Assembly: GCA_015068235.1 (NCBI GenBank)
Contig: SVKY01000002.1
Coordinates: forward strand, 41,870 to 105,869
Origin: Oscillospiraceae bacterium
GTDB taxonomy: Bacteria > Bacillota > Clostridia > Oscillospirales > Oscillospiraceae
Reading direction: 5' to 3'
Length of the DNA: 64,000 nucleotides
Position numbers and translations under genes: made by a program. Below are positions 1-64,000 of the stretch, piece after piece. The number at the start of each line of letters is the position of its first letter. Positions within the stretch are counted from its first letter, which is position 1. The notes below the pieces were generated by a model. That model was not told where the DNA came from, did not search any database, and was given only the letters and a program-made list of their open reading frames with translations.

Positions 1-573
1 TTGGAAAAATTCCGTGAATTTAAGCCCGATTTGGTGCTTTTGGATGTGATGCTTCCGGGGATGGACGGTTGGGGCGTTTGCCGTTCGATCCGTCAGGATT
101 CCAAAACGCCCATCATCATGCTTACCGCCAAGAGCGAAACTGAGGACAAGGTTTCAGGCTTGAAGCAGGGTGCTGATGACTACATTACCAAGCCCTTTGA
201 AATGCGTGAGGTTTTGGCTCGCATCGAGGCGGTTTTGCGCCGCAGCGGATTGGAGCCAGAAAGAGCATCACGCCGTTTGGAATTTGATAATTTGATCATC
301 GATATGGATGCCTTCGAGCTGACTGTGGGAGATAAAAAGGTCCCCACGCCGCCGAAGGAGATGGAGCTTTTGTTCCATCTTGCCTCCGCACCGAATCGTG
401 TTTTTACGAGAAACCAGCTTTTGGATGAGGTCTGGGGTTTTGACTATTTCGGCGACACTCGTACTGTCGATGTGCACATCAAGCGTCTGCGTGAAAAATT
501 GGAGGGAGCCTCCGATCAGTGGGAGCTAAAGACCGTTTGGTCGGTGGGCTATAAGTTCGAGGTCAACGCATGA
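1..573 (+). CDS. OmpR/PhoB-family response regulator, 5' end truncated by the window
   Basis: LLDVMLPGMDGWGVCRSIR receiver motif, K in ITKPFE, winged-helix C-terminus (RTVDVHIKRLREKLE). Confidence 0.93.
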   Translation: MEKFREFKPDLVLLDVMLPGMDGWGVCRSIRQDSKTPIIMLTAKSETEDKVSGLKQGADDYITKPFEMREVLARIEAVLRRSGLEPERASRRLEFDNLIIDMDAFELTVGDKKVPTPPKEMELLFHLASAPNRVFTRNQLLDEVWGFDYFGDTRTVDVHIKRLREKLEGASDQWELKTVWSVGYKFEVNA

Positions 574-1979
574 GGACAACATTTCGCCGCCAGGTCACGC
601 TCGTTTTGTGCCTGCTGATGATTGCATCACTGCTGATCGGCGTGTCCTTTGGGGTGCTGTTCGATCGATTTGTGGACACGGAGAAAAATCGCTCAATGAA
701 CTCAACGGCAAGCGCCGTCAGCAACATTGTTACGGCATATTCCGATACCTACCTTACGGATTGGGATTTCAGAACGAATCTGTCCGTGGCGGCAAATGCC
801 TCACAGAGCGATATTCTCATCTGTTCATCAAGCGGTGAGGTGCAGATCTGCGCCCGTGAGCTACAAAATTGCAGGCATATCGGAAAACGTTTGAGTGACG
901 CAGAAGTCGCCGCTGTTTTGCAAAAGAATACCAATATTTCTGCGGCTGCGATTTACGGCGAGGAGCGTGTTGCCGTTGCGCAGACGGTCAGAAATGCGAA
1001 AAATGAGCCGTTTTGCATCGTTTTGGTCTCTGTTCAGGAGTCTGCGATCTCGAAAATGACGGGTGCTCCCTTGCGCATCTTTTTTATGACAGCGCTTTTG
1101 GTCATGGCGTTTGTTTTGCTGATGACACCGTTTTTGACACGGCGTGAGAGCAAGCCGATTCAGATCATGGCGGCTGCCGCACGTCAAATTGCCCACGGAA
1201 ACTTGGATGTGCGTGTACCCACGGGTAACCGAGTTGAAGAGATCGAAGAGTTGGCGATCGCTTTTAATAACATGGCTGCTGCTGTGCAAAATTCCGAGAC
1301 GGTGCGCAAGGAATTTGTTGCCAACGTCTCCCACGAGCTGAAAACGCCCATGACCACCATTGCAGGCTATTTGGACGGCATGCTTGACGGTACCATTCCA
1401 AAGGAAAAACACAAGGATTATATGGAAATGGTTGCAAGCGAGGCGCGCAGGCTTTCCCGTTTGGTGCGCAGTATGCTTGATGCCAGCCGTTTGCGAGATC
1501 AGGGGATTTTGCCCGAGCAGCGGAAGAATTTTGATATCTGCGAAGCTGTTGGACAGGCGCTTTTGAGCTTCGAGCAGCGCATCAACCGCAAGGAGCTTGA
1601 CGTTGAGATCGACATGCCGGAAATGGGGTTGAATGTCAATGGTGAGCCGGAATCACTCACGCAGGTGCTGTATAATCTTTTGGACAATGCGGTCAAATTT
1701 GTCGATCATGGCGGAACACTCTCCATCCGTGTCAAAAAACAGGCAGAACGAGCTGCTGTGACCGTCGGAAACACAGGTCCGACCATTGCGCAGGAGGAGC
1801 TTCCGCTGATTTTTGACCGTTTTCACAAGACCGATAAGAGCCGCTCGTCCGATCGTGACGGTGTGGGCTTAGGCTTGTATATTGTAAAAACTACCATTAT
1901 GGCGCATGGCGAGGATATTTATGTAACCAGCCGTGACAACAAAACCGAATTTACCTTTACCGTAACACTCAGCAAATGA
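570..1979 (+). CDS. HAMP-domain sensor histidine kinase
   Basis: Two TM segments, HAMP, FVANVSHELKTPMTTI H-box, GVGLGLYIVK G-box; 4-nt overlap with the response regulator. Confidence 0.95.
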   Translation: MRTTFRRQVTLVLCLLMIASLLIGVSFGVLFDRFVDTEKNRSMNSTASAVSNIVTAYSDTYLTDWDFRTNLSVAANASQSDILICSSSGEVQICARELQNCRHIGKRLSDAEVAAVLQKNTNISAAAIYGEERVAVAQTVRNAKNEPFCIVLVSVQESAISKMTGAPLRIFFMTALLVMAFVLLMTPFLTRRESKPIQIMAAAARQIAHGNLDVRVPTGNRVEEIEELAIAFNNMAAAVQNSETVRKEFVANVSHELKTPMTTIAGYLDGMLDGTIPKEKHKDYMEMVASEARRLSRLVRSMLDASRLRDQGILPEQRKNFDICEAVGQALLSFEQRINRKELDVEIDMPEMGLNVNGEPESLTQVLYNLLDNAVKFVDHGGTLSIRVKKQAERAAVTVGNTGPTIAQEELPLIFDRFHKTDKSRSSDRDGVGLGLYIVKTTIMAHGEDIYVTSRDNKTEFTFTVTLSK

Positions 1980-1993
1980 AAGGAGGGAGCATC

Positions 1994-2929
1994 ATGGACG
2001 AATTGACACCACTTGAACCGGAATATCGGGAAATTCCGCCCGAACAGCCACCGCAAATTCCATATTACTACGGCACCGGCGTGCAGATGCCACAAAGAAA
2101 GTCTAAGCTGCCCATGGTTTTGACCCTTCTGACGGTGCTAATGGCGCTGAATTTGGTCACTGTTGCGGTTTCTCTGTTTTCGGACAGCGAGCAGAACGAG
2201 CAAACACTACCACAGGACGATGTGCTTCTGCCAATCTATGATGCCGAGGCTTCGTTGAGTGAAAATTCGGACAAAAAAGAGCATACCAAATTAGAACTGG
2301 GTGAAAATCTGACCTTAAAGGGCATTTATGATCTTTACGCACCGAGTACGGTGATCGTTTCTGCGCAGACGGTGCAAGGCTTTTATACCGCTACGGGCAT
2401 GGTGCTGACGACAGACGGATATTTGCTGACTGATGCTGAGATTGCAGCGGCTTTGGGCGATCTGAGCGTCAAGCTGCATGACGGAACCAGCTGTGAAGCG
2501 GTCTTTGTCGGTGTGGATGATGCCAGCGAAACGGCGATTTTGAAGATCGATCGTGAAAATCTGACGACCGTCAGCCTTACCCCCGAACAGGAGCTGCATA
2601 CGCAGGAAATTTTGGAAAATATTTTGATGGATGTTCGATCGCCTGCCACTTTGCATATGGACATTTCTGAGGTGCCGAACCCCATCCGCATCTATTGGGG
2701 CTTGCCTGATGGAGTGATCATCAACCGTCTGCTCACCAATAGCAATGCTTATTTGGCAGGTCTGCGCCCGGGTGATGTTTTGCTGCAGATCGGAAGAATC
2801 GAGATCACCTCCGTCAGCGACTATTTGGAAGCGCTCAGCCGTCACAGTGCCGGTGAAACCGTGCGCATCTATCTATATCGAGGCGGCAGCACCTATTACA
2901 CCGATGTCTGCTTAGATGCAGAGTCATGA
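1994..2929 (+). CDS. Membrane-anchored PDZ-domain protein, degenerate S1C/HtrA-like
   Basis: SD aaaggaggg before ATG 1994; N-terminal TM; C-terminal PDZ (AYLAGLRPGDVLLQIGRIEITSVSDYLEAL). Confidence 0.75.
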   Translation: MDELTPLEPEYREIPPEQPPQIPYYYGTGVQMPQRKSKLPMVLTLLTVLMALNLVTVAVSLFSDSEQNEQTLPQDDVLLPIYDAEASLSENSDKKEHTKLELGENLTLKGIYDLYAPSTVIVSAQTVQGFYTATGMVLTTDGYLLTDAEIAAALGDLSVKLHDGTSCEAVFVGVDDASETAILKIDRENLTTVSLTPEQELHTQEILENILMDVRSPATLHMDISEVPNPIRIYWGLPDGVIINRLLTNSNAYLAGLRPGDVLLQIGRIEITSVSDYLEALSRHSAGETVRIYLYRGGSTYYTDVCLDAES

Positions 2930-2977
2930 ACAAAATCTCCTTTTTTCGCATACAATGGCGAAGAAAGGAGGTTTTTT

Positions 2978-3430
2978 ATGAACCCTTATGATTCACAAGC
3001 GGTTTCAGCCGTGTGGCAGCGTGTCAGGCAGGGTAGGGAAGTTGATGCCTTGGAACAGGCGCTTTCCGAGGCAATCGCCTTGGAGCACCGTGCCCAAAAT
3101 GCCTATCTTGCAATGGCAAGATGCGGTCATGGTGCATTGTTGCGATCCTTGGCTGCGCAGGAAGCGTGTCATGCCCGCAAGCTCAGTGCACTTTATTACC
3201 TTCTTTTTGAATGTCCACCGTGTCCTCAGAGGCAATGTCCACCGAAAATCGACGATTTTTGCGAGGCGGTGCGCCAAGCCTATCAGGGCGAGCTGATGGC
3301 AAGGCAGAGATATGGGCGCCTAGCAAAGAGCTATCCGGAGCATCGGGAGCTGTTTTGTTGCATTGCAAAGCAGGAAAAACAGCATGCCTGCCGTTTGCAG
3401 CAGCTCACAGAACACCTGCTTCGCCGCTGA
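2978..3430 (+). CDS. Ferritin-like/rubrerythrin-like di-iron protein
   Basis: Repeated E..H helices (EHRAQNAYLAMA, QEACHARKL, GELMARQRYGRLA, QEKQHACRL); SD aaaggagg. Confidence 0.7.
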   Translation: MNPYDSQAVSAVWQRVRQGREVDALEQALSEAIALEHRAQNAYLAMARCGHGALLRSLAAQEACHARKLSALYYLLFECPPCPQRQCPPKIDDFCEAVRQAYQGELMARQRYGRLAKSYPEHRELFCCIAKQEKQHACRLQQLTEHLLRR

Positions 3431-3440
3431 GTGGACCGAA

Positions 3441-3540
3441 CAATTCCGATTGATCGAACAGAACGTATCAACCACGGTAGGAGAGGGTCATGACCCTCCC
3501 CTACAATGCAAAACGAAACTCACCGGCTAATCGGAATTTG
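3441..3540. repeat. Mosaic inverted-repeat element copy 1
   Basis: Ends aattccgatt...aatcggaatt; central palindrome GAGGGTCATGACCCTC; starts 10 nt after a stop codon. Confidence 0.85.
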
Positions 3541-3723
3541 GCGCTATACTGATTTTTACGATCCGGAAACGGTAATATGATGTCACTAACGATTTTGTAT
3601 ATTTTAGCGTATACGATGCTCGGTTTGCGCAGGGAATATGCAACATATTCATGATTTTTCTTAGAAATACGGGAATACTTGTAATATCAATGCAAAATAT
3701 ACAAACATTTTTTTGAATAGGAC

Positions 3724-3752
3724 TTGTATATTTCCTGAAAATATGTTATGAT
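3724..3752 (+). promoter_or_regulatory. Sigma-A-type promoter of the OLE RNA
   Basis: TTGTAT (3724-3729), 17-nt spacer, TATGAT (3747-3752), 6-7 nt before the predicted RNA 5' end. Confidence 0.7.
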
Positions 3753-3758
3753 ACTTTT

Positions 3759-4369
3759 GGTGGCGCTGTATCCTAGTCAAAGGCCGCCGGTATCGAAGAA
3801 GGGCCTAAAAATCCTTTTAAGGGCATATCGATGAAGTCCCTGGTGCTTGCTTTTTTCGCCCAGATTAGGGTGGGTGCTGGGGGTTAAGGTTTTCGGGCGA
3901 GGCGCAATGGCATGTACCGACCGACCCGGATTCCGTGGAGACCTGTTATTGTGCGACAGACGCAAAGTATCATGTGTACCCGGACTGCGTACGAAACAGG
4001 AGTAGAACCTGCAAGGCGGTGCACAGAATCGTGTGCTGTGTGCAGTGTAGCCTGCCTTGCGTGGGTATGCGGGGATTGGGGAGTGAGGCGTTCGGGGCTG
4101 TGGCCGCAGCCGACGAGCGATATTGCCCCTTGAAACCATATCTGCAAAAGAGGATAGAACCGGCGTACGATGTTGTGGAAATCACCTAGGCTGTCTTTTT
4201 GCAAAGGGCAGGTAAAGGATTGCAGTGCGGACTAAGTGGCAATCGGGTAGCGGATGCGGTGACGCTCCGTCGAGGCTTCAAACGGAAACGGCTGCATGGC
4301 GACGTGCAGCAGCCGAAGGGGAAATCCAACCCGACCTAAGCCGTAAGATTAACTTTATCTGCTGCCACC
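3759..4369 (+). ncRNA. ole: OLE RNA (ornate, large, extremophilic), ~611 nt
   Basis: Long structured non-coding block directly upstream of an OapA-like membrane protein and dxs; terminal helix GGTGGC (3759-3764)/GCCACC (4364-4369) followed by T6; length matches known OLE (~600 nt). Confidence 0.85.
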
Positions 4370-4397
4370 TTTTTTATAATATTAGGAGGGTCCTGCC

Positions 4398-4985
4398 TTG
4401 GCGAAAAACAGTGCCGAGCCACGAAGTAAGAAGAAAAAGAAAAAGAAGAATGGTAACGTTCGTTGGATCATCACGATATTTTTTGTGGCGGTTTTGATCT
4501 CCTCGACAATTTCGTTTTTGTCGTCCAGCTTGCTGGCTTCATCCGGTCTTGTCGAGGCATTTGTTGTCTTATTGGTCATTGTGATGATCGGTATTATTTT
4601 TGATATCATCGGTGTGGCGGTGATGTCCGCAGGGGAAAAGCCGTTTCATTCCATGGCATCGAAAAAACTGCCCGGCGCCCATGAGGCATTGACACTTTTG
4701 CGCAATGCCGAGAAGGTTTCGAGCTTTTGCAACGACGTTGTCGGTGATATCTGCGGCGTTGTTTCGGGCTCCGCTTCGGCGGTCATTGCGGTCAAGGCTT
4801 TGACGCAGGTGCAATCCGATACGGTCTCTCAGCTCATCATGTCGGCATTGGTCGCAGGTGTGACCATTGCGGGCAAGGCTTGCGGCAAGAATGTTGCTAT
4901 GAGCAGGAGTACGCAGATCGTCCTGCTTGTCTCCAAGCCGATTTATTATATAAAGTCTCTTTTCCGCCGTAAGCGGAAAAAGTGA
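4398..4985 (+). CDS. oapA: OLE-associated protein A-like membrane protein
   Basis: TTG start with SD aggaggg; TM segments, Lys-rich N-terminus, position between OLE-like RNA and dxs. Confidence 0.75.
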   Translation: MAKNSAEPRSKKKKKKKNGNVRWIITIFFVAVLISSTISFLSSSLLASSGLVEAFVVLLVIVMIGIIFDIIGVAVMSAGEKPFHSMASKKLPGAHEALTLLRNAEKVSSFCNDVVGDICGVVSGSASAVIAVKALTQVQSDTVSQLIMSALVAGVTIAGKACGKNVAMSRSTQIVLLVSKPIYYIKSLFRRKRKK

Positions 4986-5003
4986 CAGACAGGTTGTGTA
5001 AAC

Positions 5004-6845
5004 TTGAGATTATTAGAAACAATCAATTCCAGAGAGGATCTGCTGGCACTCAAGGACGAGCAGCTGCCACAGCTTTGTGACGAAATTCGACATTTTCTGA
5101 TCGATCATGTGGCAAAGACCGGTGGGCATTTGGCATCGAATTTGGGTGTGGTCGAGCTGACGGTGGCTTTGGAGCGTGTGTTTGACACGTCGAAGGACCG
5201 ACTGCTTTTTGACGTCGGGCATCAATCCTATGTGCATAAAATTTTAACAGGACGCCGTGAGGCGTTCGATACACTCAGACAGTTTGAGGGTCTTGCAGGC
5301 TTCCCGAAGCCGTCCGAGAGTGATACGGATGCGTTTGTCGCAGGACATGCTTCCTCGGCGGTTTCCACTGCCTTGGGTATGGCAAGAGCCAGAACGCTCT
5401 GCAAGGACGATTATCATGTCATCGCTTTGATGGGCGATGGTGCGATGACCGGCGGCTTGGCGTATGAGGGCTTGAACGATGCAGGTGAGAGCAATGAGCC
5501 GTTGATTGTGATTATGAACGATAACGGCATGTCCATCACGCCGAATGTCGGCGGTATTTCCAAGCATATGTCGGTTTTGCGCACCCGACCCGGCTGGTTC
5601 AGGATCAAACGAGCGTTCCGTGCGACCTGTGATGTGCTTCCGGGCGGCAGAGCGGTTTACCGTTGGTCGCATAAGCTCAAGGAGCGCTGGAAGCAGATGC
5701 TTTTGGGCTCGACACTTTTTGAAGAAATGGGATTTGACTATTATGGTCCCGTTAACGGTCATGACCTCAAGCGTTTGGATTATATGCTCAGGCTCGTGAA
5801 GAAGAGTAAAAAGCCCGTGCTTTTGCACGTGATCACGACCAAGGGCAAGGGTTATATCCCCGCAGAGGAGAGCCCCGATGTTTACCATGGAATCGGTGCC
5901 TTCGACCCCGATAACGGTATGCCGCTCGGCGGCGGCAAGGTCGGTTTTTCCGAAACCTTCGGAGAAACCATGTGCGAGCTTGCCGAGGAGGTTCCGAATT
6001 TGTGTACCGTCACCGCTGCGATGGTGCATGGAACGGGACTTGCGAAATTTGCAGAAAAATATTCTGACAGATGCTTCGATGTCGGCATTGCCGAGGGACA
6101 TGCGGTCAGTATGGCAGGCGGTCTTGCAAAGCAGGGCGCAGTGCCTGTTGTGGCGATTTATTCAACGTTTTTGCAAAGAGCCTATGACATGATCTTGCAG
6201 GATGTCTCTATGCAGAATCTGCATGTGGTCTTTGCGGTGGATCGGGCAGGGCTTGTCGGCAACGACGGCGAGACCCATCAGGGCGTTTTTGATATCGACT
6301 TCTTGCGTTCGGTGCCGAAGCTTCAGATCCTGTGTCCATCGAATCAGGCAGAATTGCGTCAAATGCTGCGCAAAGCGGTGCTTCACATGGACGGACCTGT
6401 TGCGGTGCGTTATCCTCGTGGCGGTGATGGTGCATTTACGCAGACCACAGAAAAAACAATTCTGCGTAAGGGTAAGGATATCACGCTTGTCGGCTACGGC
6501 ACACTGATCAACGAGGTTTTGGCAGCTGCAAGCTTGCTTGAAAAAGAGTGCGTTTCAGCCGAGGTTTTGAAGCTTGGCAGCGTCAAGCCTTTAGATATGA
6601 AGGAGATCACTTCTTCTGTCGAAAGAACGAAGCATTTGCTCGTGGCAGAGGAGTGCGTGGATCATGGCTGCGTGGGACATGAGATCGCAGCAGTTTTGAC
6701 ACAGCAGAAAATTGCTGCGAAAACCTGTTTTTGCAATCTCGGAAACGACTTTGTTCCCCATGGCAGCGTGAAGGAGCTTTATCGCTTGACCGAAATTGAT
6801 GCCGAAGCGATCGCAAAGGCAGCACGGGAGGTGCTCGGAAAATGA
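5004..6845 (+). CDS. dxs: 1-deoxy-D-xylulose-5-phosphate synthase
   Basis: GHQSYVHKILTGR, GDGAMTGGLAYEGLN, HVITTKGKGYIPAE, PVVAIYSTFLQRAYDM motifs. Confidence 0.97.
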   Translation: MRLLETINSREDLLALKDEQLPQLCDEIRHFLIDHVAKTGGHLASNLGVVELTVALERVFDTSKDRLLFDVGHQSYVHKILTGRREAFDTLRQFEGLAGFPKPSESDTDAFVAGHASSAVSTALGMARARTLCKDDYHVIALMGDGAMTGGLAYEGLNDAGESNEPLIVIMNDNGMSITPNVGGISKHMSVLRTRPGWFRIKRAFRATCDVLPGGRAVYRWSHKLKERWKQMLLGSTLFEEMGFDYYGPVNGHDLKRLDYMLRLVKKSKKPVLLHVITTKGKGYIPAEESPDVYHGIGAFDPDNGMPLGGGKVGFSETFGETMCELAEEVPNLCTVTAAMVHGTGLAKFAEKYSDRCFDVGIAEGHAVSMAGGLAKQGAVPVVAIYSTFLQRAYDMILQDVSMQNLHVVFAVDRAGLVGNDGETHQGVFDIDFLRSVPKLQILCPSNQAELRQMLRKAVLHMDGPVAVRYPRGGDGAFTQTTEKTILRKGKDITLVGYGTLINEVLAAASLLEKECVSAEVLKLGSVKPLDMKEITSSVERTKHLLVAEECVDHGCVGHEIAAVLTQQKIAAKTCFCNLGNDFVPHGSVKELYRLTEIDAEAIAKAAREVLGK

Positions 6846-7639
6846 AGCATAAGGAACGGCTGGATGTCCTGCTCGTCAGCAAGGGTCTGTGTGATAGCCG
6901 TAGCCGTGCGCAAGCGCTGATCATGAGCGGCGATGTATACGTCGCAGGACAAAAATGCGATAAGGCAGGCACGGCGGTCGATGTCGAGGCTGAAATTGAG
7001 GTGCGAGGAAATTCCTGCCCTTACGTCAGCCGAGGCGGCTTGAAGTTAGAAAAGGCACTGCGTGATTTTGGTGTGGATCCGACAGGCTTCGTCTGCTCGG
7101 ATTCCGGCGCATCGACCGGCGGCTTTACCGATTGCTTGCTGCAAAAGGGTGCGAAAAAGGTCTTTGCCATCGATGTCGGCTACGGACAGCTGGCTTGGAG
7201 CATCCGCACCGATCCGAGAGTGGTATGTATGGAGCGCACCAACATCCGTTACGTTACGCCGGAACAGTTGGGCGAGCCGTTGGATCTTTCCGTTGTGGAT
7301 GTATCTTTTATTTCGCTGAAGATCGTGCTTCCAACGATCAAGAATTTGCTAAAGCCGACAGGACAGATCCTGTGCTTGATTAAGCCACAGTTTGAGGCAG
7401 GCAAGGACAAGGTCGGCAAGAAGGGTGTCGTGCGTGATGCAAGCGTGCACGAGGAGGTTTTGCAGAACTTCTTGGCACTATCCGCACAGCTTGGTATGAG
7501 TGTACGTAATTTGACCTTTTCTCCGGTCAAGGGACCGGAAGGGAATATTGAATTTCTGGGGCATCTTTCGATGCTCCCTGAAGGTGCGATCGAGCCAGAT
7601 GTAAAGGCGTTGGTCGCAGCCGCCCATGAGACATTATGA
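6842..7639 (+). CDS. tlyA: TlyA-family S4-domain rRNA methyltransferase
   Basis: S4 domain plus SDSGASTGGFTDCLLQKGAKKVFAIDVGYGQLAW. Confidence 0.93.
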   Translation: MKHKERLDVLLVSKGLCDSRSRAQALIMSGDVYVAGQKCDKAGTAVDVEAEIEVRGNSCPYVSRGGLKLEKALRDFGVDPTGFVCSDSGASTGGFTDCLLQKGAKKVFAIDVGYGQLAWSIRTDPRVVCMERTNIRYVTPEQLGEPLDLSVVDVSFISLKIVLPTIKNLLKPTGQILCLIKPQFEAGKDKVGKKGVVRDASVHEEVLQNFLALSAQLGMSVRNLTFSPVKGPEGNIEFLGHLSMLPEGAIEPDVKALVAAAHETL

Positions 7640-8493
7640 GAAAAGTTGTTATGACCCCGAATCCGTATCGGGACAAGTATTTTAATTTTGCAAAGCAAGC
7701 GGAGCAGATCTTGAAAGAAGTCGGCATTGAGACAAAAACATGTCTTGCCTTCGATGTGGACAAGGCGTTTCGCCTGCCCGAAAATGTGAAGCTTTATAAT
7801 TTGCAGGAGGAGATGCGAGATGCTGATCTTCTGATCTGCTTCGGCGGTGATGGCACGATCCTGCACGCTTCAAAGGCTGCAATGAAGGCAGATATTCCGA
7901 TCTTGGGCGTCAATATCGGAACGATGGGCTTTATGGCGGAGCTGGAGAGCGGCGAGCTTGGCGAGCTACGACGTTTGGCAAGCGGTGAGTACACCGTGGA
8001 GGAGCGCATGATGCTCCATGTGGTCGCCGAGCATGAGGGTGAGGTCGTCTTGGTTGACGATGCGCTCAATGATGCGGTCATCACCAAGGGTGCCGTTGCA
8101 AGAACGGTGCAGATGTCCGTAGCCTGTGACGGTGTGGAGATCATGTCCTTCGGCGGTGATGGTCTGATCGTCTGCACACCGACGGGCTCAACAGCCTATT
8201 CCATGAGTGCAGGGGGTCCGATCGTTGAGCCGACGGCGCAGAATATCATCGTCACGCCGATCTGCGCACACGATATGCAGAGTAAGACGGTCGTGACAGC
8301 GCCCACACGCACGATCACCGTGGAGGTTGGGCGTATCGGACGTAAAAATGCGTTTTTGTCCGTTGACGGCGGACGAGCCTTGCGCTTAAATATGGCAGAC
8401 CGTGTGACGATCACGCAATCGAAGAATACTACGAAGCTGATGCATTTGAGTCAGCGCAGCTTCTTTGACGTTATTAAGAATAAATTTAGGTAG
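7636..8493 (+). CDS. nadK: NAD kinase
   Basis: CFGGDGTILHA (GGDG), GLIVCTPTGSTAYSMSAGGPIV. Confidence 0.95.
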   Translation: MRKVVMTPNPYRDKYFNFAKQAEQILKEVGIETKTCLAFDVDKAFRLPENVKLYNLQEEMRDADLLICFGGDGTILHASKAAMKADIPILGVNIGTMGFMAELESGELGELRRLASGEYTVEERMMLHVVAEHEGEVVLVDDALNDAVITKGAVARTVQMSVACDGVEIMSFGGDGLIVCTPTGSTAYSMSAGGPIVEPTAQNIIVTPICAHDMQSKTVVTAPTRTITVEVGRIGRKNAFLSVDGGRALRLNMADRVTITQSKNTTKLMHLSQRSFFDVIKNKFR

Positions 8494-8502
8494 GTATAGG
8501 TT

Positions 8503-8955
8503 ATGAAATCGAATCGACAGAAGAAGATTTTGGAGCTGATTTCCGAAAAGAGCATTGAAACGCAGGAACAGCTTCTCAAGGAGCTGCAAGACAGTGGCTA
8601 TAAGAGCACGCAGGCAACGATTTCACGTGATATCAAGGAGCTGCGTATCATCAAAACGCTTGACGGCTTCGGTGGATATCGTTACAGTGCGCCGCAGAAC
8701 CGTGAGGGTGAAAAATTTGATGCACGCTTCCGCATCATTTTCCGCGAGTGCGTGACCAGCATGGACTATGCGCAGAATATGGTCGTTATCAAGACCATGC
8801 CCGGCTTGGGCGCAGCAGCAGGTGCGAATATTGATGCGCTGCATATGCCGTCTGTGGTCGGAACGCTTTCCGGTGACGATACTGCACTCGTGATCATGCG
8901 CGATGCCGAGGCTGCAATGGATTTCTGCGAAGAGATCCGCAAAATGCTGGATTAA
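8503..8955 (+). CDS. argR: Arginine repressor
   Basis: TQATISRDIKELRI HTH and C-terminal GTLSGDDTALVI arginine-binding region. Confidence 0.95.
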   Translation: MKSNRQKKILELISEKSIETQEQLLKELQDSGYKSTQATISRDIKELRIIKTLDGFGGYRYSAPQNREGEKFDARFRIIFRECVTSMDYAQNMVVIKTMPGLGAAAGANIDALHMPSVVGTLSGDDTALVIMRDAEAAMDFCEEIRKMLD

Positions 8956-8969
8956 AAGAGGGATAGGCT

Positions 8970-10622
8970 ATGCTGCGTCTGCTCCATATTGAGAATATTG
9001 CCGTCATTGAACGAGCAGACATTTCTTTTGATGACGGCTTTCATGTGATGACCGGCGAGACCGGTGCAGGTAAAAGTATCGTCATTGATGCCATCAGTGC
9101 GATCTTGGGCGAGCGAGCTTACCGTGACATGATCCGAACTGGCTGCAACAAGGCTTCGGTGCGTGCAATTTTTGATCAAGTGACGCCGCTTGCGTGGTTT
9201 GAGGACAACGGCGTGCCGTTTGAGGAAGAGCTGACGATTCAGCGTGAGGTCTATCTTGATGGCAAGAATGTATGTCGTGTTAATGCAGTTCCCGTCAGTG
9301 TTGGCGCACTGAAAAAGCTGGGTATTCAGCTGATCAATATCCATGGACAACATGACTCGGCAGCATTGTTTGACGAGAATTATCATTTGTCATTTTTGGA
9401 CGGCTTTGCCTGCAATGAGGATCTTCTTGCGCAGTATGGGGAAAAGTATGCCGAAGTGCTGAGACTGCGCCGAGAGATCGAGCATCTTTCCATGGATGAG
9501 GGCGAGAAGCTGCGCCGCATGGAAACACTTAAATATCAAATTGAAGAGATCACCCGAGCCAATTTGAAGGTCGGAGAGGACGAGAAGCTGGAAGCAAAGC
9601 GGAAGCTTGTACAAAATTCCGAAAAGCTCTCTGACGGTTTGCAGGAGGCTGCCTCGGCGCTGGACGGTGATGAGGATACAGAGGGGGCAGCGGCGCTTTT
9701 GTCGCAGGCGCAGCGGGCGCTTCAAAGGCTGACGAGATTCGATGATCAGTTCTCGGCTTTGAGCGAAACGCTGAATGATTTGATGTATCAGGTGCAGGAT
9801 GTCAACGAGCAGGTGAAGGATCGATTGTATGCGCTTTCTTACAGTGCAGATGAATTGGAACAGATCGAAGAACGCTTGGATATTATTCACCGTTTGCGCC
9901 GAAAATACGGTGCAACATGCGAGGATATTCTGCAATACTTACAAAGCGCAAAATCGGAGCTTGACGAGATCGAGTTTGCCGACGAGCGTATGGAGCAGCT
10001 CAAGTATCAGCTGAAAAAGGCTGAGCAGGCGGCTTGGACAGCAGCCGAACAGCTGCGTGAGGTGAGAAAAAAAGCGGCAATTGGCTTGACGAAGCGAATT
10101 TTGTCGGAGCTTGCCGATTTGGATATGAACAAGGTGCAGTTCTCCTGCGAATTTTCCGAAACGGAGCTGACCGCAGTGGGCACCGATGCGGTTGCGTTTT
10201 ATATGTCCGCTAACGTCGGTGAGGCGCTCAAGCCCTTGAACAAGGTCGCTTCCGGCGGCGAGTTGGCTCGTATCATGCTTGCGCTCAAGAACGTTTTGGC
10301 AGAGAAAGACCGTGTGCCGACATTGATCTTTGACGAGGTCGATACGGGTGTTTCGGGCAGAGCGGCGCAGAAGGTCGCCGAAAAGCTGCGCAGCGTTTCA
10401 AAGCAGAAGCAGGTTCTGTGCGTGACGCATTTGCCGCAGCTTGCGGCTTTGGCAGACACGCATTTGCTGATCGCCAAGGGAGAAAGTGAAGGAAGAACTT
10501 TTACGACCGTGGAGCCTTTGGATTTCGAGGGCAGAAAGCGAGAACTTGCACGCATCATCGGTGGTGCGAATATTACACAGACAACATTACAAAGTGCTGC
10601 AGAAATGCTATTAGAAAGGTAG
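8970..10622 (+). CDS. recN: DNA repair protein RecN
   Basis: TGETGAGKSIVIDAI Walker A, ASGGELARIMLALK, LIFDEVDTGVSGRAA. Confidence 0.96.
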   Translation: MLRLLHIENIAVIERADISFDDGFHVMTGETGAGKSIVIDAISAILGERAYRDMIRTGCNKASVRAIFDQVTPLAWFEDNGVPFEEELTIQREVYLDGKNVCRVNAVPVSVGALKKLGIQLINIHGQHDSAALFDENYHLSFLDGFACNEDLLAQYGEKYAEVLRLRREIEHLSMDEGEKLRRMETLKYQIEEITRANLKVGEDEKLEAKRKLVQNSEKLSDGLQEAASALDGDEDTEGAAALLSQAQRALQRLTRFDDQFSALSETLNDLMYQVQDVNEQVKDRLYALSYSADELEQIEERLDIIHRLRRKYGATCEDILQYLQSAKSELDEIEFADERMEQLKYQLKKAEQAAWTAAEQLREVRKKAAIGLTKRILSELADLDMNKVQFSCEFSETELTAVGTDAVAFYMSANVGEALKPLNKVASGGELARIMLALKNVLAEKDRVPTLIFDEVDTGVSGRAAQKVAEKLRSVSKQKQVLCVTHLPQLAALADTHLLIAKGESEGRTFTTVEPLDFEGRKRELARIIGGANITQTTLQSAAEMLLER

Positions 10623-10628
10623 ATGTTT

Positions 10629-11375
10629 ATGAGCCTAAAGGGAAAAAGAATCGTTATAACAGGTGCTTCGAAGGGACTTGGACTTGGCATCGTGAAGCGC
10701 CTTTGTGAAGAAGGTGCGAACATCATTGCACATTACAACTCGGGCGATATTTCGCAGGCAAAGGCATTTGCTGAGGCTGCGGGCGTGGAGTTTAGCGCAT
10801 ATCAAGCGGATTTGTCCAAGGAATCCGAGGTGTTGGCGTTGGCTGAGAAAATCACGGCATTTGACGATGTTTATGGACTTGTCAACAATGCAGGCATTTG
10901 TCTGTTCGAGAATTTCTTTGACGTGACGCCGGAGAGCTATGATACGACATTTAATATCAATATGAAGTCCGTTTTCTTCCTGACGCAGAAAATTACGCAG
11001 AAAATGGTCGAAAATAAGATTCGTGGCAGAGTGGTGAATTTTTCGTCCATCACTGCACTTTCCGGATCTGCAACGCAAGTGCATTACGGCGCTGCCAAGG
11101 GTGCGGTCAGCAGCTTTACGCATATGGCTGCGGAGGCTTTGGGACAGTACGGCATTACCGTCAATGCAATTCTTCCGGGTCCCACGCCGACCAAGCACAA
11201 CAGCGATTATCTCGCTTTGGAGAATACCAAGAAGGAACTGTGCGGACGGATGCCGATGCGCTGCTACGGTGATCCTGCTTACATAGCAGATGCGGTGGTC
11301 TATTTCTTGGGTGAGAATGCCTGTTGGACGACCGGTACGACGTTGCCCGTTGACGGCGGATATTTGGCAAAATAA
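10629..11375 (+). CDS. SDR-family oxidoreductase, FabG-like
   Basis: VITGASKGLGLGI, NNAG, YGAAKGA catalytic motif. Confidence 0.9.
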   Translation: MSLKGKRIVITGASKGLGLGIVKRLCEEGANIIAHYNSGDISQAKAFAEAAGVEFSAYQADLSKESEVLALAEKITAFDDVYGLVNNAGICLFENFFDVTPESYDTTFNINMKSVFFLTQKITQKMVENKIRGRVVNFSSITALSGSATQVHYGAAKGAVSSFTHMAAEALGQYGITVNAILPGPTPTKHNSDYLALENTKKELCGRMPMRCYGDPAYIADAVVYFLGENACWTTGTTLPVDGGYLAK

Positions 11376-11379
11376 AAGC

Positions 11380-11408
11380 TTGACAAAATTCGAGCTTTCT
11401 GTTACCAT
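11380..11408 (+). promoter_or_regulatory. Promoter of the tyrS T-box leader
   Basis: TTGACA, 17-nt spacer, TACCAT. Confidence 0.65.
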
Positions 11409-11414
11409 AAGCAC

Positions 11415-11680
11415 AATATGAAACGCAATGATGGGAAGAAGTAGTCGATTTTCTGCTCTCAGAGAGCTGTCAGTTGGTGCAAGACAGTGAGTATATGCGG
11501 CGAAATACATCCCGGAGTGGTCTACCTGAACGGTTTTCTATTAGGGTAGAACGGGTGCGCCCGTCAAAGCGTGAGAGTCTTTGACTCGCTGAGCCTTTTC
11601 CTGCGAGGGAAGGGGAAATCAGAGGTGGTACCGCGTAATTTACGCCCTCTGTTCCGAGCGGAACAGGGGGCTTTATTTAT
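11415..11680 (+). promoter_or_regulatory. T-box leader (Tyr) upstream of tyrS
   Basis: T-box AGAGGTGGTACCGCG (11621-11635), likely specifier UAC (11506-11508), terminator GCCCTCTGTTCC..GGAACAGGGGGC-TTTATTT. Confidence 0.92.
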
Positions 11681-11709
11681 TAAAATAATTCCTAAAAGGA
11701 GAACGAATA

Positions 11710-12933
11710 ATGAAACTTTATGACGAACTCGTTGCCCGTGGCTTGATCGCACAGGTGACGAATGAAGAAGAGATCAAGGAAATGATCGATAACGGCAAGG
11801 CAACGTTTTATATCGGCTTTGACCCCACGGCAGATTCTCTGCACGTTGGACATTTTATGGCGCTGTGCCTGATGAAGCGTTTGCAGATGGCAGGCAACAA
11901 GCCCATCGCCCTGATCGGCGGCGGTACCGCTATGATCGGTGACCCCTCGGGCAGAACTGATATGCGTTCAATGATGACCAAGGAGACCATCGACCATAAC
12001 TGCGCTTGCTTCAAAAAGCAGATGGAGCGCTTCATCGAGTTCGGTGAGGATAAAGCACAGATGGTCAACAACGCTGATTGGCTGTTGGATCTGAACTATG
12101 TTGACGTTTTGCGTGATGTTGGCGCTTGCTTCTCGGTCAACAATATGTTGCGTGCTGAGTGCTATAAGCAGCGCATGGAGAAGGGCTTGAGCTTCTTGGA
12201 GTTCAATTACATGATCATGCAGTCTTATGACTTCTACCATCTGTTCCAAAAGTACGGCTGCAATATGCAGTTTGGTGGTAACGACCAGTGGAGCAATATG
12301 CTCGGCGGTACGGAGCTGATCCGTCGCAAGCTGGGCAAGGATGCCCACGCCATGACGATCACCCTGCTGCTCAACTCCGAGGGCAAGAAGATGGGTAAGA
12401 CTGCCAAGGGTGCGGTTTGGCTCGATCCTGAGAAGACCAGCCCGTTTGACTTCTTCCAGTATTGGCGTAATGTTTCGGATGATGACGTGCTCAAGTGCAT
12501 CCGCATGCTGACCTTCCTGCCGCTCGAGCAGATCGATGCCATGGATAGCTGGGAGGGCAGCCAGCTCAATACTGCCAAGGAAATTCTTGCCTATGAGCTG
12601 ACGAAGCTCGTGCATGGTGAGGAAGAGGCTGACAAGGCAAGAACCGCTGCCAAGGCTCTGTTTGCAGGCGGCGCAGACGATGCCAATATGCCCACAACCG
12701 AGCTGACAGAGGATCAGCTCAATGAAGGCAAGATCGCCATTTTGGATCTGATGATGGCTTGCAAGCTCGCACCGAGCAAGTCCGAGGCTCGCCGTTTGGT
12801 GCAGCAGGGCGGCGTATTTGCCAATGACGAGAAGGTTGGCGCCATCGATGTTGCCTTTACCGCTGAGCAGCTTAGGCAGGGTGTGAAGCTGCGCAAGGGC
12901 AAGAAGGTTTACCACAAGGCGATTTTGGTGTAA
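11710..12933 (+). CDS. tyrS: Tyrosyl-tRNA synthetase
   Basis: [28 protein letters not shown]-terminal S4 domain. Confidence 0.97.
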
Positions 12934-12936
12934 GCT

Positions 12937-13530
12937 ATGATGAAAAAGATTTTAACATGGACGCTGCTTGTATGCGTGCTTTTCCTGTGCGCTTGCGGAA
13001 GTGACGAAAAGGAAACAACGGAAGCTGCGACGGAGGAGCGCTACCCCTCACTGCGCTATGAAGCGATTCCGAGCGATGGCTATACCGAACAGCAAGCATT
13101 AGAGGATCAGTGCTTGGTGCTTTCGTTTGTGGAGGGTGATTTGAAGCCTTCCGTCAGCGGCATGGAAAATTGGACATATTTCTTAGAGGCTGTGGAGAAT
13201 GATGCCGATGAGGCGAGGATCCGTGCAGTCTATTTCCAAAACGGTATCTATTATTACACGGATCTGACCTATCTCAATGGCTACTTCAGCCTGTACACGC
13301 TCAACGAGTTCCAAAACTATGAAAATGCCATCGGCAGCTATCCTTATATCAAGCGCATCGAGGGTGTTGAGCCGAATACGGGCAATCAGGTTTGCTATTA
13401 TGTTCTGAGCGAGCTTGAGGAGCTGACAAGCGAGGATGTGCTTTCCGCCGCACGCATTTGCGATATTGAGTCAGAGCGTGGCGTGCCCTACGAGCCGATT
13501 CCCTTTACGCAATATTTGTATCTTGAATGA
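12937..13530 (+). CDS. Lipoprotein of unknown function
   Basis: Signal peptide with lipobox LFLCACGSD. Confidence 0.65.
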   Translation: MMKKILTWTLLVCVLFLCACGSDEKETTEAATEERYPSLRYEAIPSDGYTEQQALEDQCLVLSFVEGDLKPSVSGMENWTYFLEAVENDADEARIRAVYFQNGIYYYTDLTYLNGYFSLYTLNEFQNYENAIGSYPYIKRIEGVEPNTGNQVCYYVLSELEELTSEDVLSAARICDIESERGVPYEPIPFTQYLYLE

Positions 13531-13548
13531 TTTAAGCCCAAAATAAAA

Positions 13549-13582
13549 GCGGTGAGCTTCACAGAGGAAGCTCACCGTTTTT
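13549..13582 (+). terminator. Rho-independent terminator
   Basis: CGGTGAGCTTC-acagag-GAAGCTCACCG-TTTTT. Confidence 0.85.
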
Positions 13583-13627
13583 CTGTGCACACTTGTGTTG
13601 CGCAAATATACACGTCTTACGCCAACA

Positions 13628-13669
13628 AAAAAACGCAATCAGCCGACCTCGAATGAGTTCGGCTGATTG
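13628..13669 (-). terminator. Rho-independent terminator for the minus-strand acyltransferase operon
   Basis: Minus strand AATCAGCCGAACTCATTCGAGGTCGGCTGATTGCGTTTTTTTG. Confidence 0.75.
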
Positions 13670-13675
13670 ATCATC

Positions 13676-13779
13676 AAATTCCGATTCATCGCTGAATTTC
13701 AAATTTTGAACTGTAGGGGAGGGTCATGACCCTCCCCTACAGCGTGAAACGATAATCTCACCGGTAAATCGGAATTTGA
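13676..13779. repeat. Mosaic inverted-repeat element copy 2
   Basis: aaattccgattcatcgctgaatttcaaatttt ... GTAGGGGAGGGTCATGACCCTCCCCTAC ... ggtaaatcggaattt. Confidence 0.88.
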
Positions 13780-13787
13780 AATATTTT

Positions 13788-14891
13788 TTACTTCAAAACA
13801 GTGCCTGCGGAATTGAGCAGGGTCGTGCTGTAGAGGAACAGTACATCCGCATTTTCGAAATCCACAAGCTGATCGATATATTCCAGGGTGATATAGCGCA
13901 TATCTACCATCGTGATCTTTGCATAGCTTTCGCAGAGCATGGGGGTCAGTGCGCTTGCGAAGCTGTCCCGGAACATGATCAGATGCTTATCGCTCGTCGC
14001 ATCGGGATTTTCAATCGTGATCAGGGATTCTGCACCCGAGAGATAAATATCATAAGGATCCACGCCGTCATATGCCGCAATATCATACATGGACATTTCG
14101 ACCCACTGACCGCTGTACTCGTCAATGCGCTTTAAGACAGCATTTTCCGTTGCCGCATTTTGCAAATAAACCAAGCTTTCCGAAATAAACGGATATGCCG
14201 TATGATCGGCATAAACCCCGGAAAAGCCCTCCAGTTCATGCTGCTCGTAGCTGCCAAAATCTACCACCGGAACATTCATCGCCGTATTGAGCGCCGTGAC
14301 AACCTCCTGCAGCTTCTCTTGCCGCCAATGGCTGTCTGTGCGATAATAATCTTCAAGGCGCAGTGTCGGTCTGAGGTCGATTTCCTGTGCGTCAACCTCC
14401 TCCATCATGCGATAAAGCGCCTCGTAGTCCATGGCAGGATAACCGTTTTTTCCGGCGAGGAAATAGTTTTTGTCGGGAATGATCGCATAATAAGCATTTT
14501 GGATTTGGGGATGAGTTTCCAAAATTTTGTTGAGTCTCCTGACGGCGAAGTTGACCTGCTTTTCTTCCAGCGTTTCCCCGATCTCCATCCAATGACCGTC
14601 GGCATAGTAATAGTCATTGGTATTCTTCATCTGCCAAAGGTGCGTATTCATCACGGTCTTGATGCCCCGGAAGCTGTCGCGCAGCGGAAACTGCTCGAGC
14701 AAATACGTCTCCAGCTCGGAGGCATAGCTGCCGTCAAATACTTTTTCGGAAGAAAATTCGGGCTTTTGTGCCAGGGCTCTGCGCTCGGTATCGGAAAGCT
14801 TTGCATCGGGCACAAGCCAATGGCTGATCGCCAAGCCAAAGATCATCAACACAAAGACAGCGACCACTGCAATTTTTTTCGTTTTTTCCAT
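13788..14891 (-). CDS. DHHW/AlgX-like O-acetylation accessory protein
   Basis: Signal anchor, LSDTERRALAQKPEFS, DSHWRQEKL; adjacent to an MBOAT gene. Confidence 0.85.
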   Translation of the reverse strand: MEKTKKIAVVAVFVLMIFGLAISHWLVPDAKLSDTERRALAQKPEFSSEKVFDGSYASELETYLLEQFPLRDSFRGIKTVMNTHLWQMKNTNDYYYADGHWMEIGETLEEKQVNFAVRRLNKILETHPQIQNAYYAIIPDKNYFLAGKNGYPAMDYEALYRMMEEVDAQEIDLRPTLRLEDYYRTDSHWRQEKLQEVVTALNTAMNVPVVDFGSYEQHELEGFSGVYADHTAYPFISESLVYLQNAATENAVLKRIDEYSGQWVEMSMYDIAAYDGVDPYDIYLSGAESLITIENPDATSDKHLIMFRDSFASALTPMLCESYAKITMVDMRYITLEYIDQLVDFENADVLFLYSTTLLNSAGTVLK

Positions 14892-14903
14892 TGCTTACCC
14901 TCC

Positions 14904-16298
14904 TTAGAAGCGGAAATAGAGGAAGGGGCTGAAGCTTCCGTCTACCAAGTAAGCCGTGACCGCTGCCAAAAGAAGGCAGACAGCCAAGGGCTCTGCAAAC
15001 GTGCTGACCTTTTTGCCGGGTTCGGTCGCAGCAAAACGATTCCAAAGCTTCTTGCAGATCGGAGTTGCACCAATGATCGCAACGATCAGCAAAACACCGT
15101 AGCTGCAAAGATAGTAGCCTGTGTCGCTGCTCCAAAGCGGAGCGCCGCCAAACATACCCTTCACATCTGAAGCAAGCTGCGTCAGATCCGCTGCATTGAA
15201 CACCACGAAGCTGAGGGCAACAAGCACAAGCACATATAAATGTCTGATAAAAGCGCCTGCCTTTTCCAAGAATTTGAGCAAAAACAGCTTCTCCAAAATC
15301 AGCAAAACGCCAAACATCACGCCCCAAAGAACAAAGTTCCACGCAGCACCATGCCACAAGCCGGTCGCAGCCCAAACGATGGCAATGTTGACAAACCAAC
15401 GCAGCTTGCTCACACGATTGCCACCAAGCGGAATATACAGATAATCTCTGAACCATGTGCCCAAGGTCATATGCCAACGGCGCCAAAATTCGGTGATACT
15501 GCGTGAAACGAAGGGATAATTGAAGTTTTCGGGGAAGGAAAATCCAAAAATCCGTCCCAAGCCGATCGCCATATCCGAATAGCCCGAGAAGTCAAAATAG
15601 ATCTGCAAGCACAGGGCTACAACATAGAGCCAGTAGAAGACGACCGAGCTTTCGCTCGTGCGGAAAATGTCGCACAGCTCACCCATCGCATCTGCAATCA
15701 GCACCTTTTTCGCCAAGCCGAAAACAAAGCGGCGAATGCCCAAATAAAGTCCGTCCAAATCATGCTTTCTTGTGCGCAATTCTTCGGCGATGTCGGTATA
15801 TCTTACGATCGGACCCGCAATGAGCTGTGGGAACAGGCAGACGAAGGTGGCAAAGGTCGCAAGATTCTTCTCCGCACGAGCCTCCCCACGGTAAACGTCG
15901 ATCGTGTAGCTCATCGTCTGGAAGGTGAAAAAGCTGATGCCGATCGGAAGCGCAACACCTGTCAAAGGAATCGTTGTTCCGAGGAGGTCATTGATGCTGC
16001 CGATGAAAAAATCGGCGTATTTGAAAAAGCCAAGCATCGCCAAATTGACGATGATCGACGAGATCAGCGCGATTTTTGCGCCCCTGCTTCCACGATGGCT
16101 TTCAATATAAATGCTGTGAAAATAATCAGAGATCGACGAGATCACCAATAAAATAACATAAATCGGTTCCCCGACGAAGTAGAAAAACAGACTGCTTGCA
16201 AGCAGAATATAGTTTTTCAGCGCCCTCGGCACGAGATAATACAGCGCCAGGACGATCGGCAGAAACACAAATAAAAAGCTGATGCTTGAAAAGACCAT
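14904..16298 (-). CDS. MBOAT family O-acyltransferase, AlgI/DltB-like
   Basis: FPQLIAGPIVRY, SRSITEFWRRWHMTLGTWFRDYLYIPLGG, GLWHGAAWNFVLWG. Confidence 0.95.
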   Translation of the reverse strand: MVFSSISFLFVFLPIVLALYYLVPRALKNYILLASSLFFYFVGEPIYVILLVISSISDYFHSIYIESHRGSRGAKIALISSIIVNLAMLGFFKYADFFIGSINDLLGTTIPLTGVALPIGISFFTFQTMSYTIDVYRGEARAEKNLATFATFVCLFPQLIAGPIVRYTDIAEELRTRKHDLDGLYLGIRRFVFGLAKKVLIADAMGELCDIFRTSESSVVFYWLYVVALCLQIYFDFSGYSDMAIGLGRIFGFSFPENFNYPFVSRSITEFWRRWHMTLGTWFRDYLYIPLGGNRVSKLRWFVNIAIVWAATGLWHGAAWNFVLWGVMFGVLLILEKLFLLKFLEKAGAFIRHLYVLVLVALSFVVFNAADLTQLASDVKGMFGGAPLWSSDTGYYLCSYGVLLIVAIIGATPICKKLWNRFAATEPGKKVSTFAEPLAVCLLLAAVTAYLVDGSFSPFLYFRF

Positions 16299-16318
16299 AG
16301 CGTGCCCTCTCTTTCCTA

Positions 16319-16352
16319 TAAAAAAGGCTTCCGCATCGGGAAGCCTTTTTCT
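16319..16352. terminator. Bidirectional terminator hairpin
   Basis: AAAAAAGGCTTCCgcatcgGGAAGCCTTTTTC. Confidence 0.8.
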
Positions 16353-16355
16353 GAA

Positions 16356-16880
16356 TTATGCCCAAAGAGCGTCAAAATTTGCAACCACAGCGTCTGTCCG
16401 ATCAGCGGTGGACATGACGAGCATGATGGTATTGTTGTGTGCAACAGCCACGATCTTCTCCGGCATAACGCACAGCCACTTGCTCTGCGGATCGGCGTTC
16501 TGCTCCATATCGGCACGGACAGCCTCAGCATCGGCACCCTCCGGTACACGGACAAGAACCACGCAGTGTGCAACAGAGGTCATGGGCGGCTCGGAGATTG
16601 CAGCCTCATAGCCATCGACATAAGAGGTGAAGGTCTTGAATTCAAAGGTCTCTGCATCGGTGATCTCGGTGGTCACCAGATCAGGCAGCTCTCCGGTATA
16701 GCCATCATAGATGCCGTCGAGGATCTCGGTCAGGCTCATCTCGTCGCCCTTGGCGGTTGCGGGAGCTTCGGTGGTGGCTTCCGTTTCGGGAGCCTCAGTG
16801 GCTTCCGTCTCGTCGGATGCGCAGCCAACCATGCTGAAAATCATAACGAGGCAAAGTAACAGTGCGAAAAGTTTCTTCAT
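16356..16880 (-). CDS. DUF4358-like lipoprotein
   Basis: Lipobox SMVGCASDE; size and operon position with the MBOAT pair. Confidence 0.65.
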   Translation of the reverse strand: MKKLFALLLCLVMIFSMVGCASDETEATEAPETEATTEAPATAKGDEMSLTEILDGIYDGYTGELPDLVTTEITDAETFEFKTFTSYVDGYEAAISEPPMTSVAHCVVLVRVPEGADAEAVRADMEQNADPQSKWLCVMPEKIVAVAHNNTIMLVMSTADRTDAVVANFDALWA

Positions 16881-17104
16881 TTTTTCATTCTCCTTGAATT
16901 TCTTATGTTCGGCGATTCACGCCGCAGTTATAGACGCCGCTGTTTTGAAAAAGTTCCGTAAAATTATAAAAATTTTTTTCAAAAAAGCAAGCTTGCTTAT
17001 TATAGCGCAGTTTTCCTGAAAAGCAAGCACTATTTTCTTTTTTATCGGACTTCTTAAGCAACCGCAATTGCGTTTCCTGACGGTTCTTGTTGCGGCGCTT
17101 TCGC

Positions 17105-17566
17105 TCATGTCGCTTCTTCGGCTTGTTCGTATGAAGCGCAGATTCGGTTCAAATTCTCCTGGACAAGCGTAAGCCCCTTATACATGATGGCAAGCTCGTC
17201 GTCGCATAGTCCGGCACTCGAAAGGCTTAAGACTGCGTCAATCTTTTCGGCAATGCGTGCGCCGATGTCCGCACCCTTTGGTGTTAGCGAAAATGCACTT
17301 TGATAGCGCTTTTTTGCGTTGGATTCGCAGGTGATATAGCCGTTTGCCTCCAAAAACTTGATCGATCGGGAGACATTCGCTTTATCCTCGCCGCATACCT
17401 GGCATAGCTGTGTTGCCGTTAAAGAACGATCCTTATGCAAGTAGTACAGGCACGAAACGTGCGAGCTTTTGAGCGCAAACTCTGCCATTTCCTCTGTTTT
17501 GATTTTGTAGATGCAGCGGTTGATCTGCGCAATCAGTACGGTAAAGGTTTCAAAACGTCCCGTCAT
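17105..17566 (-). CDS. MarR-family transcriptional regulator
   Basis: LTATQLCQVCGEDKANVSRSIKFLEANGYI winged HTH. Confidence 0.85.
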   Translation of the reverse strand: MTGRFETFTVLIAQINRCIYKIKTEEMAEFALKSSHVSCLYYLHKDRSLTATQLCQVCGEDKANVSRSIKFLEANGYITCESNAKKRYQSAFSLTPKGADIGARIAEKIDAVLSLSSAGLCDDELAIMYKGLTLVQENLNRICASYEQAEEAT

Positions 17567-17704
17567 AGCAGCCTCCTTATTGTGATTACAACGCTTTGAT
17601 TATAGCACAGGCTTTTCTAAATAGCAACCGATTTTTATCATGCGGAAGGGAAAGCTCTCACCAAACGATGAGAGCCGATTTGCATCGTCAATATGCCGCT
17701 TGTC

Positions 17705-17928
17705 AAATTCCGATTTATCGCTGAATTTCGTATTTGCGCAGGTCAAAGCCTTCTCCTTGAGGAGAAGGTGCCCCGAAGGGGCGGATGAGGTGGAAAGGTT
17801 GCGAATTTGCCGAAAACTATCTTAAAATCCCAACTTTTTTCTGCACACCTCATCAGTCAGCTGCGCTGCCAGCTTCTCCTCAAGGAGAAGCCTAAGCCTG
17901 TGCGAACTGAAAGATAAATCGGAATTTG
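17705..17928. repeat. Mosaic inverted-repeat element copy 3 with an alternative core
   Basis: aaattccgatttatcgctgaatttcg ... gataaatcggaattt; core arms TTCTCCTTGAGGAGAAGG / CTTCTCCTCAAGGAGAAG. Confidence 0.85.
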
Positions 17929-17943
17929 GATAACAGATCATGC

Positions 17944-18669
17944 TTAGAGCAATTCATTCCAAATTGCAAAGATCTCCCGAAGGAACATATTGCAAAAATA
18001 AAGCGGATTGCTTGTGCCTGCAGGATAGCCGAGCATTTCAAGCCCAAGCTCTTTTGCAATCAAGGAAGCTCTGAGCAGATGATATTCCGAAGAAATGACG
18101 GCGATTTTTTCAGGCTTTGCCCCCGTTTTTTCTTCGATCAGTGCCATGCTGAACAGCAGATTTTCATTCGTTGTGTTCGCCTGCTCCTCTTTCCAGAGGC
18201 GATCTGCATCGATGCCTGCATCAACCAAATGCTCATACATGCACTGCGCCTCGGTTATGCTCTCATTTTTGCCCTGACCGCCCGAAAGGATCAGGACCGT
18301 ATTCGGATATTCCTGTGCATAGTGCAAAGCGGCATCGATGCGCTCTTTCAGCGATTGGCTGGGAGCTGTGCCGTTGACACCTGCGCCCAAAACCACGGCA
18401 TATTCTGCCTGTGGCTGCTCGCTGCCTCCCATATTCAAGCCAATCCAAATACCCGTTGCGATCATCAGAATGATTCCGGCGCAGAAGCAGACAGAGAAAA
18501 TGATGCTGAAAATTTTACGTCTGCAAAGATTCAAAAGTCCGAATGCAAACCGAACAGCACCCAACGCACAAAGCAGCCCGCCCGTAAACTGATAGCCATA
18601 GACGAAGAAATAACAGAACAAGCCTGCACCGAGCAACATCAGAGCAGGAACCCAATATCTTTTTTTCAT
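17944..18669 (-). CDS. YdcF/SanA-like DUF218 membrane protein
   Basis: AVVLGAGVNGTAPSQSLKERIDAALHYAQEYPNTVLILSGGQG, SSEYHLLRA. Confidence 0.9.
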   Translation of the reverse strand: MKKRYWVPALMLLGAGLFCYFFVYGYQFTGGLLCALGAVRFAFGLLNLCRRKIFSIIFSVCFCAGIILMIATGIWIGLNMGGSEQPQAEYAVVLGAGVNGTAPSQSLKERIDAALHYAQEYPNTVLILSGGQGKNESITEAQCMYEHLVDAGIDADRLWKEEQANTTNENLLFSMALIEEKTGAKPEKIAVISSEYHLLRASLIAKELGLEMLGYPAGTSNPLYFCNMFLREIFAIWNELL

Positions 18670-19700
18670 CAGAACAGATATCCCTTCAGAACCCGCAGGG
18701 TGTTGAGAACGCCGTCTTTATGGCTGCGCTCATAGCCGTGCGAGGCATAGACACCTGCGCCGATCAAGCCGTGACGGATATCATAGCCTGCACTCAACGT
18801 TGCCTCAACATCCGAGCCGTAATGCGGATAGATGTCCACGGCATAGTCTGCATTTTCCTTCTGCGCCGCTGCAATGAGCTTCTTGACGACCTCGTAGCTA
18901 TAAGGACCGCCGGAGTCCTTGGCGCAGATGGAAACCTGACGCTCCGTACACTGCAAGCCGTCTCCCACGCAGCCCATATCTACAGAAATTGCCTCCGTTA
19001 CGCCTTCGGGAACGCTTGCCGCGCCGCCGTGACCGACTTCCTCATAGACCGTGATATGGACATAAACACGGCGTGCAGGTTTTAAGCTATTGTCTGCCAA
19101 ATATTTGGCAAAGCCAAGCAAAATACCGACCGAGAGCTTGTCATCCAGGAAACGGCTCTTGATATATCCGCTTTTTGTCACACGGGTGCGAGGCTCAAAG
19201 CAGACATAATCGCCCACACTGATGCCTAATTTTTTGACATCGTCGGCATTTTCCACGCATTCATCCAAAACGACCTCCGTTGTGTCAAAGCTTCTCTTGG
19301 CACTGTCATAATCGGAATTGACGTGAATGGAAGCGTTGCAAAGCTGCAAGGTTCCCTCATACGCACCGTGAAACTTGGTCACAACACGGCAATTTTCCGC
19401 CTCGGCATTGTTGGCATTCATGCCGCCGACCTTGACGATGCGCAATCTGCCGCTGCCCTTGATCTCGGCAACCATGCCGCCGAGCGTATCCGCATGCGCT
19501 TCCAAAAGCAGCCCGTCGTTCGCATCCTCACCGCCCAAATCGATCAGGATGCCGCCCTTTGTCGTGCGTTTTGCCGCAAAGCCGAGCGCAGAAAATTCCT
19601 TCAGCACATATTCCTCCGCCTCGTGCGTATACCCCGTGGGGCTGTCGATGGCAAGCAATTCGACTGTTTTTTCCACAGCAAAGTTTACATAATTCTCCAT
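18669..19700 (-). CDS. M42-family metallopeptidase
   Basis: LLEAHADTLGGMV, SRFLDDKLSVGILLGF, YEEVGHGGAA, HGYERSHKDGV. Confidence 0.92.
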   Translation of the reverse strand: MENYVNFAVEKTVELLAIDSPTGYTHEAEEYVLKEFSALGFAAKRTTKGGILIDLGGEDANDGLLLEAHADTLGGMVAEIKGSGRLRIVKVGGMNANNAEAENCRVVTKFHGAYEGTLQLCNASIHVNSDYDSAKRSFDTTEVVLDECVENADDVKKLGISVGDYVCFEPRTRVTKSGYIKSRFLDDKLSVGILLGFAKYLADNSLKPARRVYVHITVYEEVGHGGAASVPEGVTEAISVDMGCVGDGLQCTERQVSICAKDSGGPYSYEVVKKLIAAAQKENADYAVDIYPHYGSDVEATLSAGYDIRHGLIGAGVYASHGYERSHKDGVLNTLRVLKGYLF

Positions 19701-19811
19701 TGTATATCTCCTTTCAAGCGCTTTTTGGATATTATATCATATCTTTTCAAAAAATCATAGCAAAAACCACGAGCCGAGCAATTTCGACCCGTGGTTTGAA
19801 TTATATTCTGA

Positions 19812-21602
19812 TTAGTCCTTCTTCTTGGCAGCGATCTCCATCAGGCACTTTGCAATAAAATCATCGGGAGACATTGCGCCCAGATCCTCACCGCCACGGG
19901 TGCGGACGGAAACCGTGCCGTTGTCGATATCACGGTCACCGACGACCAGCATATACGGGATCTTCTGCAGCTGCGCCTCACGGATCTTGTAGCCGAGCTT
20001 TTCGGAGCGATAGTCGCCCTCGGCACGGATGCCGACGGCGTCCAACTTCTCCACGAGGTTCCTGGTGTACTCATGCGCACGGTCGGTGATCGGAAGAACC
20101 TTGACCTGCGTGGGCATCATCCACAGAGGCAGTGCGCCTGCATAACGCTCGATCAGGTAAGCCAGCGTACGCTCGTAGCAGCCCAGAGAGGTACGGTGAA
20201 TGATATACGGACGACGCTTCCTGCCATCGACATCGGTATATTCCATGCCGAACTGCTCCGCCAGAAGCTGGTCAACCTGGATGGTGACGATGGTATCCTC
20301 TTTGCCGAATACATTCTTATATTGGATATCGAGCTTCGGACCGTAGAAGGCAGCCTCGTCAATGCCGATGGTGTAGTCGATGCCGAGATCGTCCAGGATC
20401 TTGCCCATGGCGGTCTGTGCCTCATCCCACTGCTCGGGCGTGCCGATATACTTTGCGGTATTGTTCGGATCCCACTGAGAGAAGCGGAAGGTGCAGTTTT
20501 CCAGCATGCCGACGGTTTCCAGGCAATACTTTGCCAGCTCCAGGCAGCCCTTGAACTCCTCCTCCAGCTGCTCCGGACGGAGGATCAGGTGACCTTCGGA
20601 AATGGTGAACTGGCGCACACGGATCAAGCCGTGCATCTCGCCGGAATCCTCGTTGCGGAACAAGGTGGATGTCTCGCCCAGACGCATGGGCAGATCACGG
20701 TAGGAGCGTGCCCGGTTCAAAAATACCTGATACTGGAACGGGCAGGTCATCGGACGCATTGCGAAGCACTCCTTGCCGTCCTCGTCGGGATCGCCCATAA
20801 CGAACATGCCGTTGCGGTAATGGTCCCAGTGTCCGGAAATTTTATAAAGATCGCTCTTTGCCATCAGCGGCGTTTTGGTCAAAAGATAGCCACGCTTCTG
20901 CTCCTCATCCTCAACCCAGCGCTGCAGGAGCTGAATGACCCTTGCGCCCTTGGGAAGCAGGATCGGCAAGCCCTGACCGATGACATCAACGGTGGTGAAA
21001 AATTCCAGCTCACGACCCAGCTTGTTATGATCACGCTTGCGTGCTTCCTCCTGCTGCTTGAGGTATTCCTCCAGCTCGTCTTTGCTCGGGAAGGCAACGC
21101 CGTAGATTCTTTGCAGCATCTTGCGGTTGGAATCGCCTCTCCAATAAGCGCCGCAGCACTGCGTCAGCTTAAAGCCGTTGTGCTTGATTCTGCCGGTCGT
21201 ATCGACGTGGGGACCTGCGCACAGATCGGTGAACTCGCCCTGCGTATAGAACGAGATGACGGCATCCTCGGGAAGATCATTGATCAGCTCGACCTTATAA
21301 GGCTCGCCCAGCGCTTCCATGTAAGCGATCGCCTCTGCGCGGGGCTTCTCACTGCGCTCTAAACGCAGACGCTCCTTGCAGATCTTCTTCATCTCAGCCT
21401 CGATGGCATCCAGATGCTCCTGCGTGAAGGAGAAGTCGGAATCGAAGTCGTAGTAGAAGCCGTTGTCAATGGACGGACCGATGGCAAGCTTCACCTGCGG
21501 ATACAGGCGCTTGACCGCCTGCGCCATGATGTGAGAGCAGGTATGCCAATAGGTTTTGCGGTAGGCTTCGTTTTCAAAGGTGTACAGATTTTCTTCGGAC
21601 AT
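19812..21602 (-). CDS. thrS: Threonyl-tRNA synthetase
   Basis: HIMAQAVKRLYP editing domain, MRPMTCPFQYQVF, HRTSLGCYERTLAYLIE. Confidence 0.97.
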   Translation of the reverse strand: MSEENLYTFENEAYRKTYWHTCSHIMAQAVKRLYPQVKLAIGPSIDNGFYYDFDSDFSFTQEHLDAIEAEMKKICKERLRLERSEKPRAEAIAYMEALGEPYKVELINDLPEDAVISFYTQGEFTDLCAGPHVDTTGRIKHNGFKLTQCCGAYWRGDSNRKMLQRIYGVAFPSKDELEEYLKQQEEARKRDHNKLGRELEFFTTVDVIGQGLPILLPKGARVIQLLQRWVEDEEQKRGYLLTKTPLMAKSDLYKISGHWDHYRNGMFVMGDPDEDGKECFAMRPMTCPFQYQVFLNRARSYRDLPMRLGETSTLFRNEDSGEMHGLIRVRQFTISEGHLILRPEQLEEEFKGCLELAKYCLETVGMLENCTFRFSQWDPNNTAKYIGTPEQWDEAQTAMGKILDDLGIDYTIGIDEAAFYGPKLDIQYKNVFGKEDTIVTIQVDQLLAEQFGMEYTDVDGRKRRPYIIHRTSLGCYERTLAYLIERYAGALPLWMMPTQVKVLPITDRAHEYTRNLVEKLDAVGIRAEGDYRSEKLGYKIREAQLQKIPYMLVVGDRDIDNGTVSVRTRGGEDLGAMSPDDFIAKCLMEIAAKKKD

Positions 21603-21624
21603 GATATTTCCTCCTTTTCATGAT

Positions 21625-21870
21625 AAGGGGCAACAAAAAATCACCCCTGAAAAATCAGGGGTGAGAAAAATCCCACGGTTCCACCCTGCTTGCAGTTTGT
21701 TCCAACTGCCGCTCGTTGGCGCAATAACGGGCGCACCCGTCCCTCCCTACTATGTTCAGGAGGGCAGCTCAAAAGCGGTTTTGCACTATACGGATGCAGG
21801 AGCTCGCACCAACCGCTCCCTCTCTGTGCAGCCGAAAAATAGCACAATTCTTTCTCACAGCCATTTTCAC
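21625..21870 (-). promoter_or_regulatory. T-box leader (Thr) upstream of thrS
   Basis: Minus-strand AGGGTGGAACCGTGGGA, terminator CACCCCTGATTTTTCAGGGGTG-ATTTTTT; candidate ACC specifier; promoter TTGACA-17 nt-TATATT at 21905-21877. Confidence 0.9.
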
Positions 21871-22058
21871 ACGCCCAATATACCACTTTTTTTGTCGATT
21901 GTCAAATGGTTTCTTTTTTACGGAATTATGTTAACTATTTTGTAACCATTACACAAGATATTGTGATAGAAAATAATTTTTCTGTGGCTATCTTGTTCTG
22001 AACTTCGATTCCATAATTTTGAAAAAGTTAGGTATATTCCTTTTTTTGAATAAAAAGC

Positions 22059-22086
22059 TTGACAAATCAATAAAAAATGTTATAAT
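22059..22086 (+). promoter_or_regulatory. Promoter of the G5/3D protein gene
   Basis: TTGACA, 16-nt spacer, TATAAT. Confidence 0.7.
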
Positions 22087-22157
22087 TGTTATACCATTAC
22101 AATAAAGTTACAATGGTTTCAAACTCAAATCATCACTTGAGGAAAGGAGTTACTCTG

Positions 22158-23246
22158 ATGCACAGAAATGAAAATCAAGCGCCGAAGCCATGGAAGCATC
22201 GTCTGCTTGCGATCTTTTTGATCGTATCCATTTTGGCGATTTTGCTTTCTCAGTCGGTCTTTGCGCAGAACAGCTATGTTATCACCGACGGCGATAATGT
22301 GACCGTTCACCAGTCCTACAGCAACGACCCCGATGAAGTTTTGCAGGAAGTTGGAATCACACTGAGCAACGAGGATACCTACACCACAACCTATAATGAT
22401 GGCGTGAGCAGCATCACGATTCAGAGAATGCAACTGGTCACCGTAATCAACCGGGGCAAGGAAAGTCAGATCGGTACATACGGCGGAACCGTTGGAGAAT
22501 TGCTCGAGCGCCTCGGCATCACACTCAGTGCAAACGATTCCGTTTCTTACGAAACCGATTCCTTCACGCACGATGGCATGATCATCGAGATTGTCCGCAG
22601 AGGAACCCAGGTCTATGAATATGACGAGGTCATTCCCTACGAGACAAACTATTATGATGATCCTACGCTCGCTCCCGGTGAGGAGATCGTCCTGATCGAG
22701 GGTGTCAATGGCGTTGTGCACCGCAAGATGCAGGTTTCGAGCGAAAACGGCAAGGAGACCTCCCGTGTGCTCTTGGACGAGACCGTACGCACCGAGACGG
22801 TCAATGCTCTGATCATTCGGGGACCGCAAAGCAGCATCGTGGAGCAGCCGGATGAGCCGGAATACCGTGTGCGTGAAAACGATGCGCCCAAGTACACGAT
22901 CACGGACAATGTCATCACCACCTCCAACGGCACGAGCTATACCTTCACCGGCACCATGCAGGTATCCGCAACCGCATATTCCTGCGAGGGTGAGACCGGC
23001 ATCTGCTATTCCGGCACCTTGGCACGCGTCGGTGCGATCGCCGTCGATCCCAAGGTCATTCCCCTCGGAACCAAGATGTACGTTGTTTCCAACGATGGCG
23101 AATATGTCTATGGCTACTGCACCGCTGAGGATATCGGCGGCGGTATCAAGGGGCATCGCATCGATCTGTACTTCGACACCATTGCAGACTGCTACGAGTT
23201 TGGCGTCAGAAGCTGCACGGTTTATTTCCTGGAAGATAATTCGTAA
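22158..23246 (+). CDS. G5 and 3D domain cell-wall protein, YabE/Rpf-like
   Basis: Ubiquitin-like/G5 regions plus C-terminal 3D domain (VSATAYSCEG..AVDPKVIPLGTKMYV..GHRIDLYF); SD gaaaggag before ATG 22158. Confidence 0.88.
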   Translation: MHRNENQAPKPWKHRLLAIFLIVSILAILLSQSVFAQNSYVITDGDNVTVHQSYSNDPDEVLQEVGITLSNEDTYTTTYNDGVSSITIQRMQLVTVINRGKESQIGTYGGTVGELLERLGITLSANDSVSYETDSFTHDGMIIEIVRRGTQVYEYDEVIPYETNYYDDPTLAPGEEIVLIEGVNGVVHRKMQVSSENGKETSRVLLDETVRTETVNALIIRGPQSSIVEQPDEPEYRVRENDAPKYTITDNVITTSNGTSYTFTGTMQVSATAYSCEGETGICYSGTLARVGAIAVDPKVIPLGTKMYVVSNDGEYVYGYCTAEDIGGGIKGHRIDLYFDTIADCYEFGVRSCTVYFLEDNS

Positions 23247-23258
23247 TTGCAAAATCAC

Positions 23259-23297
23259 TGCTTCTCTGTTAAAATAGCAGAGAAGCAGTTTTTATTT
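23259..23297 (+). terminator. Rho-independent terminator
   Basis: CTGCTTCTCTG-ttaaaatag-CAGAGAAGCAG-TTTTTATTT. Confidence 0.85.
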
Positions 23298-23309
23298 GGT
23301 GGTGAATTT

Positions 23310-24173
23310 ATGATCGATGTATGCAATATACAGCAAATCAAGGCACTGTTGGCAAAGCACAATTTCCATTTTTCCAAATCCAAGGGGCAAAACTTTCTGA
23401 CCCAACGATGGGTGCCTGAGCGCATCGTGGACGAAAGCGGCATCGATGCCTCCTGCTGCGCCGTGGAGATCGGTCCCGGCTTTGGTCCTTTGACACAGGA
23501 GCTGTGCAAGCGCGCAGGCAAGGTCATTGCCCTGGAGCTTGATACAACACTAAAGCCTGTTTTATCCGAGACGGTCGGAGAATTTGACAATCTTGAGATC
23601 ATCTTTACCGATGCGATGAAGGTCGATCTGCCTGAGCTGCTTGCGCAAAGGGCAAAGGGTCTGCGCCCGACCGCCTGCGCAAATCTGCCGTACTACATCA
23701 CCTCCCCTGTTTTAACGAAGCTGTTGGAAAGCAAGTGTTTTTCCTCCGTGACCGTCATGGTGCAAAAGGAGGTCGCTCTGCGCATCTGCGCAAAGGCAGG
23801 CAGTGCGGATTATTCTGCCTTTACAGTGCTTTGCAACTACTATGCAGAGCCTGAGCTGCTTTTTGACGTACCTGCGCACTGTTTTATTCCGCAACCCAAG
23901 GTCACAAGCGCCGTTGTATGTCTCAAGGTGCGCCCGACCCCTGCGCAGATCGATGACGAATCCATGTTCTTCCGCACGGTTCGTGCCGCATTTTCTATGC
24001 GCAGAAAAACACTTTTGAATTGCCTGTCCGCCAATTTTGCGGAATTTGACAAGCAGATTCTGACACAGCTGATCGCCTCGTGCGGATTCAGCGCCAACGT
24101 ACGCGGTGAAACACTGGATATTGCCGGCTTTGCCAAACTGAGCAATGCCCTGCTTGCCGCTAAGAACAGATAG
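23310..24173 (+). CDS. rsmA: 16S rRNA dimethyladenosine transferase
   Basis: KSKGQNFLTQ, VEIGPGFGPLTQEL, ANLPYYITSPVLTKLL. Confidence 0.96.
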   Translation: MIDVCNIQQIKALLAKHNFHFSKSKGQNFLTQRWVPERIVDESGIDASCCAVEIGPGFGPLTQELCKRAGKVIALELDTTLKPVLSETVGEFDNLEIIFTDAMKVDLPELLAQRAKGLRPTACANLPYYITSPVLTKLLESKCFSSVTVMVQKEVALRICAKAGSADYSAFTVLCNYYAEPELLFDVPAHCFIPQPKVTSAVVCLKVRPTPAQIDDESMFFRTVRAAFSMRRKTLLNCLSANFAEFDKQILTQLIASCGFSANVRGETLDIAGFAKLSNALLAAKNR

Positions 24174-24181
24174 GAGATATG

Positions 24182-24859
24182 ATGTTTCAGACGATTTTAT
24201 TGGATTTGGACGATACCATTTTGGATTTCGGCGCCGCAGAGCGTGTTGCCATTGCCAAGGCGTTTCGTGACGTCGGTTTGGAGCCGACGGATCGGTTGAT
24301 CGAACGCTACAGCCAAATCAACATCAGTCAATGGGAGGCTTTCGAGCGTGGAGAGCTCAACCGTGACGAGGTTTTGATTCGGCGCTTTGAGATTCTGTTT
24401 GAGGAGCTGGGCGTGAAGATCGATGCGCAGCATTGCGAAATTATCTACCGTGGCTATTTGGGTGTTGGGCATTATTTTGTCGAAGGTGCCATCGAGCTTT
24501 TGGAATATCTGTATCCGAAATATGATCTCTATATCGCCTCAAACGGCGTTGCAGCCACGCAAAATACCCGTTTGGAAAGTGCGAATATCAGCCATTATTT
24601 TAAGAGTATTTTTATTTCCGAAACCACAGGTCATCATAAGCCGGAAAAGGAATATTTTGATTATTGCTTTGCCAGGATTGAAAATTTCGAGCCCGACAAG
24701 ACGATCATTATCGGAGACAGCCTGACCAGCGATATCCGGGGCGGCTTGAATGCCGGCATCCACACCTGCTGGTTCAATCCCAGGCAAAAAAGCGGGAGAA
24801 ACGACATCGTTCCTGAGTTTGAGATCCGAACACTGAAAGACCTGCAAATGCTTCTGTAA
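24182..24859 (+). CDS. HAD-family hydrolase, YjjG-like
   Basis: LLDLDDTILDF, IASNGV, IIGDSLTSDIRGG. Confidence 0.92.
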   Translation: MFQTILLDLDDTILDFGAAERVAIAKAFRDVGLEPTDRLIERYSQINISQWEAFERGELNRDEVLIRRFEILFEELGVKIDAQHCEIIYRGYLGVGHYFVEGAIELLEYLYPKYDLYIASNGVAATQNTRLESANISHYFKSIFISETTGHHKPEKEYFDYCFARIENFEPDKTIIIGDSLTSDIRGGLNAGIHTCWFNPRQKSGRNDIVPEFEIRTLKDLQMLL

Positions 24860-24943
24860 AATTTTTTTGGAAAAATCAAAAAAAGTGCTTGACTTTTTCA
24901 AAAAACTGCATATAATTAGATATGCGTTTTGACGCAGGCAAAT

Positions 24944-25017
24944 AGCGGGTTTGTGTAACGGTAGCACACCGGACTCTGACTCCGTTTGTGAGGGTTCGAA
25001 TCCTTCACCCGCTGCCA
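24944..25017 (+). tRNA. tRNA-Gln (anticodon CTG), encoded CCA
   Basis: Acceptor AGCGGGT/ACCCGCT, anticodon stem-loop CGGA-CTCTGAC-TCCG, T-loop GGTTCGAATCC. Confidence 0.95.
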
Positions 25018-25019
25018 AT

Positions 25020-25060
25020 AAAAATCCTCTTTTGTCTACTTGGCAAAAGAGGATTTTCGT
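25020..25060. terminator. Bidirectional terminator between tRNA-Gln and the minus-strand gene
   Basis: AAAATCCTCTTTTG-tctacttgg-CAAAAGAGGATTTT. Confidence 0.85.
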
Positions 25061-25063
25061 ATA

Positions 25064-25666
25064 TCAAAGTTCGAATGTGAGCAATTCTCCGCTCGGATGG
25101 GGGAAGGTCAAACGGTAAGCGGTCAAGCCGATCTCACCGTTACTTTTCGCACCGTATTTCCGATCACCGCAAAGAGGACAGCCGCGAGAGGCAAATTGCA
25201 CTCGGATTTGATGCGTTCTGCCGGTAAAAAGCCGTACTTGTACCGTGGAAACACCGTCTTTTTCGGAAAGAACACGGTAAGAGAGCCTCGCTTCCCTGAC
25301 ACCGCCCCGCTTGCGCTTGACCACGTAGGTTTTGTTCTTGAAACGGTCGTGGTATAAAAGATCGACCATTTCTCCCTCGCCTGGAAGAGACCCTTCACAA
25401 CGAGCGATATATTCCTTCACAAAACCGTCTGCATTGGATAGAAATGCGGCGGTTTTTTCGTTTTTGGCGAAGACCATGATGCCGCTTACTTCACGATCCA
25501 AACGGTGGATCGGATAAACTTTTCTCGGTGCAAGCAGATCGTTCATGCTTTTTTTGCCCGAGGCATCTGCGCAGGAGAGAACGCCTCGGGGCTTAATGCA
25601 GACAACAAGGTCTTCGTCTTCGAAGATCACATCCGCTGTTCCAGATCCGATAGAATCTTCTCGCAT
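25064..25666 (-). CDS. RluA-family pseudouridine synthase
   Basis: YPIHRLDREVSGIMVFAK, GRTHQIRVQFASRGCPLCGDRKYG. Confidence 0.95.
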   Translation of the reverse strand: MREDSIGSGTADVIFEDEDLVVCIKPRGVLSCADASGKKSMNDLLAPRKVYPIHRLDREVSGIMVFAKNEKTAAFLSNADGFVKEYIARCEGSLPGEGEMVDLLYHDRFKNKTYVVKRKRGGVREARLSYRVLSEKDGVSTVQVRLFTGRTHQIRVQFASRGCPLCGDRKYGAKSNGEIGLTAYRLTFPHPSGELLTFEL

Positions 25667-26928
25667 TTTTCCAAAACCTTTCCGATATCGTGATGCAGGA
25701 ATTTCCCGTTTTCAAATACGCTCTTGCCTGCGACATAGACTGTGTCAATTTGATAGCCACTGCCTGCGTAGAGAAGATTCGTCAAAATTCTGCGGCGGTT
25801 GGTGGTACAGATATCGTCGGTCTTGACCAAGGAAAAATCTGCCTGCGCACCGACTTCGATCATCCCGAGATCCTGATAGCCCAGAGCCTGCATAGCGTTT
25901 TTCGTCAGCATTTGATAGCACTGATTTGCCGGCATTACGGTCGCATCGAGCGTCAAGACCTTTTGCAGATAGCTTCCGTGTCTTGCCTCACGCAGCAGAT
26001 CACGGTTTGCACTCGACGCCTCACCGTCACAGCCGAAGCCGACACGCACACCTGCTTTGAGCATTTGAGCAATTCTCGGAGCGCCGTCGGAGAGCTTCAT
26101 GTTGGTGGAGGGACAATGGGCAACGACAGCTTTTGTGTCTGCCAAAAGCTGTATTTCCTCATCGGAGAGCCAAATGCTGTGCGCCAAAATAGTATTTTCG
26201 TCCAAAACGCCCAGATAGCCCAATTCTTCTGCTTCGCCTCTGCCTGTCATTTTGCGGATACGGTCGGTTTCAAAAGCGCCTTCTGCCAAATGCGTATGGT
26301 AGACCAAGCCTCTTTCACGGGCGAATTTTTTCAGTTCCACCATCAGCTCCGCCGTGCAGGCAGGACGTCCCTGTGGAACGGCAGCAGTGCGCAGAAGACC
26401 CTTGCAATGCCACTTGTCATATAAATATTCCGCTTGGCGCAGGCATTCATCGATACTCGTGATCTTGATCTGATCATTTTCGGCAAAATCGGTTGCACCG
26501 ATGCCAAATGTCGCACGAATGCCGGCATCCTGATAAGCCTGCACAACGGCATCAATGTGGGGGAAGTAGGTCATCTCATTGATTGCGGTCACGCCAAAGC
26601 GCAAACTTTGCAGGCAGCCGAGCAGAACACCGTAATACCATTCTTCTTCATTTAACGACCACTGCGCAGAGAGCATTTTTGTCAGCCAATGCGTGATATT
26701 CAGATCGTCCAAAGGTCCCTTGGTCAGGCTTTGAACCATGTGCGTATGGATGTCTGCCATGCCCGGCAGGATCAGCTTTTGCTGCGCATCGAGCGTACTG
26801 CAATTTGCATCGATGCTTGGCGCAATTTTGGAAAAACGACCGTTTTCGACCAAAATATCCGATTTTTCAGTCGTCAGATCTTCAAAATTCGGCAGCAAAG
26901 TATTTTTTATCAATAAAGCTTCTTTCAT
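25627..26928 (-). CDS. Amidohydrolase, MTA/SAH deaminase-like
   Basis: LPGMADIHTHM, HTHLAE, HSIW, GCDGEASSANRDLL; preferred ATG 26928 with SD gaggt. Confidence 0.9.
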   Translation of the reverse strand: MKEALLIKNTLLPNFEDLTTEKSDILVENGRFSKIAPSIDANCSTLDAQQKLILPGMADIHTHMVQSLTKGPLDDLNITHWLTKMLSAQWSLNEEEWYYGVLLGCLQSLRFGVTAINEMTYFPHIDAVVQAYQDAGIRATFGIGATDFAENDQIKITSIDECLRQAEYLYDKWHCKGLLRTAAVPQGRPACTAELMVELKKFARERGLVYHTHLAEGAFETDRIRKMTGRGEAEELGYLGVLDENTILAHSIWLSDEEIQLLADTKAVVAHCPSTNMKLSDGAPRIAQMLKAGVRVGFGCDGEASSANRDLLREARHGSYLQKVLTLDATVMPANQCYQMLTKNAMQALGYQDLGMIEVGAQADFSLVKTDDICTTNRRRILTNLLYAGSGYQIDTVYVAGKSVFENGKFLHHDIGKVLEKCEKILSDLEQRM

Positions 26929-27676
26929 TAGAATTACCTCGGTTTTTTGCACAAAGCGCATTTGCGGCGGTGCGGAAAAGCTGCTTTTTCAGCTCCTCGG
27001 CGTTATCGGACTTTTCGCCTGTGACGTAGTTTTCCGTGATCAGTGCAAGAGAGGCGGTTTTGACCTTGAGAATGGAAGCGATGACAAACATAGCGCTGCT
27101 TTCGCCGTCGATCACGTCAACGCCCAAACGGGACCATGCTTCGATGCGCTCCTTACCGCCGATCGCCCAAGGCGTTTCCAAGCTGGTGCAATCGTGGCTG
27201 CGGAAAATACCGACCTGCGAAACACCGACCTTCAACAATCTTCCGAGCAGCTCCATATCGGCAACCGCAGGGTAGGAAACGTCGATATATTCACGGCTGG
27301 CAAATTCTCCACGAACTGCACCGGAGGCTGCGTGCAAGGTCCCAACTTCAATTTCGGGCTGAATGGCAGGGCAGCAGGCGATCTTGATGACTTCCTTGAC
27401 ACCGAGATGATTCAGCTCCTCAATGGCAATGGCAACCGGCATACAGCCTGTACCACAGCTCATAACACTCAACTTTTCGCCCTGATAATCACCGGTATAT
27501 GTAACATATTCGCGGTATTCTCCGACTTTTTTGGCATTGTCGAGCAGCTCAGCATAGAAGGGAATCTGCAAAGGATCTGGCGTGATGATGACCTTGGGGG
27601 CAACCATGCTCTCATCAATGCCCAAATGGTGCATTGTGCCATCGTTGTGGGTCAGTTTTACACTTTGAAAGCTCAT
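26882..27676 (-). CDS. Nucleoside phosphorylase (PNP/UDP family)
   Basis: VMSCGTGCMPVAIAIEEL, IDGESSAMFVIAS. Confidence 0.88.
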   Translation of the reverse strand: MSFQSVKLTHNDGTMHHLGIDESMVAPKVIITPDPLQIPFYAELLDNAKKVGEYREYVTYTGDYQGEKLSVMSCGTGCMPVAIAIEELNHLGVKEVIKIACCPAIQPEIEVGTLHAASGAVRGEFASREYIDVSYPAVADMELLGRLLKVGVSQVGIFRSHDCTSLETPWAIGGKERIEAWSRLGVDVIDGESSAMFVIASILKVKTASLALITENYVTGEKSDNAEELKKQLFRTAANALCAKNRGNSNERSFIDKKYFAAEF

Positions 27677-28485
27677 TTTGCCACCTCCTCAAGAATCTCA
27701 GCGGCACGAATGGCAATGCGTGAAGCCATCTCGATTCGCTTCGCCAAAAAATCAGGGTCGGAATATGCGCCGTAGATCGTGGTTTGCTTTGCGTTCGGGT
27801 CTGCAAACATCGAGCCCAACGCTACGCAAACGCAACCGGCACGAAGCCCGAGCAGATGCGAATAGGTGAAGAGCGTACCGCTTTCGTTCTCAACGACCAA
27901 AACGCCGGTGTCGATCCATTTCTGCATTCTCTCACGCAGACCGGGATGTGCAGCCTTGGACTCCATGTAGAAAGCGTCATGGCTGCGGTACAGACCGACC
28001 AAGGCATCTTCGCCCATTTCTTTTGCGGCTTGTTGCAGCGCAGCTACCACAAAGGGATCGGCAACCGCAGGAAATTCAGGCGGTACAAGCTCGTAGCTTG
28101 CGCCCTCGCCACGCACACAGCCGCTTGCAATGACGATCCTGCCGGGCTGCATCCACGGCTGAACACCGCCACAGGTGCCGACCCGGATGACGGTTTTTGC
28201 GCCTGCATCCGCCAGTTCCTCCAAGGCTGCTGCAACGCAGGAAGAACCCATGCCACTGCTCGTGACAGCAATGGAGGTGCCGTTATCTGTGTGCCCCGTG
28301 TAGGTTGCAAAGGTACCTCTGTGGGCGGTGAATTCAGCATTCTTGAAGAATGTGGAGATCTTTTTGCTGCGATGCGGATCGCCGGGGATCAAAACATGCG
28401 GTGCACTCTGACCGACTGCCAAGCCTGTGCGTGGCAGAAGTCCGTCTGCACCGAGTGGAATTCTTGTCTGTGAATATCGTTTCAT
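27673..28485 (-). CDS. Nucleoside phosphorylase (PNP/UDP family), tandem with the previous gene
   Basis: ISTFFKNAEFTAHRGTFATYTG, GMGSSCVAAALEEL, RVGTCGGVQP, VENESGTLF; SD aaaggagg before ATG 28485. Confidence 0.9.
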   Translation of the reverse strand: MKRYSQTRIPLGADGLLPRTGLAVGQSAPHVLIPGDPHRSKKISTFFKNAEFTAHRGTFATYTGHTDNGTSIAVTSSGMGSSCVAAALEELADAGAKTVIRVGTCGGVQPWMQPGRIVIASGCVRGEGASYELVPPEFPAVADPFVVAALQQAAKEMGEDALVGLYRSHDAFYMESKAAHPGLRERMQKWIDTGVLVVENESGTLFTYSHLLGLRAGCVCVALGSMFADPNAKQTTIYGAYSDPDFLAKRIEMASRIAIRAAEILEEVAK

Positions 28486-28694
28486 GGAAAACCTCCTTTT
28501 TTCTATCATATCCGATGAAGCCCCAAAATGCAAGTCTTGCAATTGCCATCAAGGAATTTACAGCACATTGTATATTTTGGAAAGTTGTGCAGAGATGAAA
28601 AAATCTTGAAATTTGTGGATTTTGACCATGGTAATTATTTGAAAAAATGGTATAATATAATTAGGGACTAATGTGGTCGGAAAGGAGTAACAGT

Positions 28695-29201
28695 ATGTTT
28701 CAGATCGGTCAGACCGTGCTTTACGGGATGGAGGGTGTTTGCACCATTGAAGAGCGAAAAAAGATGAAGGTCGGGCATACCAGAGCTTCTTATTATGTTT
28801 TAAGACCTGTGTTCCGCCCACATTCGACAATTTTTGTGCCGGAGGATAATGCACATCTGCTTTCAAAAATGCGCCCTGTGCTTTCCAAGGAGGAAATTTT
28901 GCAAATATTGCAAGAGGCACCGTTGGAGGAGCTTGTGTGGATCGAGGATGCGAACGAACGCAAGTTGGAATATCAGAAGATTTTGATCGGCGGCGAACGC
29001 CTTTGGCTGCTGCGCCTGATCCGCACGCTGTATCTGCGCCGTGAGCAGCTGCAAAGAGGTGGAAAGCATTTGCGCACGGGAGATGAGCAGATGCTCCGAG
29101 ATGCGGAGAAGCTTTTGAATGACGAGTTTGCACTGGTGCTGAACATTGCACAGCACGAGGTGCCTGAATATATCCGTTCACGGATCGAATTAAGTGCATA
29201 A
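28695..29201 (+). CDS. CarD-family RNA polymerase-binding regulator
   Basis: FQIGQTVLYGMEGVCTIEE, YYVLRPVFRPHSTIFVP; SD aaaggag. Confidence 0.9.
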   Translation: MFQIGQTVLYGMEGVCTIEERKKMKVGHTRASYYVLRPVFRPHSTIFVPEDNAHLLSKMRPVLSKEEILQILQEAPLEELVWIEDANERKLEYQKILIGGERLWLLRLIRTLYLRREQLQRGGKHLRTGDEQMLRDAEKLLNDEFALVLNIAQHEVPEYIRSRIELSA

Positions 29202-29207
29202 CAATCA

Positions 29208-29250
29208 AAACAGGTGACTTCCCATAGTGGAAATCACCTGTTTTATTTTT
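29208..29250. terminator. Bidirectional terminator
   Basis: AAAACAGGTGACTTCC-catagt-GGAAATCACCTGTTTT. Confidence 0.8.
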
Positions 29251-29431
29251 CGTTTTTCATCTGCGCTTCTACGGCATCGAGGATGAAACGGTTCAGACTT
29301 TTGCCCTGCTTTTTTGCAAAATCACTCAGCGCCTGCCTCTGCCCCTTCGGAACGACAACGCTGATGCGGTCATATGCTTTTTTGTTGTATCGTGCGGTTG
29401 CCTCTTTTTGCGCTTCGGAATACGACATCAT
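29243..29431 (-). CDS. Small Arc/CopG-like ribbon-helix-helix protein
   Basis: [35 protein letters not shown]. Confidence 0.65.
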
Positions 29432-29558
29432 GATCACCCATGGATATAATAACGCATTTTTTGCCGATTCGCAAGTAACAATTGGGAGAAATAATTTGAG
29501 AATTGACTTTTCCGGTCTTTCCTGTTATGATGAATATATCTTATTAGGAAATGGAGCT

Positions 29559-29936
29559 ATGATCATGGAAAAAATCTTCACTGAAAATGCACCGGCAGCC
29601 ATCGGACCCTACAGCCAGGCAATGAAGGTCGGCAATCTGGTATTCACCTCTGGTCAGATTCCCATTGACCCGAAGACGGGCAATGTCGAGGCGCAGGATA
29701 TCACCGGGCAGACCGAGCAGGTTATGCAGAATTTGAAGGCTGTTTTGGAAGAAGCAGGCTCTTCGACCGCAAAGACCGTCAAGACCCTTTGTTTCCTGAC
29801 GGATATGGGCAATTTTGCCGCATTTAACGAGGTCTACGCCAAGTATTTCACCGAAAAGCCTGCAAGAAGCTGCGTCGCAGTTTGCGCACTTCCGAAGGGC
29901 GTTTTGGTCGAAGTTGAGGCTGTTGCCGAGATTTGA
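29559..29936 (+). CDS. ridA: RidA family deaminase
   Basis: [53 protein letters not shown]. Confidence 0.95.
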
Positions 29937-29989
29937 TCGTGCAGATGAAAGGAGCGCTGAAATTCGGTGCTCCTTTTTTGCAAAAAGCA

Positions 29990-30018
29990 TTGACAAAACA
30001 AGAATTAGCTGTTAAAAT
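29990..30018 (+). promoter_or_regulatory. Promoter of the alaS T-box leader
   Basis: TTGACA, 17-nt spacer, TAAAAT. Confidence 0.75.
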
Positions 30019-30024
30019 AGTAGC

Positions 30025-30252
30025 GTAAAATGCGAAATATGCGTTGAGGAAGCTAATTTATGCCAACGGCATCAGCGAGCAGGGGAGGGTGTAAGCCCTG
30101 CGGTCACGAGGTATGAACCGCCACTTCCGAGCTGTCTGCGATGAGCAGAACGCTTCATCTGCGTTAAGGGATGACTAAGATGCCGCAAGGCGAATTAGGG
30201 TGGTACCGCGAATTTCCTCGCCCCTATACATGGGGCGAGGTTTCTTTTTTAT
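30025..30252 (+). promoter_or_regulatory. T-box leader (Ala) upstream of alaS
   Basis: AGGGTGGTACCGCG (30197-30210), terminator CCTCGCCCC..GGGGCGAGG-TTTCTTTTTT; candidate specifier GCT at 30131. Confidence 0.9.
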
Positions 30253-30275
30253 CTTAAAAACGGAGGATATTTTAT

Positions 30276-32915
30276 ATGGCAACGAAAAAATACGGCGTAA
30301 ATGAATTGCGTGAGATGTTTTTGTCGTACTTTGAGGACAAGGGACATCTGCGTCTTCCCAGCTTTTCCCTGATTCCGCAGAACGATGCTTCGCTTCTGCT
30401 CATCAATTCCGGCATGGCGCCGATGAAGCCCTATTTCAAGGGTGAGGTCACACCGCCTCGCCGCAGAGTTTGCACCTGCCAGAAGTGCATCCGTACCGGT
30501 GACATCGACAACATCGGTCACACCGCACGTCACGGCACATATTTCGAAATGCTGGGCAATTTCTCTTTTGGTGATTATTTCAAGCATGAAGCGATCGCAT
30601 GGTGCTGGGAATTTTTGACCGAGGTCTGCGGTCTGGAGGCTGACAGGCTTTATCCCTCCGTCTATGAAAATGACGATGAGGCATTTGAGATTTGGAACAA
30701 GGAGATCGGCATTGCTGCCGACCGCATTTACCGCTTTGGCAAGGCAGACAATTTCTGGGAGCATGGCTCCGGTCCGTGCGGTCCCTGTTCCGAGGTATAC
30801 TATGACCGTGGCGAGAAGTACGGCTGCGGCAAGCCCGATTGTGTTGTCGGCTGCGATTGCGACCGCTACATGGAGGTTTGGAACAACGTTTTCTCCCAAT
30901 TTGACAATGACGGTCAGGGCAATTATACCGATCTTGCACAGAAGAACATCGACACCGGCATGGGCTTGGAGCGTTTGGCTGTTGCATGTCAGGATGTACC
31001 GAGTCTGTTCGATGTCGATACGGTGATGAACATCACAAACAAGGTCACCGAGATCACCGGCGCAAGCTATGGCATGAGTCGTGAGAAGGACGTTTCTCTG
31101 CGTGTGATCACCGACCATATCCGTGCATCGACCTTTATGATCTGTGACGGTGTTCTGCCTTCGAATGAGGGTCGTGGCTATGTTCTGCGCAGACTGTTAA
31201 GACGTGCAGCTCGTCATGGAAAGCTTTTGGGCGTGAATAAGCCCTTCCTGTGCGACGTCGTTCCGACGGTCATTCAGGAAAATGAGGGGCACTATTCCGA
31301 CCTGCGTGAACGTGCGGATTATATCATTCGTGTCGTGCGTGTGGAAGAGGAGAATTTTGCAAAGACCATCGACGGCGGTATGCGTATTTTCTCCGAGATG
31401 CTCGCAGCACATAAGGAAAAGAACGAAACTGTTTTTGCAGGCGCCGATGCTTTCAAGCTCTATGATACCTATGGATTCCCGATCGATCTGACCATCGAGA
31501 TGGCGAAGGAAGAGGGAATGGAGGTTGATGAAGAGGGCTTTAAGGCGCTCATGCAGGAGCAGAAGGTGCGTGCCCGTGAGGCTCGCAAGGCATTGGGAGA
31601 TCTAGGCTGGGCAGGCATTGATTTCGGCCAGGATATGCCCTCTACCGAATTTGTCGGCTATGACAATGACAAGTGCGAAGGCAAGATTCTTGCCATCGTT
31701 GCAGACGAAGAATTCCGTGAAGAGATCGGCGAGGGCGTGGAAGCTATTGTCGTTTTGGATCAAACCACGATGTACGCCGAGATGGGCGGTCAGGTGGCTG
31801 ACCATGGCGTGATTGAAAATAATGACGGTCGCTTTGAAGTCCATGATGTTCAGAAGAACAAGGGCGGAAAGTATATGCACTATGGCAAGGTCGTTAGTGG
31901 CTGCTTGAAGGTTGGAGAAGCCTACAGCGTTTCTTACGACGATCAGCGCCGTAAGGCGATCCGCAGAGCGCATACGGCAACGCACCTGCTGCAGACGGCA
32001 CTGAGCCGTGTTTTGGGCGAGCATTGCCATCAGGCAGGCTCTCTGGTCGAGCCGGATCACCTGCGCTTTGACTTCACGCATTTCTCCGCAGTGACACCGC
32101 AGGAGATGCTCGAGATCAATAGTGAAGTGATGGATATGGTCCTTAACGGCATCGATGTTGAAACTCTCGTTCTGCCGATCGAAGAAGCAAAGAAGCTTGG
32201 GGCAACGGCACTCTTTGGCGAAAAGTACGGCGATACTGTCCGCGTGGTCAAGATGGGTGACGACTCTTTGGAATTCTGCGGCGGTACACATTTGGACAAT
32301 ACTGCAAAGGTTGGTCCGTTCCGTATTCTTTCTGAGGCATCTGTTGCTTCCGGCGTGCGCCGCATCGAGGCTTACACCGGAAAGACCGTGCTCAATCAGT
32401 TTGAGAATGCAAACCGCATGCTTATCGACGCAGCGGACGAACTCAAGACCACGCCGAAGGAACTCATCCACCGTGCGCACAGCGTGATGGTGGAAATGAA
32501 GGAGCTAAAGCAGGATATCGACAAGATGAAGGATAAGCTCTTCACGGGCGATATCGAGCGCTGCCTGTTTGCTGCCAGGGAGGTTAACGGTCTGAAGGTT
32601 TTGACCGTCCTCAGAAATGATATTGCGGCAAACGACCTGCGCAAGATGGGCGACTTTATCCGTGACCGTGAGCCGAAGGCGGTTGCTGTTTTGGCAACGA
32701 CTCAAGGTGAGAAGATTACGCTGCTTGCAGTATGTGGTAAGGATGCTATCGCTGCCGGCATTAAGGCAGGTATGCTGATCAAGGAGGTCAGTGCTGTCTG
32801 CGGTGGCAGCGGCGGCGGCAAGCCCGACAGTGCCATGGGCGGCGGCAAGGACCTGACCAAGCTTGACGATGCGCTTGCGATCGTTGACAACTTTGTTACA
32901 ACGCATATTGCGTGA
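30276..32915 (+). CDS. alaS: Alanyl-tRNA synthetase
   Basis: NSGMAPMKPYFKG, HTATHLLQTAL, GGGGKPDSAMGGG-type C-terminus. Confidence 0.98.
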   Translation: MATKKYGVNELREMFLSYFEDKGHLRLPSFSLIPQNDASLLLINSGMAPMKPYFKGEVTPPRRRVCTCQKCIRTGDIDNIGHTARHGTYFEMLGNFSFGDYFKHEAIAWCWEFLTEVCGLEADRLYPSVYENDDEAFEIWNKEIGIAADRIYRFGKADNFWEHGSGPCGPCSEVYYDRGEKYGCGKPDCVVGCDCDRYMEVWNNVFSQFDNDGQGNYTDLAQKNIDTGMGLERLAVACQDVPSLFDVDTVMNITNKVTEITGASYGMSREKDVSLRVITDHIRASTFMICDGVLPSNEGRGYVLRRLLRRAARHGKLLGVNKPFLCDVVPTVIQENEGHYSDLRERADYIIRVVRVEEENFAKTIDGGMRIFSEMLAAHKEKNETVFAGADAFKLYDTYGFPIDLTIEMAKEEGMEVDEEGFKALMQEQKVRAREARKALGDLGWAGIDFGQDMPSTEFVGYDNDKCEGKILAIVADEEFREEIGEGVEAIVVLDQTTMYAEMGGQVADHGVIENNDGRFEVHDVQKNKGGKYMHYGKVVSGCLKVGEAYSVSYDDQRRKAIRRAHTATHLLQTALSRVLGEHCHQAGSLVEPDHLRFDFTHFSAVTPQEMLEINSEVMDMVLNGIDVETLVLPIEEAKKLGATALFGEKYGDTVRVVKMGDDSLEFCGGTHLDNTAKVGPFRILSEASVASGVRRIEAYTGKTVLNQFENANRMLIDAADELKTTPKELIHRAHSVMVEMKELKQDIDKMKDKLFTGDIERCLFAAREVNGLKVLTVLRNDIAANDLRKMGDFIRDREPKAVAVLATTQGEKITLLAVCGKDAIAAGIKAGMLIKEVSAVCGGSGGGKPDSAMGGGKDLTKLDDALAIVDNFVTTHIA

Positions 32916-32925
32916 GGAGAGACAG

Positions 32926-33264
32926 ATGGAAAACTGCATTTTTTGTAAAATTATCGCAGGGGAGATTTCCTCGAAAAAGATTTATGAAGACGAGCGCTGC
33001 TTGGCATTTTATGACATTGCGCCGATGGCTCCGCAGCATTTTTTGGTCATCCCGAAGGAGCATTTGACCGGTGCGAACAAGATCTACGAGGAGCAGGAGG
33101 CGCTGATCGGCCATATTTTCGGCGTGATCCGTAAGCTGACAAGTGTCATTGGCTTCTCCGATGGTTTCCGTGTCGTGACCAATTGCGGCAAGGATGCAGG
33201 TCAGACGGTGGATCATCTGCATTTCCATGTCCTTGGCGGCAAGGAGCTGGGCAGCTTTAACTAA
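32926..33264 (+). CDS. HIT-family (histidine triad) protein
   Basis: CIFCKIIAGEISS, QTVDHLHFHVLGG. Confidence 0.95.
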   Translation: MENCIFCKIIAGEISSKKIYEDERCLAFYDIAPMAPQHFLVIPKEHLTGANKIYEEQEALIGHIFGVIRKLTSVIGFSDGFRVVTNCGKDAGQTVDHLHFHVLGGKELGSFN

Positions 33265-33324
33265 CGAATGCAAAAGGTGGGGTGATCGCATCCCACCTTT
33301 TGAGCCTATGAGGAGGGAGAGCAT

Positions 33325-35552
33325 ATGCGTAAGCTTGCAATATTTTCTTGCAGCTTTGCAGCGGCTTGTGCAGCCTATATTTGGCTGCTTTCGCCGAAGA
33401 CGGCGCTTCTGTTTAGCATTGCGCTGTTGTCTGCTGCGATGCTCTTGCTCTTCCTGAAAAACAATGCGGCAAAGCGTTGCAGGATCGCAGCCGTGGCGAT
33501 GGCGATCGGACTTGTGTGGAGCTATGGCTATGAAGCGATGAAAATTGCGCCGTTGCGTGAATTATGCGGCGAGGACGTGCTTGTGCAAACGACGCTCAGC
33601 AACTATCCGGAAAAGACGCAGTACGGTTATCGCATGGAAACGAGCGTCGGCGGCGGTACGATGCTGCTGTATCTCAACGGCGATTACAGCTTCTTAAAGC
33701 CGGAGACCGTGTGACCCTGCAGGCAGAGGTGGTCGATGTTTCTCGCGGCAGCGGTGACGAGGAGAATTTGTATTTCCAATCGAGGGATATTTCGCTTTTG
33801 GCGTTTCCGAATGAGGAGCCGAGGATTGAAACGGCGAAAGAGATCCCGCTTGGCGATTTGCCGGCTCACTGGGCGCATGTGATCCGTCAGCGCATCACTA
33901 CCCTTTTTCCGCAGGATACCGAGGGCTTTATGTGTGCGCTTTTGACCGGCGAGAAAGATGGCATTCATTATGCTGTGCGCAGCCAAATGTCCACTACGGG
34001 GTTGTCGCATGTGTTTTCTGTTTCGGGAATGCATGTTTCACTGCTTGTCGGATTTTTTATGTTGCTGATCCCTAAAAAGCGCCTTGCTGCGATCTGCGGG
34101 ATTGTCGCAATGCTTGTCTTCGCTGCGATGCTGGGCTTTGCACCCTCTGTCACACGAGCGGTGATCATGAACACGATTTTGCTGCTTGCGCCGATTTTTA
34201 AGCGGGAGAATGATCCTGCGACCACATTGAGCTTTGCGCTGTTTGTGATCCTGCTGGGCAATCCGTGGGCGATTGCAAACCTGGGCTTGCAGCTATCCTT
34301 CTTATCAATGGCAGGGATTTTCCTCTTTGCATCGAAGCTGCACAACAAAATCATAGGAAAAATACGAAGCAGGAAGGATTCTCTTTCGCAGAAATTTTTG
34401 CGTACCTGTAGTGTGAATTTTTCCACCTCGCTTTCAGCGATGGTGCTGACGCTGCCGATCACGGCGATCACCTTCGGGACGATCTCCCTGATTTCACCGT
34501 TGGCGAATTTGCTTCTTTTGAATCTGATCAGCCTGATCTTCACATCGGGCTTTGCGATCTTGATTGCGGGGATCGTTACGCCGTTTGGAATTGCGCTTGC
34601 GTGGCTGCTTTCGTGGGCGATCCGCCTGGTTATGTATGTGATGGAGATTTTGGCTGCACTTCCGTTCTCGGCGGTCGAGGCAGACAGTCCCTACTTTGCG
34701 GCATGGCTCGTGGCTGCGTATATGATGCTGGCGTTTTTCCTGCTTTTGCGCAAGGAACGAAAGCTCAGAGATCTATTTGCGGCAACGGCTGCGACCTTGC
34801 TGTGCGCCATCGGCTTCAGCCTTTTGGACGTGCCAGAGGGAAGCGTAACGATGCTTGATGTCGGACAGGGGCAGAGTATTTTGCTGCAAAGCGGCGATTT
34901 TACCGCCATGGTCGATTGCGGCGGTGACAGCGGCGATGCCGATGGAGAAACGGCAGCAAGAGCCTTGCTCAGCTATGGGCATCGGGAGCTTGATGCGCTG
35001 ATTTTGACGCATTTTGACAAGGATCATACCTGCGGCGCAGAGCAGCTTTTTGAACGCATTAAGGTCCAATATTTATTCCTGCCGGATATTTCGCATGATG
35101 CAGGACGCCGTGAAGAGGTGATCGCAGCGGCGGAGAATGCCGGTGTTGAGATTTGCTTTGTGATGCAGGATATGACATTGGAGGCGGAAGATGCAAAAAT
35201 CGAGCTGATGGCGCCTGTTTCCGATGATTCTGACAATGAGGGACTTTGTGCATTGCTGTCGATGGGAGAATGTGATATACTTGTCACGGGAGACATGAGC
35301 ATCGATGCGGAGCATGAATTGTTAAAAACCCATAACCTGCCGCAGGTGGAGATCCTTGTGGCAGGGCATCATGGTTCAAAATATTCAACATCTCCTGCAC
35401 TTTTGCGAAAAACACAGCCGCAAGCGGTGCTGATCTCCGTGGGGGAGAACTCCTACGGGCATCCGTCGCAGGAGGTTTTGGAACGAATTTCTGCCGTTGG
35501 TGCGAGTGTTTATTGCACCGATCTCAACGGTGAGATTACAATTACGAGGTAG
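33325..35552 (+). pseudogene. comEC: ComEC/Rec2 competence protein split by a single-nucleotide frameshift
   Basis: ORF 33325-33714 ends ...NGDYSFLKPETV*; the 33564-35552 frame continues AGDRVTLQAEVVD...FSVSGMHVSLLVG...MLDVGQGQSILLQSGDF...LTHFDKDH. Confidence 0.85.
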
Positions 35553-35555
35553 GCT

Positions 35556-36584
35556 ATGGCAAAAAAGGCGACCGGTACTTCTGCCGGAGGCGAACAGCTG
35601 AAAAATGATTTGAAAAATAAAACGCTCGGGCGATTTTATATCATCTTTGGAGAAGAGGACTATCTGCGCCGATACTACCACGAGCAGGTAAAAAAGCAGC
35701 TTTTGGACGATTTGACGGCGGATTTTAATTATCATCGTCTGACGAGTGAGAATTTTTCTTTGCAGCTTCTGTTTGACAGTCTGGAGGCACTGCCGATGAT
35801 GGCAGACCGCTCGCTTGTGGAAATCGATGAGGTGGATTTGTTTGCGCTGAACGAGGAGGAAACGCAACAGCTCAGCGAGCTTTTGAGCGACCTTCCGGAT
35901 TATTGCTGTCTTGTGATGGTTTATAACGATTTTAAGCCGGATAAGCGGAAAAAGCTGTGGAAAACCTTGGAAAAAACTGCGGTTTTGGCAGAGTATAAAT
36001 ATCAGAGCGAGACCGAGCTTCGCCCATGGATCGTGCGCCATTTTAAGGACCACGGAAAAAGCATTTCCGCTGATTTGTGCAATTACCTTATTGGTTTGAC
36101 AGGCAGCTCCATGACGAGACTTTTGATGGAGATCGAGAAGATTTGCAGCTACAGCGGCGCTGAGATGATCGTGCGTGAAGATGTCGATGCGGTGGTTGAG
36201 CCGACATTGGAGGCGATCGTGTTCGAGCTGACCGATGCGATGGCAGAGCGAAGATTTGACCTTGCCATTGAACGGCTGCATGTGATGTTCAAGATGCAGA
36301 CGGAGCCGATCCCGATCGTTGCTGCCATCGGGGGTCAAATGCGCAGGCTCAGAGCGGCAAAGATTTTGAAAAATGCCGATGAGCTGGCAGGTGTCTGTTC
36401 ATTGCAGTCATACGCCGCAGGAAAAACGATGACGCAGGCTCGCAGATTTTCAGAACGCTTTTGCAACCGTGCGGTGCTGCTTTGCTGTGATACCGACTAC
36501 AAGCTCAAGACCTCCTATGATGAGGGACAGCGCTTGGTTGAGATGCTGATTTTGCAATTGGCACAGGAGGCAAGCAATGATTAA
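35556..36584 (+). CDS. holA: DNA polymerase III delta subunit
   Basis: FYIIFGEEDYLRRYY, LLFDSLEALPMMADRSLVEI. Confidence 0.92.
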   Translation: MAKKATGTSAGGEQLKNDLKNKTLGRFYIIFGEEDYLRRYYHEQVKKQLLDDLTADFNYHRLTSENFSLQLLFDSLEALPMMADRSLVEIDEVDLFALNEEETQQLSELLSDLPDYCCLVMVYNDFKPDKRKKLWKTLEKTAVLAEYKYQSETELRPWIVRHFKDHGKSISADLCNYLIGLTGSSMTRLLMEIEKICSYSGAEMIVREDVDAVVEPTLEAIVFELTDAMAERRFDLAIERLHVMFKMQTEPIPIVAAIGGQMRRLRAAKILKNADELAGVCSLQSYAAGKTMTQARRFSERFCNRAVLLCCDTDYKLKTSYDEGQRLVEMLILQLAQEASND

Positions 36585-37164
36585 GCTGCGCCAAGCCATC
36601 GTCGTTGAGGGCAGATACGACAAGAATACGCTTTCTCAGATCGTGGATGCGCCGATTTTTGAGACCAACGGCTTCGGCATTATGAAGGATAAAAAATTAT
36701 TGGCGTTTTTGCGCCGTGTGGCGCAGGAGCGTGGGCTTGTGATCTTGACAGATTCCGATGGCGCAGGCTTTGTGATCCGCAATTTTTTGAAGGGCGCTTT
36801 GCCGAAGGAACATGTACTGCACGCTTATATTCCCGATGTTTACGGCAAGGAGCGGCGCAAGGCGCACGGCGGTAAGGAGGGAAAGCTCGGCGTGGAAGGT
36901 ATGAGCAGGGAAATTCTGCGCAAAGCGCTTGAAAACGCGGGGGTACAGGTGGAGGAAGCGTCCGAGCCTGTGCGCCGAATTACGAAGACAGATTTATTTC
37001 TCGCAGGTCTATCCGGAGGAAGCAGCAGCAGCGCTAAGCGCAAGGAGCTTCAGCTTGATTTGAATTTGCCGGAGCATTTGGGCAGTAATGCCTTTTTGGA
37101 GGCGCTGAATCTTCTGATGAGCTACGAGGAATTTGAACAAAGATACGGAGTAAATCATGATTGA
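36577..37164 (+). CDS. Toprim-domain RNase M5-like protein
   Basis: IVVEGRYDKNTLSQIVDAPIFETNGFGI, LTDSDGAGFVIRNFL. Confidence 0.85.
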   Translation: MIKLRQAIVVEGRYDKNTLSQIVDAPIFETNGFGIMKDKKLLAFLRRVAQERGLVILTDSDGAGFVIRNFLKGALPKEHVLHAYIPDVYGKERRKAHGGKEGKLGVEGMSREILRKALENAGVQVEEASEPVRRITKTDLFLAGLSGGSSSSAKRKELQLDLNLPEHLGSNAFLEALNLLMSYEEFEQRYGVNHD

Positions 37165-39025
37165 GATTTCGGTAAAAAACCTGGTCAAATCGTTTGAGGT
37201 CGGAGACACGCTTCTGGATGGTATGAGCTTTGATATCCACGAGGGCGAATGTGTCGGCATCATGGGACGAAACGGCTGCGGCAAAACAACGCTGTTTCGG
37301 CTTCTGACGGGGGAGCTTTTTCCCGATGAGGGAGAGATCATGATCACAGCGCACAAACGCATTGGCTTGATCTCTCAGATTCCGCATTATCCGCAGGGCT
37401 ATACGGTGGAGATGGTTTTGAGAACTGCCTTTGCCAACCTTGAGCGCTTGCGGACAAAAATGGAGGCTTTGGAGCAAAAGCTGACTGCTTCGGCACCGAA
37501 GGCGCTTTTGGATGAATATGACAGCTTGAGCAATGCTTATTTGACCGGTGGAGGCTACGAGCAGGATACACAGGTTGATAAAATTTGCAACGGCTTGGGA
37601 ATCCCAATGCAGATGCGTGCGCAGGAATTTGACCGACTTTCCGGCGGCGAAAAGACCCGTGTGAACCTCGGAAGATTGTTGCTGGAAAAAACGGATATTT
37701 TGCTGTTGGACGAGCCGACCAACCATTTGGATCTGAAAAGCGTGGAGTGGCTTGAGGAATATATTCTGAAATTCAAGGGTACGGTATTGACGATCTCCCA
37801 TGACCGTTTTTTCCTGGATCGGGTAGTTGACCGCATCATTGAAATTTCAGCCGGAAAGGCGGAATTTTACAGCGGCAATTACACCTTCTATCTGCAGGAA
37901 AAGCAGGAGCGCTTTAACCGTCAGCTCAAACAATACGAGCAGGAGCAGGCGAAGCTGAAGCAGCTCGGCTACACGGTCGAGCGCATGAAGGGCTGGGGCA
38001 TCAACAACCGTGTGCTCTATCGCAGAGCGATGTCGATCCAGCACCGCATGGAGCGCATTGAGAAAACCGAACGCCCCCGCACCGAGAAGACCATGCGAGC
38101 CCGGTTCGGAGAAAAGGAATTTCACGGCGACGAGGTGTTGAGCGTCAAAAATTTGTCGAAAAGCTTTGGCGAACGAACGCTGTTTTCTGATGTGGAGCTG
38201 ACGGTGCGCGGCGGTGAACGCATTGCGCTTTTGGGCGACAACGGCACAGGAAAAACGACATTTTTGCGTGTACTTCTCGGAGAGCTGGCAGGGGAAGGGA
38301 AGATCAAATTCGGACCGTCCGTCAAGTCGGCTTACCTGCCGCAGGTGATGCACTTTTCGCATCCCGAGAGAACGCTTTACGATACGATGCTCTATGAGAA
38401 AAAATGTACGCCGCAATCGGCGCGTGACCGTTTGGGCGCATTTCTCTTCTCGGGCGAGGACGTGTTTAAGACCGTCGGAACGCTTTCGGGCGGCGAGCAG
38501 TCAAGGCTCAGGCTTTGCATGCTGATGGATGAGAAAATCAATCTTTTGATCCTGGACGAGCCGACGAACCATTTGGATGTTGCTTCAAGAGAATGGGTGG
38601 AATGTGCGATCGAGGAATACGAGGGAACGCTGATCTTCGTTTCGCATGACCGCTATTTTGTGGACAAATTTGCAAGCCGTATTTGGGAGCTGGAGAACGG
38701 CAAAATTCGGGATTTTCCATGCGGCTATGCAAAATATCGTTCAATTAAGGAGCATGAAACTGCGCCGCAGTTCCAACCCCAGAAGAAAAAAGAAAAGCCT
38801 GCCAAGATCATCGGCAGCAAGGAGCTGGAAAAGCTTGTGCGGCGTTTGGAGCGAGAGATCGCTTCGCAGGAGCAGGTGATGGCGGAGCTTGATGCGGCGC
38901 TGGAAAATGCGGCGTCTGACTATCAGGAGCTGATGCGCCTGACGCAAGAACGTCAGAAAGAGGAAACAAAATTGGATGACCTGATGCAGCAGTGGGAAGA
39001 AGCCGCCGCTGCACTGGAAGAATAA
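37157..39025 (+). CDS. ABC-F family ATPase
   Basis: Two ABC domains: GRNGCGKTT/LSGGEKTRVNL and GDNGTGKTT/LSGGEQSRLRL, LLDEPTNHLD twice, C-terminal coiled coil. Confidence 0.95.
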   Translation: MIEISVKNLVKSFEVGDTLLDGMSFDIHEGECVGIMGRNGCGKTTLFRLLTGELFPDEGEIMITAHKRIGLISQIPHYPQGYTVEMVLRTAFANLERLRTKMEALEQKLTASAPKALLDEYDSLSNAYLTGGGYEQDTQVDKICNGLGIPMQMRAQEFDRLSGGEKTRVNLGRLLLEKTDILLLDEPTNHLDLKSVEWLEEYILKFKGTVLTISHDRFFLDRVVDRIIEISAGKAEFYSGNYTFYLQEKQERFNRQLKQYEQEQAKLKQLGYTVERMKGWGINNRVLYRRAMSIQHRMERIEKTERPRTEKTMRARFGEKEFHGDEVLSVKNLSKSFGERTLFSDVELTVRGGERIALLGDNGTGKTTFLRVLLGELAGEGKIKFGPSVKSAYLPQVMHFSHPERTLYDTMLYEKKCTPQSARDRLGAFLFSGEDVFKTVGTLSGGEQSRLRLCMLMDEKINLLILDEPTNHLDVASREWVECAIEEYEGTLIFVSHDRYFVDKFASRIWELENGKIRDFPCGYAKYRSIKEHETAPQFQPQKKKEKPAKIIGSKELEKLVRRLEREIASQEQVMAELDAALENAASDYQELMRLTQERQKEETKLDDLMQQWEEAAAALEE

Positions 39026-39039
39026 AGGAGTGTGCAACT

Positions 39040-39858
39040 ATGAGTGAACAATGCAGCGGCAATTGCGCAAGCTGCGGTGAAAGCTGCGGCGAACGTAAGC
39101 AGGAGAGCCTGCTTGCCGAGCTTCACGCCAAATCGAGCGTAAAGAAGGTATATGCCGTCGTTTCGGGTAAGGGCGGCGTCGGCAAGAGCACCGTGACGAG
39201 CATGCTGGCAACGGCGATGCAAAGAGCGGGAAAGCGTACTGCCATTTTGGATGCGGATATTACCGGTCCGTCCATTCCCAAAAGCTTCGGTGTCGGGCAG
39301 TGTATGGCAGATGACGATGGCATCTATCCTGCGCTGAGCAAAAACGGGATTCAGATCATGTCGATCAATCTCATGCTGGATAACGAGAGCGATCCTGTTT
39401 TGTGGCGTGGTCCGATCATTGCAGGCGCTGTCAAGCAGTTTTGGACAGATGTGATTTGGGACAATGTGGATTATATGTTTGTGGATATGCCTCCCGGAAC
39501 GGGCGATGTTCCGCTGACGGTGTTCCAATCCCTGCCCATCGACGGTGTGATCATCGTCACATCACCGCAGGAGCTCGTCGGCATGATCGTTTCCAAGGCG
39601 GTCAGGATGGCAAACATGATGAACGTTCCTGTGCTTGGCTTGGTGGAAAATTACAGCTATTTCCGCTGCGCTGATTGCGGAGCGAAGCATGAGCTGTTTG
39701 GCAAGAGCCATATCCAAGAGATTGCAGAGGAATACCACCTGCCGGTTTTGGCAAGACTTCCGATCGATCCGACGGTCGCAGAAAAATGCGACAACGGTAA
39801 GGCAGACGAGCTTGACACGACACAGATAGAGGCTGCCGTTGCTGCGATTGTGAAATAA
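39040..39858 (+). CDS. Mrp/NBP35-family P-loop Fe-S carrier
   Basis: VVSGKGGVGKSTVTSMLA, MPPGTGDVPLTVFQSLPIDG. Confidence 0.93.
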   Translation: MSEQCSGNCASCGESCGERKQESLLAELHAKSSVKKVYAVVSGKGGVGKSTVTSMLATAMQRAGKRTAILDADITGPSIPKSFGVGQCMADDDGIYPALSKNGIQIMSINLMLDNESDPVLWRGPIIAGAVKQFWTDVIWDNVDYMFVDMPPGTGDVPLTVFQSLPIDGVIIVTSPQELVGMIVSKAVRMANMMNVPVLGLVENYSYFRCADCGAKHELFGKSHIQEIAEEYHLPVLARLPIDPTVAEKCDNGKADELDTTQIEAAVAAIVK

Positions 39859-39875
39859 CGGTTGCTCGAATGCAA

Positions 39876-39912
39876 GGATTTTTCGGTTTTTCCGCAAAAT
39901 CCTTGCTTTTCT
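39876..39912 (+). terminator. Rho-independent terminator
   Basis: GCAAGGATTTT..AAAATCCTTGC-TTTTC. Confidence 0.75.
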
Positions 39913-40081
39913 TATTGGCGCTTTGCACTGGCGCACAAAACAAGTCCATTGCAAGCGCACTCAGCATCGGCAGCTTGGCTTCGGGTTCGTTTGGATGGCG
40001 GAAAAACTGAAAATTTCTCTTTACAGAATGCAAACTTTGGGGTATACTGTATAAGGAAATTTTTGTGATGGAGCGATTGAT

Positions 40082-41203
40082 ATGATTCAATTTGATGAAT
40101 ACAAGGTGAAGCTGAACGACCTGAAGCCAAAGTTAGAGGAGCTGAAGGCTGCTTATTTGCCACAGAGCCTTTTGGATGAGCTTGAGCGTCTGCATGCTAT
40201 GGCAGAATCTCCCGGTTTCTGGGATGATCCTGCACGTTCACAGAAGGCGGTCATGCGCACGAAGAATCTGGAGACAAAGAGAGACAAATATGCGGACATG
40301 GTTTCCTCGTGGGAGGATCTGATGACCATTTGTGAGATGGCTTTGGAGGAGAATGATGACTCCATGCTTGAGGAATTGGTCGATAGCTATGGAAAGCTGG
40401 AATCTGCGATGGAGGCTGCCCGTTTGGAGACCCTTTTGACGGGAGAATATGATCGCAACAATGCGCTTCTCTCCTTCCATGCAGGCGCAGGCGGCACCGA
40501 GGCACAGGATTGGTGCTATATGCTCTACCGTATGTATACCCGTTGGGCAGAGGCACACGGCTATACCTATAAAATTTTGGACTACCTTGACGGAGATGAA
40601 GCAGGGCTCAAGTCTGCGGACATCATGATCGAGGGCGAAAATGCGTATGGCTTCCTCAAGAGTGAAGCCGGCGTGCATCGTTTGGTGCGTGTTTCTCCGT
40701 TTGATGCAGCCGGAAGACGGCATACGTCGTTCTCCGCAGTTGAGGTCATTCCAGAGATCGATGATGATGTCGAAGTTGAGATCCGTCCGGAGGATATCGA
40801 GATGCAGGTCTACCGTTCCTCCGGTGCAGGCGGTCAGCACATCAACAAGACCTCCTCCGCTGTTCGTCTGACCCACAAGCCGACCGGCATCGTGGTTGCT
40901 TGCCAGACACAGCGTGATCAGTTCCAAAACAAAGAGAACTGTATGCGCATGCTTCGTTCAAAGCTTGTTGAAATCAAGGAACGTGAGCATTTGGAAAAAA
41001 TCTCCGATATCAAGGGCGTACAGCAGAAGATCGAATGGGGCAGCCAGATCCGTTCTTACGTTTTCATGCCCTATACGCTTGCCAAGGACACCCGTACCGC
41101 TTACGAAATGACCAATATCAATGCGGTAATGGACGGCGATATTGACGGTTTCATCAATGCATACCTGACATGTGCGGCAACAGGAACCTGGGCGACAAAA
41201 TAA
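40082..41203 (+). CDS. prfB: Peptide chain release factor 2, single uninterrupted frame
   Basis: HAGAGGTEAQDW, YRSSGAGGQHINKTSSAVRLTH, CQTQRDQFQNKE; no in-frame TGA near codon 25. Confidence 0.95.
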   Translation: MIQFDEYKVKLNDLKPKLEELKAAYLPQSLLDELERLHAMAESPGFWDDPARSQKAVMRTKNLETKRDKYADMVSSWEDLMTICEMALEENDDSMLEELVDSYGKLESAMEAARLETLLTGEYDRNNALLSFHAGAGGTEAQDWCYMLYRMYTRWAEAHGYTYKILDYLDGDEAGLKSADIMIEGENAYGFLKSEAGVHRLVRVSPFDAAGRRHTSFSAVEVIPEIDDDVEVEIRPEDIEMQVYRSSGAGGQHINKTSSAVRLTHKPTGIVVACQTQRDQFQNKENCMRMLRSKLVEIKEREHLEKISDIKGVQQKIEWGSQIRSYVFMPYTLAKDTRTAYEMTNINAVMDGDIDGFINAYLTCAATGTWATK

Positions 41204-41340
41204 TTGTAAAAATTGAAAATAGTGCTTGAAAAAATTGCACTTGTGTGTTAAAATACCTATTGTTGTGTATATATTCGTTCGCAAGAACGTCATTACGGCG
41301 TACCGCATGCCGCAATTGCGGTAGTTTTACGGAGGTTAAA

Positions 41341-41580
41341 ATGGAAATTGCTCTTCTGATTATGCAGATTATTTCTTGTATTGCACTGATCGCCATTATC
41401 ATGATGCAAAGTGGCAAGGAGAACGGCCTTGGCGCAATTGCAGGCAATTCTGACAACTTTTTCGGCAAGAACAAGACCGCAACCAAGGAAGCGAAGCTTG
41501 CTCGCATCACCAAGTGGGTTGCAGGTGCTTTCGTTCTGCTGACCCTGTTTGCTTCCATGGTCGTCACCATGGGTGCTTAA
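41341..41580 (+). CDS. secG: Protein translocase subunit SecG
   Basis: Two TM segments, QSGKENGLGAIAGNSDNFFGKN. Confidence 0.9.
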   Translation: MEIALLIMQIISCIALIAIIMMQSGKENGLGAIAGNSDNFFGKNKTATKEAKLARITKWVAGAFVLLTLFASMVVTMGA

Positions 41581-42571
41581 TTGCTTCGAAAAATAACGTC
41601 TCTTCCGGGTTCGGAGGAGACGTTTTTTTCATGCAAAGCTGCTGCAGCTCGATATTTTGATAATAGTGCTTCAGAATGTCATCAAATTTGCAATCTGCCT
41701 CTGCCAGGGCTTTGGCGCCGTATTGGCTCATGCCGACACGGTGACCGAAGCCGTAGGTCGTGATCCTGATGTCATCACCAATGAGATCAAAATCGATCTG
41801 TGTCGAGCGCAGAGAGAATATCGTTCTGAGATCTGTGCCCGAAATTTCGACGCCACCAATCTGCGCCGTATCAATACCGCCGCCTCTGGTATAGCTGATC
41901 TTGCCGAACCAATTTTCCGGCGAGCCGTCTAAGACGATGAGCGGATAATGCTCGGTCAGCGTTTGCGCAAAATAGGAAGCGTCTAAAACCACTTCCTCGG
42001 AATATCTCGGCGCATCGCTTTCATCGGGACTCTCTACCGATTGCAGATAGGGAATTTCACCGCCCCAAACGGCAACGGCTGCCTCAGTTCGGCTTCCGCA
42101 GCAGGAAAAATAGGTCGCATCGATCAGCTTGTTGTCATAGGTGATCACAAGTCCATCTGTTTGCAAAACCGCTTCAGCGGCAATTTCATTCTGGTTGCTG
42201 CTCCACCCTTGACAGCAAGCAGGGCTTGTGCAGACATCGGCATCGATGTGCTTTCTTGCCTGTGATTGTTTTAAGGCAAAGGTGCGAGCTGCAACTGCCT
42301 GCGCTTTTTGCGCTTCGATCGGGAAGTCCTCTGGCATTTCCGCACTGAGTACGCCGATCAGATATTCCTGCAAGCTCATTTCCTCAACGCCATCGGCGAA
42401 CTTGATCCGCAGCGTCAGTGAGCGGTCAAATTCACTTTCCAAAACAACAGGCTCCGTTTCTTCGGTTGGCATAATACTGCTTTCATGATATTCCCTGATC
42501 AGCCTTGGAATCAAAAAGGCACCTGCTGCAATGAGAATTGTAAAGAGAATGTAAATTATAGATCGTTTCAT
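41564..42571 (-). CDS. SpoIID/LytB-domain protein
   Basis: MSLQEYLIGVLSAEMPEDFPIEAQKAQAVAARTFAL, GHRVGMSQYGAKALAEADCKFDDILKHYY; ATG 42571. Confidence 0.93.
   Translation of the reverse strand: MKRSIIYILFTILIAAGAFLIPRLIREYHESSIMPTEETEPVVLESEFDRSLTLRIKFADGVEEMSLQEYLIGVLSAEMPEDFPIEAQKAQAVAARTFALKQSQARKHIDADVCTSPACCQGWSSNQNEIAAEAVLQTDGLVITYDNKLIDATYFSCCGSRTEAAVAVWGGEIPYLQSVESPDESDAPRYSEEVVLDASYFAQTLTEHYPLIVLDGSPENWFGKISYTRGGGIDTAQIGGVEISGTDLRTIFSLRSTQIDFDLIGDDIRITTYGFGHRVGMSQYGAKALAEADCKFDDILKHYYQNIELQQLCMKKTSPPNPEETLFFEAIKHPW
41596..41630. terminator. Terminator hairpin downstream of secG
   Basis: AACGTCTCTTCCgggttcGGAGGAGACGTTTTTTT. Confidence 0.8.
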
Positions 42572-42642
42572 TGGTTCCTCCCATAAAATTCTTGACGGCA
42601 TTTATTTTTTTTGGTAAAATATTCAGAAAACGAGGTGATTGT

Positions 42643-44013
42643 ATGGCAGAGAGTATTTTGACATCAGAGCGTGCAACGGACTTCCTTCACACTTTATGCA
42701 CGGATTATAAGATTCATAACAGCTTGACCATGGAGGCGCGCACAAATAGTTTGATCAAGCGGGGCTTGCGTAACGACGACGGCACAGGTGTCATGGTCGG
42801 CTGCACCAAAATCGGCAATGTTATGGGCTATCATGTCATTGACGGTGACCGTGAACCGATCGAAGGTCGATTGGTCTACCGTGGATATGATCTTGCGGAT
42901 TTGGTCGATGCCTACATTCGGGAGAGTCGTTTCGGCTTTACCGAGGTTGCTTACCTACTGCTGTTCGGTCATCTGCCCGACACGGATCAGTATGTGAAAT
43001 TTGCATCGCTTTTGAATGATTATACAGCGCTTCCCGATCATTTTGTCGAGGACATGATCATCAAGCATCCGAGCAACGATGTGATGAACAAGCTTGGACG
43101 TTCGGTGCTGACGCTCTATTCCTCCGACCCCAACCCAGACGAAGTCTCCGTGGAAAACATGATGCGCCAGTCTATCGAGTTGGTTGCCCGCTTCCCTATC
43201 ATCGTCGCTTATGCCTATGTTGTGAAGCGGCATTATTTCGACAATGACAGCCTCTATTTGCACAGACCCGATGCCTCCTTGTCCGCTGCGGAAAATTTCC
43301 TGCGAATGATCCGTCCGGATAAGCAGTACACGATGGAGGAAGCAAGGCTGTTAGACCTCTGCTTGGTGTGCCATGCCGAGCATGGCGGCGGTAACAATTC
43401 GACCTTCTCCTGCAGAAGCGTGGCTTCGACAGGAACAGATACCTATTCCGCAATTGCCGCCGCAGTCGGCTCCTTGAAGGGTCCGAAGCATGGTGGTGCG
43501 AATGCACAAGTTTTGCGCCAGTTTGAGGAGTTTAAGAAAAACGTCCGCAACTGGAAGGACGATGATCAGATCGCCGCATATATTGCAAGAATTTTACGCA
43601 AAGAGGTCAGCGATCACAGCGGACTTGTCTATGGCATGGGGCATGCGATCTATACGCTTTCCGATCCTCGAGCGGTGATCTTGAAGCGCAGTGCCAGAAA
43701 GCTTGCCGAGCAGAGAGGAATGCTCGATGAGTTGGAACTGTTGGAAGCAATTGAACGCATCACACCGCTGGTCTTTGCGGAGGTAACGGGCAATGAAAAG
43801 GCAATGTGCGCCAATGTGGATATGTATTCCGGCTTGATTTATCAGATGCTGGATATCCCACCTGAGCTGTTTACGCCACTGTTCGCCATCGCAAGAATCA
43901 CAGGCTGGTGCGCACACCGCATGGAAGAGGCGTTGACCGGCGGTCGAATCTACCGACCGGCTTATAAACCTCTCATTCGCCACAAAGAGTATATCCCAAT
44001 GTCAGAGCGTTGA
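42643..44013 (+). CDS. Citrate synthase
   Basis: LVYRGYDLADLV, CLVCHAEHGGGNNSTFSCRSVASTGTD, GMGHAIYTLSDPR. Confidence 0.95.
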   Translation: MAESILTSERATDFLHTLCTDYKIHNSLTMEARTNSLIKRGLRNDDGTGVMVGCTKIGNVMGYHVIDGDREPIEGRLVYRGYDLADLVDAYIRESRFGFTEVAYLLLFGHLPDTDQYVKFASLLNDYTALPDHFVEDMIIKHPSNDVMNKLGRSVLTLYSSDPNPDEVSVENMMRQSIELVARFPIIVAYAYVVKRHYFDNDSLYLHRPDASLSAAENFLRMIRPDKQYTMEEARLLDLCLVCHAEHGGGNNSTFSCRSVASTGTDTYSAIAAAVGSLKGPKHGGANAQVLRQFEEFKKNVRNWKDDDQIAAYIARILRKEVSDHSGLVYGMGHAIYTLSDPRAVILKRSARKLAEQRGMLDELELLEAIERITPLVFAEVTGNEKAMCANVDMYSGLIYQMLDIPPELFTPLFAIARITGWCAHRMEEALTGGRIYRPAYKPLIRHKEYIPMSER

Positions 44014-44017
44014 TACA

Positions 44018-44058
44018 AAAAACGACTTAGGCTGGATCAGCCTAAGTCGTTTTTATAC
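44018..44058 (+). terminator. Rho-independent terminator
   Basis: AAAAACGACTTAGGCT-ggatc-AGCCTAAGTCGTTTTT. Confidence 0.88.
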
Positions 44059-44066
44059 TAATTTTT

Positions 44067-44210
44067 AATAAAACGGTTTCATCGTTTTATTACCCGCTCT
44101 GCGAGTGGGTGGCGGCGTAGCCGACAAGAATGTTGTACAATGCTTTTCTTGCCGCCACAGGCGGTGCAGGATGTTCATCCTGCAATAAAATGGTTTTCAA
44201 ACCATTTTAT
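44067..44210. repeat. Cluster of consecutive short inverted repeats
   Basis: AATAAAACG..CGTTTTATT, ACCCGCT..AGTGGGT, GGCGG..CCGCC, TGCAGGATgtTCATCCTGCA, ATAAAATGGTTTtcAAACCATTTTAT. Confidence 0.75.
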
Positions 44211-44232
44211 CAAGAAACAGTATTATATGCTC

Positions 44233-44601
44233 TTATGCTTCAATAATATCTGCGTCCTGAGCGTTCTTTTTCACGGACTCGATGCCGTTTTTGCAGGAAG
44301 CGATTGCCTTATATCCCTCGCTGACAGCGATGACCTGCCCGTTCTTTGCCTTCAGGCGGAAACGGAACTCCCCTGCCTTGTCGATATAAAGCTCGAACTT
44401 CGGGCACTTTTCAGTGGCGAAGCCTTCAACGCTCTGATCCTCCACCGCAGCGATAGGTGCGTTCTTCTGAACGCTCTCGATGCCGTTGCGGCAAGCAGCT
44501 TCACTTTCGTAAACCTCGGATGTTGCAATGACCTCGCCATTGCCGGCCTTCAGATCGAACTTGATACCGGTTGCGGTTTTGCGAATAACGAATTTACCCA
44601 T
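44233..44601 (-). CDS. YegP-like DUF1508 tandem-domain protein
   Basis: GKFVIRKTATGIKFDLKAGNGEVIATSEVYESEAACRNGIESV with a second similar repeat. Confidence 0.9.
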   Translation of the reverse strand: MGKFVIRKTATGIKFDLKAGNGEVIATSEVYESEAACRNGIESVQKNAPIAAVEDQSVEGFATEKCPKFELYIDKAGEFRFRLKAKNGQVIAVSEGYKAIASCKNGIESVKKNAQDADIIEA

Positions 44602-44624
44602 AACAATTCTCCTATCTTTATTTT

Positions 44625-44843
44625 TTAGAATAAACCTTTGATCTTTCCTGCAATGCCGGAGAGCTGGTCACTCGCCAGTGCAGCCTTAACGCCGTCAACG
44701 ACCTTGTCAGCTACGCCGTCGGGAATGTCTACGCCGATCAGCTTTTCGATGGTCTTCTCAGGGTCCTTGGTAAAATCGTCCTTCAAAGAAGGATTGCTCT
44801 TGATCTTATCAACGATGTCGGAAATTTTTGCTTTGATATCCAT
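44625..44843 (-). CDS. Small helical protein of unknown function
   Basis: 72 aa from CAT at 44841-44843; SD gaaaggagc. Confidence 0.55.
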   Translation of the reverse strand: MDIKAKISDIVDKIKSNPSLKDDFTKDPEKTIEKLIGVDIPDGVADKVVDGVKAALASDQLSGIAGKIKGLF

Positions 44844-45036
44844 AAGTAGCTCCTTTCGACGGTTGTAATGAGTTGCTATTATCATTATATATCGCGAAAA
44901 AATTTTTTTCAATACTTTTCTTCCAATTTCGCAGAACAAACTTGCAGCATGTCGTTTTTTGCAAAAATAGGAACCGAAACAATGCCTGCAACATAGGCTG
45001 AAAAGGGGCGATCGCTCCCGAAAGGAGGAATTTGAT

Positions 45037-45516
45037 TTGGAAACGAGAATGCAGCAAATGAGAGACGGGCGCAATCGTGAAAATGAAGCATGCGAAGAAT
45101 GTGGGATCCTTCCTGCCAGCGCACCGCTTGCAACTCCGTTTGTGCCGTTCCAGCGGAATAATCCGAGAACTTATCCTGCAAAACAGGGCGTTGTAAGAGG
45201 AACGCTTTTCCCGGGTTTGGATCTTCCCTATATGGGAATGGTGAATGAGGGCTCTCTCAGCCAAACACACCTTCACGAGCTGCAAACACTTGCCTTTGCG
45301 CTCACGGAGCTTGGCGAATATTTGGATACGCATGCGGATGATCGGGATGCTTTTGCACTCTTCCGCAGCTATGCCGAGCTGTATCAAAAGGGTCGGGAGG
45401 CATATGAAAAAATGCACGGTCCGCTCACGCAGAGGGCAGCGGCGATGGACGATAAGTACCGTTGGCTCAAAGACCCGTGGCCGTGGGAATATGCCGCCAA
45501 CAAAGAGGAGGGCTGA
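45037..45516 (+). CDS. Fused CotJA-CotJB spore coat protein
   Basis: CotJA-like VVRGTLFPGLDLPYMG followed in the same frame by CotJB-like LHELQTLAFALTELGEYLDTHADDRDAFALFRSYAELY..YRWLKDPWPWEY; TTG start with SD aaaggagg. Confidence 0.75.
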   Translation: METRMQQMRDGRNRENEACEECGILPASAPLATPFVPFQRNNPRTYPAKQGVVRGTLFPGLDLPYMGMVNEGSLSQTHLHELQTLAFALTELGEYLDTHADDRDAFALFRSYAELYQKGREAYEKMHGPLTQRAAAMDDKYRWLKDPWPWEYAANKEEG

Positions 45517-45518
45517 AC

Positions 45519-45983
45519 ATGTTTGTCTATGAAAAAAAGCTGCAATACCCCGTAAAAATCAAAAACTGCAACCCGAAGCTTGCAAGCATCATTATCAGTC
45601 AATACGGTGGTCCCGATGGGGAGTTGGGAGCATCGCTGCGCTATCTGTCACAGAGATATTCGATGCCCTATCCCGAGCTGAAGGGACTTTTAACGGACAT
45701 TGGCACGGAAGAACTTGGGCACCTTGAGATGGTGGGCACAATCGTGCATCAGCTCACGAGAAAGCTTACTGATGAACAGCGCAAGGCTGACGGCTTTGCT
45801 CAATATTTTGTCGATCATACGCAGAGCGTTTATCCGCAAGCGGCAAGCGGAACGCCGTGGTCTGCTGCGATGATGCAGGTCAAGGGCGATCCGATCACGG
45901 ATTTGGCAGAGGATATGGGCGCAGATGCCACGACCGCCAAAGAACAACCACACTTTCAAAAAGCCCGAAAACCCTTGATATGA
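45519..45983 (+). pseudogene. cotJC: CotJC N-terminal fragment; authentic part ends near 45927
   Basis: MFVYEKKLQYPVKIKNCNPKLASIIISQYGGPDGELGASLRYLSQRY...GDPITDLAEDMGAD, then unrelated TTAKEQPHFQKARKPLI*. Confidence 0.9.
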
Positions 45984-46174
45984 CTGGGTTTTTGGCACTT
46001 TGAGACTTTTTGCAAAAATGGCATACCTGCAATCACATAAGAACAACTTGACCCTATTTTACACTATTTTTTACAAAATTCACGATAGGACAAGCTGTTT
46101 CCGGAGAAAAGAAAACACCCCCGATACTGCTAAATATCCATTTAGGACAAGCAATATCGGGGGGTGTGTTTTAA

Positions 46175-47254
46175 CTATCTAAAAACCAAAACTTCCCATT
46201 TGCCGTAGCGTTTGCCGCTTTCACGGCGGATAAATTTCTTATCCTGCAGGGATTTCATCAGCCGCTTTACAGTAGCAATGGATTTTCCGGTGGCTTCGGC
46301 GATTTCTTGCTGCTTAATGGTTGGGTTCTTTGCGACCAATTTCAAGATCGCCAGTTCTTCCAAAGTATCAAATTGATACTTTGGAATCTCGGTTTTAATA
46401 CTTTTGGAATCACCCTCTGCCACATAGTCCACGTGCATAAATCTGTTTTTCAGCTCGTGATTGGTGCCAAGCAGAAGGTTGCCGAAGAACATTTCCAAAA
46501 ATTTCGTTGTGGAATGGATACCCTTTTGCAGATTGTTGTAGTTGGCACGAACCAGGGCATTACGGAAATACCAAGAGTTCTTCTCAAAGGCGTCATTGTT
46601 CACCTTGAAGCCGAAGGTCTTCATATACTTGATCATAAACACAGCGGTGGCTCTGGTGTTGCCCTCGCAGAAGGGATGGATCTGCCAGATATCCGACGCA
46701 AACTTTGCTAAATGTCTGACCGATGCCTCCACCGACAGTCCCTCATAGGAAAAATGCTTTTCAGTCGCAAAGTCGTAATCCAAAGTGTCACGGATGCTGT
46801 TGAAGTCCGCATAGATCACCGTGTCGCCGTTCAGCACCCACTCCTTTTTGGTGATGTTGTACTGACGGATCTGACCGGCGTGCTTGAACACGCCGTCAAA
46901 TAATCTGCGATGAATGGTCATCCACTCCGCCGGAGAAAACTGAAAACTCTTTTCGCCCAGGAGCTTTGCAATCCGTGCGGAAACGATATCTGCCTCTTTG
47001 GTGTTGTCCTCCACCTCGGTACGCACATCACGCTGTTCGTAATAGCTCTGAATACGCTTCTGCGCCTCGTCGATGGTGATATTTCCCTCGATATGCTCCT
47101 TGGCAGTATCCAGCAAGTATTCAGAGGTTTTCAGCCCGTCAACAGCCTGCAGACCGATGGCAGTCTGCCAAGCCTCACTCTTTTCAACCTTTCCGGGTTC
47201 GCCTTGCCTTATATATTCTTCCAGATCATATTGCCATTTCATTTCGTCTGACAT
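46175..47254 (-). CDS. Fic-domain protein with N-terminal VbhA-like segment and C-terminal winged HTH
   Basis: Fic motif HPFCEGNTRAT; N-term AIGLQAVDGLKTSEYLLDTAKEHIEGNITIDEAQKRI; C-term IKQQEIAEATGKSIATVKRLMKSLQDKKFI. Confidence 0.88.
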   Translation of the reverse strand: MSDEMKWQYDLEEYIRQGEPGKVEKSEAWQTAIGLQAVDGLKTSEYLLDTAKEHIEGNITIDEAQKRIQSYYEQRDVRTEVEDNTKEADIVSARIAKLLGEKSFQFSPAEWMTIHRRLFDGVFKHAGQIRQYNITKKEWVLNGDTVIYADFNSIRDTLDYDFATEKHFSYEGLSVEASVRHLAKFASDIWQIHPFCEGNTRATAVFMIKYMKTFGFKVNNDAFEKNSWYFRNALVRANYNNLQKGIHSTTKFLEMFFGNLLLGTNHELKNRFMHVDYVAEGDSKSIKTEIPKYQFDTLEELAILKLVAKNPTIKQQEIAEATGKSIATVKRLMKSLQDKKFIRRESGKRYGKWEVLVFR

Positions 47255-47271
47255 ATCTGAACCTCGTTTCG

Positions 47272-47880
47272 TTATCGTAAATCTTCCGTCTTGAAGGTTG
47301 TATAACCCTCGTAATAGTAGCTGTGGTCGATGCCCTTCATATAGACCTCGCGGCTATGGATATCGTTGGTCAGGGCGTTTTTCAAGATATGTTTGATCTC
47401 GATATCCTTAATGGGACTGCGCTCCATTGCAAGCAGGTAATCCTCTTTATCCACCTTGCTCCAATCGACCACCTTGCCGATCTCCTTCTTAAAGATGCAA
47501 TCCAGCCAGATGCGGGTGCTTCTACCATTGCCCTCACGGAAGGGATGGGCAATATTCATTTCCACGTACTTCTCCACGATCTCATCAAAGTTGGAGTGGG
47601 GCATCTTGTCGATGTTGGCAAGTGCCGCTTCCAGATACATCAGCGGAGCGAAACGGAAGTTTCCCTTTGCGATATTAACTGTACGAAGCTCGCCGGCAAA
47701 GTCGTAGATCTCGTCAAAGAGATATTTATGGATGGCTTTCAGCGAAGCGGTCGTACCTGCCTCCAAGCTGTCCAGAACGCCGTTTTCAAACAGCTCTAAC
47801 GCTTTCTTCTTGCTGATGCGCTCCTCCGCTTCTGCAAGTTCGGGAGAGCTTGTGATGCCAAGTTTATTTTCCGGTGTCAT
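47272..47880 (-). CDS. Fic-domain protein with canonical motif
   Basis: HPFREGNGRSTRIW. Confidence 0.9.
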   Translation of the reverse strand: MTPENKLGITSSPELAEAEERISKKKALELFENGVLDSLEAGTTASLKAIHKYLFDEIYDFAGELRTVNIAKGNFRFAPLMYLEAALANIDKMPHSNFDEIVEKYVEMNIAHPFREGNGRSTRIWLDCIFKKEIGKVVDWSKVDKEDYLLAMERSPIKDIEIKHILKNALTNDIHSREVYMKGIDHSYYYEGYTTFKTEDLR

Positions 47881-48102
47881 CTATTTGTCCCCCTTCGCTT
47901 CATCGGGGACGAACTCCATAATGTCGTCCACATTGCAACCAAGGGCAGCACAAACCTTGCCCAGGGTGTCCACCTGAACAGATTCATTCCTGCCCATCTT
48001 CGCCATAGCGTTGGAAGTGATGCCCGATAGCTTAACAAGCTCGGTTTTCTTGAGTCCTCTATCAATAAGTAATTTCCACAATTTATTGTAACTGATAGCC
48101 AT
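47881..48102 (-). CDS. XRE/Cro-type HTH regulator
   Basis: LKKTELVKLSGITSNAMAKMGRNESVQVDTLGKVCAALGCNVDDIMEF. Confidence 0.9.
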   Translation of the reverse strand: MAISYNKLWKLLIDRGLKKTELVKLSGITSNAMAKMGRNESVQVDTLGKVCAALGCNVDDIMEFVPDEAKGDK

Positions 48103-48187
48103 AGGAAACCTCCGAAGGTTAGTAAAAGTAAAATTTATATAACGATTTGTATGATACCGAAAATATGTTCCTTATAATATGGACTTG

Positions 48188-48925
48188 TTATATATTATAA
48201 GAGAAATTATCATCATTCCATAATTTTTCGAAATATTTCGAATAAAGAGAAAAACCTTTTCCGCCTTTAATATATTTGTATGTAATTGTTTGTTGGCTAA
48301 CTACGCCATACAAATATGGTCCGATATAGATTTCATCATCTAGTCTCCAATAAAAATCCAATGTCATTGCATTATATAGTTTGATTTCTATTTTTCCTTT
48401 GTTTGACTGTTTGTTTAGGTTGTTTGCCCAATCGATTAAATTAAAAATAGATTGAGAGATACTTCCTTCACTAGCCCCTTCTTCGATTTCCCTTTGCTTT
48501 ATAAAATCGCTATTGGGATCCATAACCAAAAGACGAACATTCATCCCTGATTGCATACACAATAAAACATCTTCGCTCCGGTTACTTCTAAATGAGCTTA
48601 ATCCAAATGCGATTCCATCTAACTGCTTTACATGATGACTCTCTAATTTGGGATCTGATTCATTATTCTTTTCAGCTCGCGTTTTGAAGATTTTTTCTAG
48701 TTTCCATTCATGCCACGCAAGATATTCTTGATGATAGTCTATCAAAATAGCAGAAAAAAGAAGTACTAGCCCTGATGCAATTAATGAACAACCTATGTTT
48801 ACACAAACATTACTTGTTGTTTTTAAGTAGGCTATATCCACAATATTCAAAACGATACCTAAGATGACCAGTACACAAGAAACTATTAATGAGTATGGGT
48901 TTATTGTTTTTTTCATTTTTAACAC
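48188..48925 (-). CDS. 2-TM membrane protein with C-terminal cytosolic domain of unknown function
   Basis: Two N-terminal hydrophobic helices; C-terminal LDFYWRLDDEIYIGPYLYG...KYIKGGKGFSLYSKYFEKLW. Confidence 0.65.
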   Translation of the reverse strand: MLKMKKTINPYSLIVSCVLVILGIVLNIVDIAYLKTTSNVCVNIGCSLIASGLVLLFSAILIDYHQEYLAWHEWKLEKIFKTRAEKNNESDPKLESHHVKQLDGIAFGLSSFRSNRSEDVLLCMQSGMNVRLLVMDPNSDFIKQREIEEGASEGSISQSIFNLIDWANNLNKQSNKGKIEIKLYNAMTLDFYWRLDDEIYIGPYLYGVVSQQTITYKYIKGGKGFSLYSKYFEKLWNDDNFSYNI

Positions 48926-49299
48926 CTCATATGGATTATGTAATTACAATATATTATACCACGTTTTGCTAATGTTTTCAATATTATTTCAACGATTTTC
49001 AAAATTATATTGAGTTTTTCAAGTTTTGGTATGTCGCAATGTAAATCCGCACCGTTATCCATTGATTGCTCGGATCGGCAACGGTTAATGAGGATATATT
49101 ACGCCTCTCACGGCTGTTATAAGCAGTCTATTGTTGTGACGATAAACATTCCTGTATTTTAATCGAACTCGGCTCAGATACGCTTCTGCGGCATATGAGT
49201 GCCGTCACAATCCTAATGGGATCATTTTTAATGATGTGCGTTTCGGTATGATAAGTGCCCTCTTTCCGAAACGATAATCATCTTCATTTGAAAATGATT

Positions 49300-49775
49300 A
49301 AATGACCGTCATTTGAAAAAGCCATGTAGATTTATTATTGATTTACTTGCGGATTTATCCGCATCATTTCAATATGATAGGCGACCATCCTTTCGGTATG
49401 ATGAGATGGACTTCTTTTCGGAATGACAGAGTGCTTTTTGGGATGACTGTCCCTGCTCCCTCATTTCGGAATCAGGGGGAATTTACCTCTTATCATCACG
49501 AAAATGTCTATGCTTTTTCTTATCATTTGTAAAGAAAATCATTCCGAAATTCTATCATTCCGAGGAGTAAAATCATCTTCTAAGACTTTAGATAGAAAAG
49601 TCATAAATCAGCGTAAATCATATGTGAACTTCGTTTTTTCTGGGTGAAATCTCGTTTTTAGAGGGTGTGAACAGGGTTTTAACCCATCGTGAACCCTGTT
49701 TTTGATATATAAGAACTATCACGAATCCTAAAGGGGAAGCATTTTTAAAAACGATTTTGTAAATAAGGGGGATAA
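49300..49775. repeat. Diverged direct repeat, left copy
   Basis: cctttcggtatgatgagatg..cttcttttcggaatgac..atttacctcttatcat..cttatcatttgtaaagaaaatcattccgaaat..aatcctaaagggg; same order at 51811-52303. Confidence 0.85.
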
Positions 49776-49889
49776 GAGTTTGGTGCAGAATTTGCTATAT
49801 TTCCATACTGCCTATGCCCCTTGTTATACCCCTTATTATGCCCCTCTTTATCCTCCGCTTTTTACCCCTTTATATTCCCCTTAATAAAG

Positions 49890-49923
49890 TAAAAGACGTT
49901 GCAACGAAGCAACGTCTTTTTTG
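49890..49923. terminator. Terminator for the NifX-like gene
   Basis: AAAAGACGTTGC-aacgaa-GCAACGTCTTTTTT. Confidence 0.8.
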
Positions 49924-49925
49924 AT

Positions 49926-50336
49926 TTAATGACAACCGTGAGAACCGCAATTACTGCCGCAGCCGTGGGAACCGCAGGTGTGGCCCTCGCCGTGGTGATG
50001 GTCGTGGTGGTCGCACTTGGCTTCGGGATCATAGTTCAAACTGTTTGCAAGGAATGCCTCCACTGCTTCGTCCGCATCACCGTAGACACCGCCGAAGAGC
50101 TTGATACCTGCCTGTGCCAGAGCTATCTGCGCACCGCCGCCGATGCCACCGCAAATGAGGACGTCTGCATTCAGTGCAGAAAGAAGTCCTGCCAATGCGC
50201 CGTGGCCGCTGCCGTTGGTATCAATTACTTCTGTATTTACAATTTTGCCGCCCTCTACCTCGTAGAGCTTAAACTGTGCGGTATGACCGAAGTGCTGAAA
50301 GATCTGTCCGTTTTGATATGTAACTGCAATTTTCAT
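49926..50336 (-). CDS. NifX/NifB-C (dinitrogenase FeMo-cofactor) family protein with His/Cys-rich tail
   Basis: MKIAVTYQNGQIFQHFGHTAQFKLYEVEGGKI..LICGGIGGGAQIALAQAGIKLFGGVYG; tail HHDHHHGEGHTCGSHGCGSNCGSHGCH. Confidence 0.92.
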   Translation of the reverse strand: MKIAVTYQNGQIFQHFGHTAQFKLYEVEGGKIVNTEVIDTNGSGHGALAGLLSALNADVLICGGIGGGAQIALAQAGIKLFGGVYGDADEAVEAFLANSLNYDPEAKCDHHDHHHGEGHTCGSHGCGSNCGSHGCH

Positions 50337-51706
50337 TGTATCTTCTCCGTTTCTACTTTTTTAAGTGATTTTTTGAATTGAACGGCAAAGAGGATTGCCG
50401 TGAAGGTTACTGCTATGATATCTGCCACCGGCTCGGCAAGGTAAACGCCCATCGTCTTATCCTGCACAAGATTGGGAATCAAATAAATAAACGGCAAAAG
50501 TAAGACAAATTTACGCACGATGGCAACGATGATGGAACCGGGTGCGTTGCCGGTGGAAACGAAAGTCATCTGGCAAGCGATCTGAATACCGAAAATGCAC
50601 ATCACACCACAGTAGATCCGCAGAGCATTTGCGGTAAAGTCGATCAACTCTTTATCGGGCGTAAAGATACCCGCAAACACCTGGGGGAACAGCATAATAG
50701 CACCCCAGATGACAAAGGAATAGACGACACAGGAGGTCAGAAGCAGTCTGAAGGTCTTTTTCACACGGTCGGTATTCTTCGCACCGTAGTTATAGCTGGA
50801 TATAGGCTGTGCGCCCTGAGCGATACCCTGCATAGGCAGCATTGCAAACTGCATCACGCTGGTGAGGATTGTCATTGCACCCACGGCAATGTCGCCGCCG
50901 TATTTGAGAAGCGAGGAATTAAAGCAGACCGAGATCACGCTTTCGCTGCTTTGCATAATGAACGCAGAAAGACCCAACGCAACGCACGGGAGGACAAGCT
51001 TTCCGTTAATACGCATATTCTTGCGTTGGAGCATCAAGTAGGTCTTCTTTCCACGCAGGAAGCTGAGCACCCAAACACAGGAGATCGCCTGCGAAATGAT
51101 GGTAGCCAGTGCCGCACCCTTAACGCCGAGATCACAGGCGAAAATAAAGATGAGGTCAAGAATAATGTTACTGACCGCACCGATGAGCACCGTCATCATA
51201 CCAATCTTGGCAAAGCCCTGGGCGGTGATGAATGCACCCATACCGAGGGTAAGCTGAACGAAGATCGTGCCGATAGCGTAGATGTTCATATAGTCGGTGG
51301 CATAGCCGATGGTATTCTTGCTTGCGCCGAACATCAAAAGCAGATCCTCATTCCAAATCAGTAGTACGGCGGTAAGGATTGCAGAGAGAAAGAGCTGAAG
51401 CGTAAAACAGCCGCCCAAGATCTTTTCGGCAGATTCGTTATCGCCCTTGCCCATATAGATAGATGCCCTTGGTGCGCCGCCGGAGCTGATGAGAGCCGCA
51501 AAAGCGGATATGATCATAATGATAGGCATACATACGCCAACGCCTGTCAGCGCAAGGCTACCGTCCCCGGGCATATGGCCGATGTAAATGCGGTCAACGA
51601 TGTTGTAAAGCATATTAATAAGCTGAGCCACCACCGTGGGAAGCGCAAGCTTAAACAGCAGCTTTCCGATCGGTGCCGTACCCAGCATCTCTTTGTTGTC
51701 GTTCAT
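50333..51706 (-). CDS. MATE-family efflux transporter
   Basis: LLFKLALPTVVAQLINMLYNIVDRIYIGHMPGDGSLALTGVGVC; ~12 TM helices. Confidence 0.95.
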   Translation of the reverse strand: MNDNKEMLGTAPIGKLLFKLALPTVVAQLINMLYNIVDRIYIGHMPGDGSLALTGVGVCMPIIMIISAFAALISSGGAPRASIYMGKGDNESAEKILGGCFTLQLFLSAILTAVLLIWNEDLLLMFGASKNTIGYATDYMNIYAIGTIFVQLTLGMGAFITAQGFAKIGMMTVLIGAVSNIILDLIFIFACDLGVKGAALATIISQAISCVWVLSFLRGKKTYLMLQRKNMRINGKLVLPCVALGLSAFIMQSSESVISVCFNSSLLKYGGDIAVGAMTILTSVMQFAMLPMQGIAQGAQPISSYNYGAKNTDRVKKTFRLLLTSCVVYSFVIWGAIMLFPQVFAGIFTPDKELIDFTANALRIYCGVMCIFGIQIACQMTFVSTGNAPGSIIVAIVRKFVLLLPFIYLIPNLVQDKTMGVYLAEPVADIIAVTFTAILFAVQFKKSLKKVETEKIQ

Positions 51707-51810
51707 AGTATCATCCCTTGCCGTTTGTGTTTCATAATCATTAGAAGATTATACTCCATAATTGTGAACATTTCAATTACTTTTCGGCATATCGGCGCTA
51801 ACGGGAATTT

Positions 51811-52303
51811 ATGACCGTCATTTCGGAATGAAGATTATGAGCATCATTTGCATCCAGATTCGTTTTTGATTTATAACGGATTATTCCGTTCATTTTCAAA
51901 TAACCGCTTGACCGTCCTTTCGGTATGATGGGATGACTTCTTTTCGGAATGACGGGAGCGTTTCGGGACGACTACTCTTGCCCCTCGTTTCGAAATTGGG
52001 GGGATTTACCTCTTATCATATCGAAAATGTCTGTGCTTTTTCTTATCATTTGTAAAGAAAATCATTCCGAAATCTTATCATTCCGGAGGGGAAAATCATC
52101 TTCTATGACTTTAGATAGAAAGGTCATAAATCAGTGTAAATCATATGTGAATTTCGGTTTTTTCTGAGTGCATTTCGCTTTTTAAACCTGTGAACCCCAT
52201 GCAAACCGGTATTGAACCCGGTTTTTATTAATATTCCTCTATCATTAATCCTAAAGGGGGAACCGTTTTTGCAAAACTGAATTAAAATAAGGGGGAAATA
52301 AAA
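51811..52303. repeat. Diverged direct repeat, right copy
   Basis: Matches 49300-49775 with the same block order. Confidence 0.85.
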
Positions 52304-52399
52304 AAGTTCTAAAATTGGTATGAAAACATACCGGTTACTGCACTAACATTCCGCCTTGTTATGCCCCTTGTTATTCTCTCGTTGTTATCAAAAACACTA

Positions 52400-52681
52400 C
52401 TATTTCTTTTTTCTCTTGCCGTCTTGTTCCTTTTGCTTATTGAGTTCTTCAAGTGCTTTTTTGCCTTCTTCAGAGGAAAAGTATTCTTGAATATCAGGCA
52501 ACAACGCACGGGCAAGTGATTCAAGAGCTGACTTTGAAATTTCGATGTTTTCTAGGTTGTGATCTTCTTGATGGGTTACATTACCCTTCTTGTCAAAATA
52601 AACAATAGAACAAGGTCTGCCGCTTTCGATATCATCTCCAACCGATAACGACGTGTTGTAGCAAATCTCCATTTTGCTCAT
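52400..52681 (-). CDS. Hypothetical protein
   Basis: 93-aa ORF, Lys-rich C-terminus, upstream neighbour SLOG-like gene on the same strand. Confidence 0.55.
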   Translation of the reverse strand: MSKMEICYNTSLSVGDDIESGRPCSIVYFDKKGNVTHQEDHNLENIEISKSALESLARALLPDIQEYFSSEEGKKALEELNKQKEQDGKRKKK

Positions 52682-52692
52682 GTTTCTTTCTC

Positions 52693-53166
52693 CTAATCTA
52701 ATATAAAGATTTCTTTTTTGTGTTTGGTTGCGTAATCAAGAGCGATTTTAGTACCACTTTTGCGAGTGATTGGGGCATAAGATTCATCATAATAAACGAC
52801 ACAAAAACGGCTTTGATTTATCATTTCAAAGTTGCGTTCAACATAGGCTGCCCTGCCCGAACCTATGATTCTTTCGGGGTAGTAGGTATCTTCGTAACTC
52901 TCCAAAAGGTAGTCTTTATAGTTGTCACTGATAACCGGAAATTCTGCTCGTACATAAATTCGTTTTATGTTCGGGTATTTTTCTTTAAGTTTGGAGACGA
53001 TTTCAAGGCAAAGGTCGTTAAAACGGCTTTTGCTGCCGAACAGAAAGGTATCAACACGTTCACTTACAATAAGACTTTCAATCGTCTTGTATAGTTTGAC
53101 TTTTAGTTTCTCGGTTTCATTTATTTTTCTGTGTCCAAAGAAACAGCAGATGTTTTCAATCAACAT
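52693..53166 (-). CDS. SLOG-like (DUF1273-type) nucleotide-binding-fold protein
   Basis: CCFFGHRKI, FLFGSKSRFNDLCLEIVSKLKEKYPNIKRIYVRAEFP, VVYYDES; ATG 53166 with SD gaggtga. Confidence 0.75.
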   Translation of the reverse strand: MLIENICCFFGHRKINETEKLKVKLYKTIESLIVSERVDTFLFGSKSRFNDLCLEIVSKLKEKYPNIKRIYVRAEFPVISDNYKDYLLESYEDTYYPERIIGSGRAAYVERNFEMINQSRFCVVYYDESYAPITRKSGTKIALDYATKHKKEIFILD

Positions 53167-53215
53167 ACTCACCTCACGCATAATTCACTAAAGAAATAGC
53201 AAAAATATTATTTAG

Positions 53216-53262
53216 TATCCCAATAGGATATATACGTTATTTTATCATATCCGAATGGGATA
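53216..53262. promoter_or_regulatory. Two palindromic operator candidates in a divergent promoter region
   Basis: TATCCCAATAGGATA (53216-53230) and TATCCGAATGGGATA (53248-53262), centres 32 bp apart. Confidence 0.75.
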
Positions 53263-53298
53263 TACAATAATATTAACGTAATTAATGAGGTGAATACT

Positions 53299-53634
53299 AT
53301 GAGTATTGATTATATTTCTATCGGCAAACGAATAAAAGAAATTCGCACAGCTAAAGGTTGGACACAAGCAAAACTTGCCGAAGAATCCGGTGTGGAGCCG
53401 TCAAATATTTCGCATATAGAACGAGCCGCAACGAAACTCAGTCTTCCTACAATGGTAAATATCGCAAATGCTCTCGGAGTTACTCTTGATGAGATAGCAT
53501 ACGGAAGTTTGGTAAAGAGTTCCCATGTTTCTGTGAGGATGATTGACGATATCCTTTCCGATTGTTCTCAAGAAGAATTAAAGTCACTTGCAGAAGTGCT
53601 TAAAACCACAAAATCTGTTCTGAGAAATAAATAA
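53299..53634 (+). CDS. XRE-family transcriptional regulator
   Basis: IGKRIKEIRTAKGWTQAKLAEESGVEPSNISHIERAATKLSLPTMVNIANALGVTLDEI. Confidence 0.92.
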   Translation: MSIDYISIGKRIKEIRTAKGWTQAKLAEESGVEPSNISHIERAATKLSLPTMVNIANALGVTLDEIAYGSLVKSSHVSVRMIDDILSDCSQEELKSLAEVLKTTKSVLRNK

Positions 53635-53786
53635 TCTTATGAGACAACTAAACTCTCTGTCACACCAGACAGAGAGTTTTTACTTGCCAAATGGGATCTC
53701 CTTTTTCATCCTTCGGGTACACACTTCGGAATAGCGGACTTGCCGCTTTTCATATAGTGTAGTATCAATTTTGAAAGGAGTAGATT

Positions 53787-53930
53787 ATGGCAGAAAACGA
53801 AAAATCTACGACCGTTAAAAGTGTTTTCAAAAGCGGCGAAAGCACCACCACCGAGCGCGAATTCACCGACAAGTGGATCGAGCTTATCAATACGATTGAG
53901 AAAGACAAACACTTTTGCGAAAAGGCGTGA
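53787..53930 (+). CDS. 47-aa small protein upstream of the recombinase, possibly TnpW-like
   Basis: MAENEKSTTVKSVFKSGESTTTEREFTDKWIELINTIEKDKHFCEKA; SD gaaaggag. Confidence 0.6.
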   Translation: MAENEKSTTVKSVFKSGESTTTEREFTDKWIELINTIEKDKHFCEKA

Positions 53931-54120
53931 CGAAAGGAACCATTTATGGTATAACAGTTGCAGTAAGGTTTGCACTGCAAACCTTCGGCTGCGCCGTAAC
54001 CGCACGTTGCGCGGTTGCACTGTTGAATCACTGCGTAAAAATGCCCTTGCGAGCAAGCATTTTTACTTGTGATTTAAGGACGTGGAAACAGCTTGTTCTA
54101 TCTCAAAAGGAGATGGAAAA

Positions 54121-55674
54121 TTGAAAGTAGCTATTTATTGCCGCTTATCCGAAGAAGATAGAAACAAGCAGGTTGAAACCGACGACTCGGGCAGCATTCA
54201 GAATCAAAAAGCGATGCTGGTGCAATACTCTCTCGAACAGGGGTGGGAGATCTACTGTATTTACAGTGACGATGACTACGCTGGTGCAGACAGACGCCGA
54301 CCGGAGTTCAACCGTCTGCTGCAGCACGCCGAAGCGAGAAAATTCGATATTATCCTCTGCAAGACACAATCCCGTTTTACCCGTGAACTGGAGCTGGTGG
54401 AAAAGTACATCCACGGCTTGTTCCCCATTTGGGGCATCCGCTTTGTCAGCATCGTGGACAATGCCGACACCGACAACAAGGGAAACAAAAAGTCCCGCCA
54501 GATCAACGGACTTGTAAACGAGTGGTACTTGGAGGATATGTCCGACAACATCCGCAGTGTTCTGAAAAACAGACGGGAAAACGGATTCCATATCGGTGCC
54601 TTTGCCCTTTACGGGTACCAAAAAGACCCCGATCAAAAGGGGCATCTGATCATCGATGACGAAGCCGCCGCTGTGGTTCGCGAGGTATTCACCCTCTTTT
54701 CTCAGGGCTACGGCAAGACCGCAATCGCCCGTATGCTCAACGACCGAGGCATCCCCAATCCAACCGAATACAAGCGTCTGAAAGGTCTGCGTTACAAACA
54801 GCCCAAAGCCCGGAACAGTACCCTGTGGAAATACTTTGCGATTTCCGATATGCTGGTCAACGAGATCTACATCGGCAATATGGTACAGGGCAAATACGGC
54901 AGTATTTCCTACAAGACCAAGCAGAACAAGCCTCGCCCCAAAAGCCAATGGTACATCGTCGAGGGAACGCACGAACCCATTATCGACCGCGAACTTTGGG
55001 ACAGAGTGCAGAAGATGGTGAAAGAACGGGCAAAGCCCTTTGACGTGGGCACCATCGGTCTGTTTGCAAGGAAGGCTCGATGTGCCAACTGCGGATATGT
55101 GATGCGCTCCTCTAAAAATCGGGGCAAGCACTATCTGCAATGCTCCAACCGTCACGTGGCGAAGGATGCCTGCATCGGTTCCTTTATCTCGGTTGACAAA
55201 TTGGAGCAAATGGTGATCGACGAGCTGAACCGCCTTTCCAATGAGTATCTGAACAAGGACGATTTGGAGAGGAAGATTGAGCTCTGCAATAATTTGCAAG
55301 CACAGAAGGACAGCATTCTCAAAAATATTGCCACCTATGAAAAGCGTGTTGCAGAATTGTCCAAGGGCATTCGGGAACTGTACATGGATAAGGTCAAAGG
55401 ACTCATCAGCGGTGCTGATTATACAGAGATGTCTAAAGACTTTATCGCTGACCGTGACCGCCTTGAAAAACTCATTTCGGACGGGCGTAAGCAGATCGAA
55501 GAAATCGAGGTAAAAATCGAAGTCGGCGACAACCGCAGAGAGATCATCGAGCGTTACACAAACCTCAAACACCTCACCCGAGAGATGGTGGAAATCCTCA
55601 TTGACTACATTTCCGTAGGCAAGAGAATTTCCAAAACAAAAGACGTTCCCATCGAAATTCACTGGAATTTTTGA
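54121..55674 (+). CDS. Large serine recombinase (resolvase, recombinase, zinc-ribbon and coiled-coil regions)
   Basis: VAIYCRLSEED catalytic Ser, YSDDDYAGADRRRPEFNRLL, KTQSRFTRE, ARCANCGYVMRSS..YLQCSNR; TTG with SD aaaaggaga (alternative GTG 54082). Confidence 0.93.
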   Translation: MKVAIYCRLSEEDRNKQVETDDSGSIQNQKAMLVQYSLEQGWEIYCIYSDDDYAGADRRRPEFNRLLQHAEARKFDIILCKTQSRFTRELELVEKYIHGLFPIWGIRFVSIVDNADTDNKGNKKSRQINGLVNEWYLEDMSDNIRSVLKNRRENGFHIGAFALYGYQKDPDQKGHLIIDDEAAAVVREVFTLFSQGYGKTAIARMLNDRGIPNPTEYKRLKGLRYKQPKARNSTLWKYFAISDMLVNEIYIGNMVQGKYGSISYKTKQNKPRPKSQWYIVEGTHEPIIDRELWDRVQKMVKERAKPFDVGTIGLFARKARCANCGYVMRSSKNRGKHYLQCSNRHVAKDACIGSFISVDKLEQMVIDELNRLSNEYLNKDDLERKIELCNNLQAQKDSILKNIATYEKRVAELSKGIRELYMDKVKGLISGADYTEMSKDFIADRDRLEKLISDGRKQIEEIEVKIEVGDNRREIIERYTNLKHLTREMVEILIDYISVGKRISKTKDVPIEIHWNF

Positions 55675-55769
55675 TATGTTGCACTTATGAGGTTGCAGCT
55701 GCCCAAAAATGCCGATCCCGAAAACCCGCATAAATACTGGTTTTTTGGGCCTGTCGTTCTTACACAGTT

Positions 55770-55967
55770 GCAGCAGAGCAAAAAGCTCGCACGACCTACG
55801 ATAATATCCTGCGCTTGTCCGATGATCCCGATGTGAACGATGTAATCAAATTCCTGCGTGCTCGTGAGATCGTGCATTTCCAGCGCTTCGGCGAGGCGAT
55901 GGAAAAGCTGCGTGAGCGCTTGAACGAAAAAAATATCTATCATATGAACCCTGCCCTTCGGGGCTAA
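55770..55967 (+). pseudogene. cotJC: CotJC C-terminal fragment without its own start codon
   Basis: Translates AAEQKARTTYDNILRLSDDPDVNDVIKFLRAREIVHFQRFGEAMEKLRERLNEKNIYHMNPALRG*. Confidence 0.9.
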
Positions 55968-55970
55968 AGA

Positions 55971-55999
55971 AAAAGGCTCAGGCGATTTCGCCTGAGCCT
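55971..55999 (-). terminator. Terminator hairpin between cotJC 3' end and the minus-strand gene
   Basis: GGCTCAGGCGatttCGCCTGAGCC; T-run on the minus strand. Confidence 0.7.
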
Positions 56000-56007
56000 C
56001 AAAAGCG

Positions 56008-56522
56008 TCAAGAAGCTTTCTCAAAAGCGCTTAATATATCTTCTAAATAATAGCCGAGAACACGGGAATCCATAAAGGAATACCACTTATCATCTATCTT
56101 AATAACACACACTGCGACATCATCAGTAACATTTTCACCATTTTGTGATACCTCTACGTGAATTTTTATATATAAGACGGTTGAAACTTGTATATGTCTC
56201 TTTGAATATTATCGTGAATCATGTCTGGATAGATCGTTTGGACAACCAAATCATAGTTGTTATTATAAACTCCTTCCAGCCAGTTAAGCGCAGCATCTTC
56301 GGGTGTGCGAAAGCCGTGAGAAGTAGCGGTGCTTGATTGGCGGCTTCCGCTTGAAATACATATTATTATAATGGCTGTGATAATCACAACAATAGCACAA
56401 CTGATCAGAATCATCGGTAATGCTTTGCTCTTTTTTGGGCGCATTTCAGTAAACGGTGTGCCGCAGTAATTGCAAAATGCTGCGTTGTCGTAATTTTGCA
56501 TGCCGCAATATCTGCAAAACAT
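56008..56522 (-). pseudogene. Zinc-ribbon membrane protein interrupted by a frameshift at a (TA)4 tract
   Basis: MFCRYCGMQNYDNAAFCNYCGTPF..FQPSYI* then, two nt out of phase, YIKIHVEVSQNGENVTDDVAVCVIKIDDKWYSFMDSRVLGYYLEDILSAFEKAS*. Confidence 0.75.
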
Positions 56523-56562
56523 ACGATCCCTCCCTTAGTTTTTTATTTCTACAATCAATTAT

Positions 56563-56602
56563 ACTCAATCTTTGAGTTATTGTCAATACTCAAAAACTGA
56601 GT
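56563..56602. promoter_or_regulatory. Two palindromic operator candidates upstream of an XRE gene
   Basis: ACTCAATCTTTGAGT (56563-56577) and ACTCAAAAACTGAGT (56588-56602), centres 25 bp apart. Confidence 0.65.
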
Positions 56603-56640
56603 ATGTTACGATGACGCCAAACAATCTTGGGGGGATAAAT

Positions 56641-56859
56641 ATGGACTATCGGGAAAGGCTTCGAAACGTACGAGAGGACCGTGACTTGACGCAGGCTGCG
56701 GTAGGAGCGCTGCTGAATAAATCACAACAGGGCTACAACCATATTGAGGCAGGACGAGCGGAACTGAAAATTGAGGATTTGGTCAAGCTTTGCCGATTTT
56801 ATAATCTTTCAGCAGATTATATGATTGGTCTTACAGATCGTCCGAAATCTTATAAATGA
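56641..56859 (+). CDS. XRE-family HTH regulator
   Basis: YRERLRNVREDRDLTQAAVGALLNKSQQGYNHIEAGRAELKIEDLVKLCRFYNLSADYMIGLTD; SD ggggggat. Confidence 0.9.
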   Translation: MDYRERLRNVREDRDLTQAAVGALLNKSQQGYNHIEAGRAELKIEDLVKLCRFYNLSADYMIGLTDRPKSYK

Positions 56860-56899
56860 TGCGTTCTTGTATGGCGGCTGTCGTGCATTTTCGATAAAA

Positions 56900-56927
56900 A
56901 AGCTCAGGCGAAAACGCCTGAGCCTTA
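56900..56927 (-). terminator. Terminator-like hairpin
   Basis: AAGCTCAGGCGaaaaCGCCTGAGCCTT; same arms as 55975-55998. Confidence 0.6.
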
Positions 56928-57539
56928 CTTTTTGACAGTATATGAAAATGCATCGATGCGGGTAATGCCGAGGTTTCGGAGCTGTGCGATGCTGCGCTCT
57001 TGATCTTCGGGAGTATTGAAATTCGGGATCAAGGGCACACGCACCAATATTTTTTCCTGCCCGACAAGCGAGATCAGCAGCTTCAAATTTTCGATCACCT
57101 GCGCATTGTCCGCACCGGTATAGCTGCGGTAAATTTCGGGGTTCATATCCTTGATATCTACGATGAAGCCGTCAACGCAAGCTGCTGCAATATGGATATT
57201 TTTGTTCGGTACATTCAAGCTTGTTTCGGCGTAGATGCGCCATCGGTCTTTGCAAAGCGTGCGAAATTCTCGGATAAATTCCGCATGTAACAGCGCTTCG
57301 CCGCCGCCAAAGGTCACGCCGCCGCCTGTTGCCTGAAAATACAGATCATCGCACTTTACCCTATCAAAAAGCGCCTGCGGCGAGAGTATGGTCGGTACTC
57401 TTTTCAAAACCGTTTCGTTGATGCAGTATTTGCACGCAAGAGGACAACCTGCCCCTGCAATCAGCGTTGTCACGCCCTCGCCGTCAATTTCCATGCGCAA
57501 ACGGGACAGTGTGAGCAGCGGATATTTTTCACTCGTCAC
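56925..57539 (-). CDS. Radical SAM activating enzyme, glycyl-radical activase-like
   Basis: AGCPLACKYCINE (CxxxCxxC), GGGVTFGGGEALLHAEF. Confidence 0.9.
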   Translation of the reverse strand: MTSEKYPLLTLSRLRMEIDGEGVTTLIAGAGCPLACKYCINETVLKRVPTILSPQALFDRVKCDDLYFQATGGGVTFGGGEALLHAEFIREFRTLCKDRWRIYAETSLNVPNKNIHIAAACVDGFIVDIKDMNPEIYRSYTGADNAQVIENLKLLISLVGQEKILVRVPLIPNFNTPEDQERSIAQLRNLGITRIDAFSYTVKK

Positions 57540-58044
57540 CGCTTGGATCCTCTGCAGCGATCATGCCTTGCAGCTCTGTATAGGCGACATCGCCCTCCAA
57601 CTCAAAGATTTCCTCGGTGGTGTCGGGAACCTCTCCGATCAGCTCGGAGCTTTCTTCGGTCAGCTCGGTGCCGATTTCGCAGCTTGCATCGGTGGTGGTT
57701 TCGGGTGCCAAGGGTGCGCCGGGTGTCTCATCGCTGTATGCAGTGGTGCTTTCAACAACTTCATAGGGCACGTCGCCGACCGTTTCGGGATTTGCCTTCT
57801 CAGGGCAGCCGGTCAAGCTTGTGATCAGGCTTGCAGCCAACGCCGCAATCGTCACCTGCTTTCCTAAACGCCGGCGTTTTTCAAGCTGCTGCTCCAGATA
57901 GCGCAGCTCTGCTTCACATTTCGGACAAGTTCCCCTGCACTCACCTTGAAAGCTGCACTCCTGCGTAACAAAGGGGATGTCGTTTTCGTCTGCGATCTGT
58001 TGACGGATTTCTTTCAGAATTTTACACTTATTCTTTCCACGCAT
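57529..58044 (-). CDS. Hypothetical Cys-containing membrane protein
   Basis: N-terminal C..C motifs (CSFQGECRGTCPKCEAEL), TM segment, acidic Thr-rich tail. Confidence 0.5.
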   Translation of the reverse strand: MRGKNKCKILKEIRQQIADENDIPFVTQECSFQGECRGTCPKCEAELRYLEQQLEKRRRLGKQVTIAALAASLITSLTGCPEKANPETVGDVPYEVVESTTAYSDETPGAPLAPETTTDASCEIGTELTEESSELIGEVPDTTEEIFELEGDVAYTELQGMIAAEDPSGDE

Positions 58045-58143
58045 AATGATCCCTCCTTAAAATATAGACGTAAAAAATGCAGGTGCGTTCCTAAATTTGT
58101 AATAATTTTCGTATTTTTACATAGTATAACATGAGGTGAGACT

Positions 58144-58422
58144 ATGGGCAACCGTTTTTCTACACTCAAATGCAAAGAGGTGGTCAATGTTTGCGATGGC
58201 GCAAGGCTGGGATTTGTGTCAGATGTGGAGGTGGACACCTGCAACGGCTGCATTTTGGCGATCATCGTGCCGTGCAAATGCAAGTGCTTCGGTTTGATCG
58301 GAAATCGGTCAGATTTTGTCATTCCGTGGCGCTGTATCAAAAGAATCGGAGACGACATCATCTTGGTTGAGGGCGATTTGAACAGCTTTTGCCTCCCGAG
58401 GCCGAAACGAGACTTTTTTTAA
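58144..58422 (+). CDS. YlmC/YmxH family PRC-barrel protein
   Basis: STLKCKEVVNVCDGARLGFVSDVEVDTCNGCILAIIVP, IPWRCIKRIGDDIILVE. Confidence 0.92.
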   Translation: MGNRFSTLKCKEVVNVCDGARLGFVSDVEVDTCNGCILAIIVPCKCKCFGLIGNRSDFVIPWRCIKRIGDDIILVEGDLNSFCLPRPKRDFF

Positions 58423-58522
58423 CGAAAAAAAGTGAAAAAATTGCAAAAAAATACTTGCAAAATCAACATTGCCACGCTATAATAGTACGGCGCAGAAAAT
58501 CTGCGACATTATCTAAACCACA

Positions 58523-58589
58523 CGATTTGGGATTCTCCGTCCCAGTGCCGTTTTGAAAACGGTGGACGGGGGAGATGAGCAAATCGGCG
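58523..58589 (+). promoter_or_regulatory. Structured 5' leader of rpsB
   Basis: Nested pairing CGATTTG/CAAATCG and CCGTCC/GGACGG enclosing CCGTTTTgAAAACGG; promoter TTGCAA-17 nt-TATAAT upstream. Confidence 0.65.
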
Positions 58590-58614
58590 GTACAAACGAA
58601 AAGGAGAAACAAAA

Positions 58615-59349
58615 ATGGCAGTCGTATCCATGAAGAGCCTGCTCGAGGCAGGCGTCCACTTCGGTCACCAGACCCGTCGTTGGAACCCCAAGATGGCTCC
58701 CTACATCTACACGGAGCGTAACGGCATCTACATCATTGACCTGCAGAAGACCGTTAAGAAGATCGAGGAAGCTTACAACTTCATCCGTGAGCTCGCTGCA
58801 AACGGTGAAAGCGTTTTGTTCGTCGGCACCAAGAAGCAGGCTCAGGACGCTATCAAGGAAGAGGCAGAGCGTGTTGACCAGTACTTCGTCAATGCACGTT
58901 GGCTCGGCGGCATGATGACCAACTTCAAGACCATGCGCACCCGTATCGACCGTCTTGCTCAGCTGCGCAAGATGCAGGAAGACGGCACCTTCGCTATGCT
59001 TCCCAAGAAGGAAGTCATCAAGCACGAAGGCGAGATCGAGAAGCTCGAGAAGTATCTTGGTGGCGTTAAGTCCATGAAGAAGCTCCCAGGCGCTCTGTTT
59101 ATCGTTGACCCCCGCAAGGAGCGTAACGCTATTGCCGAAGCTCGCAAGCTGCACATCCCCGTTGTTGCAATCGTTGACACCAACTGCGATCCCGACGAGA
59201 TCGACTATGTCATCCCTGGCAATGACGACGCTATCCGCGCTATCCGCCTGATCGTTGCTACCATGGCAAACGCTATCCAGGAAGGCCGTCAGGGCGAGGC
59301 TAACACCGAGGCTCCCGCAGCTGAGGCTGTCGAGGCTACCGAGGAATAA
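58615..59349 (+). CDS. rpsB: 30S ribosomal protein S2
   Basis: [41 protein letters not shown]. Confidence 0.98.
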
Positions 59350-59362
59350 TATTTATCATATA

Positions 59363-59391
59363 ATGCCCGCCGCATGACGGGCATTTTTCAA
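59363..59391 (+). terminator. Hairpin between rpsB and tsf
   Basis: AATGCCCGccgcatgaCGGGCATTTTTC. Confidence 0.7.
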
Positions 59392-59416
59392 AAGAAAAAT
59401 TAGGAGGAAAATTACT

Positions 59417-60337
59417 ATGGCATTTACTGCTGCTGATGTTAAGACCCTGCGTGAAATGACCAATGTCGGCATGATGGACTGCAAGAAGGCTTTGCAGGAA
59501 ACCGACGGCGATATGGACAAGGCTGTTGAATGGCTCCGTGAGAAGGGCCTTGCTAAGGCTGCTAAGAAGTCCGGCAGAATCGCTGCTGAGGGCATGGCTT
59601 ACGCTGCTGTGATCGACGGTATCGGCGTTGTGGTCGAAGTCAACATTGAGACCGACTTCGCTTCCAAGACCCCCGTTTTCGTTGACTTCGTTCAGCAGAT
59701 CGCTGCTGTCGTTGCAAAGCAGAATCCGGCTGACCTCGAAGCTTTGAAAGCTTGCAAGTATCCCGAATCCGATCTGACCGTCGGCGAGATGATCCCCGAG
59801 AAGGTCATGGTCATCGGCGAGAACCTGCAGATCCGTCGTTTCGAGCGTTTTGCTGAGAACACCAGCGTTCCCTACGTCCATGCAGGCGGCAAGATCGGCG
59901 TTCTGGTCAACCTCGCTGTTGAAGGCGACATCGACGTTACCACCATTGGTAAGGACGTTGCCATGCAGATCGCTGCTCTGAATCCCCGTTTCTGGGACAA
60001 GAGCGATGTCTCTGACGAGGTTCTGGAAGAAGAGAAGAAGATCCTTGTTGCACAGATGGACAACGACGAGAAGATGGCTGGCAAGCCCCAGGCTGTCAAG
60101 GAAAAGATCGCAGCCGGCAAGATCAACAAGTTCTACGAAGAGAACTGCTTGCTGCAGCAGGCTTTCGTTAAGGACGGCTCCATGAGCGTTGAGCAGTATA
60201 TCGCTGCTTCCGCAAAGGCTCTGGGCGGCTGTGTTAAGTTCATCAATGCTGTTCGCTTCGAGAAGGGCGAGGGCATCGAGAAGAAGCAGGAAGACTTCGC
60301 TGCTGAGGTCGCTGCGCAGATGAACATGGGCAAGTAA
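59417..60337 (+). CDS. tsf: Elongation factor Ts
   Basis: VKTLREMTNVGMMDCKKALQETDGDMDKAVEWLREKGLAKAAKKSGRIAAEG. Confidence 0.98.
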   Translation: MAFTAADVKTLREMTNVGMMDCKKALQETDGDMDKAVEWLREKGLAKAAKKSGRIAAEGMAYAAVIDGIGVVVEVNIETDFASKTPVFVDFVQQIAAVVAKQNPADLEALKACKYPESDLTVGEMIPEKVMVIGENLQIRRFERFAENTSVPYVHAGGKIGVLVNLAVEGDIDVTTIGKDVAMQIAALNPRFWDKSDVSDEVLEEEKKILVAQMDNDEKMAGKPQAVKEKIAAGKINKFYEENCLLQQAFVKDGSMSVEQYIAASAKALGGCVKFINAVRFEKGEGIEKKQEDFAAEVAAQMNMGK

Positions 60338-60349
60338 TGATAAAATTTG

Positions 60350-60378
60350 AGGACTCTCCGTTCGGAGGGTCCTTTTTA
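60350..60378 (+). terminator. Rho-independent terminator
   Basis: AGGACTCTCCgttcGGAGGGTCCTTTTT. Confidence 0.85.
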
Positions 60379-60509
60379 TATTCATCAGAGCAGGGGATTT
60401 TGCAACTCCACCAACAAGCAACACAGCTTGAAATCTGCGCTATGGTTTTTTGCGGAATGATGTTCTATCATAAGCCAAGCGCAACAATCATTTTTGGAGG
60501 TATAAAATT

Positions 60510-61544
60510 ATGGAACTTGGAAAGAAAATCAAACAACTGCGCTTCAAATCCGCTCTGACGCAGGAGCAGCTGGCGCAAAAGCTTGGAATCGGTCCGCAGT
60601 CGATCTCAAAATGGGAAAATGCAGTGGCAATGCCGGACATCTCCACGCTTCCTCTCTTGGCGGAAATCTTCGGTGTCACCATTGATGATCTGTTCGATCT
60701 GACCGCATCGCAGCGGCTCAATCGTATCGAAAACCGCATGGAGGTCGAGGAGGAGCTGCCCCGGGATGTGTTTTATGAATACGAGGAATTCTTAAAAACG
60801 CAGCTTTCCGACGAGCAGCAAAAGGAGCGTGCTACGGCTTTGATCGCCAATCTTTACTGGCATCGCATGAACACCTACGCACAGAAGGTGCGCCGTTATG
60901 CCAAAGATGCGGTTCGAATGTCACCCAACGAAAAAGGCTGCCAATGGCTGCTGCAAATGGCAGAGGGACATACCACCTGGGATTGGAACGTAGCAAATCA
61001 CACCGCAGCCATAGAATTTTATTCCGAGCTTGTGAAGGCAAATCCCGACAGCGTACTGTCTTATGAGTGTCTGCTGGACAATCTCATTGCTGACCACCGA
61101 GCCGACGAAGCAGAGAAGGTCTTAAATCGTCTGTGCGCCTTGAAGGGCTTTAAGCCGTTTCTTGCGTTTGTCTACCGTGCGCATATCGCTTTGGCTCGTT
61201 TCGATGCTGCATCCGCAGATCGTATCATCGAAGATATGGTGGAAACTTATGCGCACGACACAGGCTGCCTCTTTGAAGCGGCTCAGTATTATGCAAAAAA
61301 GTGTGATTATGAAATTGCAATTTCCTACTATGAGCGTGACTTCGAATGCGACTCCCGGCGCCCGAGATTCATGGATGCGCTGCAAGGGATTGCTGAGATC
61401 TATCAGATCATGGGTAATTATCGAATGGCGGCGCAGACCTATGACCGGATCATAGACCTCCTCGAAAATGAGTGGGGACTGACGGAAGAGATCGAGCTGA
61501 AGCAGGCACAAAACGAAAAAGCCCGCCTTCTCGCCAAAACCTAA
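60510..61544 (+). CDS. XRE-family regulator with C-terminal TPR-like domain
   Basis: LGKKIKQLRFKSALTQEQLAQKLGIGPQSISKWENAVAMPDISTLPLLAEIFGVTIDDLFDL. Confidence 0.92.
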   Translation: MELGKKIKQLRFKSALTQEQLAQKLGIGPQSISKWENAVAMPDISTLPLLAEIFGVTIDDLFDLTASQRLNRIENRMEVEEELPRDVFYEYEEFLKTQLSDEQQKERATALIANLYWHRMNTYAQKVRRYAKDAVRMSPNEKGCQWLLQMAEGHTTWDWNVANHTAAIEFYSELVKANPDSVLSYECLLDNLIADHRADEAEKVLNRLCALKGFKPFLAFVYRAHIALARFDAASADRIIEDMVETYAHDTGCLFEAAQYYAKKCDYEIAISYYERDFECDSRRPRFMDALQGIAEIYQIMGNYRMAAQTYDRIIDLLENEWGLTEEIELKQAQNEKARLLAKT

Positions 61545-61560
61545 TCAGAGATATTGATGA

Positions 61561-61661
61561 AATTCCGATTGATCGAACAGAACGTATCCACCACTGTAGG
61601 GGAGGGTCATGACCCTCCCTTACAGTTCAGAATTTGAAATTCAGCGATAAATCGGAAGTTG
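61561..61661. repeat. Mosaic inverted-repeat element copy 4
   Basis: aattccgattgatcgaacagaacgtatccaccactGTAGGGGAGGGTCATGACCCTCCCTTACagttcagaatttgaaattcagcgataaatcggaagtt. Confidence 0.88.
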
Positions 61662-61751
61662 TATGATTGAAAAAAAACTGTTTTTCATAACAAATTCATA
61701 ACATCTTCGGCGTATCATCAAGGCATCAACAACAAAGAAAGGATTGATCTT

Positions 61752-64000
61752 ATGAAAAGAAGGATATTGAGCTTTGCTCTTGCGTTGGTGATGCTTTTGA
61801 GCATTTTGCCTGTACAGGCATTTGCAACAGACAGCGAGATCGCTTACGCCGTTGAGGGCGGCAATCTCTATTTCGACACCGCAACGGGTAAGATCACTCG
61901 CTGCGATGCGACCGTGACATCTGCGAACATTCCGGCAGAGATCGATGGCGTTCCTGTAAGACTTATCGGTGTCAGCGCTTTTGATGGCTGCGAGAGCTTA
62001 AAGAGCGTTACGATTCCCGACAGCGTAACGGATATCGGCGATTATGCCTTTGAAAAATGCAGCAATTTGCAGACGATCAGCATCGGAAGCGGAGTAACCT
62101 ATCTTGGTATTTTTGCCTTTGCATGGTGCACAAGCCTTGAAAGCGCTGTATTATCTGATGGTTTGACTACTGTCGGCAGAGAAGCATTTTTTGGCTGCAG
62201 CAGCCTAACGAACATCTCGATCCCTGACAGCGTGAGAAACATCGGACAGGATATTGTCGGCTATACGGCGTTTTACAACGATGATGCAAATTGGGACGGC
62301 GATGTGCTCTATATCGGCAAGCATTTAATCAAGGCAAGACAGACTTTGGAAGGCGCTTATGACATCCGTGAGGATACCCTGACGATCGCCGAATACGCAT
62401 TTTCTAAATGCGATAGCCTGACGAACGTCACGATCCCCAATGGTGTGGTGAATATTGCCTATGGCGCATTTTATAAGTGCAGCGCCTTGACCGACATGAT
62501 CATTCCTGAAAGCGTAGTATCCCTCGGTGCAAATGCGTTTTATGATTGCACAAGCCTGGCAAATGTGATGCTCTGTGATGTTGCACTGCGCATGGAAGCA
62601 TCTGCCTTCTACGGAACAGCGCTTTATAATGACGTGGGCAATTGGGACGATGGCGTTTTGTACATCGGTAAACATCTGATCAAAGCGGAGATGACCTTGG
62701 CGGACGGCTTCACGATCCGAGAGGATACCTTGACGATCGCAGGCTACGCACTTTGCGGCTGTACCTGCCTGACACAGATCGTGATCCCTGAGAGCGTTGT
62801 GCTTATCGGCACAGACGCATTTTCGGACTGCAGCGCCCTGACAAATGCCATCATCGGAAACGCTGTGACCGACATTGGAAGAAATGCCTTCCGTGATTGC
62901 AGCGCCATGACAAGCGTGACGATCGGCAGCAGTGTGGCAAGCATCGGAGAGTACGCATTCTACGATTGTGCAGCGCTGAATGATGTGTATTATATTGGAA
63001 CGAAGGCGCAGTGGCAAAAAATTGAGATCGCCACCGGCAATGCTGCAGTGAAATATGCCACGTTCCACTTCGACAAGGCATATGCGGTCGAGGGTGGCAA
63101 TATCTACTTCGACAAGGACAGCGGAACGATCTTTGACTGCGATGAGAGCGTGACTTCTGCGGATATTCCTGCGAAAATCGATGGAGTTACTGTGACGCAG
63201 ATCGGCGTTGAGGCATTTGCGCAATGCGATGCGTTAACGAGCGTGAAGATTCCTGACAGTGTAACAAATATTGGTGCATGGGCATTCTTCCACTGTGAAA
63301 AATTGGCACATGTAACGATCGGCGGTGCTGTGGAGTTGATCGGTGATGGCGCTTTCTACGGTTGTGGCAGTCTGACGAGCATTGAGATCCCGGACAGCGT
63401 GGTGGCAATTGGCGAGTATACATTTTATAATTGCGCTACCCTGACAAGCATCACGATCGGAAGCGGCGTGGTAAATATTGGGCAATCGGCATTCTATGGC
63501 TGTGACGCACTGGCAGATGTCTATTACAACGATACGCAAGCGGCTTGGAATGAGATTTATATGAATGAAAATAATGAGCCCTTGCGCAATGCCACGATTC
63601 ATTTCGCTGTGGTTGCCTATGCAGTGGAGGGTGGCAATATCTATTTTGATAAGACGAGTGGGACGATCATCGGATGCGACGAAACTGTTACGATCGCTAT
63701 GATTCCCGATGAGATTGACGGTGTTGCTGTGACAGCGATCGGTAATTATGCGTTTTATGACTGCCAATGGCTGACGAATGTGACGATCGGTAGCAGTGTA
63801 ACAAGCATCGGTGATGTTGCATTTTACGATTGCCCTTCTCTGACGGATGTTCATTATGATGGTACGGAAGAAATGTGGAATGAGATCGTGATCGGCGATC
63901 ATAACGATGATTTGTTGGATGCAGCGATATATTTCCTTGTGGAGGAGACAACCGAACCGACCGAGGAGACAACCGAACCGACCGAGGAGACGACCGAGCC
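61752..64000 (+). CDS. BspA-like (LRR_5) surface protein with Thr-Glu-Pro tail, truncated by the window end
   Basis: Signal peptide MKRRILSFALALVMLLSILPVQAFA; repeated SVTIPDSVTDIGDYAFEKCSNL units; tail TTEPTEETTEPTEETTEP; open to 64000. Confidence 0.93.
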   Translation, partial: MKRRILSFALALVMLLSILPVQAFATDSEIAYAVEGGNLYFDTATGKITRCDATVTSANIPAEIDGVPVRLIGVSAFDGCESLKSVTIPDSVTDIGDYAFEKCSNLQTISIGSGVTYLGIFAFAWCTSLESAVLSDGLTTVGREAFFGCSSLTNISIPDSVRNIGQDIVGYTAFYNDDANWDGDVLYIGKHLIKARQTLEGAYDIREDTLTIAEYAFSKCDSLTNVTIPNGVVNIAYGAFYKCSALTDMIIPESVVSLGANAFYDCTSLANVMLCDVALRMEASAFYGTALYNDVGNWDDGVLYIGKHLIKAEMTLADGFTIREDTLTIAGYALCGCTCLTQIVIPESVVLIGTDAFSDCSALTNAIIGNAVTDIGRNAFRDCSAMTSVTIGSSVASIGEYAFYDCAALNDVYYIGTKAQWQKIEIATGNAAVKYATFHFDKAYAVEGGNIYFDKDSGTIFDCDESVTSADIPAKIDGVTVTQIGVEAFAQCDALTSVKIPDSVTNIGAWAFFHCEKLAHVTIGGAVELIGDGAFYGCGSLTSIEIPDSVVAIGEYTFYNCATLTSITIGSGVVNIGQSAFYGCDALADVYYNDTQAAWNEIYMNENNEPLRNATIHFAVVAYAVEGGNIYFDKTSGTIIGCDETVTIAMIPDEIDGVAVTAIGNYAFYDCQWLTNVTIGSSVTSIGDVAFYDCPSLTDVHYDGTEEMWNEIVIGDHNDDLLDAAIYFLVEETTEPTEETTEPTEETTE

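Follow-up and report, generated by a model that had tools for sequence, protein, structure and literature searches.

The 99-nt framed palindrome at positions 61561-61659 of the window (the whole 64,000-nucleotide stretch of Oscillospiraceae DNA analysed here) is likely to be a mobile repeat of the non-autonomous type. It is best read as a double-foot REP with a GTAG tag, or as a collapsed REPIN, set in a conserved frame of terminal inverted repeats (TIRs), and its movement would probably depend on a RAYT (HUH tyrosine transposase) encoded in the genome. This element, the fourth such copy in the window (copy 4), is made up of 15-nt inverted ends, two unlike arms and a GTAG core. The left TIR, AATTCCGATTGATCG (61561-61575, plus strand; often with an outer CA in the family), is followed by arm A, AACAGAACGTATCCACCACT (61576-61595, plus strand), the double-foot core GTAG-GGGAGGGTCATGACCCTCCC-TTAC (61596-61623, no strand assigned), whose right foot is mutated from CTAC, arm B (61624-61644, minus strand; CTGAATTTCAAATTCTGAACT when read inward) and the right TIR, CGATAAATCGGAAGT (61645-61659, minus strand). 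We use double-foot as it is defined in excerpts of PMC6006769, and the GTAG foot followed by a GC-rich palindrome, GTAG-GGGAGGGTCATGACCCTCCC at 61596-61619, is the arrangement that characterizes GTAG-type REPs. The predicted fold scores z = -6.2 as single-stranded DNA and z = -4.4 as RNA, so that a strong hairpin is expected in both and an effect on mRNA would be possible. No Rfam family was found at copy 4, the sole match being a sub-threshold chance hit upstream.

Copy 4 begins 16 nt beyond the TAA stop (61542-61544) of a gene for an HTH_3 regulator with TPRs (Pfam; 60510-61544, plus strand) and ends 92 nt before the start of a gene for a BspA-type LRR protein (61752-63998, plus strand), which reaches the window end. 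The DNA to the right of copy 4 (window 61660-61771), on the upstream side of the LRR gene, shares 89% identity with positions 57060-57170 of contig C31 in the source genome (G000). That segment likewise abuts a frame, and given this identity the element and the gene start were probably duplicated together.

The description of copy 4 as a mosaic of copy 1's left arm and the inverse of copy 2's left arm, made from the sequence alone, is borne out: AATTCCGATTGATCG begins at 61561, CGATAAATCGGAAGT finishes at 61659, and the copy matches copy 1 directly over 72 nt (90%) and copy 2 in inverted orientation over 68 nt (94%). Copies 1 (3442-3538; arms A and C) and 2 (13677-13776; arms B and C) have the same REP core as copy 4. 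Copy 3 (17706-17926; 221 nt) has the frame alone in common with the others, its core, GGAGAAGG, belonging to another hairpin family. No strand is assigned to any of the four as a whole. Reshuffling of both arms and cores is evident across the copies. Copy 1 lies 11 nt past the stop of a rubrerythrin-like ORF (2978-3430), copy 2 is flanked by the stop of a DHHW ORF (13788-14891, minus strand; gap 11 nt) and by a terminator-like hairpin, and copy 3 lies 17 nt past the stop of a DUF218 ORF (17944-18669, minus strand). All four preceding genes are supported as real by Pfam, and they have no function in common. The gaps of 11, 11, 17 and 16 nt for copies 1-4, measured from TIR edge to stop codon, are indeed as short as had been reported (10, 8, 15 and 16 nt), the difference being where the element edge is drawn. 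That every copy follows a stop codon thus holds for the window, but as a rate it was overstated, the sampled rate being ~48%.

The frame, AATTCCGATTnATCG ... CGATnAATCGGAATT, is common to ~180 copies in the 2.3 Mb genome, a ruminant-gut one, by TIR count, the frame pattern giving 176 + 179 matches (up to one mismatch in 2.31 Mb) where the reversed control gives 0. This genome is a draft MAG of 88 contigs, many of which end inside elements, and the siting and hairpin counts below come from 809 kb sampled from it (~35% of the genome). In a 447 kb sample, frames span 96-340 nt with nested cores and fall into size classes: one REP at ~100 nt; a REP doublet with spacer at 144 and 209 nt; a doublet with a hairpin inserted in one of its REPs at 204 and 287 nt; and other hairpin families in frames of 221-340 nt. 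The elements are extragenic and of high copy number, only 1 of 76 sampled overlapping a called gene by more than 25 nt. Among 99 related genomes, exact frame matches numbered 184, 121, 9 and 7 in four species of one genus, with two single matches outside it. A scan of genome and viral contigs for the TIR pattern returned ruminant-gut relatives together with scattered single matches, which we take to be background. Judging from matching contig positions, the relatives G005 and G016 are probably Oscillospiraceae MAGs from the rectum of water deer and dairy cattle.

GTAG-tagged strong hairpins are also abundant, the 809 kb sample containing 93 where six control tags gave 0-25. Frames hold 69 of the 93 and a single RAYT ORF holds 3, and the unframed hairpins of the copy 4 REP type mostly mark broken frames or contig ends. 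Framed copies in the sample mostly carry GTAG hairpins, chiefly as inverted doublets or double-foot forms; inverted doublets with a spacer occur in the 144-, 209- and 287-nt classes, and copy 4 is the collapsed double-foot form of such a doublet. The repeated unit terminates at the outer TIR rather than at the GTAG foot. By analogy with the Anabaena variabilis GTAG-15 repeats, we file the element as a framed REP variant.

A candidate source of the mobilizing enzyme is the RAYT gene at G000 C31:10662-11258 (locus L067, minus strand; NF047646, E 5e-21, score just below the curated cut-off; Pfam Y1_Tnp), which carries three GGGCGGAC REPs that encode VGADDSVRP peptides in frame. These REPs differ in type from the GGGAGGGTC REP of copy 4; no RAYT carrying or flanked by the latter was found, nor any RAYT gene flanked by the frame. 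RAYT proteins of this genome and its congeners match NF047646 with E 1e-18 to 1e-24, most of them below the curated cut-off, which the G010 protein alone passes. A further RAYT gene with in-frame REP hairpins, at G016 L243:2872-3522, encodes several VGADDSVRP-type peptides in a row.

These properties are largely shared with described REP systems. Di Nocera et al. 2013 (PMC3733652) reported GTAG-tagged REPs and REP dimers that likewise have a GTAG foot with a palindrome, inverted dimers and intragenic copies, that are found chiefly where the flanking genes are unidirectional or convergent, in many cases <20 bp from a 3' end, and that prefer heterodimers, a preference linked there to hairpin instability. 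In that study, too, A. variabilis GTAG-15 dimers lie within a long palindromic frame. In the present elements, however, species share one frame but differ in REP core, and three arms are interchangeable; the paper nowhere uses the words Clostridia, Firmicutes, Ruminococcaceae or Faecalibacterium. According to excerpts of PMC6006769, subclass 2.4 TnpA-REP (RAYT group 4) is associated with double-foot REPs of the form GTAG...CTAC, which can be derived from a REP dimer through a central deletion, with REP insertions within tnpAREP that preserve the reading frame, and with PNH[VI]H and WQ motifs and a YIxxNP-like motif, all of which have counterparts here. The same excerpts give Cyanobacteria and Bacteroidetes as the groups in which this subclass abounds, with a scattered occurrence in others, and they do not mention a conserved outer TIR frame. 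In REPINs (Bertels and Rainey 2011, PMC3116915), two inverted REPs and a spacer form an extragenic hairpin that replicates as a unit, whereas the unit described here reaches 35-40 nt past the REPs on each side, to the conserved TIR. What is new is modest, namely the constancy of the frame across species while the core varies, and the pairing of unlike arms; both have precedents in the REP literature.

The frame itself could alternatively belong to a classical MITE, as the TIRs of an extinct or unassembled DDE-type transposon into which REP hairpins merely inserted. The TIR frame is found on every element, and several frames (copy 3 and several of the 96-340 nt cores) hold no GTAG hairpin, so that other machinery may move the frame. 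Core-less elements also exist as fused-TIR 20-mers at 4 loci genome-wide (up to two mismatches). The 20-nt fused frames AATTCCGATAAATCGGAATT at G000 C34:1525, C87:39495 and C27:29315 are probably deletion scars, and such sites would fit deletion between the CGAT repeats at both TIRs, as by slippage across a hairpin. Nevertheless, no target-site duplication was detectable at the frames when many offsets were tested and both flanks were aligned locally, and, among the transposase families searched, no gene bounded by the TIR was found near the DDE_Tnp_1 genes or in the sampled DNA of the 88-contig draft. The DDE_Tnp_1 genes considered as parents are not bounded by the TIR, and IS110 and rve transposases are absent from G000 and G005. 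Independent insertion of REPs would also leave many of them unframed, yet in G000 and G005 an unframed REP is a near-absent exception. We thus regard a classical MITE as an unlikely origin.

Comparison with congeners shows the same frame enclosing other GTAG REPs, GGGCGCGCATTGCGCGTCC in G005 and GGTAGGGGCATGCCCCTACC or GGTTGAGGCATGCCTCAACC in G010. Sites alignable on both flanks with G010 numbered 14. Of these, 2 are occupied by an element whose core differs, in one case within the variant frame AATTCTAATTTGGCG; at another site a fused TIR accompanies GTAG hairpins, and the remaining sites are frameless. Most of the orthologous sites being empty, most copies have been gained or lost since the split; around occupied and empty sites, divergence of the non-coding DNA prevents exact insertion points from being placed.

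The arms follow a pairing rule that is consistent with the preferred reading of a mobile, hairpin-forming REP. In the main (GGAGGGT) class of G000 there are three arms, and all unlike pairs are present (27, 10 and 9 elements; in two more, one arm is unassigned). Like-arm pairs number 0 among these 48, where shuffling predicts 16. All six oriented unlike pairs occur in the 287-nt class, which has an asymmetric core. The rule recurs with different sequences in G005, where there are three unrelated arms and 16 of 18 elements have unlike or unassigned arms. The other two, one P-P and one Q-Q element, rule out an absolute ban on like arms, and the strength of the rule is uncertain because shared ancestry makes the counts non-independent. 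Purging of long hairpins is the likely cause of like-arm rarity; PMC3733652 proposes hairpin instability as the reason for heterodimers.

The position of the elements relative to genes, called here with a simple home-made hexamer caller, is strongly non-random. Of the 73 elements placed in the 809 kb, 35 have a stop codon no more than 20 nt away, where ~8 would be expected at random. The excess is present both in the first half of the sample (20 of 43, against 4.7 for random intergenic placement and 9.1 when each element is repositioned only inside the intergenic region it occupies) and in an independent half (15 of 30, against 3.3 and 7.5), with P <= 0.0005 under the second, own-region null. 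Within 20 nt of a start codon there were only 1 and 1 elements in the two samples. A random intergenic distribution, by which the sequence-only reading proposed that its idea of 3' targeting be judged, is not seen in this genome. The non-random siting it claimed exceeds both nulls and stands, but its suggestion of a special 3' UTR module is weakened by the spacing and family comparisons below.

Under that suggestion, the element's mRNA hairpin would block 3' exonucleases or tune expression of the upstream gene, and the post-stop position would be retained for that reason. The pile-up at 0-20 nt in two independent samples, the very stable hairpin predicted for the RNA and the proposal that REPs act as RNA elements (PMC3733652) all speak for it. 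Against it, an unrelated, unframed palindrome family, ATACTAATCGCCGATTAAAACATT...AATCGGCGATTAGTAT, is sited alike in G000: of its 12 scorable sites, 10 are no further than 20 nt from a stop (e.g. C34:29965, C13:49023 and C31:4046). G005 has the same frame without this peak (1 of 15 elements within 20 nt), which rules out a universal stop-codon rule. The element is also missing from most aligned orthologous sites in G010, and the host genes lack a common function. A third hairpin family, in G010, lies mostly 26-56 nt past stops, adjoining terminators, and since other hairpin families in G000 and G010 are sited likewise, the 3' bias is a general habit of hairpin repeats in the genus. One G010 repeat contains TTGACGATTGGCGA and has its end GACACTCTG directly beside terminator hairpins, with 25 intergenic copies in 741 kb (e.g. 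C14:62209, C16:85285 and C18:5604).

Terminator hairpins, too, show a characteristic offset, the ends of elements often falling ~16-23 nt to one side of them or the other. A terminator-like hairpin starts 16-23 nt away from 16 of 152 element ends compared with 15 of 2000 random intergenic ends, a range picked after the distances had been seen and an independent count nearer 12, since a few of the 16 are paralogous loci. Even in G005, 4 of the 5 terminator hairpins found begin 12-25 nt from an element. Taken together, the unrelated family, G005 and the terminator spacing point to an insertion preference and tolerance rather than to a module linked to stops. More likely, then, the 3' pile-up shows where hairpin repeats settle rather than a special mRNA job, and we consider the module improbable. 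Paralogous gene 3' ends that share a terminator, with the element ~20 nt after it, were observed at G000 C10:1201-1326 and at loci L003, L006, L010, L023, L032 and L052; flanks shared by several elements had been considered as rRNA, which was rejected, as they are paralogous gene ends with a native terminator. That the elements serve as transcription terminators for the gene before them, as their post-stop position and GC-rich hairpin might suggest, is very improbable, given that a T-run follows the hairpin in 0 of 34 near-stop elements and a native terminator lies beyond the element in 10 of 34.

We hypothesize that, for a framed REP of this kind, a RAYT would process the folded single strand and so spread the unit, with shuffling of arms by recombination or strand switching in the shared palindromic core. 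Like-arm copies would be rare because long perfect hairpins are lost by replication. New copies may settle ~20 nt from intrinsic-terminator hairpins through preference plus selection, and loss of copies elsewhere (in coding sequence, ribosome-binding sites or promoters) would leave the 3' position; strong mRNA hairpins formed by transcribed copies are treated as a side effect. A more speculative extension, which we think doubtful, is that frame and REP form one two-part mobile system whose outer repeats recognise sites ~20 nt from terminator hairpins, so that REPIN insertion would be terminator-guided, REP cores and arms could be swapped, and like arms would be actively excluded.

More generally, these data suggest that uncultured Oscillospiraceae of the rumen and hindgut harbour framed double-foot REPs as a large class of repeats, a cyanobacterial case having been noted before. 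Arm assortment amounts to a natural experiment on the strength of bacterial purging of perfect hairpins, and the ~20-nt terminator spacing, if confirmed, would help to explain post-gene REPs without an mRNA function. Other repeats are also present in the window. An unframed inverted repeat with ACGGGTGCGCCCGT hairpins lies at 11539-11571 and 21720-21752, and a 165-nt direct repeat occurs at 49475-49639 and 51998-52162, its copies 91% identical and 2.5 kb apart.
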